Shown here: positions 1 to 64,000 of the stretch, in pieces
How the letters are laid out: each line of letters opens with the position of its first letter
How positions within the stretch are numbered: the stretch's first letter is position 1
Source: Parafannyhessea umbonata
GTDB lineage: Bacteria; Actinomycetota; Coriobacteriia; Coriobacteriales; Atopobiaceae
Direction: 5' to 3'
Assembly (NCBI RefSeq): GCF_900105025.1
Contig: NZ_LT629759.1
Span: forward strand, 682,001 to 746,000
Length of the DNA: 64,000 nucleotides
The notes under the pieces: model-generated
What the model was told of the DNA's origin: nothing
Seen by the model: only the letters and a program-made list of their open reading frames with translations
The model's database searches: none
Made by a program: the position numbers and the translations under genes

Positions 1-1
1 C

Positions 2-388
2 AGGAGCGGCGTCACCGCCCAGTTCTGGACCCGATTCAAACTGTTCGTCGCGTGCGTCCTGGCGTTCGCGACCATCGGCATCTTCCGCGTCGCGCTCACC
101 GCGGCCACGGTCTCCAACCTCACCCAGGCAAACGCCCTGGAGGAGAAGATCTCGACCTCCGCGTCCGCGAACAGCGACCTCAAGATAGAGCGCTCCGTGC
201 TCAGCAGCAGCTCCCGCGTGAACGCGATCGCGACGCAGAACTACGGCATGGTCCTTTCGACCGACACCGAGGCCATGGACGCGTCCGCCCAGGGCGCCGA
301 CGCTTCCGCGAAGGGCGCGAAGGCGACGTCTGGCGACGCCGCGCAGCAGGCATCTGCAAAAGATGCGCAGTCCTCGGATGTGCGCTAG
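2..388 (+). CDS. FtsL-like divisome protein (5' end outside window)
   Basis: The open frame runs in from the window edge, so the start is not visible; 128 residues can be read. A hydrophobic segment (about residues 11-33 of the visible part, FKLFVACVLAFATIGIFRV) is followed by a stretch rich in Leu, Ser, Asp and Glu (LTQANALEEKIS...), and the protein ends in an Ala/Lys/Asp-rich tail. A short single-pass protein with a coiled-coil-like outer region directly before ftsI is the usual layout of FtsL, which recruits FtsI/FtsW with FtsQ. The identification rests on position and topology because FtsL sequences are poorly conserved. Confidence 0.6.
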   Translation, partial: RSGVTAQFWTRFKLFVACVLAFATIGIFRVALTAATVSNLTQANALEEKISTSASANSDLKIERSVLSSSSRVNAIATQNYGMVLSTDTEAMDASAQGADASAKGAKATSGDAAQQASAKDAQSSDVR

Positions 389-420
389 CTTTCGCCCGTC
401 GTGGCGTAAACTCCATATCC

Positions 421-2223
421 GTGAGATACCAGAGTGGAAATAGAGACGGCCGCAGAGGCCGGTATGACGTGACGGGAGCCTCGTACGACGAGGCTCCTCG
501 TTCGCGTCGCGGCGTCCCCGTGCGCGGCGGACGCGCCCCACAGCACAGCTCGTACGACCAGATGGTGAGGATAGTTTTTCTCGTCCTGGGCTTCATACTG
601 CTCTTTGTGGTGGGAAGGCTCATCTACCTCCAGGTTGTGGACGCGAAGTACCTCTCAACGAGGGCGGCGGCGCAGCGCACGAACGAGATAACCATTCATG
701 CGAAGCGCGGCACCATATACGACAGAAACGGCAACGTCCTGGCCACGAGCGAGGACTGCAAGACCATCTATTGCAACCCGCAGGAGGTGAACGACCCCGC
801 TGAGGCCGCGTCCGTGCTCGCGGACGAGCTGGGCGGCGAGGACACGGACTACGTCGACAAGCTGATGGGTGACAACTCGTTCACCTACATCAAGCGCCAG
901 GTGGACGAAGACGTTGCCAAGAGCGTGCAGAAGAAGCTCGACAAGAAGAAGATCCGCGGCGTCTACTACCTGAACGACGTGAAGCGCGTCTATCCCTACG
1001 GTGCGACGGGCGGTCAGGTGCTTGGCATCGTCGGCACGGACGGCAACGGCCTGAGCGGCCTGGAGCTGTACTACAACGATGTGCTCGAGGGCACGGACGG
1101 AAAGATGATGGTCGAGACCGGCTCGGGCGGCACGCCCATCGCCGGCGGCAACTCCCAGGTCGTGAAGAAGGCCAAGAACGGCAAGGACATCGTCATCTCG
1201 CTCGACATAGACGTCCAGAAGATCGCCGAGGACACCATCGTCCAGGGCGTAAAGGACTACAAGGCGGACTCCGGCTCCGTCATGGTGACCGACCCCAAGT
1301 CCGGCGAGATCATCGCGGCGTGCTCGACCCCGCTCTTCAACATAACGGACACCTCCCAGATCAAGGAGGGCGCACTGAACCTGAAGCCGGTCTCGTCCTC
1401 CTACGAGCCGGGCTCGATCTTCAAGGTGCTGACCGCCGCCATCGGCATCGACAACGGGCTCGTGACGCCGAGTTCGACGTTCTCGGTGCCGGGCAAGGTC
1501 AGGGTGGGCGACGACCTCGTGGGCGACGACGACGGGCGTACGGCGACCATGAACATGTCGCTGAGAGAGATCCTGAGGCGCTCCTCGAACGCCGGCATGG
1601 CGCTCGTGGCGCAGGACGTGATAGGCGAGGAGAAGTTCGCGAACGGCGTCGCGAAGTTCAAGATCGGCACGAAGACCGGCATAGACTATCCGGGCGAGGT
1701 CAAGGGCATCGTCAAGCAGCTGAACCAGTACGACGGCGCCAGCTTGGGCTCCATGTCGTTTGGCCAGTCCCTCGCCATACCACTAGACCAAATGGTGAAG
1801 GCCATAGGGTCCATCGCGAACGACGGCAAGATCGTGACGCCGCACTTCCTGGTGAGCAGGGGCGGCAAGAAGGTCGCGTGGAAGTCCGAGGGCCGCGCCG
1901 TGTCGAAGAAGACGGCGGACGAGGTCACGGACATGATGCGCACGGTCGTGAAGGACGGCACGGCGCAGGCGGCGCAGGTGAAGGGCTACGACGTGGCGGG
2001 CAAGACCGGCACGGGCGAGCAGGCGGACGATTCCGGCAAATACGTCGCGTTCAAGTACGTGAGCTCGCTCATAGGATTTGCGAACGCGAGCGACCCGAAG
2101 GTCCTCGTGTACGTAGGCCTGAACGGCACCCCGTATCTTGCCACGTCTTCCGCGGCGCCGCTCTTCTCTACAATCATGAGTGAGGCCCTATCCGACATGG
2201 GCGTGACGCCTGACGCGGGCTAG
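421..2223 (+). CDS. ftsI: Peptidoglycan transpeptidase FtsI (class B penicillin-binding protein)
   Basis: Septal DD-transpeptidase, 600 aa from a GTG start at 421. The frame is open further upstream but that part is Arg/His-rich and overlaps the preceding gene. GTG 469 and ATG 562 are alternative starts, and no strong ribosome site separates them. A membrane anchor (VRIVFLVLGFILLFVVGRL) near residue 50 is followed by the PBP dimerisation domain and then the transpeptidase domain with all three active-site motifs: SIFK (Ser332/Lys335), SSN (388-390) and KTG (528-530). The protein crosslinks septal peptidoglycan with FtsW. A SpoVD-like paralogue is possible, but the dcw position favours FtsI. 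The gene ends 29 nt before murF; murE, which often lies between them, is absent here. Confidence 0.93.
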   Translation: MRYQSGNRDGRRGRYDVTGASYDEAPRSRRGVPVRGGRAPQHSSYDQMVRIVFLVLGFILLFVVGRLIYLQVVDAKYLSTRAAAQRTNEITIHAKRGTIYDRNGNVLATSEDCKTIYCNPQEVNDPAEAASVLADELGGEDTDYVDKLMGDNSFTYIKRQVDEDVAKSVQKKLDKKKIRGVYYLNDVKRVYPYGATGGQVLGIVGTDGNGLSGLELYYNDVLEGTDGKMMVETGSGGTPIAGGNSQVVKKAKNGKDIVISLDIDVQKIAEDTIVQGVKDYKADSGSVMVTDPKSGEIIAACSTPLFNITDTSQIKEGALNLKPVSSSYEPGSIFKVLTAAIGIDNGLVTPSSTFSVPGKVRVGDDLVGDDDGRTATMNMSLREILRRSSNAGMALVAQDVIGEEKFANGVAKFKIGTKTGIDYPGEVKGIVKQLNQYDGASLGSMSFGQSLAIPLDQMVKAIGSIANDGKIVTPHFLVSRGGKKVAWKSEGRAVSKKTADEVTDMMRTVVKDGTAQAAQVKGYDVAGKTGTGEQADDSGKYVAFKYVSSLIGFANASDPKVLVYVGLNGTPYLATSSAAPLFSTIMSEALSDMGVTPDAG

Positions 2224-2252
2224 CCGCGCCAGGGAAGGTGACAGGTGGTTCG

Positions 2253-3701
2253 ATGGTAAAGATCTCCGTTCCTGACATGGTTCGCGCGACCGGCGCGGAC
2301 GTGGTGATCGAGGTCCCCGGCGGCGTCGTCGAGGGCGTCCAGACAGACTCGCGCGCCGTGGGCACCGGCACGTGCTTCGTGTGCTTCCCGGGCGAGCGGG
2401 TCGATGGCAACAAGTTTGCCCCCGCCGCGGTGGAGGAGGGTGCCGCCGCGGTCGTCATGACGCGCGAACCCGACGAGTCGCTGCTTGCCCTTGCGCGCGA
2501 GCGCGGCTGCTCCGTGCTGAGGGCGAAGGACGACGATCCCGAGGAGTTCATGCTGCGCCTCGCCGGCGCCTGGCGGCGCATGAACCCGCAGTGGGTCGTC
2601 GTGGGCGTCACGGGGTCGGTCGGCAAGACCACCACGAAGGACATGCTGAGGGCGTCTCTTGCCACGCGCTACCGCGTGCACGCCACCGCCGGCAACTTCA
2701 ACAACCTCATCGGGCTCCCGATTACCATCCTCTCCGCCGACAGCGCGGACGAGGTGCTGGTGTGCGAGATGGGCATGAACCACAAGGGCGAGCTCACGCG
2801 CCTTGCCGCCGCGGCGCTCCCCACCGTGTCGCTCATCACGAACGTGGGCACCAGCCACATAGGGCTACTGGGCTCGCGCGAGAACATCGCCCGCGCGAAG
2901 GCCGAGATACTATCCGGCATGCGCCCGACCGCCGAGCCACAATCCGGCGTGAGCCCCATGCTCGCCATGACGTCTGACAACGACTTCGCACCGCTCATCG
3001 AGCGCGAGTACGCCACGCCTGCGGGCGTTGAGTGCATCTACGTGGGCACGGGCGAGAAGGACGACGTCCGCGCCTCTGATGTTCGCCTTGACGGGGAGGG
3101 GCACCCGTCCTTCTCGCTCGGCTTTGCCGACGGATGGTCGAGGGGCGTGACGCTGGACGTTCCCGGAAAGGCCGTCGTTCAGGACTTCCTGCTCGCGATT
3201 GCCGTCTGCGACCGCCTGGGCGTGGACCGCGACGCCGCGGCCGACGCGATGGAGCACATGCCGCGCACCGGCATGAGGCTCGAGGTCATCCGTACCGCGG
3301 GCAAGCCCAGCATGATCGACGACTCGTACAACGCGAGCCCCAGCTCCATCGCGGCGGCGCTCGACGTGCTGTGCTCCATGGAGTGCGCCGGCCGGAGGGT
3401 TGCCGTCCTGGGCGAGGTGGGCGAGCTCGGCGGCGAGTCGGCGCGCCTGCACGGTTACATCGGCGCGTACGCCGCCGCAAAGCCAATAGACCTGTTGGTG
3501 CTCGTGGGAGCGGACGATGCCCGCCAGATGCGCGAGGCCGCGCTCACCATGGGCTTCTCGGAGGACAGGCTCGAGCTCTTCCCGGACGTGGACTCCGCCG
3601 TCGCGACCATCGGCGCGGTGCTGGGCCCGGATGACCTCGTACTAGCAAAGGGCTCGAGGTCGGCCGGCCTCGACCAGTTCGTCAAGGGAGTGTTGGCCTG
3701 A
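2253..3701 (+). CDS. murF: UDP-N-acetylmuramoyl-tripeptide--D-Ala-D-Ala ligase MurF
   Basis: Adds D-Ala-D-Ala to the UDP-MurNAc-tripeptide in the cytoplasm; 482 aa. Mur-ligase features are clear: the ATP loop GVTGSVGKTTTKD (about residues 118-130), the AGNFNNLIGLP and EMGMNHKGEL segments of the central domain, NVGTSHIGLLGSRENIA, and the C-terminal DDSYNASPSS motif. ATG 2253 is preferred over the in-frame GTG 2238 because GTG 2238 abuts its purine run with no spacing. The stop overlaps the mraY start (TGATG), implying translational coupling. Confidence 0.95.
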   Translation: MVKISVPDMVRATGADVVIEVPGGVVEGVQTDSRAVGTGTCFVCFPGERVDGNKFAPAAVEEGAAAVVMTREPDESLLALARERGCSVLRAKDDDPEEFMLRLAGAWRRMNPQWVVVGVTGSVGKTTTKDMLRASLATRYRVHATAGNFNNLIGLPITILSADSADEVLVCEMGMNHKGELTRLAAAALPTVSLITNVGTSHIGLLGSRENIARAKAEILSGMRPTAEPQSGVSPMLAMTSDNDFAPLIEREYATPAGVECIYVGTGEKDDVRASDVRLDGEGHPSFSLGFADGWSRGVTLDVPGKAVVQDFLLAIAVCDRLGVDRDAAADAMEHMPRTGMRLEVIRTAGKPSMIDDSYNASPSSIAAALDVLCSMECAGRRVAVLGEVGELGGESARLHGYIGAYAAAKPIDLLVLVGADDARQMREAALTMGFSEDRLELFPDVDSAVATIGAVLGPDDLVLAKGSRSAGLDQFVKGVLA

Positions 3702-4732
3702 TGTTTGGAAACCCGAGCTATCCCACGTACCAGATCTTCCTAGCGGCCGTGATCGCCGCGGCCATCGTGCTCGTGCTCATGCCGCTCTTCATCAGGCTCA
3801 TGCGCCACGAGGGCATAGGCCAGCAGGTCAGGGCGGACGGCCCGCAGAGGCACCTCGTCAAGCAGGGCACGCCCACCATGGGCGGCGTCGTGATCTTGGC
3901 GGCGGTCCTCATCACGTGCGCGATTCAGGCCCGCTGGACCATGGACCTCGTGCTCGCGGTGCTCGCGACCTACCTCACCGGCTCGCTTGGCCTCCTGGAC
4001 GACATCGAGAGCGTCGCGCACAAGCGCTCGCTCGGCCTCACGCCCTCGCAGAAGATGGCCGGCCTCATCCTGATCTCCGTCGCGTTCTGCGTGCTCGCGG
4101 TCAACTTCTGCGGCGTGACGCCCAGCGTGGCGTTCCCGGGCGGCGCCGCGCTCGACCTCGGCGTCCTCACGACGACGGTCAAGGTTGGCGGCACGGCCGT
4201 CAGGCTGCCGTGGCTGTACATGTTCTTCGTGTTCCTGCTGATGGCCGGCCTCTCGAACGCCGTGAACCTCACGGACGGCCTCGACGGCCTCGCCGGCGGC
4301 TGCACGCTCGTCGTCATGCTCATCATGGGCATGGTCGCGTTCAGCTACGGCGAGAGGAACCTCGCCATCTTCGCCGCGGCCATATCCGGGGCGCTCGTAG
4401 GTTTCCTGTGGTACAACTGCTATCCCGCGTCCATCTTCATGGGCGACACGGGATCGCTCGCCCTCGGCGCCGCGTTCGCGTCGCTTGCGGTCCTCACGAA
4501 GACCGAGATCTGCTCGCTCGTGATGGGCGGACTGTTCATCGTGGAGGCGCTCAGCGTCATCATCCAGGTCGTCAGCTTCAAGGCGACGGGCAAGAGGGTG
4601 TTCCTCATGGCGCCCATCCACCATCACTTCGAGAAGAAGGGCTGGAGCGAGACGAAGGTCGTCATCCGCTTCTGGATCGTCTCCGCGGCGTTCGCCGTCC
4701 TCGGATTCGCGCTCTACTTCCAGCTTCGCTAG
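3701..4732 (+). CDS. mraY: Phospho-N-acetylmuramoyl-pentapeptide-transferase MraY
   Basis: Integral membrane enzyme that transfers phospho-MurNAc-pentapeptide to undecaprenyl phosphate to make lipid I. The 343 residues form about ten hydrophobic segments. Family signatures are visible: DGPQRHLVKQGTPTMGG in the first cytoplasmic loop, NLTDGLDGLAGG with the catalytic Asp residues, GDTGSLALG, and the His-rich APIHHHFEKKGW loop. The length is slightly below the usual 320-360 aa range midpoint and nothing appears missing. It overlaps murF by 3 nt and is followed 10 nt later by murD. Confidence 0.96.
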   Translation: MFGNPSYPTYQIFLAAVIAAAIVLVLMPLFIRLMRHEGIGQQVRADGPQRHLVKQGTPTMGGVVILAAVLITCAIQARWTMDLVLAVLATYLTGSLGLLDDIESVAHKRSLGLTPSQKMAGLILISVAFCVLAVNFCGVTPSVAFPGGAALDLGVLTTTVKVGGTAVRLPWLYMFFVFLLMAGLSNAVNLTDGLDGLAGGCTLVVMLIMGMVAFSYGERNLAIFAAAISGALVGFLWYNCYPASIFMGDTGSLALGAAFASLAVLTKTEICSLVMGGLFIVEALSVIIQVVSFKATGKRVFLMAPIHHHFEKKGWSETKVVIRFWIVSAAFAVLGFALYFQLR

Positions 4733-4742
4733 GGAGGCCAGA

Positions 4743-6161
4743 ATGGCTCGGGAAATGGAAAACAAGTTGGGCGACGTGTGCGTCCTCGGGCTCGGCAAGA
4801 CCGGCCGCGAGGTCGCGCGCTACCTCTGCGGGCAGGCGCGTGGGCGCGTGGGCTCCGTCACGCTCTACGGGGGCGCGAGCTCGAGCGAGGGCGACGCCAC
4901 GCGCGAGCTCGAGGCGCTTGGCGTTCGCGTCGTCGTCGGCACTGAGGAGGTCGAGGGAGCGTACGACCTTGCGGTGTCGTCTCCCGGCATATCCGAGTTC
5001 TCCGCGTTCTTCTCGTCCGCGCGCGAGCACTCCCGCGAGATCATCGGCGAACCGGAGTTCGCGTGGCGCGAGAGCCCGTACAAGTGGGTCGCCATCACCG
5101 GCACCAACGGCAAGACCACCACGACCACGCTCTCGACGGCTCTCCTGCACGAGGGCGGCCTATCCGCCGTCGCCGTCGGCAACATCGGCAACCTCTGCAC
5201 CGGCGAGGTCGCCGCGCGCACGCCGGACGAGTGGTTCGTGGCGGAGCTCTCCAGCTTTCAGCTCGCGTGCACGCGCCTTCTGCACCCGCGCGTCGCGTGC
5301 CTGCTCAACGTCACGCCGGACCACGTGGAGTGGCACGGCTCGATCGAGGCGTACGCCGCGGCAAAGGAGAAGGTCTTCCAGAACCTCGACGCGGGCAACC
5401 TCGCGATCGTGAGCGAGGAGGACTCGTGGTGCCAGGCCGTTATCTCGCGCCTGGAGGCGCGGGGGCTGCGCGTGTGCCACCTGAACGTGCACGCACAGCC
5501 GCAGGAGCCGTGCGCCGCGTTCGTGCGCGACGGAAGGCTCGTCGTGCGCCTGGATGGCAAGGAGCACGACCTTATGGCGACGACCGAGGTCCCCATCGCG
5601 GGCGACCACAACCTACAGAACGTCCTTGCGGCCTCAGCGCTCGCGCTTGAGCTCGGCGTCTCGGCGCAGGACGTCGCACGCGGCGTTCGCGCGTTCCACG
5701 CCCTCGAGCACCGCATCGAGCCGTGCGGCGAGGTCGCGGGCGTGCGCTTCGTGAACGACTCCAAGGCCACGAACACCGACTCCGTGCAGAAGGCGCTCAC
5801 GGCGTTTCCCAAGGGCCACGTCGTGCTCCTGCTCGGCGGCCACGACAAGGGCACGGACCTCGCGCCGCTTGCCGCAGACGTCGTGCGCGACTGCAAGGCG
5901 GCCGTGTGCTTCGGCGCGGCGGGGGAGCGCATCGCCTCCGCGCTCGAGGACGCGCTTGCGGAGGGCGACGGCACCACGAGGGTCGTGCGCGCCCCGCACC
6001 TGCGCGAGGCGTTCGACGCCGCCGTGTCCGAGGCCGCACCGGGTGACGTGGTGCTCCTCTCGCCCGCGTGCTCGTCCTTCGACGAGTTCGGCAACATGGC
6101 GGAGCGCGGGCGCGCGTTCAAGCAGATGGTAAGTGACCTGGGGAAGAAAAGAGAGAGCTAG
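4743..6161 (+). CDS. murD: UDP-N-acetylmuramoyl-L-alanine--D-glutamate ligase MurD
   Basis: Cytoplasmic Mur ligase adding D-Glu; 472 aa. The Rossmann-like N-terminus (VCVLGLGKTGREVARYL) is followed by the ATP loop AITGTNGKTTTTTLS (Lys near residue 124), NVTPDHVEWHGS, the NDSKATNTDS motif, LLGGHDKGTDL and the C-terminal SPACSSFDEFGNM. The ATG at 4743 sits behind a good AGGGAGG site at the mraY stop. It ends 3 nt before ftsW, so the two are co-translated. Confidence 0.96.
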   Translation: MAREMENKLGDVCVLGLGKTGREVARYLCGQARGRVGSVTLYGGASSSEGDATRELEALGVRVVVGTEEVEGAYDLAVSSPGISEFSAFFSSAREHSREIIGEPEFAWRESPYKWVAITGTNGKTTTTTLSTALLHEGGLSAVAVGNIGNLCTGEVAARTPDEWFVAELSSFQLACTRLLHPRVACLLNVTPDHVEWHGSIEAYAAAKEKVFQNLDAGNLAIVSEEDSWCQAVISRLEARGLRVCHLNVHAQPQEPCAAFVRDGRLVVRLDGKEHDLMATTEVPIAGDHNLQNVLAASALALELGVSAQDVARGVRAFHALEHRIEPCGEVAGVRFVNDSKATNTDSVQKALTAFPKGHVVLLLGGHDKGTDLAPLAADVVRDCKAAVCFGAAGERIASALEDALAEGDGTTRVVRAPHLREAFDAAVSEAAPGDVVLLSPACSSFDEFGNMAERGRAFKQMVSDLGKKRES

Positions 6162-6164
6162 CGT

Positions 6165-7784
6165 ATGCAGCGTGTAGAGTCGGCAGGCCAGACAACGGCG
6201 AGAAGGACGGTCGAGGCCGGCCACGGCGCGTTCGCTGATCGCTACATCTTCGGGGTTCCCGCGCGCTTCATGGCGCCGCGCCTGCTCTTTCTGGGCGCCG
6301 TCGCGTTCCTTGCGCTCTTTGGCCTCACGATGATCTACTCGTCGTCGTCCATAACGGCGCTGTCATCGGCGGACGCCCACTATAACGCCGCGTTCTACCT
6401 GCAGCGCCAGCTGCTCTTCGGCGCGGTGGGCATTGTGCTCGCGTTCGTGATCGCGCGCTTCGACTACCACCTGTGGGTCCGAAAGCTGCTCGTGGTGGAG
6501 TGGCTTGTCACCTTGATTCTCCTGCTGCTGGTGCTCACGCCGTTTGCGGGGTCGGACGCATACGGCGCGACGCGCTGGATCCAGGTGGGCCCCGTGAACC
6601 TGCAGCCGTCCGAGTTCGCCAAGATCACGCTCATCCTGGTCGCGGCGAACCTCATCAGCGAGTACTACGAGGGTACGACGTACGACTCGCGCGAGCTGAT
6701 CACGTTCCTCGTGTTTGGCATCGTGGTGCCCGCCCTCCTCATCTTACGGCAGCCGGACAAGGGCACCTTCACGGTCGTCGCCGTGACGCTCATCATCATG
6801 CTGTACTTCGGCGGCGCGCCCGGCAAGCTGTGCATTGGCCTCCTGGTCCTGGGCATCGCGACCCTTGCCCTCGTCTCGTACGCGCAGCCGTACTCGCGCG
6901 CCCGCATCGAGATCATGATGAACCCGTGGTCGGACCCGTACGACAAGGGCTACCAACTCGTCCAGGGGCTGTACGCGTTCGGATCCGGCGGCGTGTTCGG
7001 CGTGGGAATCGGCATGTCGAAGCAGAAGTACAGCTACCTGCCCATGGCGTACAACGACTTCATCTTCGCCGTCGTGGGCGAGGAGCTGGGGCTCGTGGGC
7101 ACGCTCGGCATGGTCGCTGCGTTCGTCGTGCTGCTGTGGGCGGGCCTCAAGATCGCGCGCTACGCCCCGGACCTCTCGGGCCAGCTCGCCGCCGTGGGGT
7201 GCACGTTCATCATCGTCGCGCAGATGCTACTCAACGTGAGCGGCGTGCTATGCATGTTCCCACTTTCCGGAAAGCCGATTCCGTTCGTCTCGTATGGCGG
7301 TTCGTCCATCATGAGCAGCCTCATGCTCGCGGGCGTCGTCATGTCCGTGTCGCTTCAGAGCAAGCTGCCCCAGACGGAATACGACGACCGCAGGAGCGAG
7401 TGGAGCGTGACGTCCGCGCCCAGGCAGGAGTCGTTTGTGGGAGAGCCCACCCCCAGGAGCGCGCGTCGGACGAGCGTGCCGCTTGCCGGTACGGCCACGT
7501 CCGCGGAGCCCACACGCGGCAGGTTCACGGTGCTCGGCGGCGGCCGCGAGCCCGGAGCCGAGCGTGCGGGGGGCTCCTCCACGAGTCCGGAGCAGCTCAG
7601 GCGCGAGCGAGAGATGCGCGCCAGGGCGAATGGTGCTAGAGTCACTTCCGACAGGCGGGGCAGGACGCGCATCGACCTGGGGCCGAGCGCGAGCGACCGC
7701 CTGAGGACCAGAAACCAGGGTCCCGAGGTGAGGGGCTACGATGGCCCGACCCGGGATAGAAGGAGGGACAGGCGTGGCAGATAG
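6165..7784 (+). CDS. ftsW: Septal peptidoglycan glycosyltransferase FtsW (SEDS family) with basic C-terminal tail
   Basis: SEDS polymerase that extends septal glycan from lipid II together with FtsI; 539 aa with about ten membrane segments. Signatures include MIYSSSS after the first helix, GATRWIQVGPVNLQPSEFAK, the RQPDKGT loop, and GKPIPFVSYGGSSI near the end of the membrane domain. About 125 residues follow the last helix and are rich in Arg, Ser, Gly and Pro; this tail is longer than in many FtsW proteins and probably lies in the cytoplasm. The last 11 nt overlap the murG start. RodA is the alternative, but the dcw position supports FtsW. Confidence 0.93.
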   Translation: MQRVESAGQTTARRTVEAGHGAFADRYIFGVPARFMAPRLLFLGAVAFLALFGLTMIYSSSSITALSSADAHYNAAFYLQRQLLFGAVGIVLAFVIARFDYHLWVRKLLVVEWLVTLILLLLVLTPFAGSDAYGATRWIQVGPVNLQPSEFAKITLILVAANLISEYYEGTTYDSRELITFLVFGIVVPALLILRQPDKGTFTVVAVTLIIMLYFGGAPGKLCIGLLVLGIATLALVSYAQPYSRARIEIMMNPWSDPYDKGYQLVQGLYAFGSGGVFGVGIGMSKQKYSYLPMAYNDFIFAVVGEELGLVGTLGMVAAFVVLLWAGLKIARYAPDLSGQLAAVGCTFIIVAQMLLNVSGVLCMFPLSGKPIPFVSYGGSSIMSSLMLAGVVMSVSLQSKLPQTEYDDRRSEWSVTSAPRQESFVGEPTPRSARRTSVPLAGTATSAEPTRGRFTVLGGGREPGAERAGGSSTSPEQLRREREMRARANGARVTSDRRGRTRIDLGPSASDRLRTRNQGPEVRGYDGPTRDRRRDRRGR

Positions 7785-8901
7785 CTTGAGGGTGGCAATC
7801 GCCGCCGGCGGAACCGCGGGCCACATCAACCCGGCGCTCGCGCTGGCAGAGGAGCTCGCCGCGCGCGGGCATCAGGTGGAGTTCTTCGGCCAGCCCAAGA
7901 AGCTGGAGTCCACGCTCGTGCCGCAGGCGGGCTTCCCGTTCAACCCCATCGACGTCACGGGCTTCGACCGCTCGCGTCCCTGGACGCTCGTCTCGGCGCT
8001 GTGGCGCATGCGTGCCGCCCAGAAGACCATCGGCCGCCACTTCGGCTCTTCTCGCCCGGACGTCGCGGTGGGCTTTGGCGCCTACATCGAGCTGCCACTC
8101 ATCAACTGGTGCCACGCGCAGGGCATCCCCTGCGTCATCCACGAGCAGAACTCCGTGCCGGGGCTTGCCAACAAGACGTCCGCCGCGAAGGTGAAGACGG
8201 TGTGCGTGTCGCTTCCCGTCGCGATTGACGCGTTCAGGGGCAAGGTCGGGCCCGACACCCAGATCGTCGTCACGGGCAACCCCGTCAGGCAGAGCGTCAT
8301 CCGCGCCGACCGCGCGGAGGGCCGTCGCAACCTCGGCATCCCAAAGGACGCCACGATGCTTCTCGTCTTCGGCGGAAGCCTCGGCGCGCGTCACCTCAAC
8401 CAGGGGGTCGCAGCCCTTAAGTCCAAGCTCCTCTCGCGCAAGGACCTCTACGTCATCCACTCCACGGGCAAGGGCGAGTACGACTCCGTCGTGAACGAGC
8501 TCGCCCTCACGCAGGACGAGGCCGCGCGCTGGCGCGTCATGCCCTACATCGACCGCATGGGCGAGGCCCTTGCGGCCGCGGACCTCGTGCTCTCACGCGC
8601 CGGAGCTTCCTCCGTGGCAGAGATCGCGGCGCTCGCCGTGCCGAGCATGCTCGTGCCGTATCCCTTCGCGACGGCGGACCACCAGACCACGAACGCCCGC
8701 TACCTCGTGGACGCGGGCGCCGCGGTGCTCCTTCCGGACGAGAAGATCGACGCGCCCGAGTTTGAGGACGACCTCCTCGGCCTCGTGGATGACCCCGCCC
8801 GCCGTCAGGCCATGCGAGACGCGGCCCGAGGCCTCGCCCAGGACAAGGCGGCCCTCGCCCTCGCCGACCAAGTGGAAAGTGCCGCGGCGCTCAAGGCGTA
8901 G
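7774..8901 (+). CDS. murG: UDP-GlcNAc:lipid I N-acetylglucosaminyltransferase MurG
   Basis: Peripheral membrane GT-B glycosyltransferase that converts lipid I to lipid II; 375 aa. The start is GTG 7774, seven bases after a perfect AGGAGG (7761-7766). The in-frame ATG at 7741 lies upstream of that site and would extend the protein into the ftsW tail. Visible motifs are the N-terminal glycine loop AAGGTAGHINP (residues 10-20), the acceptor-domain IHEQNSVPG, the second-domain loop VFGGSLGARHLNQ, and the donor-binding LSRAGASSVAEI with PYPFATADHQTTNA. It overlaps ftsW and is followed by an 83-nt gap with a hairpin. Confidence 0.95.
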   Translation: MADSLRVAIAAGGTAGHINPALALAEELAARGHQVEFFGQPKKLESTLVPQAGFPFNPIDVTGFDRSRPWTLVSALWRMRAAQKTIGRHFGSSRPDVAVGFGAYIELPLINWCHAQGIPCVIHEQNSVPGLANKTSAAKVKTVCVSLPVAIDAFRGKVGPDTQIVVTGNPVRQSVIRADRAEGRRNLGIPKDATMLLVFGGSLGARHLNQGVAALKSKLLSRKDLYVIHSTGKGEYDSVVNELALTQDEAARWRVMPYIDRMGEALAAADLVLSRAGASSVAEIAALAVPSMLVPYPFATADHQTTNARYLVDAGAAVLLPDEKIDAPEFEDDLLGLVDDPARRQAMRDAARGLAQDKAALALADQVESAAALKA

Positions 8902-8937
8902 CGCCACGGCAACCCATATTGCGCTAGAGTATGGTAA

Positions 8938-8956
8938 GGCCCACGTGCCGTGGGCC
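8938..8956 (+). terminator. Perfect hairpin between murG and murC
   Basis: GGCCCACG, a 3-nt loop, then CGTGGGCC form a perfect 8-bp stem followed by ATTTCTT. The T tract is weak, so this could be a leaky terminator or a processing/attenuation hairpin. It lies in one of the few gaps in an otherwise nearly gapless operon. Confidence 0.45.
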
Positions 8957-8984
8957 ATTTCTTCATGTCTAAGAGAGGTTACTG

Positions 8985-10403
8985 ATGGCTAACGACATCC
9001 AGCGCGTCAGCAGCGCGCACTTCATCGGCATCGGCGGCGCCGGCATGAGCGGCATCGCCCTCGTACTGCACGAGCGCGGTTGCAAGGTCACCGGCTCTGA
9101 CCTCAAGGAGTCCCGCTACGTCCGCGAGCTCGAGAAGGCGGGCATCACCGTCCACGTGGGACACCGCGCCTCCACCATAGACGAGGTCGCGCCCGAGGTC
9201 GTCGTCACCTCATCCGCCATCCCCGAGACCAACCCCGAGGTCATTCGCGCCCGCGAGCTCGGCATCCCCGTGTGGCCCAGGGCGAAGATGCTCTCGTACC
9301 TCTCCATCGACGCGACTACGGTCGCCGTCGCAGGCACGCACGGCAAGACCACCACGTCGAGCATGGTCGCGACCATGCTCGACCACCTCGGAAAGGACCC
9401 GTCGTTCCTCATCGGCGGCATCGTCGAGGAGTACGGCACGAACGGCCGCAACGGCAAGGGAGGCTACTTCGTGTGCGAGGCGGACGAGTCCGACGGCTCG
9501 TTCCTCTACCTCGACCCGGACGTCGTCGTGATCACGAACATCGAGGCGGACCACCTGGACCACTACGGGACGCTCGAGAACATCGAGAAGACGTTCTGCA
9601 AGTTCATGGACCTCGTGGGAGACGCCGGTACCGTGATCATCAACGGCGACGTCGAGCACTACGTCGAGCTCGCGAAGTCCACGGGCCGCAGGGTCGTGAC
9701 GTACGGCTTCGACGAGAAGAACGACTACGTCTGCCTGCCCGATCCCGGCGAGCACCACAAGCTCGCCTCGCACTTCGGCGTCAGGGTCCCGTCCGGCAAG
9801 GTCGTGAAGGTCGAGATCATGGCGAACCCCGGTCGCCACAACATGGCAAACGCCACGGCCGCCATCGCGGTCGCGGACGTCCTCGGGATGGACACCGAGG
9901 ACGCGGCCGTCGCCCTCTCTGGCTTCAAGGGTGCGCACCGTCGCTTCACGCACGTGGGCGACGTGGACGGAATAACCGTCGTGGATGACTACGGCCACCA
10001 CCCCACGGAGATCAAGGCTACGCTCGCGGCCGCGAAGGACCTGCAGTTCGACCGCATCGTCTGCGTGTTCCAGCCGCACCGCTACTCGCGCACCCAGGCG
10101 CTGGCCGACATGTTCGGCACCGCGTTCGACGACGCGGACGTCCTCATAGTGACGGACGTGTTCTCTGCCGGCGAGACTCCCATCCCGGGCGTCACCGGCA
10201 AGACCGTCTCGAACAAGGTGCTCGAGAAGGGCCACGTCTCAGACGTGACGTACATCCCAAGCCGTAGGGACGTCGTGAGCCACCTCGTCGAGGTCTGCCG
10301 CCCCGGCGACCTCCTCATCACCCAGGGCGCGGGCGACGTCACCTCAATCGGACCCTCCTTCATCAAGGCGAAGGCGGAGCAGGATAAGGATGCAGAGGCC
10401 TAG
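8985..10403 (+). CDS. murC: UDP-N-acetylmuramate--L-alanine ligase MurC
   Basis: First Mur ligase of the stem-peptide pathway; 472 aa. The ATG follows AGAGAGG at a suitable distance. Motifs are the N-terminal nucleotide fold FIGIGGAGMSGIALVL, the ATP loop AGTHGKTTTSSM (Lys near residue 121), EADESDGSFL, NIEADHLDHYG, and the C-terminal VDDYGHHPTEI and FQPHRYSRT. murB begins on the base after its stop. A separate promoter is possible because a hairpin-bearing gap precedes it. Confidence 0.96.
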   Translation: MANDIQRVSSAHFIGIGGAGMSGIALVLHERGCKVTGSDLKESRYVRELEKAGITVHVGHRASTIDEVAPEVVVTSSAIPETNPEVIRARELGIPVWPRAKMLSYLSIDATTVAVAGTHGKTTTSSMVATMLDHLGKDPSFLIGGIVEEYGTNGRNGKGGYFVCEADESDGSFLYLDPDVVVITNIEADHLDHYGTLENIEKTFCKFMDLVGDAGTVIINGDVEHYVELAKSTGRRVVTYGFDEKNDYVCLPDPGEHHKLASHFGVRVPSGKVVKVEIMANPGRHNMANATAAIAVADVLGMDTEDAAVALSGFKGAHRRFTHVGDVDGITVVDDYGHHPTEIKATLAAAKDLQFDRIVCVFQPHRYSRTQALADMFGTAFDDADVLIVTDVFSAGETPIPGVTGKTVSNKVLEKGHVSDVTYIPSRRDVVSHLVEVCRPGDLLITQGAGDVTSIGPSFIKAKAEQDKDAEA

Positions 10404-11315
10404 GTGAGCATCTTCAACGCATACATGGCGCTGTCCGGTGCCTACGACGCGGACGTCACGAGGGACGAGAGGCTGTCCCACCACACGACGTACCGCATCG
10501 GGGGGCCGGCGGCGCTCTTCGTCAAGGTGAACTCGTACCCCGCGCTGCTTAAGACGATCGAGATCCTTGGTCGCGAGGGCGTGGACTGGGTCGTGCTTGG
10601 CAAGGGCTCGAACATCCTGGCCGCGGACCGTGGCTACGACGGCTGCGTCATCGTACTCGGTCGCGAGTTCTCGCGCATATCCTTTGACGGAAGCGAGGTC
10701 ACGGCCGGTGCGGGAGCGACCATCGCGCGCCTGGTGAGCGAGACGCTCTCGCACTCGCTCTCAGGGCTCGAGTGCCTCGTGGGCATCCCCGGCACCGTCG
10801 GCGGCGCCGTATCGATGGATGCGGGTACTCGACACGAGTGGATCGGCGCGCGCGTGAAGGACGTCGTGACGCTGCGACCGGGCGAGGGACTCCACCGCTA
10901 TGCGGGCTCGGACATCGAGTGGGGCTACCGCTACACCGACATCCCGACGAGCGAGATCATCCTCGAGGCGACGTTTGCCCTCGTGCCCGACGAGAAGGCG
11001 GCCATCGCGGAAAGGATGGAGGCCCTCGTCGCCCGAAGGAGGCTTCGCCAGCCGCTTGGCAAGCCGTCATGCGGGTCCGTGTTCAGGAACCCAGGGTCGC
11101 GCTCCGTGGGCCAGCTCATCGATTCCTGCGGCCTCAAGGGGTACTCCGTCGGTGGCGCGTGCGTGTCAGACATGCACGCGAACTTCATCGTGAACAACGG
11201 CGGCGCCCGTGCGGCGGACGTGATCGCCGTCATGAGCCGCGTGCACGACACCGTGCTCGACAAGTATGGCATCGACCTCGTCCCAGAGGTCAAGTGCCTG
11301 GGATTCGGCGCGTAG
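10404..11315 (+). CDS. murB: UDP-N-acetylenolpyruvoylglucosamine reductase MurB
   Basis: FAD/NADPH enzyme that reduces UDP-GlcNAc-enolpyruvate to UDP-MurNAc; 303 aa from GTG 10404, immediately after the murC stop. The FAD-binding VLGKGSNILAADRG and the GLECLVGIPGTVGGAVSMDAG segment, the YRYTDI tyrosine motif, the GSVFRNP catalytic Ser loop, and the C-terminal Glu region (LVPEVKCLGF) are all present, so the protein looks intact. Nine nt separate it from ftsQ. Confidence 0.95.
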   Translation: MSIFNAYMALSGAYDADVTRDERLSHHTTYRIGGPAALFVKVNSYPALLKTIEILGREGVDWVVLGKGSNILAADRGYDGCVIVLGREFSRISFDGSEVTAGAGATIARLVSETLSHSLSGLECLVGIPGTVGGAVSMDAGTRHEWIGARVKDVVTLRPGEGLHRYAGSDIEWGYRYTDIPTSEIILEATFALVPDEKAAIAERMEALVARRRLRQPLGKPSCGSVFRNPGSRSVGQLIDSCGLKGYSVGGACVSDMHANFIVNNGGARAADVIAVMSRVHDTVLDKYGIDLVPEVKCLGFGA

Positions 11316-11324
11316 GGGGAGGCC

Positions 11325-12467
11325 ATGGCCGACGGCAGGAAGCCCACGAAGCGTAGCGCCCCCACGGGGGCGTCTCGTCCTGCCGCGGGACCCGCCCGGC
11401 CGCGGCGAAGCCGGCCATCGGCCCGCGTGGCGCCGTCTCCCAAGGCGGCTGGCACTTCTCGCCCGAAGGCGAAGCTGTCCACGCCGCCTGCGGGCGAGGT
11501 CCCGCAGCGCAAGTCAGGGGCGAACCGCCCCGGGTCGGACGTCGTCGTGCGCCGCGGCATCGTCGCGGGAATCGTCGTGGCGGCGCTTCTGCTCGTGGCG
11601 CTCGTTGGCTACCTGGTGCTCTCGTATACGCCGGCGTTCACCATCGCGAAGGTCGAGACCACCGCCACGAAGCACATCAGCCGCGCGAGCATCGCGAAGC
11701 TCGCGAAGGTCCCCAAGGGCTCGACCCTTCTGAACTTGGACGAGGACAAGGTCACCCGCAACCTCAAGAAGAACCCGTGGGTGGGATCCGTCACGTACGA
11801 GCGCAGATACCCCGACACAGTAAGGATCGTCGTGAGGGAGCGCAAGGTGAGCGCGCTCGTGGTGATGAGCGCGGGAGACGTGGTCTGGTACCTTGGCGAG
11901 GGCAACGTGTGGATCGAGCCCGCCTCCATCAAGGTGGGAGAGAGCGACTCCATAGACGACCTTGCGCTCGCCGCCGCGCAGAAGGCGGGCGTCATGCTCA
12001 TCACGGACGTCCCGGCGAGCATCACGCCCGTGGCGGGCTCGACCGTGAGCTCCGAGGTGCTCAACGGCGTCGCGTCGTACCGCGAGCAGTTTGGCGAGAA
12101 GATCAGCTCCAAGATAGTGTCCTTCTCGGCAAGCAGTGTGGACAGCATCGGATGCACTCTCAAGAGCGGAGTGCAGGTTTCTCTGGGATCCCCGACGAAC
12201 ATCTCGTCCAAGGAAGCCGTGCTTACTCAGATCCTGGAGAAGTACCAGGGCAAGCTCACGTACGTAAACGTGCGCGTCCCGACGCGCCCGGCCTACCGGC
12301 TCGTGGACTCCGATGACGTGGAGCAGGGCACCGGCGTCACGGGGGCGGACGCGGCGCAGACGGCGCAGGACAAGAGCACGTCGAACGGCTCGTCCTCAGA
12401 CGCCTCCTCGTCGGCCGCGTCCGGCGACGGGGACTCGGACTCGAACGCTTCCGGTCAGGACGGATAG
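11325..12467 (+). CDS. ftsQ: Divisome protein FtsQ/DivIB with POTRA domain
   Basis: Bitopic division protein, 380 aa, that scaffolds FtsL and the FtsWI synthase. A long Lys/Arg/Pro-rich cytoplasmic N-terminus (about 80 residues) precedes one membrane helix (IVAGIVVAALLLVALVGYLV). Next comes a POTRA-type repeat (FTIAKVETTATKHISRASI...LLNLDEDKVTRNLKKNPWV) and the FtsQ beta domain. The last roughly 50 residues are low-complexity Ser/Asp/Gly/Ala. The ATG follows GGGGGAGG. It ends the first nearly gapless block of the cluster. Confidence 0.9.
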   Translation: MADGRKPTKRSAPTGASRPAAGPARPRRSRPSARVAPSPKAAGTSRPKAKLSTPPAGEVPQRKSGANRPGSDVVVRRGIVAGIVVAALLLVALVGYLVLSYTPAFTIAKVETTATKHISRASIAKLAKVPKGSTLLNLDEDKVTRNLKKNPWVGSVTYERRYPDTVRIVVRERKVSALVVMSAGDVVWYLGEGNVWIEPASIKVGESDSIDDLALAAAQKAGVMLITDVPASITPVAGSTVSSEVLNGVASYREQFGEKISSKIVSFSASSVDSIGCTLKSGVQVSLGSPTNISSKEAVLTQILEKYQGKLTYVNVRVPTRPAYRLVDSDDVEQGTGVTGADAAQTAQDKSTSNGSSSDASSSAASGDGDSDSNASGQDG

Positions 12468-12904
12468 CAGGGTCGCGCATGCGGCTGCAAGCGGAAGGCC
12501 TGACGCGCGAAACCCTCGACCACCCATACGCACAAGCGCTTTTCCACAAAACCCTAAAGAACTACTTGACAGATGGGGGTCGCTCAGAACACGGCTCCTA
12601 GCTGGACAATCCATATCTTGAACATATTTGTTGACGAAAGGCGCGACTTTGTGCAAATATATCGCGCTTTGTGATAGGCATATGGCTCTACCTTAGGTTT
12701 AGGGTTTTGACAGGTCAGTCGCGGGGCATCTTTTCCGATTTTCAAGGCACCATCGGGCAAGAGACGTGAACAGAAATGAAGCAGCACGGGAACAAGAACG
12801 TAAAGGGCGGTACCGCTAAGGTCACCATCGAGATTGACGGGGCGGCATCCAACAGGGAAGAGGACGACGTCCCCAAGACCGTCGCCAAGCGAGGAGGAAC
12901 CATG
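12468..12904 (+). promoter_or_regulatory. AT-richer ftsQ-ftsZ intergenic region
   Basis: This gap is visibly AT-richer than the flanking genes, as expected of a promoter region for ftsZ. It contains three TTGAC-type -35-like hexamers (12566, 12631, 12707) and a near-direct repeat, GCGCGACTTTGTG at 12641-12653 and CGCGCTTTGTG at 12663-12673, around an AAATATAT tract. No single -35/-10 pair at ideal spacing stands out. The frame of ftsZ is open back to an ATG at 12776, so the last 129 nt may also be translated. Confidence 0.5.
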
Positions 12905-14056
12905 ATGGACAACGACATCCCCAGCAACTACCTTGCAGTCATCAAGGTCGTTGGCGTAGGCGGCGGCGGTACCAACGCCGTGAACCGAATGATCGAGGAG
13001 GGAATCCGCGGCGTCGAATTCGTTGCGGTCAACACCGATGCGCAGGCGCTTGCCATCTCTGATGCGGACATCAAGGTCCACATCGGCGGGGACATCACCA
13101 GGGGCCTGGGCGCAGGCGCGAACCCCGAGGTGGGCGCAGAGGCCGCCGAGGACTCCCACGACGACATCAAGCAGGCGCTCGCAGGCGCGGACATGGTGTT
13201 CATCACGGCGGGCGAGGGCGGCGGCACCGGTACCGGTGCGGCGCCGGTCGTCGCGGACATCGCGAAGAACGACATCGGCGCCCTGACCGTCGGCGTCGTC
13301 ACGAAGCCGTTCACGTTCGAGGGACGTCCCCGTGCGAACAAGGCCCAGCAGGGCATCCAGACGCTGTCCGAGTCCGTCGACGCGCTCATCGTGATTCCAA
13401 ACGACCGCCTGCTCGACCTGTCCGAGAAGAAGACCTCCTTCCTCGAGGCGTTCCGCATGGCGGACGACGTCCTGTGCCAGGGCACGCAGGGCATCACGGA
13501 CCTCATCACGGTCCCGGGCCTCATCAACCTCGACTTCGCTGACGTCTGCACCATCATGAGGGGCGCAGGCACTGCCATGATGGGCGTCGGCGTCGCGTCT
13601 GGCGACACCCGTGCAGCCGACGCCGCCGCGGAGGCAATCTCGAGCCCGCTGCTCGAGGTGGGCATCGAGGGCGCAACGCGCGTCCTTCTCTCCATCGCCG
13701 GCAACAAGGATCTTGGAATCCAGGAGATCAACGATGCCGCGGAGCTCGTCGCCCAGAACGTCGACCCCGAGGCAAACATCATCTTCGGTACCGTCGTGGA
13801 CGAGAGCCTTGGCGACCAGGTCCGCGTCACGATCATCGCGACGGGCTTCAACGACTCCAACGTCCAGGCGCCGCTGCCGACGTTCACGAACGACCGCGCG
13901 TCCTCGAGGGGCGGCTCTCGAGGTGCCGGTCGCGGCTCTGCGAGCCGTTCCGCCGCGGCACCCGCGCCCGCTCCGCGTCAGGCTCCCGCAACGAAGCCGA
14001 ACGACATCAACAAGGAGTTCGACGTCCCCGAGTTCCTGAAGCACAGCCGCATCTAG
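12905..14056 (+). CDS. ftsZ: Cell division GTPase FtsZ
   Basis: Tubulin-like GTPase forming the Z ring; 383 aa from ATG 12905, seven bases after AGGAGG at 12892-12897. ATG 12902 is equally in frame, and an ATG at 12776 would add 43 atypical residues. The N-terminus [17 protein letters not shown], the tubulin signature [11 protein letters not shown] (about residues 104-114), NDRLL and the T7-loop area are intact. The C-terminal peptide [11 protein letters not shown], which binds SepF and other partners, follows an Arg/Ala/Pro-rich linker. No FtsA gene is present, so SepF encoded downstream probably provides the membrane tether. Confidence 0.97.
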
Positions 14057-14075
14057 CGACCGAGGGGCGTGCGCT

Positions 14076-14870
14076 TTGGAGCTTACGCGAGACACGAGGC
14101 TGGGCGTGACCCTGTTGGAGGACGCGAGCCGTCCACACGGGGTCACGCTCGCATTCACCGAGCGGACCGGTGGTTGCTCTGCCGGGCGGTACGCCTCGCT
14201 CAACCTCGGTGACGCCTGCGGGGACGACGCGGCGGCGGTCGAGAAGAACCGCATGCTCGCGCTGGAGGCCGTGGGCGCGGGGAAGTGGGCCACGAACCTC
14301 GTGAACCCGAAACAGGTCCACGGTGACCACGTGGTCGTGGTGCGTTCCTGCGGTGAGGCGGAGGTCGCGGCAGCCATTGCCGAGGCAAGGTCCGGGGCGG
14401 ACGCCGTCGTGTGCATTGCGCGGCACGTGCCCGTGCTGCTGTGCTTCGCGGACTGCGTTCCCGTGGTCCTTGTGGCACCCGGAGGGTTTGCCGTCGTCCA
14501 CTCCGGCTGGCGTGGGACAATCGCGAGGATTGCCGCGAAGGCGGCGCGCGTGCTCGCGGAGGAGTGCGGCTGCGAGGCCGCGGACGTGAGCGCCTACATC
14601 GGGCCCCACGTGACGGGGGAGGACTACGAGGTCTCCCAGGAGCTGCTCGACAGCTTCGTGGGGGAGTTCGGCCCGTCAGTGCGGGCGTCCGAGCGACACC
14701 TCGACCTCGCGTGCGCGATAAGGGCCGCGCTCGAGGACGAGGGCGTCGACGAGGGGAACATCCTCGACTGCGGGCTCTCCACCGCGGGCAACGTGGGAAG
14801 GTTCTTCTCCTACAGGGCGGAGGACGGCAGATGCGGACGCCACGGCGCCATAGCCTGCCTGTGCGATTGA
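14076..14870 (+). CDS. pgeF: PgeF/YfiH family laccase-domain protein
   Basis: Multicopper-polyphenol-oxidase/laccase-domain family (YfiH, YlmD), 264 aa. Characterised members act as purine nucleoside phosphorylases or correct peptidoglycan precursors with wrong amino acids. The metal-binding residues are visible: the His in PKQVHGDHV, the Cys in LCFADCVPVVL and the His in VVHSGWRGT; YIGPHVTGEDYEV is also typical. The start is TTG 14076 after GAGGGG; GTG 14106 is an alternative. The position between ftsZ and yggS is common in Gram-positive dcw clusters (ylmD-ylmE-sepF). Confidence 0.88.
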   Translation: MELTRDTRLGVTLLEDASRPHGVTLAFTERTGGCSAGRYASLNLGDACGDDAAAVEKNRMLALEAVGAGKWATNLVNPKQVHGDHVVVVRSCGEAEVAAAIAEARSGADAVVCIARHVPVLLCFADCVPVVLVAPGGFAVVHSGWRGTIARIAAKAARVLAEECGCEAADVSAYIGPHVTGEDYEVSQELLDSFVGEFGPSVRASERHLDLACAIRAALEDEGVDEGNILDCGLSTAGNVGRFFSYRAEDGRCGRHGAIACLCD

Positions 14871-14905
14871 TCTGTTGGAACGAGCGAGCGTGAGGAAGTG
14901 GTCGC

Positions 14906-15637
14906 GTGACTGAGGGGGAGAGGTCAGGGTACCTCGACTTTCTGAGGGAACGCAGGGAGCAGATTCTGCAGAGGGTCGCCGACGCGTGCAGACGTGCCGG
15001 CAGGACCACGGACGACGTGACGATTCTGGGGGTCTCCAAGACCGTCGGCGTCGACGAGGTGGCGCTGGCGTGGCAGGCCGGGTGGCGTGCGTTCGCGGAG
15101 AACCGCCCGCAGGAGCTGACGCGCAAGCTCGAGGGGCTGCGCGAGCATCCGGAGATGTCCGGAGTGCGCTTCGACATGATCGGCAACCTCCAGACCAACA
15201 AGATCAACCAGGTCATCGGACGCGTCGGACTCATCCACTCCATCTCCTCCGCGCGCCTGGCCGAGGCGGTCTCGAAGCGCTCCGTCGCACACGGCATCGT
15301 CTCCGACGTTCTGCTCGAGGTGAACGTCTCTGGGGAGGAGTCGAAGTCGGGCTTCGCCCCCACGGAGGTTGAACAGGCGCTCGACGGCCTGCTGGGGCTT
15401 CCGGGAATCCGCGTGAGGGGACTCATGACCATGGCCCCTGCGCACGACGCCGATGCGGCGAGAAGGACGTTCGGTGGGCTGCGCGAGCTCCGCGACGAGC
15501 TTTCCGCGCGTTCCGGCAGGAGCCTGGCGACGCTGTCGGCAGGCATGAGCGACGACTTCCAGGTCGCCATCGAAGAGGGCTCGACGATCGTGAGACTGGG
15601 CAGGACGCTCTTCAGCCCAGACTACGACCTTAGGTAG
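14906..15637 (+). CDS. yggS: YggS/YlmE/PROSC family PLP homeostasis protein
   Basis: Pyridoxal-phosphate-binding protein of the alanine-racemase fold, 243 aa, with roles in PLP and amino-acid homeostasis. The PLP-binding lysine lies in ILGVSKTVGVDEV. AFAENRPQELTRK, FDMIGNLQTNKIN (here FDMIGNLQ instead of the more usual WHFIG) and MSDDFQVAIEEGSTIVRLG are family motifs. The start is GTG 14906, nine bases after GAGGA. It sits directly before sepF, as in Bacillus. Confidence 0.9.
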   Translation: MTEGERSGYLDFLRERREQILQRVADACRRAGRTTDDVTILGVSKTVGVDEVALAWQAGWRAFAENRPQELTRKLEGLREHPEMSGVRFDMIGNLQTNKINQVIGRVGLIHSISSARLAEAVSKRSVAHGIVSDVLLEVNVSGEESKSGFAPTEVEQALDGLLGLPGIRVRGLMTMAPAHDADAARRTFGGLRELRDELSARSGRSLATLSAGMSDDFQVAIEEGSTIVRLGRTLFSPDYDLR

Positions 15638-15722
15638 GAACGGATTCGCTCGCCGGAGGTCTCGGCGGACGGACAGATGACTTCGGACGGTGCCGGGCAC
15701 GGTCCGGGAAGGCGAGGACGAC

Positions 15723-16472
15723 ATGAGTTTCCTCGATACGCTTAGGGACAAGCTAACTGGGTCGAACGACGACTACTACGACGACGACTACTACGACGAC
15801 TACGATGACGCACCAGAGCGCGAGGAGCCGCAGCCACAGGGCGCGGGCCTCCTGGGCAACACGAGGCGTCCCGAGGCGGAGAGCGTCTCCGTCTACACGC
15901 GCTCCGGAAGGCCGGTCGGCAGCAACGGCGCGGGCGGACCGACGCCTGCTCCCGCACCGTCGTACGGCGGCGGCTACCGCGACGAGTACCAGCGTCCGGC
16001 ACGCCCGCAGAGCCCGAACCCGCAGTATGCCCAGCGTCCGCAGCCGGGCTATAGCGGCTACTCCGAGGAGACGCAGGCAATCCCGCAGACGCCGGCGCAT
16101 CCGCCCGTGCACGAGGGCGTCCTCGGCAACTCGACGGGCGGTCACACGCCCGCGGACATCGGCCTGAAACCCATCCCGCGCCCCGCAACCTCCGGACAGC
16201 TCCCGCCGTACGTGCTGAAGCCCGTCTCGTACGACGACGTGCAGATGGTAGTGCGTCGCGTGCGCACCAACCAGCCCGTTGTCCTGGTGTTCAAGAACAC
16301 CAACATCGAGACCGCGAAGCGCATCCTCGACTTCTGCCTCGGTCTGTCGTGCGGCATCGGCGGCCAGGTGGACGAGCTCGGCGATCGCGTCTTCGTGATC
16401 GCCCCGCAGGGCATCGAGCTCTCCGACTCCGACATCAACAAGCTCGTCCAAGACGGAACCATCGAGAGGTAG
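15723..16472 (+). CDS. sepF: Cell division protein SepF
   Basis: FtsZ-bundling membrane anchor, 249 aa. The N-terminal MSFLDTLRDKL is an amphipathic membrane helix. It is followed by an acidic Asp/Tyr run and a long Pro/Gln/Arg-rich linker. The C-terminal DUF552 domain starts near residue 160 (VLKPVSYDDVQMVVRRV, VLVFKNTNIETAKRILDF, DRVFVIAPQGIEL). ATG 15723 is chosen because it follows GCGAGGA and gives the conserved helix at the very N-terminus. In bacteria without FtsA, SepF is the essential Z-ring tether, which fits this cluster. Confidence 0.93.
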   Translation: MSFLDTLRDKLTGSNDDYYDDDYYDDYDDAPEREEPQPQGAGLLGNTRRPEAESVSVYTRSGRPVGSNGAGGPTPAPAPSYGGGYRDEYQRPARPQSPNPQYAQRPQPGYSGYSEETQAIPQTPAHPPVHEGVLGNSTGGHTPADIGLKPIPRPATSGQLPPYVLKPVSYDDVQMVVRRVRTNQPVVLVFKNTNIETAKRILDFCLGLSCGIGGQVDELGDRVFVIAPQGIELSDSDINKLVQDGTIER

Positions 16473-16477
16473 GGACA

Positions 16478-17290
16478 TTGGGTAAGCTCAGCTCAACGGT
16501 CGCGGTCGTCGGCGCCGGGTCCATGGGCGGCGCAATCGCCTCCGGCCTGGTCGTGTCTGGAGTCGCGGAGCCCTCTCGCGTGATGGCATGCGACCCCTCG
16601 CAGGAAAAGCTCGCCCTTCTGGGCGAGAAGGGCATCCAGACGTTCGACGATGCCGCCACGATGCTTGCGGCAGATCCCGACGTCGTGGTGCTCGCCGTGA
16701 AGCCACAGGTCCTGCCCGCGGTCGTTTCCGGGATTGCGGACAAGCTCGTGGACAGGGAGGTCATCTCCATCGCGGCGGGAGTCCCTCTCGCAACGCTCGA
16801 AGGCCTGCTTCCTATGTCGAGGGTCATCCGCGTCATGCCGAACCTTCCCGTGCAGGTGCTGTCTGGTGCCACGGCGGTGTGCCCTGGCGGTAGGTCGAGT
16901 GCCGAGGACGTGCACGTCGCACTTCAGATATTCGGTGCACTTGGCACGGCAAAGGTCATGCGTGAGGACCAACTGGACGCCGAGGGTGCGGTCGTGAGCT
17001 GCGGGCCCGCATACGTGGCACTCTTCGTGGACCTTCTCACGAGGGCCGGCATCGAGAACGGGCTTCCTGCAAGCGACTGCCGCGAGATGGTTCTTTCGAC
17101 CATGCGAGGCGTCTGCACGCAGCTCCTTGAGTCTGGGGAGCACCCGCGCGTCTACATGGAGAGGGTCACCTCCCCGGGAGGCACGACGGCGGCGGGCCTC
17201 AGGGCAATGGAGTCCCAGCTCTCGTATTCAGTCTACGAAGCTGCTGACGCGGCGCTGGAGCGGACGCGCGAGCTCGCGAAAGGCCAGTGA
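16478..17290 (+). CDS. proC: Pyrroline-5-carboxylate reductase ProC
   Basis: Last step of proline synthesis (P5C to proline with NAD(P)H), 270 aa, the usual family length. The N-terminal Rossmann motif VAVVGAGSMGGAIASGL and the C-terminal signature region (VTSPGGTTAAGLRAME) are present, as is MPNLPVQV. TTG 16478 fits an AGAGGTAGGG site overlapping the sepF stop; the frame stays open upstream only as a shadow inside sepF. proC next to sepF also occurs in other Gram-positive dcw clusters. Confidence 0.92.
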   Translation: MGKLSSTVAVVGAGSMGGAIASGLVVSGVAEPSRVMACDPSQEKLALLGEKGIQTFDDAATMLAADPDVVVLAVKPQVLPAVVSGIADKLVDREVISIAAGVPLATLEGLLPMSRVIRVMPNLPVQVLSGATAVCPGGRSSAEDVHVALQIFGALGTAKVMREDQLDAEGAVVSCGPAYVALFVDLLTRAGIENGLPASDCREMVLSTMRGVCTQLLESGEHPRVYMERVTSPGGTTAAGLRAMESQLSYSVYEAADAALERTRELAKGQ

Positions 17291-17302
17291 GGAGGTTCGC
17301 AC

Positions 17303-17551
17303 TTGCAGATAGGTTACGTAGTCTACAGGCTGCTCAACTTCTACGAGATGCTGATATTCGTTCAGGTGTTGCTCTCGTGGTTCGTAAGCAGTGGAAACAG
17401 GTTCGTGGTGGACGTCTATGGCGCGCTGTCCACGCTCGTTGACCCCTTCGTGAATCTGTTCCGGCGTTTCATTCCGCCCTTTGCAGGCCTGGACTGGTCG
17501 CCCTTTATCGCGATATTGGTTCTTCAGTTCGTCCAACGTTTAGTTTTGTAA
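17303..17551 (+). CDS. YggT family membrane protein
   Basis: 82-aa protein with two hydrophobic segments (YRLLNFYEMLIFVQVLLSWF and PFIAILVLQFVQRLVL) around the family's short loop containing a PFVNLFRRFIPP motif. The start is TTG 17303, seven bases after GGAGG. YggT proteins are found between sepF and divIVA in Gram-positive dcw clusters; a role at the division site or in membrane stress has been proposed, but the biochemical function is unknown. Confidence 0.87.
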   Translation: MQIGYVVYRLLNFYEMLIFVQVLLSWFVSSGNRFVVDVYGALSTLVDPFVNLFRRFIPPFAGLDWSPFIAILVLQFVQRLVL

Positions 17552-17566
17552 GAGTCGGGATATACT
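17539..17566 (+). promoter_or_regulatory. Candidate divIVA promoter
   Basis: TATACT at 17561-17566 is a good -10, with TTTAGT at 17539-17544 as a poor -35 at 16-bp spacing. It lies in the 74-nt gap before divIVA, which would let divIVA be expressed apart from the cluster. Confidence 0.4.
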
Positions 17567-17625
17567 GAGGTAGGCGGTTATCCGCACTGCTGACGTAGCA
17601 TGCACACAGTTGAAAGGGAACTAAG

Positions 17626-18327
17626 ATGGCTATCACCCCAGCAGACATCGAGAACATGACCTTCTCCCAGGCAGGAAAGCACGAGGAGGGCTACAAGACC
17701 GACGAGGTCGACGTCTTCCTGGACCAGGTTGCCTCCGAGGTCGACGCCATGCTGCAGAAGATCGCGGACCTGAAGGGTCGTCTGACCACTTCCGAGCAGC
17801 AGCTTGCCGCCGCCCAGGCGCAGGTCGCGCAGCTGAAGGAGCAGACCGCCATGGCCGCTCCCGTCGAGCCCGCGCCTGTACCCGTGCCGCAGTCCGAGTT
17901 CACCGCCTCCGAGCGCCAGATTTCTCAGGTGCTCATCGTTGCCCAGCAGAGCGCTGACAAGCTGGTTGCCGACGCCCGCACCAACGCGGAGAACATCCGC
18001 AACGAGGCGGACCAGAAGGCCCGCGAGGTCATCCGCCAGGCCCTTGCCGAGAAGCAGAACGAGCTCGACGAGATCGATCGTCTGAAGCAGTCCCGCGAGG
18101 ACTTCCGTGCGGAGTACAAGAAGCTCCTCCAGCACTTCATGGACGATGCGGACTCCGTCTTCCCGCAGCAGACGCTGAGCGTCCCGAACGGCTCCAAGGG
18201 CACCACGCACACCGACTCCGTCGTCGCTCCGACCCCTGTGATTCCCGCCGCCGCTCCCGTGGCGGACGCAGAGGCAACGACTTATGCCCCCGCGCCCGCG
18301 GCGAACGACTTCAGCGACCTCGACTGA
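17626..18327 (+). CDS. divIVA: DivIVA/Wag31 cell-pole and septum protein
   Basis: 233-aa coiled-coil protein that recognises negatively curved membrane at septa and poles and recruits partners. The N-terminal lipid-binding domain is canonical: MAITPADIENMTFSQ, then GYKTDEVDVFLDQVASEVDAM. Long Glu/Gln/Ala-rich coiled coils follow, interrupted by a Pro/Val-rich linker (PVEPAPVPVPQ) and ending in a disordered Ala/Pro tail. In Actinobacteria, DivIVA organises polar growth. It is the last gene of the cluster and is followed by a strong terminator. Confidence 0.93.
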   Translation: MAITPADIENMTFSQAGKHEEGYKTDEVDVFLDQVASEVDAMLQKIADLKGRLTTSEQQLAAAQAQVAQLKEQTAMAAPVEPAPVPVPQSEFTASERQISQVLIVAQQSADKLVADARTNAENIRNEADQKAREVIRQALAEKQNELDEIDRLKQSREDFRAEYKKLLQHFMDDADSVFPQQTLSVPNGSKGTTHTDSVVAPTPVIPAAAPVADAEATTYAPAPAANDFSDLD

Positions 18328-18352
18328 TATGTAGATAGACTTGTCAAGTGGC

Positions 18353-18398
18353 AAAGGTGGGCCAGCCTCCGACTTCTCGGGGACCGGCCCACCTTTTT
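18353..18398 (+). terminator. Intrinsic terminator after divIVA
   Basis: AAAGGTGGGCC (18353-18363) pairs perfectly with GGCCCACCTTT (18386-18396) and the stem runs into a T-rich tract. This closes the dcw transcription unit. Confidence 0.9.
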
Positions 18399-18631
18399 CT
18401 ATGGCCACCTCCCGCGCGACGGCGCCCAGGGCGTGTCTGGTTCGACGCACGACTGCAAGTCTGATATCCGCGTGTTGGCTAACGCATTCCGACGCTTCGG
18501 CTGGGGAGCTCCGCTGGTCTAGGGTCGCGCGTGGCGAGGCCCGGCCTCGCTGCGCATAGTCGAATCGCGGGGTGCCCCACGCGCCTCGGCCGCGCCGCGC
18601 GTGCGGGAGGGTGGTTTCGCGGCTCGGCGGC
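18399..18631. other. Noncoding stretch between divIVA terminator and IS110 transposase
   Basis: No convincing gene is seen. Several short frames exist in all directions but none has a good start site or recognisable product. One end of the IS110-family element must lie here (downstream of the transposase stop), but its exact border cannot be fixed because these elements lack obvious terminal inverted repeats. Confidence 0.5.
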
Positions 18632-19717
18632 TCACCCGCAGAGGGCGAGCGCCCAGCAGAACCCGACGAGCTCGCGGGCGACGGCGACGTTGGTGACGTT
18701 GGCGCCCTTCCCCTTCGCCCTTAGGTCGAGGTACCTGCGGTGCAGCCTGCGGTTGGCCCGCGCCGCAATCCCCGCCGCCTCCGCCGGGAGCCCCGCCGAC
18801 GAGGCCACGTCGGTCTCGGAGGCCGGCGACAGGGGCCTGGCGTGGTGCCAGGCGGCCTCGACGAGGAGCCGCCTGACGTGCGAGTTGCCGGTCTTGGTGA
18901 TCCCGCCCCTCGAGGTCGTCTCGCCCGACGACGACTCCGACGGCACGAGGCCGACGTAGGACATGAGCGCCCTGGGGCTGGCGAAGCGGGAGAAGTCGCC
19001 GATCTCGACGGCGATCCCGAAGGCGGTGACGGTCGAGACGCCGCGCAGGGCGCGGAGCCTGGAGGTGACGCCGGCGAGGTCGTCGGCGCCGGACCTCTCG
19101 GCGATGGCCGAGTCGAGGCGGTCGCGGCGCTCCTCGCACTCCCTGACCTGCGCGACGTACTCCTCGAGCACGAGCCGCTCGCACGGGTCGTCGAGCTCGA
19201 TGGAGCGCAGCCACTCGCGGTGCGCCCTGGTCCACGTGGACCTGCCCTTCGGCCACACGTGGCCCTTCCTGAGCAGGAACTTCGACAGCTGGTGGCGCGC
19301 CCTCATCAGCGCCTCGCGCGCGTCCTCGCGGGCGCGGGACAGGTCGCGCGCCGCCTCCATGGCCGGCGTGGGAGGGGCGCACTCGACGAACTCTCCCACG
19401 GCCAGCAGCCTCGAGAGGAAAAGGGCGTCCCTCCTGTCGGTCTTGACGCGGTCGCCCGAGGGCCGCACCATCTTCGAGACGGCGCCCACGTGGCAGGGCA
19501 GCCCGAGGGCGACGAGCCTCCTCTGCAGGTCGAAGCCCGTGGGGCCGCTCTCGTAGAGGCAGCCCGCGGGCTGCGGCAGCGAGGCCGCCCAGGCGGCGAC
19601 CGCGCCGGGGTCGTAGCCGAACGTGCGCTGCACGACCTCGCCCGTCTCGAAGACGAACGCCGCGGCGCTGATGGAACGGGCGTGCACGTCAAGGCCGATG
19701 CTGGTAGAGTACAACAT
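18632..19717 (-). CDS. IS110-family transposase/recombinase
   Basis: 361-aa RNA-guided DEDD recombinase. The N-terminal RuvC-like domain begins with SIGLDVHARSISAA (first acidic residue Asp10) and contains KTDRRDALFLSRLL. The C-terminal Transposase_20 domain carries LRALRGVSTVTAFGI and GGITKTGNSHVRRLL with the conserved Ser. ATG 19717 follows AGGAGG at 19726-19731 (minus strand). The frame is open another 35 codons upstream, but those residues are not family-like. The GC-rich coding sequence resembles the host, and the gene is intact, so the element may be active. Confidence 0.93.
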   Translation of the reverse strand: MLYSTSIGLDVHARSISAAAFVFETGEVVQRTFGYDPGAVAAWAASLPQPAGCLYESGPTGFDLQRRLVALGLPCHVGAVSKMVRPSGDRVKTDRRDALFLSRLLAVGEFVECAPPTPAMEAARDLSRAREDAREALMRARHQLSKFLLRKGHVWPKGRSTWTRAHREWLRSIELDDPCERLVLEEYVAQVRECEERRDRLDSAIAERSGADDLAGVTSRLRALRGVSTVTAFGIAVEIGDFSRFASPRALMSYVGLVPSESSSGETTSRGGITKTGNSHVRRLLVEAAWHHARPLSPASETDVASSAGLPAEAAGIAARANRRLHRRYLDLRAKGKGANVTNVAVARELVGFCWALALCG

Positions 19718-19820
19718 GGTCGGGACCTCCTGTGAATGTGGTAAGCCGGACTCCTTCAAGACCGAGCCTAACCCACGCCGCCACTCGATGGCCACTGCTT
19801 TACAGAGTGAGGTCCCGATC
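19718..19820 (-). repeat. Inverted repeat that would sequester the transposase ribosome site
   Basis: TCGGGACCTC (19720-19729) and GAGGTCCCGA (19809-19818) are perfect 10-bp complements 79 nt apart. In the minus-strand RNA the downstream arm covers most of the AGGAGG site and the bases up to two before the transposase AUG. The intervening segment is where an IS110 bridge RNA would be expected. Confidence 0.65.
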
Positions 19821-19879
19821 ACTCTACATATCGTCTAGTCTCGCGGTCTACGACGCACGAGCGGATATAGCTACCATGT

Positions 19880-19907
19880 GGCGGGGCGTCCCTAGGGGCG
19901 TCCCGCC
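19880..19907 (+). terminator. GC-rich hairpin beside the IS element
   Basis: GGCGGG and CCCGCC enclose a further paired CGTCC/GGGGCG segment, followed on the plus strand by TTTCC. It may be a weak terminator between the IS element and the converging DUF4130 gene, or part of an IS end. There is no T tract on the minus strand. Confidence 0.4.
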
Positions 19908-19930
19908 TTTCCATGGCCCCGAGGTCGGCG

Positions 19931-20965
19931 TCATGCGCTGGGTGGGTCCGGAATATCCGCTTGCATCGCCGATTCCAGCGTGGGGTCAAGTTCTGTGAGC
20001 CCTCCCCAGAAGCGCTTGGGCATCCAGCTTGTCCGAAGGTCATACCCGCGCTGCGAGGCATCTCGTCCATCGAGACCCACGGAATCGTAGAAGCGCTTCC
20101 ACATCGCATGCATATACGTCTCTCCCTCTGCGAGGTCGGCGGCATGTTCGGACAGCTCGCGCGTCAAGCGATCGTCCAAGCGATTGACGGTGCAGCGACG
20201 GTCTCCCTCCTTGTGCATCGCGATAACGCGGTGCTTTGGGTCGAGTAGGCAGAATCGGTCACCTCGCATGCGTGCAGCGAAGTAGCTGCATGTGAGGGGA
20301 ATCGTATCCGCCTTAGGGCGAAATGACGAGAAGTACGTTCCGTCGGAAAGACGGGAGAAGCGGACGAACTGTCGTGTGCGCTCGCATTCCGAAAGGGTGT
20401 AGCGTGCAAGCCTGTCAAGCTCTGCCACGGTCTTGTCGGAGAGCATTGCCCGGATGCGGGGTCCTTCTTCGAAACCGAGACGTACGTACCTGTGGATCGT
20501 CTCAGGAACGTCTTGATTGTCGTTTGCGGCCGCGAGAGCGAGCCTCGAGGCGCAGGAACCCTTACAGTGAGAGGGGCATAGCCCGCCCTTCCTGAGGGGA
20601 CACCCCATGCTGACATGTCGCTCGAAGCCCTTGTACACGCGCCTCGAAAGCGCGGGGGAAGAGTCGAATCTCGTTTCGAGCGGTATTACCACGCGCTCGT
20701 CTAGGGCGGGTTGGATGTCCTCTGAATACGCGAGGCGCACCATGCTTGCCGGGGCGTGGGCGAGGTACACCATCCCGACACTAGCAAGAATCCCATCGAG
20801 ACTATGGCCGCAGGAGATGACGACCCGAGAGCCCTCGGAGATGCATTTCGAAATCTCTGCGACTGCGTGGCGGATGTCTTCTGGTGCGCACTGCTCGACT
20901 CTAGAAGAGCGAGAGTTGTCCCTCTGCGGAGCGACGGGCTCTGTTGTATTTACTATCGCGTGCAC
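19931..20965 (-). CDS. DUF4130 / TIGR03915-type DNA metabolism protein
   Basis: 344 aa. The family is defined by constant linkage to a radical-SAM DNA-repair protein, and in some bacteria is fused to a uracil-DNA-glycosylase-like domain. Visible features are VVISCGHSLDGILASVGMVY near the N-terminus, a Cys-rich segment (GCPLRKGGLCPSHCKGSC), DGTYFSSFRPKAD, DPKHRVIAMHKEG and the C-terminal TSWMPKRFWGGLTEL. GTG 20965 is chosen because an AGGAGG site precedes it; it overlaps the upstream gene by 65 nt, so the two are translationally coupled. Biochemical activity is not established. Confidence 0.8.
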   Translation of the reverse strand: MHAIVNTTEPVAPQRDNSRSSRVEQCAPEDIRHAVAEISKCISEGSRVVISCGHSLDGILASVGMVYLAHAPASMVRLAYSEDIQPALDERVVIPLETRFDSSPALSRRVYKGFERHVSMGCPLRKGGLCPSHCKGSCASRLALAAANDNQDVPETIHRYVRLGFEEGPRIRAMLSDKTVAELDRLARYTLSECERTRQFVRFSRLSDGTYFSSFRPKADTIPLTCSYFAARMRGDRFCLLDPKHRVIAMHKEGDRRCTVNRLDDRLTRELSEHAADLAEGETYMHAMWKRFYDSVGLDGRDASQRGYDLRTSWMPKRFWGGLTELDPTLESAMQADIPDPPSA

Positions 20966-22298
20966 TTCTCGCCACCTCCTTTCTGATGAGCTCCTCGTCG
21001 AGAGGGGCCCTTGGGTCTCGCATCCCATTGCAGCAGATGAAGTGACGTGCGCGTTTAAGAGTGATGTTGAGCATCTTTAGGTCGTCGTAGCTAAGCAGCT
21101 TGCGCCGCCTGGCCGCGACGATGCGTCGTGCGCCCATGGGTCCGATGCCGGGCACGCGAAGAAGCTCCCCAAGACTTGCGGAATTCACCTCCACAGGAAA
21201 GCGTTCCTGATGGGCGAGGGCCCAGGCGAGCTTTGGGTCAAGATCGAGGTCGAGCCACGGTGTGTCTGGGGTCGTCAACTCGTCTGCGTCGAACCCGTAG
21301 TATCTCATGAGCCAATCTGCCTGGTAGAGCCTATGCTCTCGTCTGAGGGGCACGGGGGTGGCCGAGTCTGGAAGTCGAACGTCCTCGACGACGGGCACGT
21401 AGGCAGAGAAGAAGATCCTCTTGAGGTCGAACTTCTGGTACAGGGACTTGGACAGCTGAAGAATGTGGTGGTCGCTTTCGGGTGATGCACCGATTATCAG
21501 CTGTGTCGATTGACCGGCGGGCGCAAACTTCCTCCTGCCCGAGCCAACGGGGTCGGGTGGGCGCAGCGTCATCGAGTTGGAGTTCAGGCGGAGTCCCATG
21601 TTGGTGCATGAGGGCGCCCGTTGGGCAACGTTGTTTGACGAGCGACACACAAGCGCTGCCCTTGCCGCGCCGTGGCCGGTCTCGAGAAGTCGCTTTGCCT
21701 CGCCTTGGCGGGTAGCGGTGATCTGCGCCATGGACTTGGTGATGCTTCCGGCATCCTTGTTGGGGCAGAGCTCTGCGAGGGATTTGGAGCTTGGCAGCTC
21801 GAGGTTGGCACTCATGCGGTCTGCGAGATGTCCCAGCCTGTCCAGAAGCTCGGGAGAGGTGCCGGGAATGACCTTTGCGTGGACGTAGCCGTTGAAGCGA
21901 AGATCCTCCCTAAGGACGCGGAGGCACTCGATCATCCGCTCCGTGGTTGCATCCGGCGTTCCTAAGACGCCGGAGCTGAGGAAGAGGCCCTCGATGTAGT
22001 TACGCTTATAGAAGTCGACCGTGAGCTCCGCCAGTTCGCGCGGTTCGAACGTCGCGCGCCTGCAGGACGCGCCGCAGCGATTGACACAGTACGCGCAGTC
22101 GTAGCTGCACGCGTTGCTCATGAGTACCTTCAGGAGCGTGATGCAGCGTCCGTCGCGCGAGAACGTGTGACAGAGGCCGGCACCACTTGCCAGCCCCACC
22201 TTTCCATCCTTGGGCCCCCGCGTGACCCCCGAAGACGTGCATGCGGCGTCGAATCGTGCCGCCTCTGCCAGTATGCCGAGCTTCGTGAGGGTGTCCAT
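20901..22298 (-). CDS. Radical-SAM putative DNA modification/repair protein (TIGR03916 type)
   Basis: 465 aa. The [4Fe-4S] motif of the radical-SAM domain is Cys64-x3-Cys68-x2-Cys71 (NACSYDCAYCVNRCG). The C-terminus has helix-hairpin-helix DNA-binding motifs (LLRVPGIGPMGARRIVAARR, then LSYDDLKMLNITLKRAR). This pairing with a DUF4130 gene is the conserved two-gene system inferred to act in DNA repair or modification; the reaction is unknown. ATG 22298 starts the conserved MDTLTKLGILAEAARFDAAC; the longer frame upstream would run through the promoter. A LexA-box-like palindrome lies 17-30 nt upstream. Confidence 0.88.
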   Translation of the reverse strand: MDTLTKLGILAEAARFDAACTSSGVTRGPKDGKVGLASGAGLCHTFSRDGRCITLLKVLMSNACSYDCAYCVNRCGASCRRATFEPRELAELTVDFYKRNYIEGLFLSSGVLGTPDATTERMIECLRVLREDLRFNGYVHAKVIPGTSPELLDRLGHLADRMSANLELPSSKSLAELCPNKDAGSITKSMAQITATRQGEAKRLLETGHGAARAALVCRSSNNVAQRAPSCTNMGLRLNSNSMTLRPPDPVGSGRRKFAPAGQSTQLIIGASPESDHHILQLSKSLYQKFDLKRIFFSAYVPVVEDVRLPDSATPVPLRREHRLYQADWLMRYYGFDADELTTPDTPWLDLDLDPKLAWALAHQERFPVEVNSASLGELLRVPGIGPMGARRIVAARRRKLLSYDDLKMLNITLKRARHFICCNGMRDPRAPLDEELIRKEVARSARDSKYNRARRSAEGQLSLF

Positions 22299-22314
22299 GG
22301 CTAGAATCCAATCG

Positions 22315-22328
22315 CGAACGAATGTTCT
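22315..22328 (-). promoter_or_regulatory. LexA/SOS-box-like operator
   Basis: CGAACGAATGTTCT fits the Gram-positive SOS box CGAAC-N4-GTTC with only the final base off. It sits between the extended -10 at 22343-22351 and the radical-SAM start at 22298, close to the expected transcription start, where LexA would block transcription. Confidence 0.65.
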
Positions 22329-22342
22329 AGATAGTGTGGAAG

Positions 22343-22351
22343 ATTCTAGCA
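22343..22351 (-). promoter_or_regulatory. Extended -10 promoter of the radical-SAM/DUF4130 operon
   Basis: On the minus strand the sequence reads TGCTAGAAT, an extended -10 element. A TTGACG hexamer lies upstream but at about 23-bp spacing, too far to be a normal -35. Its location just upstream of the SOS-like box supports promoter function. Confidence 0.5.
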
Positions 22352-22530
22352 CAGATGGGTACACGTGTTCGCGTCAAGTTCGGCAGATGTGGCGACGCGG
22401 TTGCGTCTTGGGTCGGCCGAAAGCACGATTATCGAACCGACGCGCCGTTTGCGAACAAGTCGCGGGCACGTCGTCGCGGAGCGTTATCCTGCGAACAAGG
22501 AGCGGTTCCGAACACAGAGGGGTGATCGAC

Positions 22531-23082
22531 ATGAAGTTTGGCTCTAAGTCCAGTGTTGCGGTCGCGGCGGTGAGCGCCGTGCTCTTCTCGACCGCCCTGC
22601 TTACGGGGTGCGGATCCGCTGGGTCTGGCACAAAGGGTGACGTGTCGTCCTCTGCGGCGACGGCCGTCCAGAAGAAGGCGACCGAGACCTACGACTCGAT
22701 CTACGACGAGTACTCGAAGCAGATCGAGGAGGCCGCACCGAAGGCGGTGGAGGAGTTCAAGAAGCAGGCCGAGGGCAACACCGACGTCAAGAAGCTCGCG
22801 GAGGTAGCAAACGATCAGGTGGGAACGCTCGCGAAGATCATGACGGACGGCAGCAAGAAGATGGCCGAGCTGAGGGAGAAGAACGGGGACTCCTACAAGA
22901 CCTACGAGAAGAACTACAAGAAGCTCTACAAGGTCTATAGCGACAAGGCCATGGACGTATACGGTGCGTACCTGGACGTGTACGGAAAGCAGGTTCCGGG
23001 TTACAACGACCAGATGAAGCAGCAGATGATCGACCAGTACAAGGCGACCGTGCAGCAGCTGGCGCCGGCAGAGTCAGATTAG
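22531..23082 (+). CDS. Secreted lipoprotein, helical, function unknown
   Basis: 183 aa. A signal peptide (MKFGSKSSVAVAAVSAVLFS) ends in a lipobox LTGC, so the mature protein is anchored by a lipidated Cys near residue 28. The remainder is Lys/Glu/Tyr-rich and strongly helical (VQKKATETYDSIYDEYSKQI, repeated YK/YD spacing) with no recognised domain. ATG 22531 follows AGAGGGG. It is transcribed divergently from the repair operon and ends in its own terminator, so it is a single-gene unit. Confidence 0.85.
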   Translation: MKFGSKSSVAVAAVSAVLFSTALLTGCGSAGSGTKGDVSSSAATAVQKKATETYDSIYDEYSKQIEEAAPKAVEEFKKQAEGNTDVKKLAEVANDQVGTLAKIMTDGSKKMAELREKNGDSYKTYEKNYKKLYKVYSDKAMDVYGAYLDVYGKQVPGYNDQMKQQMIDQYKATVQQLAPAESD

Positions 23083-23120
23083 GTCTGCGGCAAATCCGTA
23101 GCCTGGGGTAATGAGATGGT

Positions 23121-23161
23121 GTCCGGGGGAGTGGGGTCGTGCCCGCTTCCCCCGGACTTTT
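23121..23161 (+). terminator. Intrinsic terminator after the lipoprotein gene
   Basis: GTCCGGGGGA (23121-23130) pairs perfectly with TCCCCCGGAC (23148-23157) and is followed by TTTT. Confidence 0.9.
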
Positions 23162-23173
23162 GTGCGAGAGCAG

Positions 23174-23440
23174 TTACTCGATCTTCTCGAACACCATGGT
23201 CGCCTGTATGCGGTCGCCGCCACCGAAGCCCTTGCTGCCACCGCTCGCGGTGGATATGGTGTGGAGGCGGTAGCCCTTTGCCGCCTGGGTGTTGATGACG
23301 TCCTCTAGTTCCGTGAGGTTGCCCGAGCCGGTGCCGAAGAGTTTCTCCTTAAGTGTTACCTGCAATACGACGTAGTGGTAGCTCTGGCCTGACGCTATCG
23401 AGTACGAGGACTCGTGGCGCATGTCATCGATAAATCCCAT
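23174..23440 (-). CDS. DUF4177 family small protein
   Basis: 88 aa, start ATG 23440 behind GGAG. The DUF4177 pattern is visible: YHYVVLQVTL, then LTELEDVINTQAAKGYRLHT and a final QATMVFEKIE strand. The inserted Gly-rich loop GGSKGFGGGDR is also typical. These small alpha/beta proteins have no known function. The gene converges with the lipoprotein gene, and the terminator between them lies 13 nt from its stop. Confidence 0.75.
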   Translation of the reverse strand: MGFIDDMRHESSYSIASGQSYHYVVLQVTLKEKLFGTGSGNLTELEDVINTQAAKGYRLHTISTASGGSKGFGGGDRIQATMVFEKIE

Positions 23441-23611
23441 GGGCGCTCCAATCACCAAACGTTGATAGCTTCTATCTGCATTCCGCAGGCATTTCGTTCC
23501 GATTCGCATCCATGCCGTTGAGGGCTGTCGGATCGATTCTGGCGGCATGCTTTTCGGAGATTGCCAAGGCCCACTCAAACCTAGGGGACGGGACCCATAT
23601 GTGTGTACTTC

Positions 23612-23982
23612 AAAAAAAGGTAATAGCGAAGTGGGCCGGTGAGCCGGGTTCTGTCGTGGACGATCATTTATCTACTGACGCCGTTACCGACGCCCTCTAG
23701 CTCGCAACCCGAGCGCAGTGCGGGCCACACCATGGCGCTCCTATTTGCGATTGCTCCGGAGGGGGCTTGCCAAGCCGCCGTATCGCTACGACGCTGGTAG
23801 TCTCTTACACTACCGTTTCAGCTTTTCTCTCACTCGCTTGCGCGAGCAGCGGGAGTCTTCTTTTCTGCGGCGCTTTCCGTCGGGTCACCCCGCCAGGCCG
23901 TTAGCCTGCCTCCTGCCCTGTGGAGCCCGGACTTTCCTCATGACGCTTGCGCGCCCCGCGATCGTCTGGCCCACTTCGCTCA
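23612..23982 (-). ncRNA. rnpB: RNase P RNA, bacterial class A
   Basis: Catalytic RNA of RNase P, which matures tRNA 5' ends. On the minus strand the conserved 5' region GAGGAAAGTCCGGGCTCC and the 3' region ACAGAACCCGGCTCACCGG are present. The P1 helix is complete: GCGAAGTGGGCC near the 5' end pairs with GGCCCACTTCGC near the 3' end. The run of T (A7 on the plus strand, 23613-23619) right after P1 serves as terminator. Ends are accurate to a few bases. Confidence 0.95.
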
Positions 23983-23986
23983 CGCG

Positions 23987-24017
23987 ATTGTACCAGACGG
24001 CCATGCGGTGGGGGCAA
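23987..24017 (-). promoter_or_regulatory. rnpB promoter
   Basis: The minus strand reads TGGTACAAT (extended -10; TACAAT at 23992-23987) with TTGCCC 19 bp upstream as a weak -35. Its position 5-10 nt before the RNase P 5' end fits a start at P1. Confidence 0.6.
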
Positions 24018-24104
24018 ATCGGTACAATGTTTGCGAATAAGACATGATTGGCACGAGAGCCTCCCGGCGCCGTTTGCCGTGGGGGGGCGATTGATGGGGT
24101 GCGG

Positions 24105-24626
24105 ATGGGATTGTTGCAGAGGGTGCTGGGACCACGCGTCGAGGTTCCAGCTGATCTGGAGGTGGACGCGGCTCCTGGACAGGTGCTTGCGCCCGTGGGC
24201 GGCAAGGCGGTACCGCTTTCGGAGGTGCCGGACCCCGTGTTCGCCACCGGGGGCCTTGGGGCGGGCATGGCAATAGAACCTGACGGGGGCACGGTCTTCT
24301 CACCTGTAGACGGCGTGGTGACGGTGACCGCGGGCACGCGTCACGCCATAGGCGTCACGGACGAGAAGGGCGCGGACGTCTTGGTTCACATAGGTGTGGA
24401 CACGGTGTCGCTGAGGGGTAGCGGCTTTGCGTACTTCGTGCGCAAGGGGGACCGCGTGCGTGCCGGCCAGGCGCTCATGTCGTTTGACCCGGAGCTGATA
24501 CGCGAGAGCGGGCTTGACTCCCACGTGGTCGTCGTCGTTACGAACACGGAGGACCTCGCCGCGGTGACGCCGGTGGTGCCTGGCATGATTGACGCGGGGG
24601 ACCTCGCGATTGCTATCGAATACTAG
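24105..24626 (+). CDS. crr: PTS glucose-type EIIA protein (Crr-like)
   Basis: Phosphocarrier of the sugar phosphotransferase system, 173 aa. The EIIA-Glc fold is recognisable from VLAPVGGKAVPLSEVPDPVF, GTVFSPVDGVV, the first active-site His in GTRHAIGV (His80) and the phosphorylated His in VLVHIGVDTV (His95). ATG 24105 gives the expected N-terminus; the frame is open to 24048, and the upstream ribosome site is weak. No EIIB/EIIC partner is adjacent, so it is a stand-alone IIA that can serve several permeases or act in regulation. TACAAT at 24023-24028 may be its -10. Confidence 0.88.
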   Translation: MGLLQRVLGPRVEVPADLEVDAAPGQVLAPVGGKAVPLSEVPDPVFATGGLGAGMAIEPDGGTVFSPVDGVVTVTAGTRHAIGVTDEKGADVLVHIGVDTVSLRGSGFAYFVRKGDRVRAGQALMSFDPELIRESGLDSHVVVVVTNTEDLAAVTPVVPGMIDAGDLAIAIEY

Positions 24627-24635
24627 GAGCTCCTC

Positions 24636-25274
24636 ATGCAGCGAAGCTATCAGACCATGGCGGCGGGCCCGGAGGTCACGGGCGAGTTCGAGGATCGCAG
24701 GAGTCGCTTCATCGCGCAGCTTGCGCACGTGGAGAGCGGGGCGGAGGCGGAGCGCTTCATCCAGGAGGTGCGGGCTCGGCACCACGACGCCAGGCACAAC
24801 GTGCCGGCGTGGATTCTGGCGGACGGGCGCGAGCGATGCTCGGACGACGGCGAGCCGCAGCGCACGTCCGGCATGCCGACGCTCGAGGTGCTTCGTGGCG
24901 CCGGCCTAAAGAACGTGTGCTGCGTGACCACGCGCTACTTTGGCGGGACGCTCCTGGGGCCGGGCGGCTTGGTGCGGGCGTACACCGCCGCGGCGCAGAA
25001 CGCGGTTGCGGCGGCGCGCGAGGCGGGGCAGATCGTGACGATGACCATGGTCACGAAGGTGACGTGCGTCATCCCGTACTCCGCTTACGGGCGGGTGGAG
25101 CGGCTCGTGGCGGACTGCAGGGGCAAGGTGCACGACACGGTGTTCGCGGAGGACGTGCAGATGAACTGCGTGTTCGTGACGGGCGACGAGGCCGCGTTCA
25201 CGTCCGCGATGCTGGAGCTCGCAAACGGCGAGGACCTGTGCCACGTGGGCGAGCCCATGTTTGCGGAGTTCTAG
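24636..25274 (+). CDS. YigZ/IMPACT family protein
   Basis: 212 aa. The UPF0029 N-terminal domain shows EDRRSRFIAQLAHV, ARHNVPAWIL, the SDDGEPQRTSGMPTLEVL signature and TTRYFGGTLLGPGGLVRAYT. A smaller C-terminal domain follows. The family is widespread, related to eukaryotic IMPACT, and without a settled bacterial function. It begins 9 nt after crr and is likely co-transcribed. Confidence 0.9.
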   Translation: MQRSYQTMAAGPEVTGEFEDRRSRFIAQLAHVESGAEAERFIQEVRARHHDARHNVPAWILADGRERCSDDGEPQRTSGMPTLEVLRGAGLKNVCCVTTRYFGGTLLGPGGLVRAYTAAAQNAVAAAREAGQIVTMTMVTKVTCVIPYSAYGRVERLVADCRGKVHDTVFAEDVQMNCVFVTGDEAAFTSAMLELANGEDLCHVGEPMFAEF

Positions 25275-25322
25275 CGGCCGCACCGGCGGCGTGCGGGTGA
25301 GGGCCGATGCGGCCGCGCTTGG

Positions 25323-25991
25323 CTAGAACGAGAGCCCGCGCGCCAGAAGGTCTTGCTCGAGCGCGCCCGCGTCCGTGAAGAGGTGACCGTGCATGCCGGC
25401 CGCACGCGCGCCGCGCACGTTGTCCGCGTTGTCGTCCACGAAGAGGCAGCGCGCGGGGTCGAGCCCGTACTCGCCCGCAAGCATGTGGTAGATGCGCGGG
25501 TCCGGCTTCATGAGGCGCACGAACGAGGACACGAGCCAGCCGTCCATGTGCGAGAACGCGGGGATGGAGTCCTTGAACGCCATGAAGCTCGTCCCGGCGT
25601 TCGAGAGCAGGTAGCAGCCGTAGCCGGCATCGTGCAGGCGCGCCACCAGCTCGTTTGTGCCCGGGACGACGGTGCGGTGGCGCCACCAGCCGTGCAGGCA
25701 CTCGTGCAGCGCGCCGTGCAGGCGCTCTGGCAGGAGCTCTCGCGACACGCGCTCCATGGTGTCGTCGTCAATCGCCCCGGCATCCAGAAGCGCCCAGGAC
25801 GGGTGCGAGAAGAGCGCGGCGTCAAGGGCCCGCGCGTCGTCTTCGCATGAGGTGAACTTTCGGGCGAACTCGATGCCGCTAAAGCGCATGAGCACGCCGC
25901 CCATGTCGAATATCACGTTTTGTATGGCGGCCTCGGCCGAGGAAGGCGCGTCCTTCTCGCCCGCGGCGTTGCCAACGCTTGAGCCTGCCAT
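25323..25991 (-). CDS. HAD-superfamily hydrolase (HAD-IA type)
   Basis: 222 aa, start ATG 25991 after AGGAGG; the frame stays open upstream through another gene's shadow. HAD motifs: I, VIFDMGGVLM (nucleophile Asp, with Gly replacing the second Asp as in many YihX-like phosphatases); II, LLSNAG; III, Lys in MKPDPRIYHMLAGEYG; IV, LFVDDNADNVRGA. The cap is the short helical kind. The likely activity is a small-molecule phosphatase with unknown substrate. It lies downstream of pepC on the same strand. Confidence 0.88.
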   Translation of the reverse strand: MAGSSVGNAAGEKDAPSSAEAAIQNVIFDMGGVLMRFSGIEFARKFTSCEDDARALDAALFSHPSWALLDAGAIDDDTMERVSRELLPERLHGALHECLHGWWRHRTVVPGTNELVARLHDAGYGCYLLSNAGTSFMAFKDSIPAFSHMDGWLVSSFVRLMKPDPRIYHMLAGEYGLDPARCLFVDDNADNVRGARAAGMHGHLFTDAGALEQDLLARGLSF

Positions 25992-26086
25992 GCTGCCTCC
26001 TTGTGGGAGCGGCCGCCCCAGGGGACGGCCGCGCTGATCGATGCTTGTGGGCGCCTGTGGGATTGGCGCCTTGTGCGTGCGGGACG

Positions 26087-27568
26087 CTAGTCCCTCGTGC
26101 CGAGGGCGTGGCAGATGTTGCTCCACGGGGCGACGTCCTCCACGGGCGCCTCGTCCCACAGCTTCAGGACGTCTGCGGGCACGAACTCGCGGCGCACGTC
26201 GACCTCGCCGCCGTACAGGCGGAACCAGTCGGCGCTCATGACCAGGTAGCCGTCCTTGCCCTGATCCTTGCCCCAGCTGTTCTCGATGCGCCACGCCTTG
26301 GGCTGGCCGTCGGCGTCCAGCTCGACGCCCTGGAAGCACATGGCGTGGGTGAGGCTGGTCTCGCGCGCGTCGATCATGTCGGCGCGGGTCATGGAGAGGT
26401 CGACGCCGAACAGGCCGTTCAGGTCCTCGCCGTCGAGCGACAGCACGTACTTGAAGTCCTCGATGTTGCGCGGGAACTCCTGCATGACGTCGCACGCCAT
26501 GGCGCATGGGACGCCGGCCCTCAGGCTCGCGATGGCCGCCTGCTCAAGCACCTGCGGCTCCACGTTCAGCACGCGGATGGGCGTGCCGCCCTGGACGGAG
26601 TCCGTGAGCGTGAGGTGGTACGCGCGGCCGTACGGGCGCGACTCGCCGGGCATGGAGACGAGGGCGACGTAGTCGTCGGGGTCGGCGGGCACGTAGCGCT
26701 CGGCGAACTCGAGCGGCGTGATGCCGAGGTCGCGGATGACCTGCGAGGCGCGGGACTCGTCCTTCTCGCCCTGGGCGCCGCCGTCGGCACCGTCCGTCGC
26801 TGGCTTCGGCGCGGGCTCGATGGGGGAGAGCTTTGCCGCGTCCGCCTTGCAGTTCTTGCCGACCTTCATCACGAAGTCGAACGTGACGGGCGGCTCGCCC
26901 AGGCACGTCGCGAGCAGCTGGTGCACGTCGGCCAGCATGTCCTGCTTTGCGGCGCGCAGCTCTGCTTCTGGGGCCCCGTCCTTGTGCATGCGGCGCAGCG
27001 TGAACGCGTCCTTGCGCACCAGGCGCTCGAGCTGGGCGTTCATCTGGCTGGAGTTCTTGGTGCACGCGGTCTCGGGCATGGCGTACTTCGGGACGATGCC
27101 CCACTTGCGCACGACGTTCATCGCGAACGAGTAGTAGCCGCCGTCGCCCATGCCAAAGTCGAGCACGTGGCAGACCTCGCGGGCGTCTTCCGGCAGGTCC
27201 GCGGTCTGGATGACGTACTCGAGCGTGGAGTTCGCCTTCTCGAGCTTGTCGTAGAACATGCCAAACGCCTGGCTGAACTCGATCGTGTCCACGTCGAGGA
27301 AGGTCATGGTGTCGTGGCGCAGCGCGTTCATGGCGCTGAAGAACCAGCAGCGGCCGCTCTGGCGTTGGTTCGTGACCTCGGCGGTCTTGGGGACGGTCAC
27401 GCCAAACGTGTCGCTGTACGTGCGCATCTTTGTGGTGTCGCGTGCGGCGGCCATCACGTTCGCGGACGTGACGGCGTTCCTGGCGACGCGGTTTGCGCGA
27501 TCCGCGCCAAACGCGGCGTTGCGCTCCTGCGCCCATGTGGTGTCGACGCTGAGTGAATCCTTGCTCAT
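26087..27568 (-). CDS. pepC: Aminopeptidase C (bleomycin-hydrolase family)
   Basis: Cytosolic papain-fold cysteine aminopeptidase, C1B family, 493 aa. The catalytic Cys74 lies in NQRQSGRCWFFSAMN, the His in SLTHAMCFQGVEL and the Asn in WRIENSWGKDQG. ATG 27568 follows GTGAGGAGA. An unusual acidic/Ala insertion (PIEPAPKPATDGADGGAQGE, continuing KDE) sits in the middle of the protein. The enzyme trims N-terminal residues from peptides. The prophage begins just upstream, so its promoter region borders the integration site. Confidence 0.94.
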   Translation of the reverse strand: MSKDSLSVDTTWAQERNAAFGADRANRVARNAVTSANVMAAARDTTKMRTYSDTFGVTVPKTAEVTNQRQSGRCWFFSAMNALRHDTMTFLDVDTIEFSQAFGMFYDKLEKANSTLEYVIQTADLPEDAREVCHVLDFGMGDGGYYSFAMNVVRKWGIVPKYAMPETACTKNSSQMNAQLERLVRKDAFTLRRMHKDGAPEAELRAAKQDMLADVHQLLATCLGEPPVTFDFVMKVGKNCKADAAKLSPIEPAPKPATDGADGGAQGEKDESRASQVIRDLGITPLEFAERYVPADPDDYVALVSMPGESRPYGRAYHLTLTDSVQGGTPIRVLNVEPQVLEQAAIASLRAGVPCAMACDVMQEFPRNIEDFKYVLSLDGEDLNGLFGVDLSMTRADMIDARETSLTHAMCFQGVELDADGQPKAWRIENSWGKDQGKDGYLVMSADWFRLYGGEVDVRREFVPADVLKLWDEAPVEDVAPWSNICHALGTRD

Positions 27569-27726
27569 GTGTCTCCTCACATAGATAGAGAGTTGGTTTT
27601 GACCATACGAGAATAGCACCATGCCGCCCGAACGCGTTCCGTGGCGCCGCCATGTCGCTATACTGGCATGGTATAGCGATATTGACAAAATCGCAGGTAA
27701 ATCGCTTGTATAATCTTGCTTGGTCC
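27569..27726. promoter_or_regulatory. pepC upstream region and probable left prophage junction
   Basis: It holds a perfect inverted repeat, TCGCTATAC (27655-27663) and GTATAGCGA (27671-27679). A TGCTATTCT extended -10 on the minus strand near 27620 could serve pepC. TTGACA at 27682 and TATAAT at 27709 are good hexamers but 21 bp apart. The attL core should lie here, between the integrase stop and pepC, but it cannot be fixed without the right end. Confidence 0.45.
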
Positions 27727-28851
27727 CTAATCGTCCCAACCGTCTGCAAAAGGATTTTTGGAATACGCGCTGGCAACGGCCCTGATGTAGTCGTTCTCAT
27801 GCGGTCTGTCGTAGTGTTGACCGGTGACTCCGCCGACAGAGTGGCCCATGAGTCTCTCTATTAGCCAAGGCTCCATGCCAAGCGTGTACCTTGCAATCGT
27901 CTGCCACGATGCTCTGAGCGTCTGCATTGGTAGGTACCTGATTCCTGATGACATGACGAGTTTTCTGTACGCCCTCTTCACATAGTCCTGAGTCGCTGGC
28001 GAGTCAGAATCAGGCCCGACCAGCCACTCGTACCCCGCATTGCGCCTCGCGGTGGCGACCTCGTACACACGCCTCCCCATAGGACCCGGAATGGCGATTG
28101 TCCTCTCGCTGAACCTGTTCTTGAGCGTGTCGGTCAGCCCAGCGGCCTGAGTGACCTGACGTGTTATCGGCATCGAGCAGACTCCTGACTCCATTGAAGC
28201 CTCGTCGCACCTCACGCCTATTGACTCGCCAACGCGGCAGCTGCCGAACGCGCAGAGCAGAAACGGTATCTCAGCGACGGAGCCTCTGAGAGCACGCCAC
28301 ACGTCCCTGAGTTCGTCTACGTCGTACGATTCGCTAGTGCTCTCTCTCGACTCCCTGACGGGCATCTCTAGCGCAGCGGAGAACGGGTCGTTGTCGGTCG
28401 CGCCCATGAACCTAGCCCTGTCCATGATGCGCGACAGTACGGTCTTGCACTGCATGGCCGTTGCGTTCGACTTCGACAGGAGCCACTCCTGAACGTCTGG
28501 TGGACTCACTGCGCCAAGCTGTACGTTGCTCCACCTAGGCCCTACGTGGTTCTTCCACGTCGAATCGAACTGCCTACGTGCGTTAAGGCTCATTTTCCCC
28601 GACTCGCAACGCCTGTCTGCCCAAGGAACCCACCACAGGTCGTGCGCCTGACCAACGGTGACTGACCCATGCTCCTCGGAATGCTCGACGTGAAGCAGGG
28701 CGAGCCTGTCGAACGCCTGTCTGCGCGTCCCGTGTACCGTCTCGCTCATCCTTCGGTACGTACCGCCAGAGTCCTTGCCCCAGTACCTAATCCTGTACTT
28801 GCCCTTTGAGACTAGCGTGACGCTGCCCCATGATGCTCTCTTTCCGGCCAT
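27727..28851 (-). CDS. int: Tyrosine-recombinase phage integrase
   Basis: 374 aa. An N-terminal AP2-like arm-binding region (SVTLVSKGKYRIRYW) and a SAM-like core-binding domain precede the catalytic domain. The first Arg is in SCRVGESIGV. The second Arg region, MQTLRASWQTIARYTLG, has Thr where the family usually has His in HxLR. It ends in LMGHSVGGVTGQHYDRP, with Tyr347 the nucleophile. ATG 28851 lies 2 nt after the upstream gene's stop; an in-frame ATG 36 nt earlier is less likely. It sits at the prophage edge, as expected. Confidence 0.92.
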   Translation of the reverse strand: MAGKRASWGSVTLVSKGKYRIRYWGKDSGGTYRRMSETVHGTRRQAFDRLALLHVEHSEEHGSVTVGQAHDLWWVPWADRRCESGKMSLNARRQFDSTWKNHVGPRWSNVQLGAVSPPDVQEWLLSKSNATAMQCKTVLSRIMDRARFMGATDNDPFSAALEMPVRESRESTSESYDVDELRDVWRALRGSVAEIPFLLCAFGSCRVGESIGVRCDEASMESGVCSMPITRQVTQAAGLTDTLKNRFSERTIAIPGPMGRRVYEVATARRNAGYEWLVGPDSDSPATQDYVKRAYRKLVMSSGIRYLPMQTLRASWQTIARYTLGMEPWLIERLMGHSVGGVTGQHYDRPHENDYIRAVASAYSKNPFADGWDD

Positions 28852-28853
28852 GG

Positions 28854-29651
28854 CTATATGTACCAGCGCGCGCCACAGGTGCGGCATACCATCTCTGAGC
28901 GGTTCTTCTTGCCGGTCATCGCTCCTACGCCAGCGCCAACGGCGGTCCCGACCGGGTTAACTATAGAGCCTACCGCTCCTCCAACCACGGCGCGGCCAAC
29001 AGAGACCTTCTTTCCTGAGCCGAGGACCATGGTGTCATGTGAACCGCACTTGGGGCATATCGTCGGGTTGTGCCTGTTCTGAACCTTCGCTGGCTTTCCC
29101 GCGTACTTGTTGGGAGCGTAGTGGAAGCTGTTCATCTGTGCGAGATACGCCTCGCGCTCATAGGATGACATTGTCTCCGCCTGTATATCGCGTGCCTTCT
29201 CGGCCTTCTCCTTGGCCTCATTCTCCTCGCGTACTGCCCTGCGCTCCGCATCTCTCTCGTCTGAGATGCGCCTCTCTATCGAATCCCTCTCTACTATTGC
29301 GTCTGCATGCTTGTAGAACATCTCCCTGTCTTCGTCGGTTGGAGAGTAGCCAAGGCGCTTGCTCGCTCGCCTCTCGTACCTCCTGTCGCCGAATCCGAAC
29401 GCGAACTCTGGCACAAGCCAGATGCAAGAGCAGGCGGCTGTAGGAGCAATTCCGTAGTCTGGTATAGCTCCGAGAGACAGGACGGTAAGCGCTATCCCCG
29501 CCCTTATCACGTGCTTTACTGGGTCGCCCTTCTTCGCCCTCTCGTTAGCGACGGCGTTCTGCCACCTCTTGTAGCGGATGTATCCGTCGCTACTCTCGTA
29601 CTCCGAGACCGTCTTCTCAGCCTCAGCAAGCTCTCTCTCGTAGCCAGACAT
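28854..29651 (-). CDS. Zinc-ribbon, glycine-zipper phage protein of unknown function
   Basis: 265 aa, ATG 29651 after GGGGGAAG. An N-terminal hydrophobic stretch (VIRAGIALTVLSLGAIPDYG) is followed by a long charged helical region (Glu/Arg/Lys/Ala). A Cys pair (ICPKCGSHDTM) and a second (VCRTCGARWYI) near the C-terminus frame a Gly/Val/Ala-rich segment (GRAVVGGAVGSIVNPVGTAV). Similar zinc-ribbon/glycine-zipper proteins occur next to phage repressors and may be superinfection or membrane factors; the role here is unknown. It forms one operon with the integrase. Confidence 0.7.
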   Translation of the reverse strand: MSGYERELAEAEKTVSEYESSDGYIRYKRWQNAVANERAKKGDPVKHVIRAGIALTVLSLGAIPDYGIAPTAACSCIWLVPEFAFGFGDRRYERRASKRLGYSPTDEDREMFYKHADAIVERDSIERRISDERDAERRAVREENEAKEKAEKARDIQAETMSSYEREAYLAQMNSFHYAPNKYAGKPAKVQNRHNPTICPKCGSHDTMVLGSGKKVSVGRAVVGGAVGSIVNPVGTAVGAGVGAMTGKKNRSEMVCRTCGARWYI

Positions 29652-29703
29652 ATCTTCCCCCCATCTCAATTTGTGTCCAATGATGGAACTAATGTTCTAA
29701 AAG

Positions 29704-29952
29704 TCACGCGCGGCCAGCGAAGTGACCATTAGGCGTGTCTGACAGCCCAATGATGTAGTCCGCGCTGCAATCGAGCGCGCGGCATATCTTCGCGAGCATG
29801 TCCGAGTCGGGAGTGCGCTTGCCGTGCTCCCATCCGCTCACGGTCTGCTTTGTCACGCCAACCATGCCGCCAAGCTGCTCCTGCGTGAGCCTGCGAAAGC
29901 CCCGCATCGATGCGATACGCAGTCCTATAGAGACGGAAGAAGAGGAATCCAT
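29704..29952 (-). CDS. Small XRE-family repressor (CI-like)
   Basis: 82 aa, ATG 29952 after AGGAGG. One helix-turn-helix of the HTH_3 type fills the protein (IASMRGFRRLTQEQLGGMVG, VTKQTVSGWEHGKRTPDSDM, ICRALDCSADYIIGLSD). No peptidase/LexA-like C-terminal domain is present, so induction cannot be by RecA-stimulated self-cleavage. It is divergent from the Cro-like gene across a 280-bp region with two dyad operators, the layout of a lysogeny switch. Confidence 0.85.
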   Translation of the reverse strand: MDSSSSVSIGLRIASMRGFRRLTQEQLGGMVGVTKQTVSGWEHGKRTPDSDMLAKICRALDCSADYIIGLSDTPNGHFAGRA

Positions 29953-30006
29953 GTGCGCCTCCTTTTTGACTTAGTAGCCTTGTACCCGATTATTTCAGAA
30001 TTCCAC

Positions 30007-30034
30007 TTGCAAAAGTTCGCAAACTGCGTACTAT
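30007..30034 (+). promoter_or_regulatory. Early rightward phage promoter (PR-like)
   Basis: TTGCAA (30007-30012) and TACTAT (30029-30034) with 16-bp spacing. The first operator lies between and over the -10, as expected for repressor control. Confidence 0.6.
30014..30032. promoter_or_regulatory. Phage operator, copy 1
   Basis: AGTTCGCAAACTGCGTACT. One of three 19-bp sites sharing 13 invariant positions and the dyad form AGTA-n-GC...GC-n-TACT. It overlaps the PR-like promoter. Confidence 0.7.
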
Positions 30035-30045
30035 GGTCAGTGTCG

Positions 30046-30064
30046 AGTAAGCGAAGCGCGTACT
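30046..30064. promoter_or_regulatory. Phage operator, copy 2
   Basis: AGTAAGCGAAGCGCGTACT. This is the most symmetric copy of the 19-bp dyad, centred 32 bp (about three helical turns) from copy 1. Confidence 0.7.
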
Positions 30065-30232
30065 TCGACGGCAGACCTTTGACAATCGGATACCCCAGTA
30101 CGTCGGACGGGGAGAGAGGCCCCTAAGACCGCTGCTGGAATGCTCGTGCGCTAATCGATTGAGGAGGAGCGCTCAGGCGTTGCGGCATGGATGACCGCAA
30201 CGAAGGAACAAAACATCAGTTGGAGGTTCTAG

Positions 30233-30427
30233 GTGTCCAACAGGTTCAAGGAACGCAGGAACGAACTCGGCCTCTCCGCAGAGCAAGCTGCCGTGAAGAT
30301 AGGAGTCACGCTCGGGACGCTCTACTCGTGGGAGCGCGGAGACACGAAGCCGAACGCGAAGAAGCTCGCCGACATGGCAGTCGCTTATGAGGTGTCTGCC
30401 GACTGGCTCATTGGGCTTGAAAAGTAA
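30233..30427 (+). CDS. Cro-like XRE-family regulator
   Basis: 64 aa from GTG 30233, six bases after GGAGG. HTH_3 fold: RFKERRNELGLSAEQAAVKI, GVTLGTLYSWERGDTKPNAK, AYEVSADWLIGLEK. It closely parallels the divergent repressor (both end with ADxIIGL/ADWLIGL) and probably binds the same dyads. First gene of the early rightward operon. Confidence 0.85.
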   Translation: MSNRFKERRNELGLSAEQAAVKIGVTLGTLYSWERGDTKPNAKKLADMAVAYEVSADWLIGLEK

Positions 30428-30441
30428 GCAAATCGCGTACC
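30423..30441. promoter_or_regulatory. Phage operator, copy 3
   Basis: AGTAAGCAAATCGCGTACC overlaps the stop codon of the Cro-like gene and precedes the next gene's ribosome site, so it may let the repressor or Cro act on the downstream early operon as well. TTGAAA (30417) and TACCTT (30438) flank it at a short 15-bp spacing. Confidence 0.65.
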
Positions 30442-30463
30442 TTGTCAAACAGGAGGGATAGCG

Positions 30464-30625
30464 ATGAAAGATACTTTCAGCTACGGGCGTGGCCGCATCG
30501 AACAGTTTGTGTACGAGCACCCATACGTCTCGTTCGTAGCGTTCCTAGCAGCAATGTTCGGCTTCATGGCAATCGTCGGCCTAAACGACATGGGCGACAG
30601 GGTTACTGCTCTAGGAGGAATGTAG
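30464..30625 (+). CDS. Small single-pass membrane protein
   Basis: 53 aa, ATG 30464 with AGGAGGG seven bases upstream. A polar N-terminus (MKDTFSYGRGRIEQFVYEHP) is followed by one hydrophobic helix (VSFVAFLAAMFGFMAIVGL). The stop is directly before the next gene's start. No family recognised. The strong ribosome site and tight packing support a real gene. Confidence 0.6.
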   Translation: MKDTFSYGRGRIEQFVYEHPYVSFVAFLAAMFGFMAIVGLNDMGDRVTALGGM

Positions 30626-30626
30626 C

Positions 30627-30911
30627 ATGCCGGACCTCTACTACTCGATAGGCTCGTCTTATCCCGGTCAGGTGAGCCTTGCTAACCACGGAGTCTACGA
30701 CCCTAGAGCGAGGCTCCACAAGCCAATGCAGGTCCTCGCAAGACGCGGAGACTGGAAGCTCGTGAGCGCATGGAACGGAGACTCCTACGACTACCTAGCG
30801 AGCCACCCGACGCACGGAGAGTTCCACCTCATGGCGCGCGACGAGTCTGTCGCACGCACCCAGTGGCGCAGGATGCTCGACGAGATGGGGGTCAGGCCAA
30901 GTGAAGCTTGA
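30627..30911 (+). CDS. Phage early protein of unknown function
   Basis: 94 aa; AGGAGG overlaps the preceding gene's end. Rich in Tyr, Trp, His and Arg with no Cys motif or membrane segment (MPDLYYSIGSSYPGQVSLAN at the start, TQWRRMLDEMGV near the end). The family is not recognised. It overlaps the following HTH gene by 11 nt. Confidence 0.6.
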   Translation: MPDLYYSIGSSYPGQVSLANHGVYDPRARLHKPMQVLARRGDWKLVSAWNGDSYDYLASHPTHGEFHLMARDESVARTQWRRMLDEMGVRPSEA

Positions 30912-31101
30912 GATGACATACACGGTCCGTCAGCTCCACGACATGACTGGCGTTCCGATGACAACGATTTACGACGCGATACACAAGGGGCTGCTCAAGG
31001 CCAAACCGCTCCCCGGATACGAGCGCGGATACCGCATCAAGGAGAGCGAGGTCCAGAGGTACTTCAACGGAGGCGATGCCGTTGGCAGCGAACGTCCTTG
31101 A
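30901..31101 (+). CDS. Excisionase/MerR-type helix-turn-helix protein
   Basis: 66 aa, GTG start at 30901. HTH_17-type fold: YTVRQLHDMTGVPMTTIYDA, IHKGLLKAKPLPG, then YRIKESEVQRYF. Such proteins serve as excisionases or transcription regulators in phages. Its placement in the early operon fits either, and residues alone cannot decide. It overlaps the next gene by 26 nt. Confidence 0.7.
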   Translation: MKLEMTYTVRQLHDMTGVPMTTIYDAIHKGLLKAKPLPGYERGYRIKESEVQRYFNGGDAVGSERP

Positions 31102-31624
31102 GTTCTTCGTCCCGTCGAACCGAGTTGACAAGCGCGGCAGGCCGACTCACATGGATGGAATCAACGACGTCGTTGGCGCTGCTAGGGCGAACACCTATCT
31201 TAGCGCGAAGAAGAAGCGCGAGGACACCGAGTGGGTCGCCAAGTACGCGAGAGACGCAATGCTCTCGTGCGGGTGGGAGACTCCAGACGAGCTTGTGACC
31301 GTAACGACAGTCTGGTACGAGACGTCGCTGCTGCGAGACCTCGACAACGTTTACGGAGGCGTCAAGTACGTGCTCGACGCGCTTTGCACTCCGGCCAGAT
31401 GGAGCGACAAGAAGCGAGCGTACACGCGCAACCCGTTCGGGTGCGGCGCCATCGTCGATGACTCGCGTAGGTACGTCGGGGAGCTTCGCTTCGGAGCAAA
31501 GGTCAGCAAGGAACATCCGGGCGTGCTTGTCCGTGTCAAGAAGATGCAGCCGAGTGTGAGGAGCGACGTTCTAGCTGCTGAGTGGGTTGACGAACAACTT
31601 GCAAATGGAGGTTGCAATGAGTGA
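31076..31624 (+). CDS. RusA-like Holliday-junction nuclease (putative)
   Basis: 182 aa. The core RDLDNVYGGVKYVLDAL followed by GCGAIVDDSRRYVGELRFG matches the acidic DxDN...DAL...DD pattern of RusA-family endonucleases, and the N-terminus (LEFFVPSNRVDKRGRP) fits the first strand. RusA resolves Holliday junctions in phage recombination and is often encoded near RecT and SSB, as here. The protein is longer than typical RusA (about 120-140 aa). Function is inferred from the motif and context. Confidence 0.6.
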   Translation: MPLAANVLEFFVPSNRVDKRGRPTHMDGINDVVGAARANTYLSAKKKREDTEWVAKYARDAMLSCGWETPDELVTVTTVWYETSLLRDLDNVYGGVKYVLDALCTPARWSDKKRAYTRNPFGCGAIVDDSRRYVGELRFGAKVSKEHPGVLVRVKKMQPSVRSDVLAAEWVDEQLANGGCNE

Positions 31625-32615
31625 CGTACAGAACGTGACGCCTGAGATAATCGACGTCCCAGAGGTGATTAGCGGAGCCGACCAGTGGCTCGCAGAGCAG
31701 CGAGCCAAGGTATCTTCAATTGCCGAGGAATACAAGCCACACCAGATTACAAGCGGGCAGGACTACCGAGACAGCAAGCGTGCGAGGACAAGCGCACGCA
31801 AGGCAATCAAGGAGGTAGAGGACGCCCGCAAGCAGCAGGTCGGGGCGATAAAGAGCGCCGTGAAGGACTTCGAGACTCAGGTCCGTGACCTTCTCGAGCC
31901 GCTGTCAAACGTTGACGCGGACTACAAGGCTGCTCTCACCGAGTGGGAGAACCTCGTCATTGACAGCAGGACCCAATCGATTGCGGCGTGGTACGAGGAC
32001 GAGTTCCCTGACGTGTCCTCGGTCATCCCGTTCAAGACGCTCTGGGACAGGTTCTCGGCTGAGGGAAAGTGGGGACTCTACGGGACCAACGAGGTCGCGA
32101 TACGCGATGACGTTGAGAAGCGAGTAGGCGAGATAGAGCAGGACCTAGCGACGCTCGTCTCTGCCCCGTACGACGATGCTGACAAGGCCAACGTCAAGGC
32201 AGAGTACGTGAGGACGCTCGACATGTCATCGGCCCTCCGCAACGCAGACGAGGCTCGTAAGGCCAGAGAGGCGCTAAAGCGAGCGGAAGAGGAGCGGAAG
32301 AAGCGCGAGGAGGAGGCCGCAGAGTACGAGAGGCAGCTCCGTCTCGCTAACGAGCAGGCGGCTCGCGAGCAGGCCGAAAAGGATGAGCGAGAGCGTCAGC
32401 AAAGGCTTGCCGAGGCCGAGGCCGCTCGCCAGCGCCGCATCGAGACTGGCCAGGAGCATCCTACGCCAGTACAGCCGAAGCCCGTTGCTACCAACGAGAG
32501 CGCAACAAGGACGCTCGTGTTCGAGGTAACGGTGCCAGAGAGCGTCGCTGGTCAGTTCGTCGCCGCGATGAAGTCTATTGACGGCGTCCACGGAAAGAAG
32601 ATTGGAGTCAGGTAA
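31617..32615 (+). CDS. DUF1351 family phage protein
   Basis: 332 aa, ATG 31617 after GGAGG, overlapping the previous gene's end. The N-terminal part (AEEYKPHQITSGQDYRDSKR, then KEVEDARKQQVGAIKSAVK) is typical of DUF1351. A long Glu/Arg/Ala coiled coil (about residues 215-280) and a small C-terminal beta domain (TRTLVFEVTVPESVAGQFV) follow. DUF1351 genes regularly precede annealing-protein genes in phage recombination modules; the mechanism is unknown. Confidence 0.75.
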   Translation: MSDVQNVTPEIIDVPEVISGADQWLAEQRAKVSSIAEEYKPHQITSGQDYRDSKRARTSARKAIKEVEDARKQQVGAIKSAVKDFETQVRDLLEPLSNVDADYKAALTEWENLVIDSRTQSIAAWYEDEFPDVSSVIPFKTLWDRFSAEGKWGLYGTNEVAIRDDVEKRVGEIEQDLATLVSAPYDDADKANVKAEYVRTLDMSSALRNADEARKAREALKRAEEERKKREEEAAEYERQLRLANEQAAREQAEKDERERQQRLAEAEAARQRRIETGQEHPTPVQPKPVATNESATRTLVFEVTVPESVAGQFVAAMKSIDGVHGKKIGVR

Positions 32616-33472
32616 TGGAAGAGACAACCGCGCTCGCGACGTTGGAACCGTCGCTCAACGAGCAGGTAGAGCTTGCGAAGGCACTCGCGCCAAGCGACAT
32701 TATCCCAGCTGCGTATCAGGGGAAGCCAGCGAACATCGTCGTTGCAATCGAGTTCGGGCAGAGCATGGGCCTAAGTCCGGCTGAGAGCCTCTACCGAATC
32801 AACGTCATCAAGGGGAAGCCGACTGCGAGCGCGGAGCTTATCGCCGCGCAGGTGCGAAAGGCTGGGCATAAGCTGCGCGTTTCCAAGGACGAGGCCAACA
32901 CGAGCGTCACCTGCACAATAGTCCGCAGCGATGACCCAAAGTATCCGTTCGTAGTCACGCGCGACAAGGCGTGGGCGCAGCAGATGGGCCTTGCCGTCAA
33001 GGAGAACTACCGCAAGCAGCCGCTCACCATGCTCACATGGCGAGCAATCACGGCATGTGCTCGCGAGGCTTGCCCTGAGGCGCTCTTCGGCGTCGCGTAC
33101 ACGCCTGACGAAATGCATGACTTCGACTCGGTGAGCGAGCCTGTGAGCGTCGATGGCAGCGCGACCGTGTCTGACGTCTCGCATCCACAGCAAGAGGACG
33201 AGCAGAAACCTCAGGACTACCTCTCGCAGGTGCGCGAGCTGTTCCACGCCTATCAGGAGGCGCGAGGCGGAATTGGTGCTGCTCAGGCCAACGGGGAGCT
33301 GTGCGACTACATGCGCGTGAAGTCGCTCCACGAGCTGAGCGAGGACGGAGCGGCGACTCTTGCAGAGATGATGCAAGACGTTGTCACCCGCTACAAGTCG
33401 CAGATGGTAGAGCCTCAGCAGACCGCCGAGTCCGGCGAGCCTGACCTCGCCGAGGCCGACTACGAGTTCTGA
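32615..33472 (+). CDS. RecT-like single-strand annealing protein (putative)
   Basis: 285 aa, overlapping DUF1351 by 1 nt. The segment IVVAIEFGQSMGLSPAESLY, INVIKGKPTASAELIAAQVR and the later LTMLTWRAITACAREACPEAL resemble divergent RecT-family annealing proteins of actinobacterial phages. The C-terminal third is acidic and probably disordered. Neighbours (RusA-like, DUF1351, SSB) form a recombination module. A decisive family assignment would need a profile search. Confidence 0.55.
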   Translation: MEETTALATLEPSLNEQVELAKALAPSDIIPAAYQGKPANIVVAIEFGQSMGLSPAESLYRINVIKGKPTASAELIAAQVRKAGHKLRVSKDEANTSVTCTIVRSDDPKYPFVVTRDKAWAQQMGLAVKENYRKQPLTMLTWRAITACAREACPEALFGVAYTPDEMHDFDSVSEPVSVDGSATVSDVSHPQQEDEQKPQDYLSQVRELFHAYQEARGGIGAAQANGELCDYMRVKSLHELSEDGAATLAEMMQDVVTRYKSQMVEPQQTAESGEPDLAEADYEF

Positions 33473-33786
33473 TGGCTGGCATCTGCGGAGGGGCGCTCGT
33501 TGTCCTCGTGAGGACTGGCAAGGGGATAAGGCAGCAAACGTTCAAGCTATCAGCAATAGAGTGCCAGACGGCGGCGAAGGCCATAGACGCTCTCAAGTAC
33601 GACTACGACGGTAGACCGAAGAGGTACAGGCAGATAGGCGAGGCCGAGTCGATAGACATTTGGAGGGAGGTCAACAGCGGTGTGTCGTTCGCCGACATTC
33701 AGGAGAGTCACGGGATATCGCCGCTCCAAATAGAAAGCGCCGTGAAGAGGTGCGAGTGCGGGCGGTACGGAAAGCTAGAGCCTTAG
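33472..33786 (+). CDS. Small phage protein with possible HTH
   Basis: 104 aa; the start overlaps the preceding stop (TGATGG). The C-terminal half contains IDIWREVNSGVSFADIQESH, GISPLQIESAVKR, which could fold as a helix-turn-helix, and ends in CECGRYGKL. No family recognised. It lies between the RecT-like gene and ssb. Confidence 0.55.
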   Translation: MAGICGGALVVLVRTGKGIRQQTFKLSAIECQTAAKAIDALKYDYDGRPKRYRQIGEAESIDIWREVNSGVSFADIQESHGISPLQIESAVKRCECGRYGKLEP

Positions 33787-33801
33787 AGGAACAGGAGTCA
33801 A

Positions 33802-34227
33802 ATGAGCATCAACGAGGTAGCAATCTCGGGGAACCTAACACGTGACCCAAACGTACGAAAGACGGCGAGCGGAAGCTCCGTCATGAACTTCTCGGTCGCG
33901 GTCAACGACCGTCGCAAGAACCAACAGAGCGGGGAGTGGGAGGACTACCCGAACTACGTGGACTGCGTACTCATGGGACGCCGAGCCGACTCGCTCGCGC
34001 AGTACCTCTCGAAGGGCACGAAGGTGTCAATCGCAGGGAAGCTCCACTACAGCTCGTGGGAGAAGGACGGCCAGAAGCGCTCGAAACTTGAGGTCCTCGT
34101 GAACGAAATCGAGTTCATGAGCCGAGGCAACGGAGGCGGAGGCCAGTACCAGCAGACGCAGCAGTACGCGCAGCCGCAGCAGCAAAAGCAGCAGAGCATC
34201 TATGACGATGACAGCATCCCATTCTAA
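33802..34227 (+). CDS. ssb: Single-stranded DNA-binding protein
   Basis: 141 aa OB-fold protein: INEVAISGNLTRDPNVRKT, SVMNFSVAVNDRRK, YVDCVLMGRRADSLAQYLSK, VSIAGKLHYSSWEKDGQKRS. It is followed by a Gln/Tyr/Gly-rich linker and the acidic C-terminal tip DDDSIPF that recruits replication and repair partners. It probably protects phage ssDNA and cooperates with the RecT-like protein. Ribosome site AGGAACAGGAG upstream. Confidence 0.95.
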   Translation: MSINEVAISGNLTRDPNVRKTASGSSVMNFSVAVNDRRKNQQSGEWEDYPNYVDCVLMGRRADSLAQYLSKGTKVSIAGKLHYSSWEKDGQKRSKLEVLVNEIEFMSRGNGGGGQYQQTQQYAQPQQQKQQSIYDDDSIPF

Positions 34228-34237
34228 GGAGAGTCAA

Positions 34238-34654
34238 ATGGAAAGCACCCACGTCGACGAGAGCGCGGCCCGCAAGGTCGAGGACGCAATCCGCAACAAG
34301 AGCGGCGTGTTCATCGGGACTCACGACTGGTTCGAGGCGACGGGAGTCACGAAAGACGAGTACGATGCGTACCTCAACTACGGTGTCCGCTACGCCTCCC
34401 AGCTCGACTACAAGGACGCACACTCAGACATTCCTGGCGCGGTGAGCACGAAGGGCGTAGTCGAGAAGTTCACAGGAGACTCCAAGAAGGTCACCGTCCA
34501 GATTAGCATCGACCCGCACAACTACGGAGACGTCGCAACAATACAGCGCATCATAGGCGAGCCTCTCGACCTCGTCATGTACCCGATTCAGGCACCTCTG
34601 CCTATCGATGACGAAGGCCAGTGCGTGCCTGACGGCGTCGAGCCGATGTTCTAG
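34238..34654 (+). CDS. Phage protein of unknown function
   Basis: 138 aa, ATG 34238 after AAGGAGAG. No Cys motifs or membrane segments. VFIGTHDWFEATGVTKDEYD and the beta-rich KKVTVQISIDPHNYGDVATI are the notable parts. It follows ssb with 10 nt between them and is probably co-regulated. Not recognised. Confidence 0.6.
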   Translation: MESTHVDESAARKVEDAIRNKSGVFIGTHDWFEATGVTKDEYDAYLNYGVRYASQLDYKDAHSDIPGAVSTKGVVEKFTGDSKKVTVQISIDPHNYGDVATIQRIIGEPLDLVMYPIQAPLPIDDEGQCVPDGVEPMF

Positions 34655-34719
34655 CAGAGCACACGAGTCCTCCCGCGATTGGAGGCACGGGAGAGACCTC
34701 TAGGCGGTGGAGGTTGCCT

Positions 34720-35055
34720 TTGAGGCGTGACATGAGGAAGGACAGCCTGACCCTAGAGAGGTTCAGGAGGTGCGAGGCGGCGGCGAGGCTGCTAGAGAAG
34801 GCCAAGGACTCTTCCATCACTCGCAAGGCGAACGCCGCGAGCGGGTTCGAGTGGTGCGAGGACATGCTGGACGAGGCTTGGAACGACATAGACAGAATCG
34901 CCGAGCAGTCCGGAGACAGGGACGCTCGAATAGTCGCAGCGCACTTCCTGTTCCTCGAAACGTGGCTCGACACCGCCTCGGAGGTCGGGCTGTCAGTTGA
35001 CAAGACGAAGAAGCTCGCATACGCCGCTCTCATGCGGCTTGACAAGGAGGAATAG
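34720..35055 (+). CDS. Phage helical protein, possibly sigma-region-4-like
   Basis: 111 aa from TTG 34720, six bases after GGTGGAGG; TTG 34714 and ATG 34732 are alternatives. All-helical composition. The C-terminal SEVGLSVDKTKKLAYAALMR resembles the helix-turn-helix of sigma-70 region 4 / RinA-ArpU late regulators, but the match is weak. The gene overlaps nothing and ends in AAGGAGG, which is the ribosome site of dut. Confidence 0.5.
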   Translation: MRRDMRKDSLTLERFRRCEAAARLLEKAKDSSITRKANAASGFEWCEDMLDEAWNDIDRIAEQSGDRDARIVAAHFLFLETWLDTASEVGLSVDKTKKLAYAALMRLDKEE

Positions 35056-35056
35056 C

Positions 35057-35488
35057 TTGGAGCGAATCAACGTTGCAGTTGAGGCAGGTTGCAAGGTCCC
35101 GCGTCGTGGTGACGATGACTCGGCGGGACTCGACCTCAGCGTCTCGAAAGACGTCTCGATTCCAGCGAGCGGCCACAAGATGTGCCACACGGGAGTACAC
35201 GTACAGATACCGAAGAACCACGTAGGACTCGTGTTCATCCGTAGCAGCGTAGGAGCAAAGCGACACGTGGAGCTGTCAAACGGCGTCGGAGTAATCGACT
35301 GCGGATACACGGGAGAGGTCATGCTCCCTCTCCACAACCACGGTAACTCAGCGCAGTTCTTCCGCGCCGGAGAGCGAGTCGCGCAGCTGGTAATCGTGCC
35401 TTGCGTCATGACGGACGTGAACATCGTTGACGAGCTTGACGAGACGAGCCGAGGAGACGGCGGATTCGGAAGCACGGGGAAGGACTAG
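35057..35488 (+). CDS. dut: dUTP diphosphatase (trimeric dUTPase)
   Basis: Hydrolyses dUTP to dUMP, keeping uracil out of phage DNA; 143 aa. The five dUTPase motifs are visible: DDSAGLDLSV, FIRSSVGAK, GVIDCGYTGEV, RVAQLVI and the C-terminal RGDGGFGSTGK. The start is TTG 35057, six bases after AAGGAGG. Length and motifs are complete, so the enzyme should be active. Confidence 0.93.
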   Translation: MERINVAVEAGCKVPRRGDDDSAGLDLSVSKDVSIPASGHKMCHTGVHVQIPKNHVGLVFIRSSVGAKRHVELSNGVGVIDCGYTGEVMLPLHNHGNSAQFFRAGERVAQLVIVPCVMTDVNIVDELDETSRGDGGFGSTGKD

Positions 35489-35491
35489 GAA

Positions 35492-35818
35492 ATGGGACGA
35501 TTCGACGTAGCGACAAACACAACGACAGACATGAGGCGCGACTACCTCAATAGCGCGATTGCTGCTCGCAAGGAGCGGGCCACAGTAAAGAAGCGCATCA
35601 ACAGCGGAGAGCTGACCATTGCCGACGTGCTGGAAATGGAGTCTAAGTACGTCAAGCGCATGCACGTCGTTGACCTTCTCGCGGCGCGGCGGGGGCACGG
35701 AAAGGCAAGGGCGCTGAAACTCATGAAGAGGCTCAAGATTGGCGAGCACAGGCGCATCAGCGGACTCGGGCCTAACCAGCGCAAGAGGCTGTTAGAGGCC
35801 GTTGAGAAGGGCCAGTAA
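35492..35818 (+). CDS. Actinobacterial-type integration host factor (mIHF) homologue
   Basis: 108 aa. RINSGELTIADVLE, KRMHVVDLLAARRGHGKARALKLMKRL and ISGLGPNQRKRLLEAV reproduce the helix and helix-two-turn-helix layout of mIHF/sIHF, nucleoid proteins of Actinobacteria that bend DNA and act in mycobacteriophage L5 integration. Presence in a prophage suggests a self-supplied architectural factor for integration, excision or replication. It starts 3 nt after dut. Confidence 0.85.
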   Translation: MGRFDVATNTTTDMRRDYLNSAIAARKERATVKKRINSGELTIADVLEMESKYVKRMHVVDLLAARRGHGKARALKLMKRLKIGEHRRISGLGPNQRKRLLEAVEKGQ

Positions 35819-35882
35819 GGGACATTTGACCGAGTGGAGGCGTCGATTTCCGGCGCCTCTTTCTTATAGACGGGGGCTGCAC

Positions 35883-36083
35883 ATGATTGGCGAGCACTGT
35901 AGCGAGTGCTACCGGTTTTTCAAACTCGAGTTCGACGATACGTGCAAGAACGAGCTTGGCGAGAAGACCATCAAGGAACTCACGGATAACTGCGGATGGT
36001 GCAACGCATACCAGATTGTCGTTAGCAAGAACTCTCCCGTCCTAATAGACGGCGAATACGTTTGCGAAGACTTCGATATGTGA
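35883..36083 (+). CDS. Small Cys-rich phage protein
   Basis: 66 aa, ATG 35883 after a weak GGGGG site. Cys residues at HCSECYRFF, DTCKNE, NCGWCNAY and YVCEDF suggest a metal-binding fold (CxxC plus CxxC). The family is not recognised. First member of the run of tiny genes that continues to 41.2 kb. Confidence 0.55.
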   Translation: MIGEHCSECYRFFKLEFDDTCKNELGEKTIKELTDNCGWCNAYQIVVSKNSPVLIDGEYVCEDFDM

Positions 36084-36096
36084 GCGAGGAACCCAG

Positions 36097-36315
36097 ATGG
36101 ATTGCATCAACGATGGCGTACTCAGGCGTTGCCCGTTCTGCGGTGGCAGGGCAGAGTACAAATTCAAGAGCAACGGAGAAGGTAGAAAGACTCAGGTATA
36201 CGTCCGATGCACTGCATGTGGCGCGAGAACGAGGGCAACAATCGAGTGCTACAAATCCAACGTTAGGTCTCTCTGGAACATGCGTGCAGATAGCGATTGG
36301 GGAGTGGCCCGATGA
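36097..36315 (+). CDS. Lar-like restriction-alleviation zinc-ribbon protein
   Basis: 72 aa. RRCPFCGGRAEYKFKS then VYVRCTACGARTRATIE and SLWNMRAD match the Lar family pattern CPFCG...C..CGA...A...WN.R. Lar of the Rac prophage alleviates type I restriction by modulating the modification enzyme. The function here is inferred from the motif only. It overlaps the next gene by 4 nt. Confidence 0.75.
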   Translation: MDCINDGVLRRCPFCGGRAEYKFKSNGEGRKTQVYVRCTACGARTRATIECYKSNVRSLWNMRADSDWGVAR

Positions 36316-36563
36316 GCAAGAGGACGTCGCCAAGAGAGGCAAAGAGCATGGTGTCTGGGGCAATCTACGTCCCGAACGACGTCGATGGAATCCTCGGAGC
36401 CGAACGCAAGATGATTTACGGCTGCGGGATGACGGCATCGGGCGTGTCGCTTTCGATGGGCACCCAGCGCAGCTGGCTCTCAACCTCGTGGACGAGGCGC
36501 TCTCGCCCGTTCGCAGACACGCTTGCCCGCATCGCCGACGCGATGGACGGGGGCGAGGAGTGA
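36312..36563 (+). CDS. Small phage protein of unknown function
   Basis: 83 aa, ATG 36312 overlapping the Lar-like gene's stop. A basic start (MSKRTSPREAKSMVSGAIYV) and a Ser/Trp/Arg-rich middle are seen, with no motif recognised. The last base overlaps the next gene's ATG. Confidence 0.45.
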   Translation: MSKRTSPREAKSMVSGAIYVPNDVDGILGAERKMIYGCGMTASGVSLSMGTQRSWLSTSWTRRSRPFADTLARIADAMDGGEE

Positions 36564-37227
36564 TGCGCGTGTTGATTGCGTGCGAGGAGTCGCAGCGCGT
36601 CGCGACGGAGTTCAGAAGGCTCGGGCACGAGGCGTACTCATGCGACATTGAGCCTTGCGGGGGGGATACCCGATGATGCACCTGAACGTCGATGCGTTAC
36701 AGATGCTCAAGCTGCATTGGGACTTGGTGATAGCCCACCCGCCATGCACGTACCTCACCGTTACGGGCAACAGGTGGTTCAACGAGGAGCGCTACGGGGA
36801 CAAGGCCCGCGAGCGAAAGCGCGAGCGCGAGGATGCCGAGCGCTTCTTCATGGCCTTCGCGGAGTGCGGGGCGCCGCACGTCTGCATCGAGAACCCCGTT
36901 GGCGTGATGAGCACGGCGTGGCGCAAGCCAGACCAGATAGTGCAGCCGTTTGAGTTCGGAGACCCGTACGAGAAGAAGACGTGCCTGTGGCTTGAGGGCT
37001 TAAAGCCACTAAAGCCGACGAACGTCGTGGAGCCAGAGCCGCGCCGCGTATACAAGAGCGGCAAAACGATGCCCGCGTGGTACGCGGACGCCTGGAGCCT
37101 GCCGCCGCACGAGCGGGCGAAGGTGCGCAGCAGGACGTTCCCCGGCATCGCCAAGGCGATGGCCACGCAGTTCTGCGAGCAAATCGGCGTGGAAGGGCTA
37201 GAGAGAGGGGATGGCGAGCATGAGTAG
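36563..37227 (+). pseudogene. Phage C5-cytosine-methyltransferase-like protein, single-base frameshift
   Basis: The N-terminus reads MRVLIACEESQRVATEFRRL, GHEAYSCDIEPCGG and then hits TGA at 36674. The continuation lies in the -1 frame (GYPMMHLNVDALQ..., AHPPCTYLTVTGNRWF, HVCIENPVGVMS, CLWLEGLKPLKPTN), ending at 37227. The two parts join if the G7 run at 36659-36665 had eight G or if the ribosome slips back one base there. PPC and ENP motifs and the E-E-S start resemble C5 methyltransferase-like phage proteins. Whether this is decay, a sequencing indel or programmed slippage cannot be told from one sequence. Confidence 0.75.
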
Positions 37228-37429
37228 CGACGAGAGCATATGGCGCATGCGCGTGCTGAGCACGACCATGCCAGAGTACGTTGGCGAGCTGGTGCGATGC
37301 AAGGACTGCGCATACCACGACGAGCGCGGATACATGCCGGGTCGCGTCACGTGCAGGATGCACAGCGGCATCTGGGGCAAGGATGACTTCTGCTCCAAGG
37401 CCAAGAAGCGGGAGGACGTCTATGAGTGA
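37211..37429 (+). CDS. Small Cys-rich phage protein (CxDCAY type)
   Basis: 72 aa. LVRCKDCAYHDERGYMPGR, VTCRMHS and DDFCSKAKKRED give four spaced Cys, probably a zinc site. It shares the C.DCAY...C...FCS..K.R layout with the gene at 39267, so the two are likely paralogues. ATG 37220 is an alternative start. Function unknown. Confidence 0.6.
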   Translation: MASMSSDESIWRMRVLSTTMPEYVGELVRCKDCAYHDERGYMPGRVTCRMHSGIWGKDDFCSKAKKREDVYE

Positions 37430-37718
37430 CAAGCAGGCACGTCTCATGGAGCGCGCTCCAAACACTCTGAACGGCGGCACATTCGAGGTGTGGAACATAG
37501 GTGCTGGGTGCGGGATATACGTGGACTTCAACCCGTGCCCAACAGACACGAAGGTTCCGGAGACTATGGCCTTTTCAATTGACTTTCGCCGAAACCGCCT
37601 TGAGAACTGGGGCGGGCTTGGCGTGTGGTACGAGGACGCCACTGGCGGCAAAGCCATACGCGAGCTGGGATACGAGCCGATTGAGGATGGTAGCAGCGAT
37701 GGCAAAGGACAGGACTAG
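37422..37718 (+). CDS. Phage protein of unknown function
   Basis: 98 aa; ATG 37422 overlaps the preceding gene. Contains GGTFEVWNIGAGCGIYVDFN and a Trp/Gly-rich LENWGGLGVWYED. Not recognised. It overlaps the next small frame, as is usual in this compressed region. Confidence 0.5.
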   Translation: MSDKQARLMERAPNTLNGGTFEVWNIGAGCGIYVDFNPCPTDTKVPETMAFSIDFRRNRLENWGGLGVWYEDATGGKAIRELGYEPIEDGSSDGKGQD

Positions 37719-37860
37719 GCACGCACGGCGCAGGGAGCCAGAGCGCGCGGGTGTGTCGCTCATCGAGCTGGTCAGATGGGCGATGGAGCAGCTGGGCGAC
37801 GGCTTCGCCGATGCGGCTAAATGCGCGGAGGAGCTTAGGAGGGCGAGCGATGGCATATAG
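37699..37860 (+). CDS. Very small basic/helical phage protein
   Basis: 53 aa from ATG 37699 (ATG 37687 is alternative). MAKDRTRHARRREPERAGVS then LIELVRWAMEQLGDGFADAA is a plausible helical protein. It overlaps both neighbours and ends 9 nt into the next gene. It is supported mainly by tight packing, so less certain. Confidence 0.4.
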   Translation: MAKDRTRHARRREPERAGVSLIELVRWAMEQLGDGFADAAKCAEELRRASDGI

Positions 37861-38359
37861 CGATTACGGCGCGTTCGTGTACCTCAACGGCAAGCGCAGG
37901 GAGGACAAGGAGGACGTAGGCGTATACGACACCGACGAGGCGTCCCTGCCCACTGGACTCCGCATATACGCGAACATCCTTAAGCGCAACGGTGACGGCC
38001 CGTGGTTCACGTTCTCGCACCATGGCGTCATGGGAGACGGCAGAGTCCGCGTCGGATGCTTCAAGCAGGCTTGGCCGGAGCTATACGATTGGGAGGTCGG
38101 CAATGACAAGCCGACCCTGTACACGTTCGATGACCTTTCCCGCAAGTTTGGATGGGACGATTACCAGGAGTACAACGGCGTGAGGTACGCATCCGACGAG
38201 TACGACAAGGAGTTCGACTTCCTAGGGTGGCACTTCAACTTCTGGGGCGACGATTACGGCAGCACTCCGAAGTACGGGGCGACCATGAGCCGAGACGGTG
38301 AGTCGTGGGAGTGCGGTTACGACTATGCGTTTGGGGCTGGTTTCTATGACATCCACTAG
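37850..38359 (+). CDS. Phage protein of unknown function, aromatic/acidic
   Basis: 169 aa, ATG 37850 after AGGAGGG. Very rich in Tyr, Trp, Phe, Asp and Gly (FSHHGVMGDGRVRVGCFKQA, then DFLGWHFNFWGDDYGS). No Cys motif or membrane segment. Acidic aromatic-rich proteins of this size are common among phage host-takeover genes, but the family is not recognised. Confidence 0.55.
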   Translation: MAYSDYGAFVYLNGKRREDKEDVGVYDTDEASLPTGLRIYANILKRNGDGPWFTFSHHGVMGDGRVRVGCFKQAWPELYDWEVGNDKPTLYTFDDLSRKFGWDDYQEYNGVRYASDEYDKEFDFLGWHFNFWGDDYGSTPKYGATMSRDGESWECGYDYAFGAGFYDIH

Positions 38360-38639
38360 CGAAGAGCGGGACACGCGCATCCCGTACAGGCTTGGCACGG
38401 ACCACTACTGCACCTACGAGAACGAAGGCGAAGAGAGCTACGTCCGCATGGGCGACATGATTTCACACGTCTATGACACGCCTTTTGGCGAATTCGAGAT
38501 AGATGGAGAGCTGTGCTCCGTGCGCTACGGAGAGGGCGGATTCATCGACACCATCTCGGTGTACGTGTCTGGAAAGGAAATGAACTACGACGTTCCGTGC
38601 GAGGGAGTTTTCTACAGGATGGAGTCAGAGCATGTCTAG
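38346..38639 (+). CDS. Small acidic phage protein
   Basis: 97 aa from ATG 38346, overlapping the previous gene by 14 nt. Acidic and beta-rich (GTDHYCTYENEGEESYVRMG, DTISVYVSGKEMNYDV). Not recognised. Confidence 0.5.
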   Translation: MTSTSEERDTRIPYRLGTDHYCTYENEGEESYVRMGDMISHVYDTPFGEFEIDGELCSVRYGEGGFIDTISVYVSGKEMNYDVPCEGVFYRMESEHV

Positions 38640-38982
38640 CGCTGAAACGGTTGATATGAAGAAAAAGGCGATGTTGTCGCAACCAATGGCGGGCAAGACC
38701 GCTGAGGAAATCGTCGCAGCCCGCGAGAAGGCGATTGCAGACCTCGAGGCGATGGGCTACGAGGTCGTGAACACCTACTTCACAGACGAGTGGTACAGCG
38801 ACGAGGCGATGAAGGAGCGCGGCGTCGTGCAAGTCCCGCTGTGCTACCTCGCCAAGTCGCTTGAGAACATGAGCCTGTGCCATGCGGCCTACTTCTGCAA
38901 GGGCTGGGATGACGCCCGTGGATGCCGCATCGAGCACGACGCAGCCGTCGCGTACGGGCTGGAGGTGCTGTATGAGGACTAA
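38632..38982 (+). CDS. DUF4406 family protein (nucleoside-deoxyribosyltransferase-like fold)
   Basis: 116 aa. The segments KAMLSQPMAGKTAEEIVAAR, AIADLEAMGYEVVNTYF and LENMSLCHAAYFCKGWDDAR follow the DUF4406 pattern, with the conserved GK and GW positions of this nucleotide-binding fold. In phages it may act on nucleotides or NAD-like substrates; activity is unproven. It overlaps neighbours on both sides. Confidence 0.75.
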   Translation: MSSAETVDMKKKAMLSQPMAGKTAEEIVAAREKAIADLEAMGYEVVNTYFTDEWYSDEAMKERGVVQVPLCYLAKSLENMSLCHAAYFCKGWDDARGCRIEHDAAVAYGLEVLYED

Positions 38983-39274
38983 CGACGAGCGCCGCGAGGT
39001 GGCGGAGCGGATGCGGGTTTACTCGCATGATTTCGATTTCGGCGATTCTGACCCGTTTTGGTATGTGGCTAAGGCCGCGTTTGGCGATGCTGATGTACAC
39101 ACGTACTACAGCGTTTTTGCCCGCCTCGCCGACCTCATAGACCCGACATGTCACCTGGGGCCGGCTCACTTTGGAGGGTTTGGATGCGACAGGTGCTTCA
39201 CGTGGTTCCCGGATATGAAGAAAAGGACAAGCCATTGTCCCGAATGCGGAGCGATGGTGGTGGACGATGAATAA
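38972..39274 (+). CDS. Zinc-ribbon phage protein, DLIDxTCH family member 1
   Basis: 100 aa, ATG 38972 overlapping the DUF4406 gene. The N-terminal half is helical (RREVAERMRVYS). A shared core LADLIDPTCH is followed by two Cys pairs (GCDRCF and HCPECGAMVVDDE) forming a zinc ribbon. Paralogous to the genes at 39481 and 40816 by the LIDxxCH core, Cys spacing and tail. Function unknown. Confidence 0.65.
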   Translation: MRTNDERREVAERMRVYSHDFDFGDSDPFWYVAKAAFGDADVHTYYSVFARLADLIDPTCHLGPAHFGGFGCDRCFTWFPDMKKRTSHCPECGAMVVDDE

Positions 39275-39494
39275 ATTCAAGAGCAGCTCGGTAGGAAGCG
39301 TGTCGGTGAAAATCGGCGTGACGGCAGAGCCAAGCGACGAGTTCCGCGATGTCGCCTACGCCCTCGGGTTCGTCCGCGTCGTGCCGTGCTTCGACTGCGC
39401 ATATCAGGGCACGCATGACTGCCCGGATAAGGACAGCGCGGAGTGCATGGCCTTTTGCTCGAGAGGAAGGAAGAGAGACGATGACCAGCGATGA
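39267..39494 (+). CDS. Small Cys-rich phage protein (CxDCAY type), second copy
   Basis: 75 aa. FVRVVPCFDCAYQGTHDCPD and AECMAFCSRGRKRDDD carry the same Cys layout and basic end as the gene at 37211. The N-terminus (FKSSSVGSVSVKIGVTAEPS) is beta-like. It overlaps both neighbours. Confidence 0.55.
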   Translation: MNKFKSSSVGSVSVKIGVTAEPSDEFRDVAYALGFVRVVPCFDCAYQGTHDCPDKDSAECMAFCSRGRKRDDDQR

Positions 39495-39780
39495 ACGCGT
39501 AGAGATTGCGAAGAGGTTGCGCGGGACAAACGGCATCTTCTCATTCGTCTCGGCGCTTGGTATCGACATCGATAGTGATTGGTGCTGGACGGACGTGAGC
39601 AAGCGCGTGGCAGACCTCATCGACCAGACGTGCCACGTGGTGACCTCGGGCGAGTGGCGCGGCAGGCCCATCGGAAGCGCGTGCTCAGTGTGCCACGCCC
39701 CGCTCTACCCTTCGACGGCGTGGGCACATGGCATGAGGTACTGCACGCAGTGCGGGAGCAGGGTGGTGGACGATGACTAG
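39481..39780 (+). CDS. Zinc-ribbon phage protein, DLIDxTCH family member 2
   Basis: 99 aa from ATG 39481. EIAKRLRGTNGIFSFVSALG is followed by RVADLIDQTCHV, then ACSVCHAPLYPSTAWAHG and RYCTQCGSRVVDDD. Core, Cys pairs and terminal VVDD match the gene at 38972. It overlaps the next gene by 8 nt. Confidence 0.65.
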   Translation: MTSDERVEIAKRLRGTNGIFSFVSALGIDIDSDWCWTDVSKRVADLIDQTCHVVTSGEWRGRPIGSACSVCHAPLYPSTAWAHGMRYCTQCGSRVVDDD

Positions 39781-39997
39781 CAGCGTGTTCTGCCCGAAGT
39801 GCGGGTTCGGAGTGCTTGTTGGCTGGGAGTTTGGTGACGCCACCGCCACTAACGGCTTTGGCGATGCCGTGTGCGACTACGAGGGATACATGAGTCACGT
39901 TCTGTACGACCACAAACGCAGTTGCCCGCTCTGCGGGACTGAACTTGAGATTAGCCACATGCTTGTTCCGCACTTCACGGCGGAGTTTGCGAGGTGA
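39773..39997 (+). CDS. Zinc-ribbon phage protein
   Basis: 74 aa. Two Cys pairs, VFCPKCGFGVLVGWEFG and RSCPLCGTELEISHM, make a probable zinc ribbon with a long loop between. Not recognised beyond that. Confidence 0.6.
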   Translation: MTSSVFCPKCGFGVLVGWEFGDATATNGFGDAVCDYEGYMSHVLYDHKRSCPLCGTELEISHMLVPHFTAEFAR

Positions 39998-40003
39998 TGC
40001 TTT

Positions 40004-40090
40004 ATGAGTGACGTTGTTAGCGTCGTGATGTTCGTCGTTGTGCTGCTGTTCATAGCCTTCTGCACGTGGTGCTGGATGTGGCCGAGGTGA
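40004..40090 (+). CDS. Tiny membrane peptide
   Basis: 28 aa: one hydrophobic helix (VVMFVVVLLFIAFCTWCW) from ATG 40004, fitting exactly between neighbouring genes. The ribosome site is weak. Supported mainly by composition and packing. Confidence 0.4.
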   Translation: MSDVVSVVMFVVVLLFIAFCTWCWMWPR

Positions 40091-40094
40091 CGCG

Positions 40095-40397
40095 ATGAAA
40101 AAAGAGAATAGAAGCGGTGAGAGACGGTCTGGACTCAAAGAGAATCCGGGCCGTCTCTCTTCTGAGACAGAAATGTACGTGATGCACAGGGAGCCGTGCG
40201 TTATGTACAGGATAAAGCTGCCCGGCGCAGACCCGAAGCGATGCGTTGGACTTCTCTGCTGCAACAAGTGCGGCCACGTGACGCCTGACACTTCGAGCGT
40301 GTACTGCCCGAAGTGCGGGAGGGAAGTAGCGTCCGTAATCAACACTTCATACTCATGCGACGCGCTCAAGTACGCGCATGACACGGGATTCGACTAG
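40095..40397 (+). CDS. Zinc-ribbon phage protein
   Basis: 100 aa, ATG 40095. Basic N-terminus (MKKENRSGERRSGLKENPGR), a beta segment (PCVMYRIKLPGADP), and Cys pairs in GLLCCNKCGHVTPDTSSVYC and PKCGREVASV. Probable zinc ribbon, function unknown. Confidence 0.6.
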   Translation: MKKENRSGERRSGLKENPGRLSSETEMYVMHREPCVMYRIKLPGADPKRCVGLLCCNKCGHVTPDTSSVYCPKCGREVASVINTSYSCDALKYAHDTGFD

Positions 40398-40425
40398 GGA
40401 TACGAGGCGGCTATGGAGGAGCGAA

Positions 40426-40635
40426 ATGGGTAGATGGGCCGAGTCCGACGCAAAGAGGCTCAGAAAGATACGGAAGCATCTTGGCACGGCTTGGAACGAG
40501 TCGTTCGCGCTCAGCGACAACCTGAGCTGCAAGGCTGTCCAAGACAAGATAGAGGAGTCAATCATTGCGCTTAACTCGGCGTCGTTCGACTATGCGTCGT
40601 GGCATTTCGAAGAGGAGGCACGCGAAGATGGCTGA
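40426..40635 (+). CDS. Small helical phage protein
   Basis: 69 aa, ATG 40426 after GGAGGAGCGAA. Basic helical start (DAKRLRKIRKHLGTAWNES) and acidic end (SWHFEEEAREDG). Not recognised. Confidence 0.55.
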   Translation: MGRWAESDAKRLRKIRKHLGTAWNESFALSDNLSCKAVQDKIEESIIALNSASFDYASWHFEEEAREDG

Positions 40636-40819
40636 CTGGAACTGCATGACGCAGATTCACTTCATTGATACCAAAGAGACAATCGACATTGACGGAGATT
40701 GGGTCGAGTACCTCAAGAACAATAGCCACGGAAACATTCGCAAGTGGCAGTTCTTCGCGAATGGGCTGCTAATCAACATGGACGCGGTGAGATACGTGAA
40801 GGTGGTGAAGACGAAGTGA
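40628..40819 (+). CDS. Small phage protein of unknown function
   Basis: 63 aa from ATG 40628, overlapping the previous gene. Beta-rich (MTQIHFIDTKETIDIDGDWV, GLLINMDAVRYVKVVKTK). The stop overlaps the next gene's GTG. Confidence 0.5.
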   Translation: MADWNCMTQIHFIDTKETIDIDGDWVEYLKNNSHGNIRKWQFFANGLLINMDAVRYVKVVKTK

Positions 40820-41220
40820 GCTACACCACAGACAGGACGCTCGCAGCCGAGAGGATGCGCAACGAGGCAGACGGGTACCGCAACAACGAGAGGATGTACG
40901 GTCACGTCTCGAGAATCGACACGGGAGAGATTCCGGGCCTGTTCCAAGACCTTGCGACGTTCGTTGGGCTTCGAGGTTACATCCGCTCTGACGCCCTGTT
41001 CGACACTCTGTCAGACCTAATCGACCCGATTTGCCATATGACGGAAATCGGGAAGACTCCCAAAGAGCGCAAGTACGTTTGCAGCAATTGCGGAGCGACA
41101 AACGTTGCCCCAGCCGGTCATGAGAGACCACGCTACTGCGGCTGTTGCGGACACCGTGCAGTGTCTTTCGACCGGGTTGGTAGCGGCGCGATTGACGAGC
41201 CGGTTGACGTTCTGGAATGA
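40816..41220 (+). CDS. Zinc-ribbon phage protein, DLIDxTCH family member 3
   Basis: 134 aa from GTG 40816. AAERMRNEADGYRNNERMYG, then LSDLIDPICHM, Cys pairs YVCSNCGATNVAPAG and RYCGCCGHRAV. It carries a longer N-terminal helical half and a C-terminal tail absent from the copies at 38972 and 39481. Last gene before a 109-nt AT-rich gap. Confidence 0.65.
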   Translation: MSYTTDRTLAAERMRNEADGYRNNERMYGHVSRIDTGEIPGLFQDLATFVGLRGYIRSDALFDTLSDLIDPICHMTEIGKTPKERKYVCSNCGATNVAPAGHERPRYCGCCGHRAVSFDRVGSGAIDEPVDVLE

Positions 41221-41329
41221 GCGTTATAAAACGCTGCCAGATACTCAGCAATTCGACTATATGGCTAAGAATTAGTCGCAAGACAAACCGACCAAAACAA
41301 GATAAAAATACAATAAACGGGGTGGTTCT

Positions 41330-41437
41330 ATGCTAGAGCTAATCTCTACGGCAATCATCTGCCTCACGGCTGTCGTAATTGTCGCGACGGTCTGCAACGC
41401 GCTCGTGTCAATCCACGGGAACGGAGGCGACCGATAG
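41330..41437 (+). CDS. Tiny membrane peptide
   Basis: 35 aa: a hydrophobic helix (ISTAIICLTAVVIVATVCNA) followed by VSIHGNGGDR. ATG 41330 has GGGGTGG upstream, and the stop overlaps the next GTG. TACAAT at 41309-41314 in the AT-rich gap before it may be a promoter -10. Confidence 0.5.
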   Translation: MLELISTAIICLTAVVIVATVCNALVSIHGNGGDR

Positions 41438-41661
41438 TGGGAGCGGTGAACCCAGACTACTACACGCAGCGCAAGGTCGAGCCTATCGACGTAATCGAGA
41501 GGGTCTGCGAAGGCCTCGACGGGCGCTCTGCATGGCTCCTCGGGAACGTCCTCAAGTACGCGCTCAGAGCCGGATACAAGACCGATGACCCGACCGAAGA
41601 CCTCACGAAGGCACACAACTACGCCCATCGGCTCGTGACCGGCTATTGGGCCGATGAGTAG
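41437..41661 (+). CDS. DUF3310 family phage protein
   Basis: 74 aa from GTG 41437. NPDYYTQRKVEPIDVIERVC, WLLGNVLKYALRAGYKTDDP and EDLTKAHNYAHRLV are the family signature. DUF3310 proteins are small, widespread phage proteins related to nucleotide-kinase-associated domains, with no firm function. Confidence 0.82.
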   Translation: MGAVNPDYYTQRKVEPIDVIERVCEGLDGRSAWLLGNVLKYALRAGYKTDDPTEDLTKAHNYAHRLVTGYWADE

Positions 41662-41986
41662 CAGGCCCTCGAAGCTTTCGGCGCTCATGGGCAAGGCGTC
41701 GAAGGCGAAGATGGAGCCTGAGGAGGCCGAGGCCGCGCGGGCTAGGATGGCGAGCGCGTTCGTCGCCGACTCGCTAGAGGACCTAGCGGCGATGTGCATC
41801 CACGACGGCTCCGAGGTCCCGAGGTGGCTACAGGAGGGAATGTCCCGCGACATTGACGGCACGTGGCCGGAGTGGTGGCGGGAGCACCAGTCGAAGATTG
41901 ACGGTCAGGAGCCTTACACGCCAAACCTGATTCTCGTGAACGCGGCTAAGGATTGGGCTGAGAGGAACGGCGTGAGCCTCTCGTAG
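41654..41986 (+). CDS. Phage protein of unknown function
   Basis: 110 aa, overlapping DUF3310 by 8 nt. An Ala/Glu-rich helical start (KMEPEEAEAARARMASAFVA) and a Trp-rich middle (GTWPEWWREHQSK). Last gene before the transcription break in front of the replication genes. Confidence 0.55.
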   Translation: MSSRPSKLSALMGKASKAKMEPEEAEAARARMASAFVADSLEDLAAMCIHDGSEVPRWLQEGMSRDIDGTWPEWWREHQSKIDGQEPYTPNLILVNAAKDWAERNGVSLS

Positions 41987-42073
41987 CTGCGATAGGCTCG
42001 GTGCCAAACGCACGAAACGTGTCGCCGTGGGCGGGATTATTGCCTGTGGAGGGTGATGGCCTCCGGTTGATGG

Positions 42074-42130
42074 TACAATGGATGGAAGCCCAGCAAGTCG
42101 TGCCATCACCGCGACGAGCTGGGCTTTCTT
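42074..42130 (+). terminator. Terminator/attenuator before the replication genes
   Basis: AAGCCCAGC (42086-42094) pairs with GCTGGGCTT (42118-42126), followed by TCTT. A TGGTACAAT extended -10 (TACAAT at 42074-42079) lies just upstream, so a start there would begin transcription at the hairpin itself. It may end the early operon or attenuate the next one. Confidence 0.6.
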
Positions 42131-42154
42131 GTGATTGTTGGGGGGGCGTTTCCC

Positions 42155-43129
42155 TTGGACGCATTGGAGAACGACGGAGAACTCTACGACGCTCCGCTCG
42201 ACTGGTTCAGGTTCGATGCTGACTTCTCGAGCGAGATAGGCAGGAGTGCGCTGTTCAACGGCCCCGTCTCCGACTTCGGGCGCTGGGCCAAGCTGCTCGT
42301 GATTCTCGCTAGGGTGAAGGGCCACGCGCTGGTGATGGGCGACAACATGACGTGCGACTACGTTATGCGGTGCCTAGAGTTCTCTGACAGGGCGAGCCTC
42401 GCTGCGTTCGTCGCGAGGATGAGCGGCACGGGCGTAATCGACTACGACCCCGAGACCGACTCCGTGTCGGAGAGTCAGGTCGCTGAATCGGCTCAGAAGA
42501 TGGCGAGCAAGAGGGCCTCGTGCAGTAGGGCCGGGAAGAGGTCCTGGAAGGTGCGCTCTCTCGGTTCCGCAGGTGGCGAGGCAGTGACGCCAAGGCTCGA
42601 ACCGGCAGATGGCGAACGCTTGCTGAACTCACCAAAGGCGAACCTTCAACTTGAGTTGAACACACGTTCAGCAGACGTTGAACGCACGTTGAACGCGCCT
42701 CGAACGAAATCGAACACAGTAACAGTAACAAGTACATTAACAAGTACAAGTACTAAAGAACACTGTCCGAATCCGAAGAGGGCAGAGGCGATAGGACGGG
42801 TCATAGGCCATCTGAACGAGGTGGCCCACAAGTCGTACAGGGCCTCGTCCAAGAAGAGCGCACAGTCGGTGAGCGCGAGGCTCGCTGATGGATACACCGA
42901 GGAGCAGCTGTTCCACGTCATAGACGTCAAGTGCGAGGAGTGGCTAGGGACGGACATGGAGAAGTTCCTGAGGCCGGAGACGCTGTTCGCGCCGTCCCAC
43001 ATCGAGGGATACGTGAACCAGCCGCTAAGGGCCGAGACGTCGAGGCAGGAGAGGGCGATACCTCAGGGCCAGTACGGCGTCAGGGACTCGGCTAGCCATT
43101 GGTCGATGCCCGGGATACGTGAGGAGTAG
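42155..43129 (+). CDS. Phage replisome organiser (Phg_2220_C-type C-terminus)
   Basis: 324 aa from TTG 42155 behind a G-rich site; GTG 42131 is an alternative. The N-terminal half (LYDAPLDWFRFDADFSSEIG, RWAKLLVILARVKGHALVMG) resembles winged-helix replication initiators. A Thr/Ser-rich linker follows. The C-terminal domain, VIGHLNEVAHKSYRASSKKS and LADGYTEEQLFHVIDVKCEE, then LRPETLFAPSHIEGYVNQ, is the conserved phage C-terminal domain. It is paired with a DnaC-like ATPase, so it probably marks the origin and loads the helicase. Confidence 0.8.
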   Translation: MDALENDGELYDAPLDWFRFDADFSSEIGRSALFNGPVSDFGRWAKLLVILARVKGHALVMGDNMTCDYVMRCLEFSDRASLAAFVARMSGTGVIDYDPETDSVSESQVAESAQKMASKRASCSRAGKRSWKVRSLGSAGGEAVTPRLEPADGERLLNSPKANLQLELNTRSADVERTLNAPRTKSNTVTVTSTLTSTSTKEHCPNPKRAEAIGRVIGHLNEVAHKSYRASSKKSAQSVSARLADGYTEEQLFHVIDVKCEEWLGTDMEKFLRPETLFAPSHIEGYVNQPLRAETSRQERAIPQGQYGVRDSASHWSMPGIREE

Positions 43130-43131
43130 GA

Positions 43132-43728
43132 ATGGAGAAGGAGCTTGAGGGAGAGGTCTCGAGATGGAGGGAGGAGAGGTACCGCGAGAGGCTCTCGAGG
43201 ATAGGGATACCCTCGAGGTACGCCAGCGCAGAGGACGGCAGGGCGCCAAGGCTCGCGGAGAGGCTCGTGTCCGGAGACGCCACGGGACTCTACGTCTACG
43301 GCGACGTGGGAAGCGGGAAGACGTACCTAGCCTGCGCCGTGCTCAGGGAGGCTGCGAGGAGGGAGAGGTACCAGCCGAGGGCCTTCGGTGCCGTGTCGAT
43401 GCTATCCTCGCTCAAGGCCTCGTACGACGGCAGGCCCGGCGTCACGGTCGAGGAGATTGAGGCTGCTGACATGCTGCTCGTCGATGACCTAGACAAGCCG
43501 AGGTTCACGCCATGGGCGCTCGAGACGCTCTACGAGATTGTCAACGTGAGGGTCGAGAACGGAAGGCCGACGATTGTCACCGCCAACAGCGACATGGGAG
43601 GACTCGTCGGCAGGCTCTCCGCCGGTGACCCGGTGCTCGCCGAGGCGATATGCGACAGGCTCGTCGGAGGGGCGATTGCGGTGCGCATGGAGGGAGAGTC
43701 GAGGAGGAGGTGGCTCGATGCCGAGTGA
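43132..43728 (+). CDS. DnaC/IstB-like AAA+ helicase-loader ATPase
   Basis: 198 aa. Walker A GDVGSGKT (residues 57-64), Walker B MLLVDD (114-119) and a sensor-1-like IVTANSDMGG segment; an Arg-finger-like CDRLVGG follows. N-terminal helices probably contact the helicase. It starts 2 nt after the organiser gene. Its likely job is to recruit host DnaB to phage DNA. Confidence 0.88.
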   Translation: MEKELEGEVSRWREERYRERLSRIGIPSRYASAEDGRAPRLAERLVSGDATGLYVYGDVGSGKTYLACAVLREAARRERYQPRAFGAVSMLSSLKASYDGRPGVTVEEIEAADMLLVDDLDKPRFTPWALETLYEIVNVRVENGRPTIVTANSDMGGLVGRLSAGDPVLAEAICDRLVGGAIAVRMEGESRRRWLDAE

Positions 43729-44089
43729 CTACCACTTCAAGAGGACGGAGGGACTCACCTGCGGTGAGAGCAACTTCCTCAAGGCGTACGCGCCGTCCAC
43801 GTTCTGCGGCGATGACTTCAACATCGTAGAGAGGTTCTCGAAGACGGCGAGGTACTTCCCGTACTGCACGAGGGCCGACATGGGCCTACTGGCGGATATA
43901 GCAGAGTCCCTCGTCGAGAAGGGCCTCCTCAAGAGGGGGAGGGGGAAGAGGGGACAGGTCTACAGGCTCACCGAGGACGGGGAGCGGGCGTGGTACGGAC
44001 TCGTCGGAGGCAAGGACAGGGCAGAGCGGGCGAGGGTCACTGGCTACAGGGCCAAGATGAAGGCGAAGATGAGGGGTATCGATGAGTAG
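43718..44089 (+). CDS. Winged-helix-like phage protein
   Basis: 123 aa from ATG 43718, overlapping the loader gene by 11 nt. LADIAESLVEKGLLKRGRGK, RGQVYRLTEDGERAWYGLV reads as helix-turn-helix followed by a beta wing, typical of small DNA-binding regulators; a basic tail (YRAKMKAKMRGI) follows. Possible transcription or replication accessory factor. Confidence 0.6.
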   Translation: MPSDYHFKRTEGLTCGESNFLKAYAPSTFCGDDFNIVERFSKTARYFPYCTRADMGLLADIAESLVEKGLLKRGRGKRGQVYRLTEDGERAWYGLVGGKDRAERARVTGYRAKMKAKMRGIDE

Positions 44090-44744
44090 CGGGCAGAGGC
44101 CGATGACGGGCAAGGGCAGCGGGAGGAAGAACAACCTCCCGACAGCGACGAGGCCCGTCGAGAAGAGCAACGACGTCGCGTACGCCAAGGAGCTGTTCAT
44201 GCTCCCGACGATTGACATGGAGGACCCGGACGCGGTGCGCGACAGGTACTTCGAGCTGCTCGAGCTGAGCGAGAAGTACGGGCGTGCAATCACGATTGAG
44301 GCGCTGTCGATGGGGTTCGACACGACGCGCGAGGAGATTATCGAGGTCAGCAAGGGCGAGAGGTGCAGACTAGGCGCGAGGCTGAGCGTCGCTTCGGCCC
44401 CGATTTTTCAAAAATGTTTGAATTCCGTCGCAGGTATTTGGGCTACCCACATGAGCAGCGGAGACTTCAAGCAGCCCGTGGCTGGCATCTTCATCGGAAA
44501 GAACAACTTCGGCTATGGCGACGTCACCGAGACGGTTGTCCGCCACGAGAGCGCCAAGCTTGGTCCCTCGAAGGCGGAACTCGAGGCCAAGTACCAGTCG
44601 GCTCTCCCGACTGAGACGCCGGTAGATGCGGACGTCGAGGCCGTCTACGAGCTTCCGAAGCCCAAGAAGGCACCGGCGAAGCGCAAGCCCGGCAGGCCGA
44701 GGAAGACGAGCACGAGTGGCCGAGGCCGCAAGAAGAGCCAGTGA
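44082..44744 (+). CDS. Putative terminase small subunit / DNA-packaging protein
   Basis: 220 aa. The middle part, AITIEALSMGFDTTREEIIE followed by FQKCLNSVAGIWATHMSSGD and VAGIFIGKNNFGYGDVTETV, resembles phage small-terminase-like proteins (the GIF-KNNFGY segment is characteristic). The C-terminus is Lys/Pro/Arg-rich with an AT-hook-like KRKPGRPRKT. The large subunit is nearly 4 kb away, beyond repeats and an inverted operon, which is unusual. A transcription factor is an alternative. Confidence 0.5.
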   Translation: MSSGQRPMTGKGSGRKNNLPTATRPVEKSNDVAYAKELFMLPTIDMEDPDAVRDRYFELLELSEKYGRAITIEALSMGFDTTREEIIEVSKGERCRLGARLSVASAPIFQKCLNSVAGIWATHMSSGDFKQPVAGIFIGKNNFGYGDVTETVVRHESAKLGPSKAELEAKYQSALPTETPVDADVEAVYELPKPKKAPAKRKPGRPRKTSTSGRGRKKSQ

Positions 44745-44754
44745 GCTGCGGATT

Positions 44755-44890
44755 TCACCGAATTCGAGAAACCTTTATTAGGGGTCTGGCCCAGAAATTT
44801 CGGCGAAATAGGAAAACCTTTATTAGGGCATCCAGACAGAGAGAAATCGGGAGCCGGAAGCTGAAAAGCTCGGATTCCCAGACAGAAAAA
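44755..44890 (+). repeat. 45-bp-period tandem repeat after the terS-like gene
   Basis: AAACCTTTATTAGGG occurs at 44769-44783 and 44814-44828 in larger similar units (TTTC-n-CCGAA/GGCGAA before, TCTGG/CCAGAC after). A degenerate third unit follows to about 44885. Position next to a putative small-terminase gene fits a packaging (pac/cos) or replication-control site. Confidence 0.55.
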
Positions 44891-44933
44891 GCGCCTCGGG
44901 GCCAGCGACGGCCTCGGGGCGCTTTCTTTTTGC
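44888..44933 (+). terminator. Intrinsic terminator after the terS-like gene
   Basis: AAAAAGCGCC-TCGGGGCC and GGCCTCG-GGGCGCTTT form a long GC-rich stem followed by CTTTTT. It ends the replication/terS operon. Confidence 0.88.
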
Positions 44934-45354
44934 CGTTATATCGGCGGGAAACTGTAACGGGTGGACGCCGCGCAATGGCGTCTGTAAGGCAATACAGGGC
45001 CGTTTTTTGGTCGATAGCGCGTGAACGCGACTAAGTGCCCATATAGACAAACGCAATGCCTTGAATCGCCTTAGAATGGCTAGTAAGTGGATTGTGGAGA
45101 AACGCACGATATGCGGCGGCGGCGTCCCGGCGACGTCGTTGCCGTGACGTGGCGCGCGCTGTATGTGGTTGGTACGCTAGGAAACAGCGCTTTGCGGGAT
45201 ATGCGGGAATGTGCGTGTGAGACTCTGCAAGGGCAAAATTAGGCCGTCAAATACAGAACGATAACAAGTATCAACGTTGCCGCAAATGGCGTCTAAAAAC
45301 GCCTTAGAATGGCTTGCATGGATAGCGGAGGCAATACCGGAGGCGATACGGAGA
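44934..45354. other. Noncoding, repeat-bearing stretch
   Basis: No gene is supported. The 15-mer CGCCTTAGAATGGCT occurs twice (45067-45081 and 45300-45314), and CGCA(A)ATGGCGTCT twice (about 44971 and 45281). The segment contains CG-rich clusters near 45111-45160. It separates two convergent terminators, so transcription appears to stop from both sides. Confidence 0.55.
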
Positions 45355-45385
45355 CAAAAAAGCGCCCCGGATACGTCCGGGGCGC
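45355..45385 (-). terminator. Intrinsic terminator of the minus-strand operon
   Basis: GCGCCCCGGA (45362-45371) and TCCGGGGCGC (45376-45385) form a perfect 10-bp stem with a TACG loop. On the minus strand the stem is followed by T6 or more (A run at 45356-45361). Confidence 0.92.
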
Positions 45386-45392
45386 AGTGGCG

Positions 45393-45494
45393 TCAAGCGT
45401 TGTTGCAAAGCCAAAAAAGTATCAAGAGCGGTAGCCATACCGGCAAAAGCAAGACAGCCAAAAGTATGATTAGAGTTCCGTAGTCGTGTTTCAT
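45393..45494 (-). CDS. Tiny membrane peptide of the minus-strand operon
   Basis: 33 aa from ATG 45494: MKHDYGT, then a long hydrophobic stretch (LIILLAVLLLPVWLPLLILF) and WLCNNA. It lies 9 nt after the upstream gene and 8 nt before the terminator hairpin. One or two membrane crossings are possible. Unrecognised, but its fit into the operon supports it. Confidence 0.6.
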   Translation of the reverse strand: MKHDYGTLIILLAVLLLPVWLPLLILFWLCNNA

Positions 45495-45503
45495 TCGCTG
45501 CAC

Positions 45504-46169
45504 CTACCAAATGCCGTTATATACGTGGCCGTTCTCTTCAAAATATGCTTCGTAGATGTTGCATTCTTCTACAAATCGGTCTTCGCTAGTCGCGTCTTCC
45601 CAACACATCTCAATGAGTCCGTCTACCGCGTTACACACGCGCGACGCCGCGCCAGAAAGCATTTTCTCCATCTTGTCGCGGTAATGCGCCGCCCTTTCGT
45701 TAGCTTGCCCGGATAGTCCAAGGTAGGCAGAGGCTTCGTAAGTAGATGCGTCGGCGTCGGTGTACATGCTAAAAAACGTGTCTGATTCACCGCTGAATCT
45801 ATCGCGCATGTATGCACAATGCACAAACTCTTTCCGCAAGTCTATAAATTCGTCGTCGTTTATCCAAGCGCTTGCGATATCGATATCACACCAAACAGAA
45901 TCGCGTGAGAAGTCCGGAAAATCATAGCCGTAACATGCATCATCGGTAAAATCGGCCTTGTAGGTGGTCGAATAGACGCCTCCGCCGATTCTGATATCTA
46001 TGCCGGTTGCATCCTCAAAAGCAGAAACGGTGTCGTTGACGTCATATACGAGTGATTCATAGCCAGCTTCCGCGCCACTTTGTGAAGCGGCATACTCTTC
46101 AAGCGCGCGCGCCTTGGCTTCCGGTGTGAGTTCTTCGTAGGTGTAAACAGTCTTCGTGATTGTCTTCAT
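45504..46169 (-). CDS. Acidic protein of the minus-strand operon
   Basis: 221 aa from ATG 46169. The N-terminus KTVYTYEELTPEAKARALEE recurs in several phage and plasmid proteins of unknown role. The rest is acidic and aromatic (GYDFPDFSRDSVWCDIDIAS, TFFSMYTDADASTYEASAYL) and ends in YFEENGHVYNGIW. No catalytic motif is seen. Base composition is AT-richer than the surrounding phage genes, suggesting separate acquisition. Confidence 0.65.
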   Translation of the reverse strand: MKTITKTVYTYEELTPEAKARALEEYAASQSGAEAGYESLVYDVNDTVSAFEDATGIDIRIGGGVYSTTYKADFTDDACYGYDFPDFSRDSVWCDIDIASAWINDDEFIDLRKEFVHCAYMRDRFSGESDTFFSMYTDADASTYEASAYLGLSGQANERAAHYRDKMEKMLSGAASRVCNAVDGLIEMCWEDATSEDRFVEECNIYEAYFEENGHVYNGIW

Positions 46170-46215
46170 GGTTAGTATTCTTCCTTGTCCGTGGCCGTCT
46201 GGTATGCGTCTGCAC

Positions 46216-46716
46216 CTACTCAAACCCATGTGCAACGCCATTGGGCACGAAAAGCGCTATGCCGCGCATTTCCGGCGCGTACTCCGCTCGCGTGCCTAGG
46301 CGGATGCATCCGCACGTTTCCGCCCGGTCTATGTCCGTACTCACATCGTCCCAACGCTTTGCGCAAAGCTTGTAGATAGTGCCGCGTGTGCCGTCGATAG
46401 TCGCGCTGTAAAAATCGTAGTAGCGCGGGACGTCGAAAATCTCATAGTCGTAATCCGCATAAAGCCTAAAGCAATTGCCACGCTTTGCCGTCTCATAGTC
46501 GCCGGGTGAGACCTCATACACGCAGATACCGCGCGGACCCGACACTAAAAGCGGGATTGTGGCGTAGTCGTTTCCATAAACGCACGGGCCCAGTATGTCG
46601 ACAACGTTTAAATCATCTATGTAAGCAAGGTCCGCGACGAATTCGCGCCACAAACCGCAATAGTTGCCATCCGGGTGAATAAGCGCGTTGCCGTTCTTGT
46701 AAGTGGTTGCGTACAT
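46216..46716 (-). CDS. Unrecognised protein of the minus-strand operon
   Basis: 166 aa from ATG 46716. Tyr/Asp-rich (VVDILGPCVYGNDYATIPLL, RLYADYDYEIFDVPRYYDFY) with a beta-rich appearance and no membrane segment. It follows the first gene of the operon by 11 nt. Not recognised. Confidence 0.6.
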   Translation of the reverse strand: MYATTYKNGNALIHPDGNYCGLWREFVADLAYIDDLNVVDILGPCVYGNDYATIPLLVSGPRGICVYEVSPGDYETAKRGNCFRLYADYDYEIFDVPRYYDFYSATIDGTRGTIYKLCAKRWDDVSTDIDRAETCGCIRLGTRAEYAPEMRGIALFVPNGVAHGFE

Positions 46717-46727
46717 GGTTACTCATC

Positions 46728-47282
46728 CTAATCGGTGTCGGTGGCGTAACTGTAGGCCGTAGCAAGCTCTTCAAGTGCAGCGTTCACGTCGTCGGGCACG
46801 TCTACATAGCGGAGGTCAAGGGTTAAATCATCCGGGTCGATTGACCCACACACCTCTTCTGCAAAGTCGTCCCTTGAAGCACATGCGCGTGCTGTTACGT
46901 CGTCCAAGTCTTCTATGTACAGGTTGCCGCAAGAGTCGTAATGAATGTAGTCCGAGCCGGTGACACGCCCGTTTACAGCGGCTGCAACTATGTCGTCGAT
47001 AAGGCTGCACCACTTATCCGCTTTCGAGCCGGTCATACAGTCGAAAAACTCTTCAGTATCGAAAACGTCGAAACCGTTGCCGAACTCGCTGTAGTTCTCT
47101 TTCTCATAGCTAGCAATGAACCAGACCAATTCAGAATCATCTAGCTCACTTATCGCGTCCGTTACTACAATCTCTGCAAGGGCCTGTCTTTCGTCGCGTG
47201 TGAGTGCTGCAAGGGCCTCAGCCGTGTACTCCTTGCCGTTCGGGTCCGTGTAGGCGATTACTTGAGTCTTTGTTTCTTTCAT
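46728..47282 (-). CDS. Very acidic first protein of the minus-strand operon
   Basis: 184 aa from ATG 47282 with GGAGG upstream. A short KETKTQVIAYTDPNGKEYTA start is followed by an Asp/Glu-dominated protein (DAISELDDSELVWFIASYEK, NGFDVFDTEEFFD, GNLYIEDLDDVTARACAS). Such net negative charge is reminiscent of DNA-mimic antirestriction proteins, but no family motif is seen, so this is only a hypothesis. Confidence 0.65.
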   Translation of the reverse strand: MKETKTQVIAYTDPNGKEYTAEALAALTRDERQALAEIVVTDAISELDDSELVWFIASYEKENYSEFGNGFDVFDTEEFFDCMTGSKADKWCSLIDDIVAAAVNGRVTGSDYIHYDSCGNLYIEDLDDVTARACASRDDFAEEVCGSIDPDDLTLDLRYVDVPDDVNAALEELATAYSYATDTD

Positions 47283-47607
47283 TGCTTTACCTCCGTAAGC
47301 CGTTTGCCTTACTTGACACATTGCAAGCGTATCCACTTACGACTAGTACACGCATGCAAGTCGATACGCTTACATAGATTCTCCACATTCACACGTTCGT
47401 CTGTTTGTCGCATATATAGGGCGTGCGTTTGTGCAGTTGGAGGCTATCGGCCCGGGCCACATCGACCTACTGGGGAGGGATTGTTAAGGTAGTTATGTGC
47501 TCTACTAAGCCTCCTCTCCGCCCGCGAAAACAAAAAGGCCTTGACAGCGGAACCGCTTAGCCCCACACTACGTATGAACGCAGCTACGAGGCAATGGAGG
47601 TGCCGCG
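47283..47607. promoter_or_regulatory. Divergent control region of the minus-strand operon and the HTH/resolvase genes
   Basis: No gene is supported. AAGCGTATC (47325-47333) and GATACGCTT (47363-47371) form an inverted repeat 29 nt apart, placed like an operator upstream of the minus operon. GGCCCGGGCC near 47450 is a perfect palindrome. The plus side has TTGACA near 47543 before the HTH gene. Confidence 0.5.
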
Positions 47608-47880
47608 ATGAGGTCAACGGACGTAATCAGGGACAGGGTGAAGGCTTCCGGTACGTGGAGCATGAGGGCGCTCGCGCAGAGGCTCGGCATGATGCCGCAG
47701 ACGATGAACACCCGCCTCAACGCCAAGACCGTGGGCGTCGGCTTCCTCGTCGCCTGCCTCGACGTGCTTGGCTACAGGCTCGTGGCCGTCCCAATCACGT
47801 CCAAGCTCCCGTCCGGCTCGATAGAGGTAACCGACAGCATGACGGTCGGCCCGGCCCCGGCGAACAAGAAGGAGCGCTAG
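47608..47880 (+). CDS. Small HTH DNA-binding protein
   Basis: 90 aa, ATG 47608 with GGAGG eight bases upstream. SMRALAQRLGMMPQTMNTRL is a helix-turn-helix; the following GVGFLVACLDVLGYRLVAVP resembles the region after the HTH in small phage XRE proteins. It ends 2 nt before the serine recombinase gene and may regulate it or the divergent operon. Confidence 0.65.
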   Translation: MRSTDVIRDRVKASGTWSMRALAQRLGMMPQTMNTRLNAKTVGVGFLVACLDVLGYRLVAVPITSKLPSGSIEVTDSMTVGPAPANKKER

Positions 47881-47882
47881 AC

Positions 47883-48488
47883 ATGGCAACCTACGGCTAC
47901 GTCCGCGTCTCGACGGAGCGCCAGAACCTCGACCGCCAGCTCGCGACCATGGCATCGCTCGGAATCGGCGGAGACTTCCTGTTCCGCGACAAGGCATCCG
48001 GCAAGTCTCTCGACAGGCCCGGGTGGAAGGCCCTCATGGATACCGTCTCCGACGGCGACCTCATCGTCATTGACTCTCTCGACCGGCTCGGGAGGAACTT
48101 CGGCGAGGTTACGGAGCAGTGGCGCGAGCTTGCCCACCACCGTGGCGTAGATATCCGCATACTCGACCTCGATTTCATGGACTCGCGCAAGTTCCGCGAG
48201 ATGGGCGACATTGGCGAGGCGATGGAGTCGGTCGTTCTCTCGACGCTCGCGTACGTGGCGCAGAGCGAGCGCAAGGAGCTGATACGACGCACTAGGGAGG
48301 GCGTGGCGATAGCCAGGGCCGCAGGGAGGATGCGCGGAGGCGTCAAGAAGCGCATACCGGCAGAGCGCATGGACGAGGCGCAGAGGATGCTCTCCGACGG
48401 TGCCTCTAGGCGCTCTGTGGCGTCCTACCTCGGAGTCCACCCGAACACCGTCGCGAACATGGTGAAGGACGGGAGGCTCGTGGCGTAG
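47883..48488 (+). CDS. Serine recombinase (resolvase/invertase family)
   Basis: 201 aa. The catalytic domain begins TYGYVRVSTERQNLDRQ with nucleophile Ser10. DSLDRLGRN carries the conserved Arg pair, and LSTLAYVAQSERKELIRRT is the dimer helix. The C-terminal HTH (MLSDGASRRSVASYLGVHPN) binds the crossover site. Length and architecture match Tn3 resolvases and DNA invertases rather than large phage integrases. Its target could be a tail-fibre inversion outside the window, multimer resolution, or a small internal switch. Confidence 0.9.
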   Translation: MATYGYVRVSTERQNLDRQLATMASLGIGGDFLFRDKASGKSLDRPGWKALMDTVSDGDLIVIDSLDRLGRNFGEVTEQWRELAHHRGVDIRILDLDFMDSRKFREMGDIGEAMESVVLSTLAYVAQSERKELIRRTREGVAIARAAGRMRGGVKKRIPAERMDEAQRMLSDGASRRSVASYLGVHPNTVANMVKDGRLVA

Positions 48489-48564
48489 GCCCGCACGCTT
48501 TACGTCCGACTCGGGGCCACCATCCATGGCGTAGGAACGTTGCCATTGGAGGTGGCCTCTCTTC

Positions 48565-50220
48565 ATGCCCAAGCTCGTCGAGTCCATCTGCGCCTACATC
48601 GACGCGAACCCTAGGGACGTCGGCGCGTACGTAGACGCCGCTTCCGCGATAGCTCAGTCTCGCGAGGACGGCGCGATAGACCACTCGGATAACCAGATGG
48701 TCCTCTCCCGGTTGCAGGACGCGATTCGCTGCGGCTGGGCGTCGCTCCAACAGCTCGAGTCTCTCGGCGACTGCTACAGGACGGTAATCACCGTTGACGC
48801 TAGGGTTGACTTCGACTCGTTCGCTCAGGCCATGGAGCTTGACCGCGACCCGAAGTCGAGGCTCTGGCTCCCGCGCAGGAGCAAGCTTTGGCGCCTCTAC
48901 AAGGAGTTGCAGTGGTTCGAGACGAACCCGAAGGCTGAGTTCCTGTCCGTCTCTATGCCTCCCAGAACTGCGAAATCTTCGACGTGCTGCATGGCTATGG
49001 CATGGCACTCCGGGAGGGACCCGCTGCACTCGAACCTCGTCGTTGCCCACTCCGACGCCCTCACGGACCACTTCTACAATCAGGTGCTCGAGTTCATCAC
49101 GGACCCGCGCTACCGCTTCTCCGAGATATTCCCCGAGGCGAAGCTCGTCGAGAAGTCAGCCGAGTACGAGTCCCTCACGCTCGGCGAGAGGCGCTCGTAC
49201 CCGTCCATAACCTGCCGCTCCATCTCCGGAACGCTCACCGGCGCCGTAGAGGTCGGCGAGGGCGGATGGCTCTACGCCGATGACCTCGTGAAGGACATTG
49301 AGGAGGCAAGAAGCCCCGTCCGCCTCGAGAAGAAGTGGGCGAACTACGTCAACCAGTGCTACGACCGCCGCAAGACCGGCGCTAAGCAGCTCATGGTCGG
49401 AACAAGATGGGACGTCAACGACCCAATCGGTCGCATGAGCAGGCTCCACGAGGGCGAGGAAGGGTTCCACACGCTGGTGATACCGGCGCTGGACCCGGAC
49501 ACCGGCGAGAGCAACTTCGAGTACGAGTACGGTGTCGGCTTCTCGACCGAATACTACATCGACATGAAGCGCACCACGGACTCCGCGACCTACGCGGCTA
49601 AGTACGACGGCGACCCGATAGTGCGCGAGGGCCAGCTGTTCCCGCCAGACTCGCTCGAGCGCTACCTGTCCCTTCCCGACGAGGCACCGACGCGCACCGT
49701 CGCAGTCGTTGACACGAAGGGTGTCGGCACCGACTACTGCGCCATGCCCGTCGCGATGCAGTTCGCATCAGTGCCGGGAAAGTGGTTCATAGCGGACGCG
49801 CTCTGCGACAACTCTGTCCCCAAGGTCGTTAACAGGCGCGTCGCGTCGATGATTGCCTCTGACGGGGTTCAGGTCGCGAGGTTCGAGTCCAACAGCGCGG
49901 GCGGGACCGTGGCCGACTCGATACAGAAGGCGCTCACGGACATGGGAGCACTCTGCTCGGTCCAGAAGAAGTACACCATGTCGAACAAGGAGACCAGAAT
50001 CCTCGCGGCGTCGCCTTGGATAATCAACAACTGCGTGTTCCGCGACCCGTCGCTCTACGAGACGAACAGCGACTACGGTCGGTTCATGTCTCAGGTGACC
50101 GGCTTCTCACTCGACTCCAAGAACGCCCATGACGATGCCCCGGACGCGCTCTCGATGCTCGCCGACATGCTCTCGAAGAGCGTCAAGGCGAAGGCGGTCC
50201 CCGTTAAGAGGCCGTTCTAG
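48565..50220 (+). CDS. terL: Terminase large subunit
   Basis: Phage DNA-packaging motor and nuclease, 551 aa. ATPase part: adenine/Walker A region SVSMPPRTAKSSTCC and Walker B area GGWLYADDLVKD. Nuclease part: VVDTKGVGTDYCAMPVA, a central FESNSAGGTVA, and the final acidic motif HDDAPDALSMLAD. The N-terminal 100 residues are an extra helical region. Ribosome site GGAGG upstream. It starts the late operon and leads to portal. Confidence 0.92.
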   Translation: MPKLVESICAYIDANPRDVGAYVDAASAIAQSREDGAIDHSDNQMVLSRLQDAIRCGWASLQQLESLGDCYRTVITVDARVDFDSFAQAMELDRDPKSRLWLPRRSKLWRLYKELQWFETNPKAEFLSVSMPPRTAKSSTCCMAMAWHSGRDPLHSNLVVAHSDALTDHFYNQVLEFITDPRYRFSEIFPEAKLVEKSAEYESLTLGERRSYPSITCRSISGTLTGAVEVGEGGWLYADDLVKDIEEARSPVRLEKKWANYVNQCYDRRKTGAKQLMVGTRWDVNDPIGRMSRLHEGEEGFHTLVIPALDPDTGESNFEYEYGVGFSTEYYIDMKRTTDSATYAAKYDGDPIVREGQLFPPDSLERYLSLPDEAPTRTVAVVDTKGVGTDYCAMPVAMQFASVPGKWFIADALCDNSVPKVVNRRVASMIASDGVQVARFESNSAGGTVADSIQKALTDMGALCSVQKKYTMSNKETRILAASPWIINNCVFRDPSLYETNSDYGRFMSQVTGFSLDSKNAHDDAPDALSMLADMLSKSVKAKAVPVKRPF

Positions 50221-50288
50221 GCACTCCGCACGACGTGGCTGGTGCCCGGAACCAAACTCCGCAGTAGGGGTGCAGCCCCATCGCAGGA

Positions 50289-50317
50289 GAGGGCGGAGTA
50301 CCTCCAACTCCGCCCTC
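50289..50317 (+). repeat. Perfect 11-bp hairpin between terL and portal
   Basis: GAGGGCGGAGT and ACTCCGCCCTC pair around a 7-nt loop with no T tract. It may be an RNA-processing or stability element, or an inefficient terminator. Confidence 0.55.
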
Positions 50318-50347
50318 CCAAGCGCGAGACACGAGTGGGGGAGCCTA

Positions 50348-51913
50348 GTGGCAGACCAGACCGAGAACAACCTCTTGCGGAAGGTTTACAGGGGACGCAG
50401 GCGCATCCTCTCATCTCCGGTTTCGATAGACGCTACAAACGTCGCGAATGTAATCGAGAAGGCGCTCGTCGTTCACGGAGCGAACGCCGCTGATGAGGCC
50501 TACCTTCACGGGTACTTCCTCGGCGACCAGCCGGTGCTCCGCCGCAAGAAGGCCGTTCGCCCTGAAATCAACAACGCCCTCGTCGAGAACAGGGCGTACC
50601 AGCTGTGCAAGGACCGTACGGACTCGCTCGCGGGCGAGCCTATCACGTACTCGGCCCACGGGACAGACGGAGATACGGTCGGCGATGACGTGTCCGACCG
50701 CGTACAGCGCCTCAACGACGCCTGCGTCGCGGCAGACAAGCACGCCTGCGACCTTGAGCTTGTGCAGTGGATGTGCGAGGTCGGCGTCGGTTACCGGCTC
50801 GTGCTCCCGTCGAGCGAGATTGCAGACGGGAAGACCGACAGGCCGTTCGTGATTGCGACGCTCGACCCGCGCTCTACGTTCGTCGTGTACGACAACAGCG
50901 TGTTCCACGAGCCTATGTACGCCGTCACGACTGTGCGTGACCCGGAGTCTGGCGAGGCGACGCACACGGTGTACACCAACGACTCGCGATTCGTCGTTCG
51001 CTCCGGTCGCGTCATCGAGGCCGACTCCAACCCGCTCGGCGCGGTACCAATCATCGAGTACGACGCGAACCCGGAGCGCATGGGCGTGTTCGAGGCCGTC
51101 CTCTCCATCTTCGACGCGATAAACGAGATTGAGTCGAACCGAGTTGACGGAATCGCGCAGTTCGTTCAGGCGCTCATGGTTCTCGAGAACGTTGACCTAG
51201 GCACCGATGACGAGGAGCGCCGCAAGACGTTCTCGGAGCTTATGGACCTCGGAGCGTTGCAGATTACGTCGAGCAGCGAGCTTCCTGCGAAGGTGTACAC
51301 GCTCAACAGCGAACTCAATCAGTCGCAGACGCAGACGCTCGTTGACTCGCTCTATAAGACCGCGCTCTCCATATGCGGAATGCCGTTCAACGTCGGCGGG
51401 TCGGCGTCCACGAGCGACACCGGCGCTGCCGTGACGATGCGCGACGGATGGTCGAACAGCGAGAACCGCTGCAAGGAGACCGAGACCATGTTCAAGAGGG
51501 CTGAGCGCAGGTTCCTCAGGCTCGCGCTCTCAATCATGGATGTGAGCGAGGGCCTCGGACTCGACCCGGCGTCCGTAGAAATCAAGTTCACGCGACGCAA
51601 CTACGAGGCAATCCAGAGCAAGACGCAGGTCCTCACGACGCTCCTCGGCTGCGGGAAGGTCGCGCCGAGGCTCGCGTTCCAATACTGCGGGATGTTCACG
51701 GACCCGGAGGACGCATACGACCAGTCCATGTGCTACGTGGAGGAGCAGGCGCAGAAGGCGCTCGAGACGTTCTCGGCAGGGGAGAAGGACGGGGACGAAG
51801 AGGCCAACACCGCCGATGACGGCGGAGGCGATAACGCGGGCGACGGCGTAACCGTCGCAGGACAGGGGAAGCGACCCCCGGAACCAAAGCATAGCCAAGA
51901 GGAGGACGAGTAA
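50348..51913 (+). CDS. Portal protein (SPP1 gp6-like)
   Basis: 521 aa from GTG 50348 (the frame is open upstream only as a shadow of terL). RPEINNALVENRAYQLCKDR, SLAGEPITYSA, VGYRLVLPSSE and FDAINEIESNRVDGIAQFVQ follow the SPP1-type portal pattern. The acidic, Asp/Glu/Gly-rich C-terminus is typical. It forms the dodecameric DNA entry ring. The stop overlaps the scaffold gene's ATG. Confidence 0.88.
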   Translation: MADQTENNLLRKVYRGRRRILSSPVSIDATNVANVIEKALVVHGANAADEAYLHGYFLGDQPVLRRKKAVRPEINNALVENRAYQLCKDRTDSLAGEPITYSAHGTDGDTVGDDVSDRVQRLNDACVAADKHACDLELVQWMCEVGVGYRLVLPSSEIADGKTDRPFVIATLDPRSTFVVYDNSVFHEPMYAVTTVRDPESGEATHTVYTNDSRFVVRSGRVIEADSNPLGAVPIIEYDANPERMGVFEAVLSIFDAINEIESNRVDGIAQFVQALMVLENVDLGTDDEERRKTFSELMDLGALQITSSSELPAKVYTLNSELNQSQTQTLVDSLYKTALSICGMPFNVGGSASTSDTGAAVTMRDGWSNSENRCKETETMFKRAERRFLRLALSIMDVSEGLGLDPASVEIKFTRRNYEAIQSKTQVLTTLLGCGKVAPRLAFQYCGMFTDPEDAYDQSMCYVEEQAQKALETFSAGEKDGDEEANTADDGGGDNAGDGVTVAGQGKRPPEPKHSQEEDE

Positions 51914-52491
51914 TGCACAGGGACAAGCTCAGGGAACTGCTCGGAGAGGCCGCTACCGACGAGGTGGTGAACGCCATCATGGACGCGAACGGCAAGGATA
52001 TCAACGCCGCGAAGTCCGGCAAGGATGACCTCAAGGCGCAGCTCGCGGAGGCTCAGTCGAAGGTGGACGAACTCACGAAGGCGAGCGAGGCGAACCTCAG
52101 CGACGCCGAGAAGTGGCAGAAGGCCATCGACGATGCCAACAAGCGAGCCGACAAGGCCCTCCACGACCTCAGCGAGCAGAGCGCCGTCGCGGTGTTCGCC
52201 GCAGCCGGAATCAGCGAGGACGATTACAAGGCGTTCATGCCGTCAATCGTCTCCAACGACCGCAAGGCGACGGTCGCAGCTGCGAAGGCAATCTCCGACA
52301 TGGTGTCGGCCAAGGTCGCCGCTGCGAGCGAGGCCGCGGAGAAGAAGAGCCTCGGTGGCATGAAGCCACCTGCGGGCGGTGACGCCAGCAACGGCACGGT
52401 CTCCACCAAGAAGGAGTTCATGTCCCTTCCATACGCGAAGCAGGTCGAGCTTCGCGCGCAGAACCCGGAAATCCTCAGCCAGCTCTCCTAG
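51913..52491 (+). CDS. Phage scaffolding protein (GP20-type)
   Basis: 192 aa. A coiled coil (KDDLKAQLAEAQSKVDELTK) is followed by KALHDLSEQSAVAVFAAAGI, SEDDYKAFMPSIVS and a flexible Gly/Pro linker with a C-terminal helix (KEFMSLPYAKQVELRAQNPE). Position between portal and capsid and the coiled coil indicate the internal scaffold for capsid assembly. Confidence 0.85.
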   Translation: MHRDKLRELLGEAATDEVVNAIMDANGKDINAAKSGKDDLKAQLAEAQSKVDELTKASEANLSDAEKWQKAIDDANKRADKALHDLSEQSAVAVFAAAGISEDDYKAFMPSIVSNDRKATVAAAKAISDMVSAKVAAASEAAEKKSLGGMKPPAGGDASNGTVSTKKEFMSLPYAKQVELRAQNPEILSQLS

Positions 52492-52518
52492 TAACAAGAC
52501 GGAAGGAAGAAGGAACAA

Positions 52519-53514
52519 ATGGCAACTTATCTCGGTTACCCATTCGATGCCGAACTCTTCATCGCAAACTGGTACAACCAGCCCGACCCGACGAAGACCG
52601 CGCTCGTTGACTCCGGCGCCATGGTCGAGGACGCATCCATCGCACGCGCAGTGGCAGACGGCGGCGACCTCTACACCGTGCCGTTTTACAAGCCCCTCGG
52701 CGGCACTCCCGCCAACTACGACGGCAAGACCGACGTCCCCGTCGAGGCGGCTACCGGCGACTCCGCGTCCGGCATCGTGTTCGGCGTGACTCAGGGCTGG
52801 TCCGAGTCCCAGTTCGTCCGCGACTACAACTCCGGCGCAGACCCCATGGGCGCTCAGGTAATCCCGGGCGTCGCGAAGTTCTACCAGAAGCTCCGCCAGA
52901 AGTACATGCTCGGCATCCTCGGTGCCGTCTGCGGTGTCGCCGACATGAAGTCCCATGTCATCTCCTCCGACGCGGCAATCGATGCCACCACCCTCGGCGA
53001 CGCTGCCGTCGATGCCATCGGCGACCAGTCCGACACCATCTCCCTCGCGTTCATGCACTCCAAGATTGCGAACTCCCTCGCGAAGAAGGACCTTCTCGAG
53101 TTCGCCAAGTACACCGACGCGAACGGCATTCAGCGTCAGGTGCGCAACCTCGCGTACGCCAACGGCATGGCCGTCGTTGTCGATGACTCCGTGCCCATGA
53201 CCGCCGCGACCAGCGGCTCCGGCGCAAAGCCCGCGACCTACACGACCTACCTCCTTGGCGTCGGTGCGCTGCGTCACGCAGACGCCCCGTGTGAGGTGCC
53301 CGTCGAGGTGGTCCGCGAGGCAATCAAGAACGGCGGCATGAACACGCTCGTCACCCGCAAGCGCGAGACCATCCACCCGAACGGGTTCTCGTACACCAAG
53401 CCTTCCGGCTACACGGCGTCGCCCACCCTCGCGCAGCTCTCCGACAAGGCCAACTGGTCGCTCAAGTTCGACGCGAAGTCCATTCCCATCGTCTCCGTCA
53501 CCACGCAGGCCTAA
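52519..53514 (+). CDS. Major capsid protein
   Basis: 331 aa. MATYLGYPFDAELFIANWYN start, beta-rich, Ala/Gly-rich sequence with GVAKFYQKLRQKYMLGILGA and RKRETIHPNGFSYTKPSGYT near the end, the latter frequent in HK97-fold coat proteins of siphoviruses. Codon choice is strongly biased to C-ending codons, as expected of a highly expressed gene. AAGGAAGAAGGA ribosome site. Confidence 0.88.
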   Translation: MATYLGYPFDAELFIANWYNQPDPTKTALVDSGAMVEDASIARAVADGGDLYTVPFYKPLGGTPANYDGKTDVPVEAATGDSASGIVFGVTQGWSESQFVRDYNSGADPMGAQVIPGVAKFYQKLRQKYMLGILGAVCGVADMKSHVISSDAAIDATTLGDAAVDAIGDQSDTISLAFMHSKIANSLAKKDLLEFAKYTDANGIQRQVRNLAYANGMAVVVDDSVPMTAATSGSGAKPATYTTYLLGVGALRHADAPCEVPVEVVREAIKNGGMNTLVTRKRETIHPNGFSYTKPSGYTASPTLAQLSDKANWSLKFDAKSIPIVSVTTQA

Positions 53515-53523
53515 GGACTGACC

Positions 53524-53856
53524 ATGGCCCTCACAGACTCGGACAAGCTGAACCTGACGAAGGCCTTGGCAGGCGGAGGGAGCGACGTCACCAACGAGGT
53601 CGCTTCCTCCTACCTGCGCGTCGCAATGGACAAGATTCTGGCGATGAGGAACCCGTTCGCGAAGGACCCGTCATCGGAGGCTTGGGAGACGCGCTACGAC
53701 ACCCTGCAATGCGAGTTCGCGGCAGACATGATTAACCGTCGCGGAACAGAGGGCGAGTTGCAGAACTCGGAGAACGGTGTCACGCGCAGGTTCGCGTCAG
53801 ACGGTATATCTCCGTCGCTCGCGCGTCGAGTGGTCCCGAAGGGGAGGCCTCTATGA
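53524..53856 (+). CDS. Head-tail connector protein
   Basis: 110 aa helical protein (DSDKLNLTKALAGGGSDVTN, SSYLRVAMDKILAMRNPFAK, DTLQCEFAADMINRRGTEGE) right after the capsid gene, in the slot and size of gp6/gp15-type head-tail adaptors. Overlaps the next gene by 4 nt. Confidence 0.75.
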   Translation: MALTDSDKLNLTKALAGGGSDVTNEVASSYLRVAMDKILAMRNPFAKDPSSEAWETRYDTLQCEFAADMINRRGTEGELQNSENGVTRRFASDGISPSLARRVVPKGRPL

Positions 53857-54233
53857 TGCGCATGGCGGAGCGCAACAAGAGGGACCTGTGGCTCTCGAAG
53901 CCTGAGCTTGTCGAGCTTGTTGACGATGACGGCGTAGGGACAGCCGAGTACGTATCCAAGTGGTCAACTCCGGTCCATCTCAGGGCGAACGTCTCGGCGC
54001 CGTCAGGAGACGCGACGGCATCCCCGTTCGGCGAGTCAATAGACTACGACCTCTCCGTTGTCATCGGAGACAACGAGCTTGGGATATCCGAGGGAGACGT
54101 CATGTGGGCGCTCTCAGAGCCTCAGACGGCGGATGACGGACAGCCTGTCATGACCGACGCATATGACGTGAGGGCGGTGTCGCAGTCGATAGGGTTCTTC
54201 TCTGTCGCCCTCAAGCGTGGGGAGGTGCGCTGA
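53853..54233 (+). CDS. Head closure / head-tail joining protein (putative)
   Basis: 126 aa beta-rich protein (KPELVELVDDDGVGTAEYVS, DYDLSVVIGDNELGISEGDV) in the position of the head-completion stopper. No strong motif; assignment is by synteny. The stop overlaps the next ATG. Confidence 0.6.
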   Translation: MMRMAERNKRDLWLSKPELVELVDDDGVGTAEYVSKWSTPVHLRANVSAPSGDATASPFGESIDYDLSVVIGDNELGISEGDVMWALSEPQTADDGQPVMTDAYDVRAVSQSIGFFSVALKRGEVR

Positions 54234-54717
54234 TGGAGCTTTCTGCGGAGCTGTCGCTCGACTCGCTCGAGGCTCTCGAGAACGCGCTCAACGCGCTCGG
54301 AGACGGAATCGAATCAGGAGCAGAGCGCGGTTCTCTCGCTCTCGCCACCGAGGCGATGAACGTTGCCAAGGCGGCTTGCCCCACTGACACCGGGGGCTGG
54401 CTGCGTCGATACACACGGAGCGCACGGAGTCTGGATACGACGTCGTTGCGAGCGCTCCGTATGCTGCGTTCGTCGAGTTCGGCACCGGCATCGGGACGCC
54501 TTCCGGAGACCAGTTCGACGCCAAGGCAATGTCCGGAGCAGGCTACGAGGCCAACGCCTCCGGTAAGGGCGAGGAGGGCTGGGTGTACCCGAAGAACGGC
54601 GAGTTCCACCTCACCCACGGCCAGAGCGGCAAGGGATTCATGGCCGCAGGCGCAGAGGCCATCCGCGACGAGGCCGCTTCCGTGATGCTCTCCTACGTCA
54701 TGGGAGCAAGGAAATGA
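54233..54717 (+). pseudogene. HK97 gp10-like tail-completion protein, single-base frameshift
   Basis: The first frame reads MELSAELSLDSLEALENALN...ACPTDTGG and then goes out of frame. The expected continuation (LAASIHTERTESGYDVVASA, APYAAFVEFGTGIG, then GKGFMAAGAEAIRDEAA) is in the -1 frame to the stop at 54717. The switch point is the G5 run at 54392-54396; one more G would restore a normal 161-aa gp10-like protein with PxDTGxL and FVEFGTG. Either an indel or slippage. An essential morphogenesis gene in this position argues for an error or recent damage. Confidence 0.75.
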
Positions 54718-55109
54718 ACGACTTCTCGGCAAAGTACACGTCGTACGTGAGGGAGCAGGTAAGGGCCAAGTTCCCAAGCTGCTTCGTCACCACGGCTCTC
54801 GTCAACTCAAAGGACAGGAAGCTTCCTGCCCTGTACCTCAGCTACTCGTTCCCGTCTCCCACCCCCGGGACAGATGACAGTTCCGGCTCGGAGGTCTGGA
54901 CGAGGACGAAGGTGGTCGCAGAGGCCTACTCGGGCACGAGCGTGCAGGAGGCCAAGGCCATCATTTCGGTAGCGGACGAGGCGTTCTACAGGCTCGGATT
55001 CAGGCGTTCGAACCTATCTGAGGTCCCGAACGCCGACACGTCAGTAAGAAGGCTGACGGCCACGTGGCGGGCATCGGTTGACGCCTCGGGCACGACAGCC
55101 AATTGGTAG
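54714..55109 (+). CDS. Tail terminator / minor tail protein (putative)
   Basis: 131 aa, overlapping the gp10-like gene by 4 nt. An alpha/beta protein (YTSYVREQVRAKFPSCFVTT, LPALYLSYSFPSP, ISVADEAFYRLGFRRSNLSE) in the slot of the tail-terminator between gp10-like and the tail tube. Assigned by order and size. Confidence 0.65.
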   Translation: MNDFSAKYTSYVREQVRAKFPSCFVTTALVNSKDRKLPALYLSYSFPSPTPGTDDSSGSEVWTRTKVVAEAYSGTSVQEAKAIISVADEAFYRLGFRRSNLSEVPNADTSVRRLTATWRASVDASGTTANW

Positions 55110-55123
55110 AAAGGGAGTCCAAC

Positions 55124-55615
55124 ATGGCACTCACCGCAAGCAAGACCCCAACCAGCACAATCCACACCTACCTCATGCACCTCGAGGGTTCCATCACCGG
55201 CCCCGTACCGACCAGCTCCGACCTCTCCAAGTTCAAGAAGGCCATGGATATCAAGGACTACCCGGACATGGGTGGCAAGCCTGACACCATCGAGACCACC
55301 ACGCTCTCCGAAGATACGCAGACTACGGTCAACGGCGTCCAGAAGCTCGACTCGTTCGAGTTCACCGCGAACTACATCAAGGACGTGTACGACGCCATGA
55401 AGGAAATCGACAAGAAGGGCAATGACGAGTGGTGGGCGCTCTACCTCGGCGCTGCGGCAGACGGCACCACGCCTGACGGCCACGACGGCATCTTCGTGTG
55501 GAAGGGCGGCTCGACCACCTACCTCACCAGCGGCGCGACCAACAAGGCCCGCGAGATGAAGACCTACATCTCCGCAGGCACCAAGCCCGTGACCGTCGAG
55601 CCTGCTGGCGCGTAA
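55124..55615 (+). CDS. Major tail (tube) protein
   Basis: 163 aa, ATG 55124 after AAGGGAG. IHTYLMHLEGSITGPVPTSS, DTIETTTLSEDTQTTVNGVQ and LDSFEFTANYIKDVYDAMKE then WWALYLGAAADGTTPDG are characteristic of siphovirus tube proteins. C-ending codon bias is strong, as in capsid. Confidence 0.87.
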   Translation: MALTASKTPTSTIHTYLMHLEGSITGPVPTSSDLSKFKKAMDIKDYPDMGGKPDTIETTTLSEDTQTTVNGVQKLDSFEFTANYIKDVYDAMKEIDKKGNDEWWALYLGAAADGTTPDGHDGIFVWKGGSTTYLTSGATNKAREMKTYISAGTKPVTVEPAGA

Positions 55616-55666
55616 GCAAAACGCGAGAAGCGATAGGACTGCACCCCAACGGAAAGGAACGAACAG

Positions 55667-56068
55667 ATGGCACGCAATGAGAAGTCGGACTTTGACAAGC
55701 TCGTCGAGGAGGTCGGCACTCACGACCACATCGTCATCGACGATGGTGACGGCAACGAGTACACCATCCGCTACCCTCGAGCAGTCGTTCGCAAGATGGA
55801 GTCCAACGGGACCACTATCGATAGCGTTCAGGAGGAGCTTGCCGAGGGCACGCTTCACGGAGCTGAGCAGTTCGTGAAGGACTTCGTTCTCCCCGGACTC
55901 AAGAGCGACCAGCCGAAGATGACCTTCGACGAGGCCCTCGAGCTGTGGGAGGCCATCGGCGACAAGGAGACGCTCATCTCCTACATGAGCGTGCTGTTCA
56001 CTCAGGGCGTCCGTGCAATCACCGGAAACCCTATCACCGAGAGCCGTATGAAGTTCCGTCTGGTGTAG
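55667..56068 (+). CDS. Tail assembly chaperone, short form (gpG-like)
   Basis: 133 aa. Small acidic/helical protein (KLVEEVGTHDHIVIDDGDGN, PRAVVRKMESNGTTIDSVQE, MTFDEALELWEAIGDKETL) between tail tube and tape measure. The zero-frame product ends at 56068; slippage at AAACCCT makes the longer form. Chaperones of this kind coat the tape measure during tail assembly. Confidence 0.85.
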   Translation: MARNEKSDFDKLVEEVGTHDHIVIDDGDGNEYTIRYPRAVVRKMESNGTTIDSVQEELAEGTLHGAEQFVKDFVLPGLKSDQPKMTFDEALELWEAIGDKETLISYMSVLFTQGVRAITGNPITESRMKFRLV

Positions 56069-56466
56069 CGGACACGACTCCGGGCGAAGGGTACGACGGC
56101 CCCAAGCCCATACACCACCTGTTCTCAGAGGCTCTCCCGGTGGCGCTCTCGATGGGCATGACTGCGGACGAGTTCTGGTACGGGGACCCTTGGCTCTTCG
56201 CTGCGCGCAGGGAGGCCGAGAGGCTCGGGGCAGAGCGCCGAGACTGGGAGAGGTGGCAGTCTGGCGCGTACGTTTACGACGCCTTGCTCCGCGCGTCGGC
56301 AGTGCTCAACCCGTTCTCGGGCAAGGACAGGGCCGATGACTGGATGGAGCGCCCATACGGCCACGAGGGCGAGGAAGAGCCTGTTGACGCGGCCACGAGG
56401 GCAATCAACGAGCAGGCAGACCACCAGAGGTTCGCCGAGTGGATTCTCGCACACGGACCTCAGTAG
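55667..56466 (+). CDS. Tail assembly chaperone, -1 frameshift fusion (gpGT-like)
   Basis: After the slip at 56026-56032 the -1 frame reads KPYHREPYEVPSGVADTTPG, then HHLFSEALPVALSMGMTADE and FWYGDPWLFAARREAERLGA to the stop at 56466. No independent start with a ribosome site precedes the second part, so the fusion is the expected product. The total is 266 aa. Confidence 0.82.
56026..56032 (+). other. -1 ribosomal frameshift slippery heptamer AAACCCT
   Basis: X-XXY-YYZ heptamer with the zero-frame codons AAC-CCT in register, 12 codons before the short form's stop. Joins the gpG-like and T-like parts as in lambda-type tail operons. Confidence 0.8.
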
Positions 56467-56514
56467 GAGGACAGTTTCGGCGATGGTGGCTGCACCCCCG
56501 GAAACGGGGACAAC

Positions 56515-59500
56515 ATGGCCGACGCAAGCATTGACCAGCTCAGAATCAGCATAGAGGCAAAGGCCGCGAGCGCCAAGAGCGAGCTGCGCGGCCTTTCTAA
56601 TGACGTTGGCTCCATCAAGAGCAAGGTGGGTCCGGCTGCGGATTCGTTGGAGAAGCTGTCCGCTGCCCTTGGCTCGGTAGGCTCGAAGAGGTCCGCAGCC
56701 AACACTCTCAGCGGCGTGGCGAACGCCGTGAAGAGGCTCGACGGCGTGAAGGTGTCTTCGAGCCTCGCGAACCAGATTAACAGGATTTCCAGCAGCATAA
56801 GCGGCCTGTCGAACGTGAGCGCACTCAACGCGCTCGCGAATGGTGTCGGCGAGCTGCAAGGAAAGAACGTAGATTCAACTCTTGGCTCTAGGCTCAAGCG
56901 CGTCGCGGAGGGCGCGAGCGCGCTCAACGAGGCGAAGATTGAGCCTTCCAAGGTTCATCAGCTCGCGGAGGTCCTCAACGAGCTTTCCAAGGTCAAGTCC
57001 TCCTCCATATCCACGACCATAAACGCATTGAGGCGTCTCCCCGAGGCGGCACAGGCGTTACACAACACCGACTTCAAGCAGGTCGCGGAGGACGCTCGGC
57101 AGCTCTCAACGGCGCTCGGTCCACTGCCGCAGAAGATTAGCGCGATACGCTCGTCCTACAGCGGACTCGGCTCTCAGGCCTCCCGTAACCTCAGGACGAT
57201 AACGTCGGCAACGGACGAGGCCGCATCCCACACCGAGTCGTTCCGCCAGAGGCTCGCTAACCTCGCATCGACAATCACCGTGTTCTCCATCGTCCGCAAC
57301 GGCATGAAGGCCATTGCCGGTTCGATAGGCTCGCTCATCAACGAGGCGAACAAGTACATCGAGGACATGAACCTCGTCAACGTCGCCATGGGCGACTACG
57401 CCGGGCAGGCCAAGGAGTACGCGAATCAGGTCTATCAGGCGCTCGGAATCGCCCCGCAGGACTTCCTCCGCTCTGAGGGCACGTTCACGACCATGGCTCG
57501 AGGCATGGGAATCGCCACCGACAGGGCGGCAACCATGGGCCAGCAGCTCACCCAGCTCTCCTACGACCTCGCGTCGTTCTACAACATCTCCGAGAGCGAC
57601 GCCATGGAGAAGGTTCAGGCCGGACTCGCTGGCCAGATTAGGCCGCTGCGAGAGCTTGGCTTCGACCTCTCAGAGGCGAAGCTCAAGGAAGAGGCCATGG
57701 CTATGGGCATCGACGAGAACGTCGAGTCCATGACGCAGGCCGAGAAGGCAATGCTGCGTTACAAGGCCATGCTCTCGCAGGTGTCGTGGGCGCAGGGAGA
57801 CATGGCCCGCACGCTCGACTCTCCGGCCAACGCGCTCCGCGTGTTCCAGAGCAACGTCAGGAACGCCGCCCGCTCCATCGGCTCGATATTCCTCCCGATG
57901 ATTAAGGCAATCATGCCCGCCGCAATCGCAGCAGCGAAGGTTGTTGCGACGCTGGCGAACATGATTGCGAACCTCACCGGAGGCGCACAGATATCCGCCG
58001 TAAACTACGGAGGCGGGACGAGCGTCGGTGGAGGCGGCGGCGGAGACGATGGCGTATCGCTCCCGTCTGGTGGCGGCGACACCGGAGGCAGCGGCGGCGG
58101 CAGCGGCAGCAAGAACCCGACTGCCAAGAAGTACAAGGGAATAGGCGACGCCGCGAAGCAGGCCGCAAAGGAGGTCAAGGAACTCAAGCGTCAGGTCCTC
58201 TCCTTCGACGAGATTAACAAGCTCAGCGACAACACGTCAAAGGCACTCGGAGGAAACGGAGGCTCAGGCTCCGGTGGCTCCGGTGGAGGAAGCGGAAGCG
58301 GAGGCTCCGGTGGCGGTGCTGGCGGAGGAAGCGGTGCTGGCGGCGGCGGAGCCATGCCAATCCAGACCTACGACTTCCTCGGCAACGCCAAGGGCATAGG
58401 CGATGACATATTCAACGCCCTCATGGACGTCGCGAAGCGTGCCGCAATGGCGCTCGACCCACTCTATGAGGCGGTAAAGCAGACAGTCGAGGCGATAGGC
58501 AACCAGTTCAAGGGACTCGACATTGCGGGAGCGATGGCGAACGAGCTTGTCGCTGCCGTTAACCTGTTCTCGAACTTCGCGCGTAACGTTGTCGAGATTC
58601 TCGGCCCGATAGCAGTCGCGTTCAACTTCCCGGAGACGGCAGCGTACGCATTCGACCTCGCCGCCCAGATGATGAACACGTTCTCTGCTGCGCTCAACGG
58701 TGTCGGCACTCTCGTCGGGAACTTCTCGCGAGAGGCAATACTGCCGCTCGTCGCATGGATTGGCGACAAGCTGCGCGGTGCAATCAAGGTGTGCATCGAC
58801 GTTCTGTCGAGCTGGCAGACGTGGTTCATCAACAACACGCAGGCGCTCGCGAACCTCGGCAAGGCCGCTGGCGATGGTGCCAACCTCGTTCTCTCGCTTG
58901 CAAGGGCCGTGGCTGACCCGCTCTTTGATGCGGCATCGGCGACGTTCAAGGGCCTCAACACCGGTATCCAGAACATTCTTACGGTGCTCCTGAACTCCGA
59001 TGGCGCGATAATCGCAGCTCACGGACTGGGAGCCGCTCTTGCTGCATGGGCGCTCGGCGGTGCGATATCGTCCGGACTCAACGGCATATCGACGGCGCTG
59101 TCGAACCTCGCGAACAGGCTCGCACTCCACAACGCTCAGGCAGGCCAGACGAGGGGAGTGTACGACGGACTCCGCGGCGCGTTCACGAACCTCCACGACA
59201 GCGCGTGGCTCCTCTCGCAGGAGCTTGGGACGGCCCTTGCACCTTCCATGCAGAAGGTCCGTGACTTCTCCGAGAAGGTCAACAACAAGCTGTCCGACAT
59301 GGCAGTCAAGTTCGTCTACACGAAGCAGGGCGTAGACGGGTTCAGGAGCGGACTCTCCGAGTCGAACAGCGTTGTCGATAGGGCTAGGAACTACCACGAC
59401 AAGCTGCGCTCGTCTCTGGACAGCAACGTCAAGAAGCTCGCTGACGCGAGGGTCGCGACGCGCAACGCGACGTCTGAATACAAGAACTTTGGAGACAAGG

Positions 59501-61836
59501 CCGGTCTTCTCGAGACGGCCCACGCGAAGCTCGCCGTTAAGATTGCCGCAGCAAACGAGAAGATACAGCGCGGCAAGACTGAGATGGATGCTGCCAAGCT
59601 CTCGTCCTCGGCGTTCGCCACTCAGGAGGACGCATCGGCGATAGCGACGCAGGGCCTCGGGACGAGCGCCGCTGGTGCTGCGGCGAAGATTGCAGCGGGA
59701 ACGGCGGCGAAGGGAGCCGCAAGCGCCGCGTCCGTCGCGCTGTCGGTAGGCGAGAAGGCCGCGGCAGCGGCAACGACGATGCTCTCCGCAGCGATGGAAG
59801 CAATTCCGGGCATGATTCTCGTCACTGTGCTCGGAGAACTCGTTGCCCACTTCACCGACCTGACGAACTGGATTCGCAGCGTCGCGAACGGTTTCCAGCA
59901 CCTCGTCAAGGACGTCCCCGTCCTCAGCTGGCTTGGCAAGCTCGTCGGAGCGATAGGAAACGTTGTCGGGTGGCTCGGCGACATGTGGGGAAAGCTCACC
60001 GGTACCGCAGACGCTACCGGCAAGGTCACTGACACCACGAAGGAAGCCAACAAGGTCCTCTCCGAAGAGCAGCAGCGCATCAAGAACAACGTCGATTCCA
60101 TCAACGAGTACGACAAGTCTCACGACAACCTCCGGGACGCCATAAAGCTCTCCGGCTACAGCGTGAAGGACTGGGCGAAGCACCTCGAGAACATCGGCAC
60201 AACGTTCGATGACCTCAAGAGCAAGCAGGATGACTTCACCAACAAGACTATCAACTCGTTCGACAAGATTGACACCAGCACGCAAATGTCGCTGAGCGAC
60301 ATGGAGAACAACCTGCGCTCGAACATCGAGACGCAGAAGCAGTGGTCTCAGGACATGCAGCAGCTCATGCATGACACCGGCCTCAGCTCCAACGACGCGC
60401 TCATTCAGGCCCTCGAGGAGGGAGGCCCGGCAAAGTTCTCCGCTGCGCTCCACGAGCTTGTCACGTCCGGAAGCGCCAAGGAGCAGGAGTTCGCCGACCT
60501 CGGAAAGCAGGGCGGAGACGTCCTCTGCGCGTCCATGGGTCAGGCGCTCTCTGGCGGCAAGGCTACGGTAACTAGCGCTGGCTCCGGACTCGCTGACGCT
60601 GCTGCAAAGGGCGCATCGTCGGAAGGCTCGAAGTCCAAAGCAAAGTCCGCTGGCAAGGGCGTTGGAGACAGCGTTGCAAAGGGCGTGAGCGGCAGCAAGG
60701 CGTCGGCCAAGAAGAGCGGCTCCGACGTTGCGTCAGCCGCCGCAGACGGCGCGTCCAGCGACTCTGCAAAGAGCAAGGCGAAGTCCTCTGGCAAGAAGCT
60801 TTCCGACTCGCTTGCGAGCGGAGTGACCAGCGGCAAGCAATCTGCCGTCAAGGCCGCTCAATCGGTCTCGTCTGACGTTGCTACTGCCTTCTCGAAGAGC
60901 ACGTCAAGCGCAAAGAGCGCTGGTAGCAAGCTCGGAAAGTCGTTCGTCAGTGGCGTTTCGTCAACGAGCAGCAGCGCAAAGAGCGCCGCTGACAAGGTGA
61001 GAAGCGCGGCGACGTCATCGCTTTCGAGCAGCACCGGGACCAATGGTGCAAGGAACGCAGGGAAGAACCTTGGCGACTCGTTCGTCAGCGGCGTCTCGTC
61101 GAAGAAGGATGCCGCAAGCAGGGCCGGAAAGAGCGTCGCAAACGGCGCGAAGGACGGAATCGGCTCTCCAAGCGCATACCGCGCCGGACAGAACTTCGGC
61201 CATGGCTACGGAGACGGAATAAGCTCGACGTGGAGCTACGTCTACAGGAGCGCTTGGAACACGGCCATGGCGGCAATCAGCGCAGTCAACTCTGCGCAGG
61301 AGTCTGCGTCACCGTCTCGAGTGATGAAGCGCTCTGGACGCTGGTTCGGTCAGGGATACGGCATCGGCATCGATGACACCAAGTCCTTCGTGTCGAAGAA
61401 GGCCGCTGGAATCGCTGACGCGGCAATCGACTCCGTTGGAAACATGGAGGCGGCTGGCAAGCGCCTCGGCTCCTCGCTCGGAAACGGGTTCGCGTCAACG
61501 TTCGACGGCTCGCGCATGGCTGACACGGTGTCATCTGCGATAGGCAGCACGTACGCTGCGGCGCGAACGGCCATAGCGCGTCGCTCGTTTGCCCTCGACA
61601 CCAACGTCACGACCTCGCACGCAGGAGGCCCAGTCACGGTCGATGATGCGGCCGTGAGGGCAATAGCCGAGGCCGTCGAGCGCGGAATGCTGTCCGTGTC
61701 GATGGGCGGCGGCTCAAACGAGGCAGGAGGCTCGGAGACGCTCGTTCTCCGCGTCGATGGCGAGGAGCTTGCGAGGGCGACTGCCCGTGGAAGGGACAGC
61801 CTGCGCAGGCGCGGCGTCGAGATTGAGTTCGACTAG
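56515..61836 (+). CDS. Tape measure protein
   Basis: 1773 aa, the longest gene of the prophage. Length sets the tail length. The N-terminus is helical with heptad-like repeats. A conserved TMP segment (YANQVYQALGIAPQDFLRSE, LAGQIRPLRELGFDLSEAKL) follows, then a hydrophobic region (MIKAIMPAAIAAAKVVATLA) near residue 470. Two Gly/Ser-rich linkers lie near residues 500-530 and 580-615. A Ser/Lys/Ala-rich repetitive stretch (about 1340-1560) has repeated AKSxGxxxxDSxxxGVSS units. ATG 56515 follows GGGGACAAC. Confidence 0.93.
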   Translation: MADASIDQLRISIEAKAASAKSELRGLSNDVGSIKSKVGPAADSLEKLSAALGSVGSKRSAANTLSGVANAVKRLDGVKVSSSLANQINRISSSISGLSNVSALNALANGVGELQGKNVDSTLGSRLKRVAEGASALNEAKIEPSKVHQLAEVLNELSKVKSSSISTTINALRRLPEAAQALHNTDFKQVAEDARQLSTALGPLPQKISAIRSSYSGLGSQASRNLRTITSATDEAASHTESFRQRLANLASTITVFSIVRNGMKAIAGSIGSLINEANKYIEDMNLVNVAMGDYAGQAKEYANQVYQALGIAPQDFLRSEGTFTTMARGMGIATDRAATMGQQLTQLSYDLASFYNISESDAMEKVQAGLAGQIRPLRELGFDLSEAKLKEEAMAMGIDENVESMTQAEKAMLRYKAMLSQVSWAQGDMARTLDSPANALRVFQSNVRNAARSIGSIFLPMIKAIMPAAIAAAKVVATLANMIANLTGGAQISAVNYGGGTSVGGGGGGDDGVSLPSGGGDTGGSGGGSGSKNPTAKKYKGIGDAAKQAAKEVKELKRQVLSFDEINKLSDNTSKALGGNGGSGSGGSGGGSGSGGSGGGAGGGSGAGGGGAMPIQTYDFLGNAKGIGDDIFNALMDVAKRAAMALDPLYEAVKQTVEAIGNQFKGLDIAGAMANELVAAVNLFSNFARNVVEILGPIAVAFNFPETAAYAFDLAAQMMNTFSAALNGVGTLVGNFSREAILPLVAWIGDKLRGAIKVCIDVLSSWQTWFINNTQALANLGKAAGDGANLVLSLARAVADPLFDAASATFKGLNTGIQNILTVLLNSDGAIIAAHGLGAALAAWALGGAISSGLNGISTALSNLANRLALHNAQAGQTRGVYDGLRGAFTNLHDSAWLLSQELGTALAPSMQKVRDFSEKVNNKLSDMAVKFVYTKQGVDGFRSGLSESNSVVDRARNYHDKLRSSLDSNVKKLADARVATRNATSEYKNFGDKAGLLETAHAKLAVKIAAANEKIQRGKTEMDAAKLSSSAFATQEDASAIATQGLGTSAAGAAAKIAAGTAAKGAASAASVALSVGEKAAAAATTMLSAAMEAIPGMILVTVLGELVAHFTDLTNWIRSVANGFQHLVKDVPVLSWLGKLVGAIGNVVGWLGDMWGKLTGTADATGKVTDTTKEANKVLSEEQQRIKNNVDSINEYDKSHDNLRDAIKLSGYSVKDWAKHLENIGTTFDDLKSKQDDFTNKTINSFDKIDTSTQMSLSDMENNLRSNIETQKQWSQDMQQLMHDTGLSSNDALIQALEEGGPAKFSAALHELVTSGSAKEQEFADLGKQGGDVLCASMGQALSGGKATVTSAGSGLADAAAKGASSEGSKSKAKSAGKGVGDSVAKGVSGSKASAKKSGSDVASAAADGASSDSAKSKAKSSGKKLSDSLASGVTSGKQSAVKAAQSVSSDVATAFSKSTSSAKSAGSKLGKSFVSGVSSTSSSAKSAADKVRSAATSSLSSSTGTNGARNAGKNLGDSFVSGVSSKKDAASRAGKSVANGAKDGIGSPSAYRAGQNFGHGYGDGISSTWSYVYRSAWNTAMAAISAVNSAQESASPSRVMKRSGRWFGQGYGIGIDDTKSFVSKKAAGIADAAIDSVGNMEAAGKRLGSSLGNGFASTFDGSRMADTVSSAIGSTYAAARTAIARRSFALDTNVTTSHAGGPVTVDDAAVRAIAEAVERGMLSVSMGGGSNEAGGSETLVLRVDGEELARATARGRDSLRRRGVEIEFD

Positions 61837-61852
61837 CTAGGAGGTGGCCGGA

Positions 61853-62239
61853 ATGTCGGCTGTTCTTGCGGTAGGTACGGATTCCGGTCACCTCGTCGAG
61901 ATTCACCCGGACCCGTACAAGTTCTCTTGGGGACTGAACGACGTGAGCGGCACGGACGCCGGGCGAACGATAGACGCCGGGGCGACGATGTACAAGCAGC
62001 GCATCACGCAGAAACGGAAGATTGGACTCGCATGGCGCAACCCAGACCACGCTGCGGTTGGTCGAATCCTAAGGGCGTTCAACCCAGAGTACGTCTGGGT
62101 GCGGTACTTCGACGCAATGGAAGACGCAATGTCCGTCAGGCAGTTCTACGTCGGTGACCGCTCTGCCCCGCTCCGCTGGTACAACACGCTCGGCGGAACG
62201 CGATTCCAAGAGCTGTCGTTCGACATTATCGAGAGGTAG
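61853..62239 (+). CDS. Distal tail / small tail protein
   Basis: 128 aa from ATG 61853, eight bases after AGGAGG (GTG 61844 is part of that site). Beta-rich (LVEIHPDPYKFSWGLNDVSG, KQRITQKRKIGLAWRNPDHA, VWVRYFDAMEDAMSVRQFYV). Located directly after the tape measure in the slot of distal-tail-type proteins. Similar to DUF6711-like phage proteins, but this is not certain. Confidence 0.65.
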   Translation: MSAVLAVGTDSGHLVEIHPDPYKFSWGLNDVSGTDAGRTIDAGATMYKQRITQKRKIGLAWRNPDHAAVGRILRAFNPEYVWVRYFDAMEDAMSVRQFYVGDRSAPLRWYNTLGGTRFQELSFDIIER

Positions 62240-62242
62240 CCA

Positions 62243-64000
62243 ATGCAGGCGATATCGACAGAGTTCAGCAAGGCGCTGCTCGAGAACTCGACACTGCTCG
62301 TGAAGGCGAGCCTAAAGCTCGCTGACGGGACGGTCAAAGAGCTGACCGGCGATGACATAACCGCGCTCTCCTACGAGCAGGCCACAAGCTCAGACCAGTC
62401 ATTCGACATAGGCTCGGCAGTCATAGGCAAGTGCAGCATCACGCTCAACAACCACGACAGGCGCTTTGACAAGTACGACTTCACGAACGCGATGCTTATA
62501 CCGTACGTCGGCAAGAGCTTCGGCGGCACGGAGGTACAAGGCGCTGAGCACACTGTGCCCACAACAGAGTGGCTCCGCAAGGGCACGTACGTCGTGGACC
62601 AGCCAGACTCGTACGGCGGGACAATACAGCTTAGCTGCCTAGACTACCTGACGAAGCTCGAGGACAAGCTGTCTACAATCGACGTCTCGTATCCGTGCTC
62701 TGCGATTGACTTGGCCGAGACGATATTCACAAAGAACGGCGTGCTCTTCTCACACGACGATTTCACTCCTGTGTACAACCCGACGATAACAGAGGCTCCG
62801 AAGAACACCGACTACTCATGCCTACAGGTCGTGTCGTACCTAGCTCAGCTAATGGGCGGCTGGATTAGATGCGACTCGCTTGGCGGCGCGTTCATCTCTT
62901 GGTACAAGACCTCTTCCCTCGAGCAAGAGTCATGGCTCGATGGCGGAGACTTCTCTGGCCCTGAGTCCACGTACAACACCGGCTCAACGGCAGACGGAGG
63001 CTCGTTCTCCGACTACTCGTCGGGAGATTCGTACGACGGCGGCTCGTTCACGTCGAACGATGACGTAGGTCACATCTATCGGCCGAAGACCGTCACCGTG
63101 ATGACCGATGACGTCGTGATAACCGGCGTCAGCGTGAAGGCCCAGAACGAGGTGAAGAAAGACGAGAGCGGAAGGGAGACCAACGGCGCTGACGGAGAGA
63201 CCTACCTTGCCGGTTCGGAAGGATACGTAATCTCGATTTCCAACAACCCATTCGTGAAGTACGGGACGGCGGAGGCATGCGCAAAGGCGCTGTACAAGCG
63301 CATAGGTGGCATGAAGCTCAGGCCGTTCACCGCGACCGCTCCGTCAGACCCGTCAATAGAGGCCGGCGACCCAGTAATCGTCTCTGACTATACGGGCGCT
63401 ATGCACGTGTCGTACGTGACGAGCCTAAAGCTAACGGTCAACAACTCAGAGACGTTCAAGTGCTCGGCCAAGTCGGCGTCACGTAACAGCGCGGCTGGTG
63501 CATCAGCAACGACGCAGGCCATAGTCGCTGCACGAAACGAGGTGAAGCGCGCTCAGACGGCGATTGAGCTTGCCAAGGAGGACCTTGAGAAGCGAATCAG
63601 CGAGAAGAACAGCGGCATGTTCCACACCGAGGAGACGCTCTCTGACGGCTCGACCGTCTACTACCTTCACGACAAGCCGACGATAGCGGCGTCTCAGATT
63701 ATCTGGAAGATGAACTCTCTCGCTGTGTCCGTTTCCACTGACGGAGGAGCGACGTGGGCATACGGCGTCACGGCGACGGGCACCGCGATACTAGACCGAA
63801 TCTACGCGGTCGGCATCGACGCGAGCCACATCAACTCTGGTACGTACACCGTAACCGACAGCAATGGCAACGTCCGCGTCAGGATTGGACCCGGCGTTCC
63901 CACGTGCATGGAAATAGCAAACCCGTACAACGTTTCCGAGATGATACCAGTGTCGAATGCGATTCTCTCGTCGCCTGTCAGCGAAAAGCAGCAGGGTAAA
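62243..64000 (+). CDS. Tail endopeptidase-like / minor structural protein (3' end outside window)
   Basis: 586 codons open to the window edge without a stop. The first third (ISTEFSKALLENSTLLVKAS, GDDITALSYEQATSSDQSFD, GTYVVDQPDSYGGTIQLSCL, DYLTKLEDKLSTIDVSYP) is the layout of prophage tail/baseplate hub proteins. A Gly/Ser/Asp/Tyr low-complexity stretch (GGSFSDYSSGDSYDGGSF) lies near residues 250-275. A coiled coil (AARNEVKRAQTAIELAKEDL) and receptor-binding-type beta segments follow. It begins the tail-tip module. Confidence 0.8.
   Translation, partial: MQAISTEFSKALLENSTLLVKASLKLADGTVKELTGDDITALSYEQATSSDQSFDIGSAVIGKCSITLNNHDRRFDKYDFTNAMLIPYVGKSFGGTEVQGAEHTVPTTEWLRKGTYVVDQPDSYGGTIQLSCLDYLTKLEDKLSTIDVSYPCSAIDLAETIFTKNGVLFSHDDFTPVYNPTITEAPKNTDYSCLQVVSYLAQLMGGWIRCDSLGGAFISWYKTSSLEQESWLDGGDFSGPESTYNTGSTADGGSFSDYSSGDSYDGGSFTSNDDVGHIYRPKTVTVMTDDVVITGVSVKAQNEVKKDESGRETNGADGETYLAGSEGYVISISNNPFVKYGTAEACAKALYKRIGGMKLRPFTATAPSDPSIEAGDPVIVSDYTGAMHVSYVTSLKLTVNNSETFKCSAKSASRNSAAGASATTQAIVAARNEVKRAQTAIELAKEDLEKRISEKNSGMFHTEETLSDGSTVYYLHDKPTIAASQIIWKMNSLAVSVSTDGGATWAYGVTATGTAILDRIYAVGIDASHINSGTYTVTDSNGNVRVRIGPGVPTCMEIANPYNVSEMIPVSNAILSSPVSEKQQGK

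Follow-up and report, generated by a model that had tools for sequence, protein, structure and literature searches.

A prophage of Parafannyhessea umbonata carries, between its terminase genes, what is probably an exchangeable accessory operon, acr-aca-like in its action and most likely encoding counter-defence proteins. The genes of this operon, its operators, the geometry that these share with other phages, the swapping of genes in a sister phage and the domain relationship of the first product are all present in the DNA itself. The stretch analyzed (the window) comprises 64,000 nucleotides of a host genome that consists of a single 2.35-Mb contig. From these features we infer the binding of a helix-turn-helix (HTH) protein to the operators, the timing of expression, DNA mimicry and the target. 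The HTH protein, encoded by the first gene of the HTH-recombinase-TerL strand, would repress the operon and, more weakly, its own gene by binding to the tandem 20-bp operators of the control region that the two share. Phage DNA entering a repressor-free cell would set off a burst of operon expression, and the operon would be shut down after the burst and in the lysogen. The first product, p1, would act as a DNA mimic that shields the incoming phage DNA from host defence, perhaps together with the third product, p3.

Gene content and composition of the locus

The locus begins with a TerS-like gene on the plus strand, followed by the accessory operon on the minus strand and by the HTH, recombinase and TerL genes, again on the plus strand (Table 1). 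The initial annotation had described four minus-strand genes separated by short gaps, and their lengths and order proved exact, as did their placement between the terS-like gene and the recombinase/terL pair. Genes 1-2, 2-3 and 3-4 are 11, 46 and 9 bases apart, and the operon ends, as had been proposed, in a perfect intrinsic terminator with a 10-bp GC-rich stem followed by T6. The foreign, AT-richer composition also held: the GC content of the four genes is 45-55%, compared with about 62% in the surroundings, and their GC3 is 54-65%, compared with 83-91% for TerS, HTH and recombinase. The same is true of the acidic character of the first three proteins, the aromatic residues of p2 and the membrane nature of the last peptide.

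Table 1. Positions in the window of the accessory operon, its control sites and the bordering phage genes
Feature	Coordinates	Strand	Remarks
TerS-like gene	44082..44744	+	Left border; assigned by position, without profile match
Intrinsic terminator of operon	45362..45385	-	T tail 45361-45356
Gene 4 (p4)	45393..45494	-	33-aa one-helix membrane peptide, net charge about +1
Gene 3 (p3)	45504..46169	-	221 aa, net charge -28; phrog_10310-like uncharacterised phage family
Gene 2 (p2)	46216..46716	-	166 aa, net charge -9, aromatic-rich
Gene 1 (p1)	46728..47282	-	184 aa, net charge -32; remote member of phrog_4534-like domain family
Operator 3	47294..47313	-	AGTAAGGCAAACGGCTTACG; adjoins ribosome-binding site of gene 1
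Operator 2	47322..47341	-	CGTAAGTGGATACGCTTGCA
Operator 1	47355..47374	-	TGTAAGCGTATCGACTTGCA
Weak fourth operator-like site	47542..47561	+	Overlaps -35 of HTH gene (TTGACA 47541-47546)
HTH gene	47608..47880	+	90 aa, pI 10.6, divergent; candidate repressor of operon and of itself
Serine recombinase	47883..48488	+	Resolvase/invertase family; conserved neighbor of HTH
Terminase large subunit (TerL)	48565..50220	+	Right border

Neither Pfam nor NCBIfam contained a family above cut-off for any of the four operon proteins, and only uncharacterised PHROGs were matched among the curated profiles. A tblastn search of genes 1-3 against 50,697 phages and 72,556 plasmids gave no matches or chance-level ones only. 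No relatives of p2 were detected, and the searches gave no functional clue to p2 or p4. The statement that none of the four is recognised was therefore correct for curated profiles, whereas genes 1 and 3 turned out to be members of widespread uncharacterised phage families.

The sister phage L003 matches the window in the control region with all three palindromes, in genes 3 (82%) and 4, in the terminator and in the non-coding sequence as far as TerS, but genes 1 and 2 are replaced there by two unrelated ORFs. The swapped stretch starts just past the third palindrome and stops in the intergenic sequence ahead of gene 3. An accessory operon that is self-contained, with its own signals, is what we find, and the exchange of genes 1 and 2 makes its contents replaceable. 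The dN/dS of gene 3 between the window and L003 is 0.195, and this purifying selection indicates a real gene. The non-coding sequence after TerS (about 600 bases, window positions 44740-45390) is about 86% conserved in L003 and contains a repeated CGCCTTAGAATGGCT and, immediately behind the TerS stop codon, a doubled AAACCTTTATTAGGG element; this stretch could belong to the packaging site.

The control region and its counterparts in other phages

Operators 1-3 are tandem 20-bp palindromes of the form GTAAG-N8-CTTRC. The inverted repeat noted earlier upstream of the operon (47325-47371) does mark a control region of its own, but the "repeat" is the cross-pairing of two of the three tandem palindromes. 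Scored with a model built from the three sites of the window and those of the sister phage, the operators are the top sites of the window, at 21-26 bits compared with 12 for the next best. The 2.35-Mb genome contains this triple a single time, and none of 396 other genomes of the order has it. A search of IMG/VR with the operator pattern returned 77 stretches, of which only the two sister phages fit by score and context; the other high scorers L058, L031 and L027, judged by eye, look like unrelated repeat tracts and were discarded. The viral contig L027 (9200-10000) holds many spaced GTAAGTC/GACTTAC repeats, which are non-coding and unrelated to the operon. A master repressor acting on these operators throughout the prophage was rejected, as the sites are present only at this locus, and so was an attenuator or structured RNA formed by the inverted repeat, as every one of the 20-mers forms a dyad on its own in the two sister phages and Rfam gave nothing above the gathering score. 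The promoter of the window's operon is not obvious by consensus. The HTH protein has weak matches to CI-repressor and DUF6471 HTH profiles.

A search with the HTH protein uncovered relatives that are 38-45% identical; the named ones sharing the HTH module come from Atopobiaceae, Olsenella and Eggerthellaceae. In several, the recombinase and/or TerL come after the HTH gene, and on its other side lies a divergent operon whose genes are short and mostly acidic. The TerS / operon / HTH-recombinase-TerL layout recurs in other Coriobacteriales phages with other operon genes, L187, L189 and L190 keeping the layout with acidic genes different from those of the window. L187 and L189 each encode a "SVTGNGSGSYTF" type protein, and L190 encodes another one along with a relative of gene 3 (E 2.5e-8). 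The last product of the L189 operon, a 40-aa hydrophobic peptide, resembles gene 4. A shared acidic family, recognisable by the motif S[VI]TGNGSGSYTF (HVTGNGSGSYTF in L187), is encoded at L187:6019-6687, L189:5879-6241 and L190:6721-7236; it has no Pfam match and is located in the same divergent operon in these three other Coriobacteriales phages.

Operator arrays were sought blindly, as self-similar dyads and with no spacing information used, and were recovered in the window, L003, L187, L189 and L100/L191. The array score was above every shuffle for the window, L187, L189 and L100, and was reached by 2 of 300 shuffles for L003; the blind test failed for L190, where the sites were placed by hand. 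The operators differ in sequence (GTAAG..CTTAC, ATAGCC..GGCTAT, ATCAAC..GTTGAT and GCAACG..CGTTTC), while the spacings on the operon side are constant at 33-34 and 27-28 bp in four lineages with diverged HTH genes (window/L003, L187, L189 and L191/L100). The distance between the HTH start and the beginning of the operon-side arrays is 223-236 bp, and a further site, weak in the window, lies near the HTH -35. Promoter elements are clear in L187 and L189 only, where operator 2 falls between a recognisable -35 and -10. The more distant HTH relatives L101-L112 have no array, which is hence not general to such HTH genes. The change of operator sequence with geometry kept in four lineages points to the HTH protein as a co-evolving repressor of the operon. 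As operators occupy the operon control region and a site covers the HTH gene's own promoter, we infer that the HTH protein, once accumulated, represses both.

The families of genes 1 and 3

The family of p1 was first suspected through a motif; this bait served only to fetch real members, which were used in all tests. Against a 62-member profile built without p1, p1 scored 13.3 bits (best of 2000 shuffles, 9.7) and ranked second against about 5,000 unrelated ORFs, one of which scored higher. Hhalign matched p1 to the family with a probability of 80 and a score of 37.9 (best of 300 shuffles, 20.1), and gave the other operon proteins a probability of 4.1 at most. All three family members tested matched phrog_4534. 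The alignment of p1 with these phrog_4534-like proteins extends over 104 columns and takes in the DY-x-x-[FY]-[ND]-x-x-GNL motif, but identity is only about 20%, and p1 is longer at both its N- and C-terminal ends and in its middle loop.

The ArdA N-domain (PF07275) begins the viral p1-family proteins L157 (1.3e-22) and L137 (9.5e-8), and a plasmid protein of Lactobacillus taiwanensis annotated as ArdA ends in a p1-family domain (4e-18). With the ArdA N-domain fused to a p1-family domain in three proteins, p1 is probably a member of a family linked to antirestriction through fusion, without being ArdA itself. The suggestion of an anti-defence candidate gains from this link. In L137 (2674-3255) and L157 (2668-3171), the p1-family domain makes up the C-terminal half and replaces the usual ArdA C-terminus. 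Like ArdA (PF07275; Tn916 Orf18, PDB 2w82), p1 is strongly negative, and its family supplies the C-terminal part in three proteins with an ArdA domain. Unlike ArdA, p1 has no ArdA N-domain and no family in Pfam up to an E value of 10, PF07275 included. The model of p1 (pLDDT 81) gave no significant match in the PDB, and ArdA was not among the matches listed. Classical ArdA C-termini showed no sequence match to the p1 family.

With its net charge of -32, p1 is probably a DNA mimic directed at a type I restriction enzyme or at some other defence that binds DNA. Stand-alone small ArdA C-terminal fragments (sArdC) have been reported to block type I restriction (PMC12548430). Plausible targets exist, as both a type I specificity subunit (HsdS) and Cas3 are present in the host genome. 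A p1-family gene of Staphylococcus phage phiIPLA-C1C lies between the genes of a "TreN-like membrane protein" and a "Tre protein" (L120:200-346 and 1017-1280).

Gene 3 partially matches the uncharacterised phrog_10310 (E 2.6e-8) and scored 23.9 bits against a profile built without it, with 12.3 for the best of 2000 shuffles. Genes of its family adjoin p1-family genes in the viral contigs L132, L171 and L186, that is, in 3 of 60 p1-family loci; in the control loci the only p3-family gene was that of the window's own phage, a difference that alone is statistically not strong. Genome contigs scanned with gene 3 gave no matches, and the structure model of p3 was too poor for use. We regard p3 as probably a second acidic inhibitor.

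Alternative readings and known systems

The initial annotation had seen the operon as a "moron" expressed in the lysogen, and a lysogenic-conversion role, with expression from the prophage serving superinfection exclusion or host fitness, would suit the separate control region and terminator, the low GC content, the strand opposite to the late genes and the small membrane peptide. This is rather unlikely, as an operator geometry conserved over diverged phages predicts repression whenever the HTH protein is made; expression in the lysogen runs against the three operator-like sites and the fourth over the HTH promoter. Another possibility is a host-takeover operon, whose acidic proteins would block transcription or replication of the host at an early stage of infection and not a defence system. 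Some p1-family genes sit in the terminal repeats of Bacillus herelleviruses, and herellevirus terminal repeats are a place of host-takeover genes. A precedent is the very acidic SPO1 Gp44, which mimics DNA and inhibits RNA polymerase (PMC8208478). The fusions of the p1 domain to the ArdA N-domain point instead to antirestriction, and the swap of genes 1 and 2 between near-identical phages better fits changing host defences, so we find host takeover distinctly improbable. The adjacent recombinase, of the invertase family, could in principle flip or swap the operon as a cassette, and short inverted matches flank it (45090-45108 with 47379-47435). These matches, GTGGAGAA and AAACGCACG, carry no evidence for a role as recombination sites. 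They are short and out of register, the operon has a single orientation relative to HTH in the window, L003, L187, L189 and L190, and the swap in L003 ends at intergenic junctions and not at the flanking repeats, all of which makes such a cassette highly improbable.

The counter-defence operon that we favor can be set beside known loci. Aca repressors bind to inverted repeats that cover their own promoters (PMC8434428), and acr-aca loci such as acrIF8-aca2 of phage ZF40 (PMC8434428) share with the present one a small HTH regulator, small accessory proteins, predicted autorepression and inverted repeats about 20 bp long that overlap a promoter. Here, however, the HTH gene is divergent and heads the HTH-recombinase-TerL strand outside the accessory operon, with three operators on the operon side and one at the HTH promoter, and there is no proven anti-CRISPR. 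Curated profiles gave no proven anti-CRISPR or other inhibitor for the operon genes of four phages. As the regulator lies outside the operon and no inhibitor is proven, we did not file the locus as an Aca locus. In archaeal viruses, shared regulatory sequences guide to anti-defence genes (PMC11065993). A regulatory sequence likewise marks candidate genes here; the archaeal virus genes share an early promoter motif, whereas these phages have repressor-like operators whose sequence varies by phage and whose geometry is kept.

A broader proposal, which we hold only tentatively, is that Coriobacteriia phages share a dedicated terS-terL counter-defence hotspot, in which the operator sequence of one repressor family would vary while the four-operator geometry stays fixed, and which would mark the p3 family, the SVTGNGSGSYTF family and the stand-alone p1 domain as unrecognised immunity inhibitors. 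To our knowledge, few counter-defences of gut actinobacterial phages have been studied. The fixed terS / operon / HTH-recombinase-terL locus, with operators that flag its accessory genes, gives a direct way to collect and test candidate inhibitors, and joint changes in the specificity of a repressor and its operators can readily be studied in it. Two widespread uncharacterised phage families also gain a testable function.
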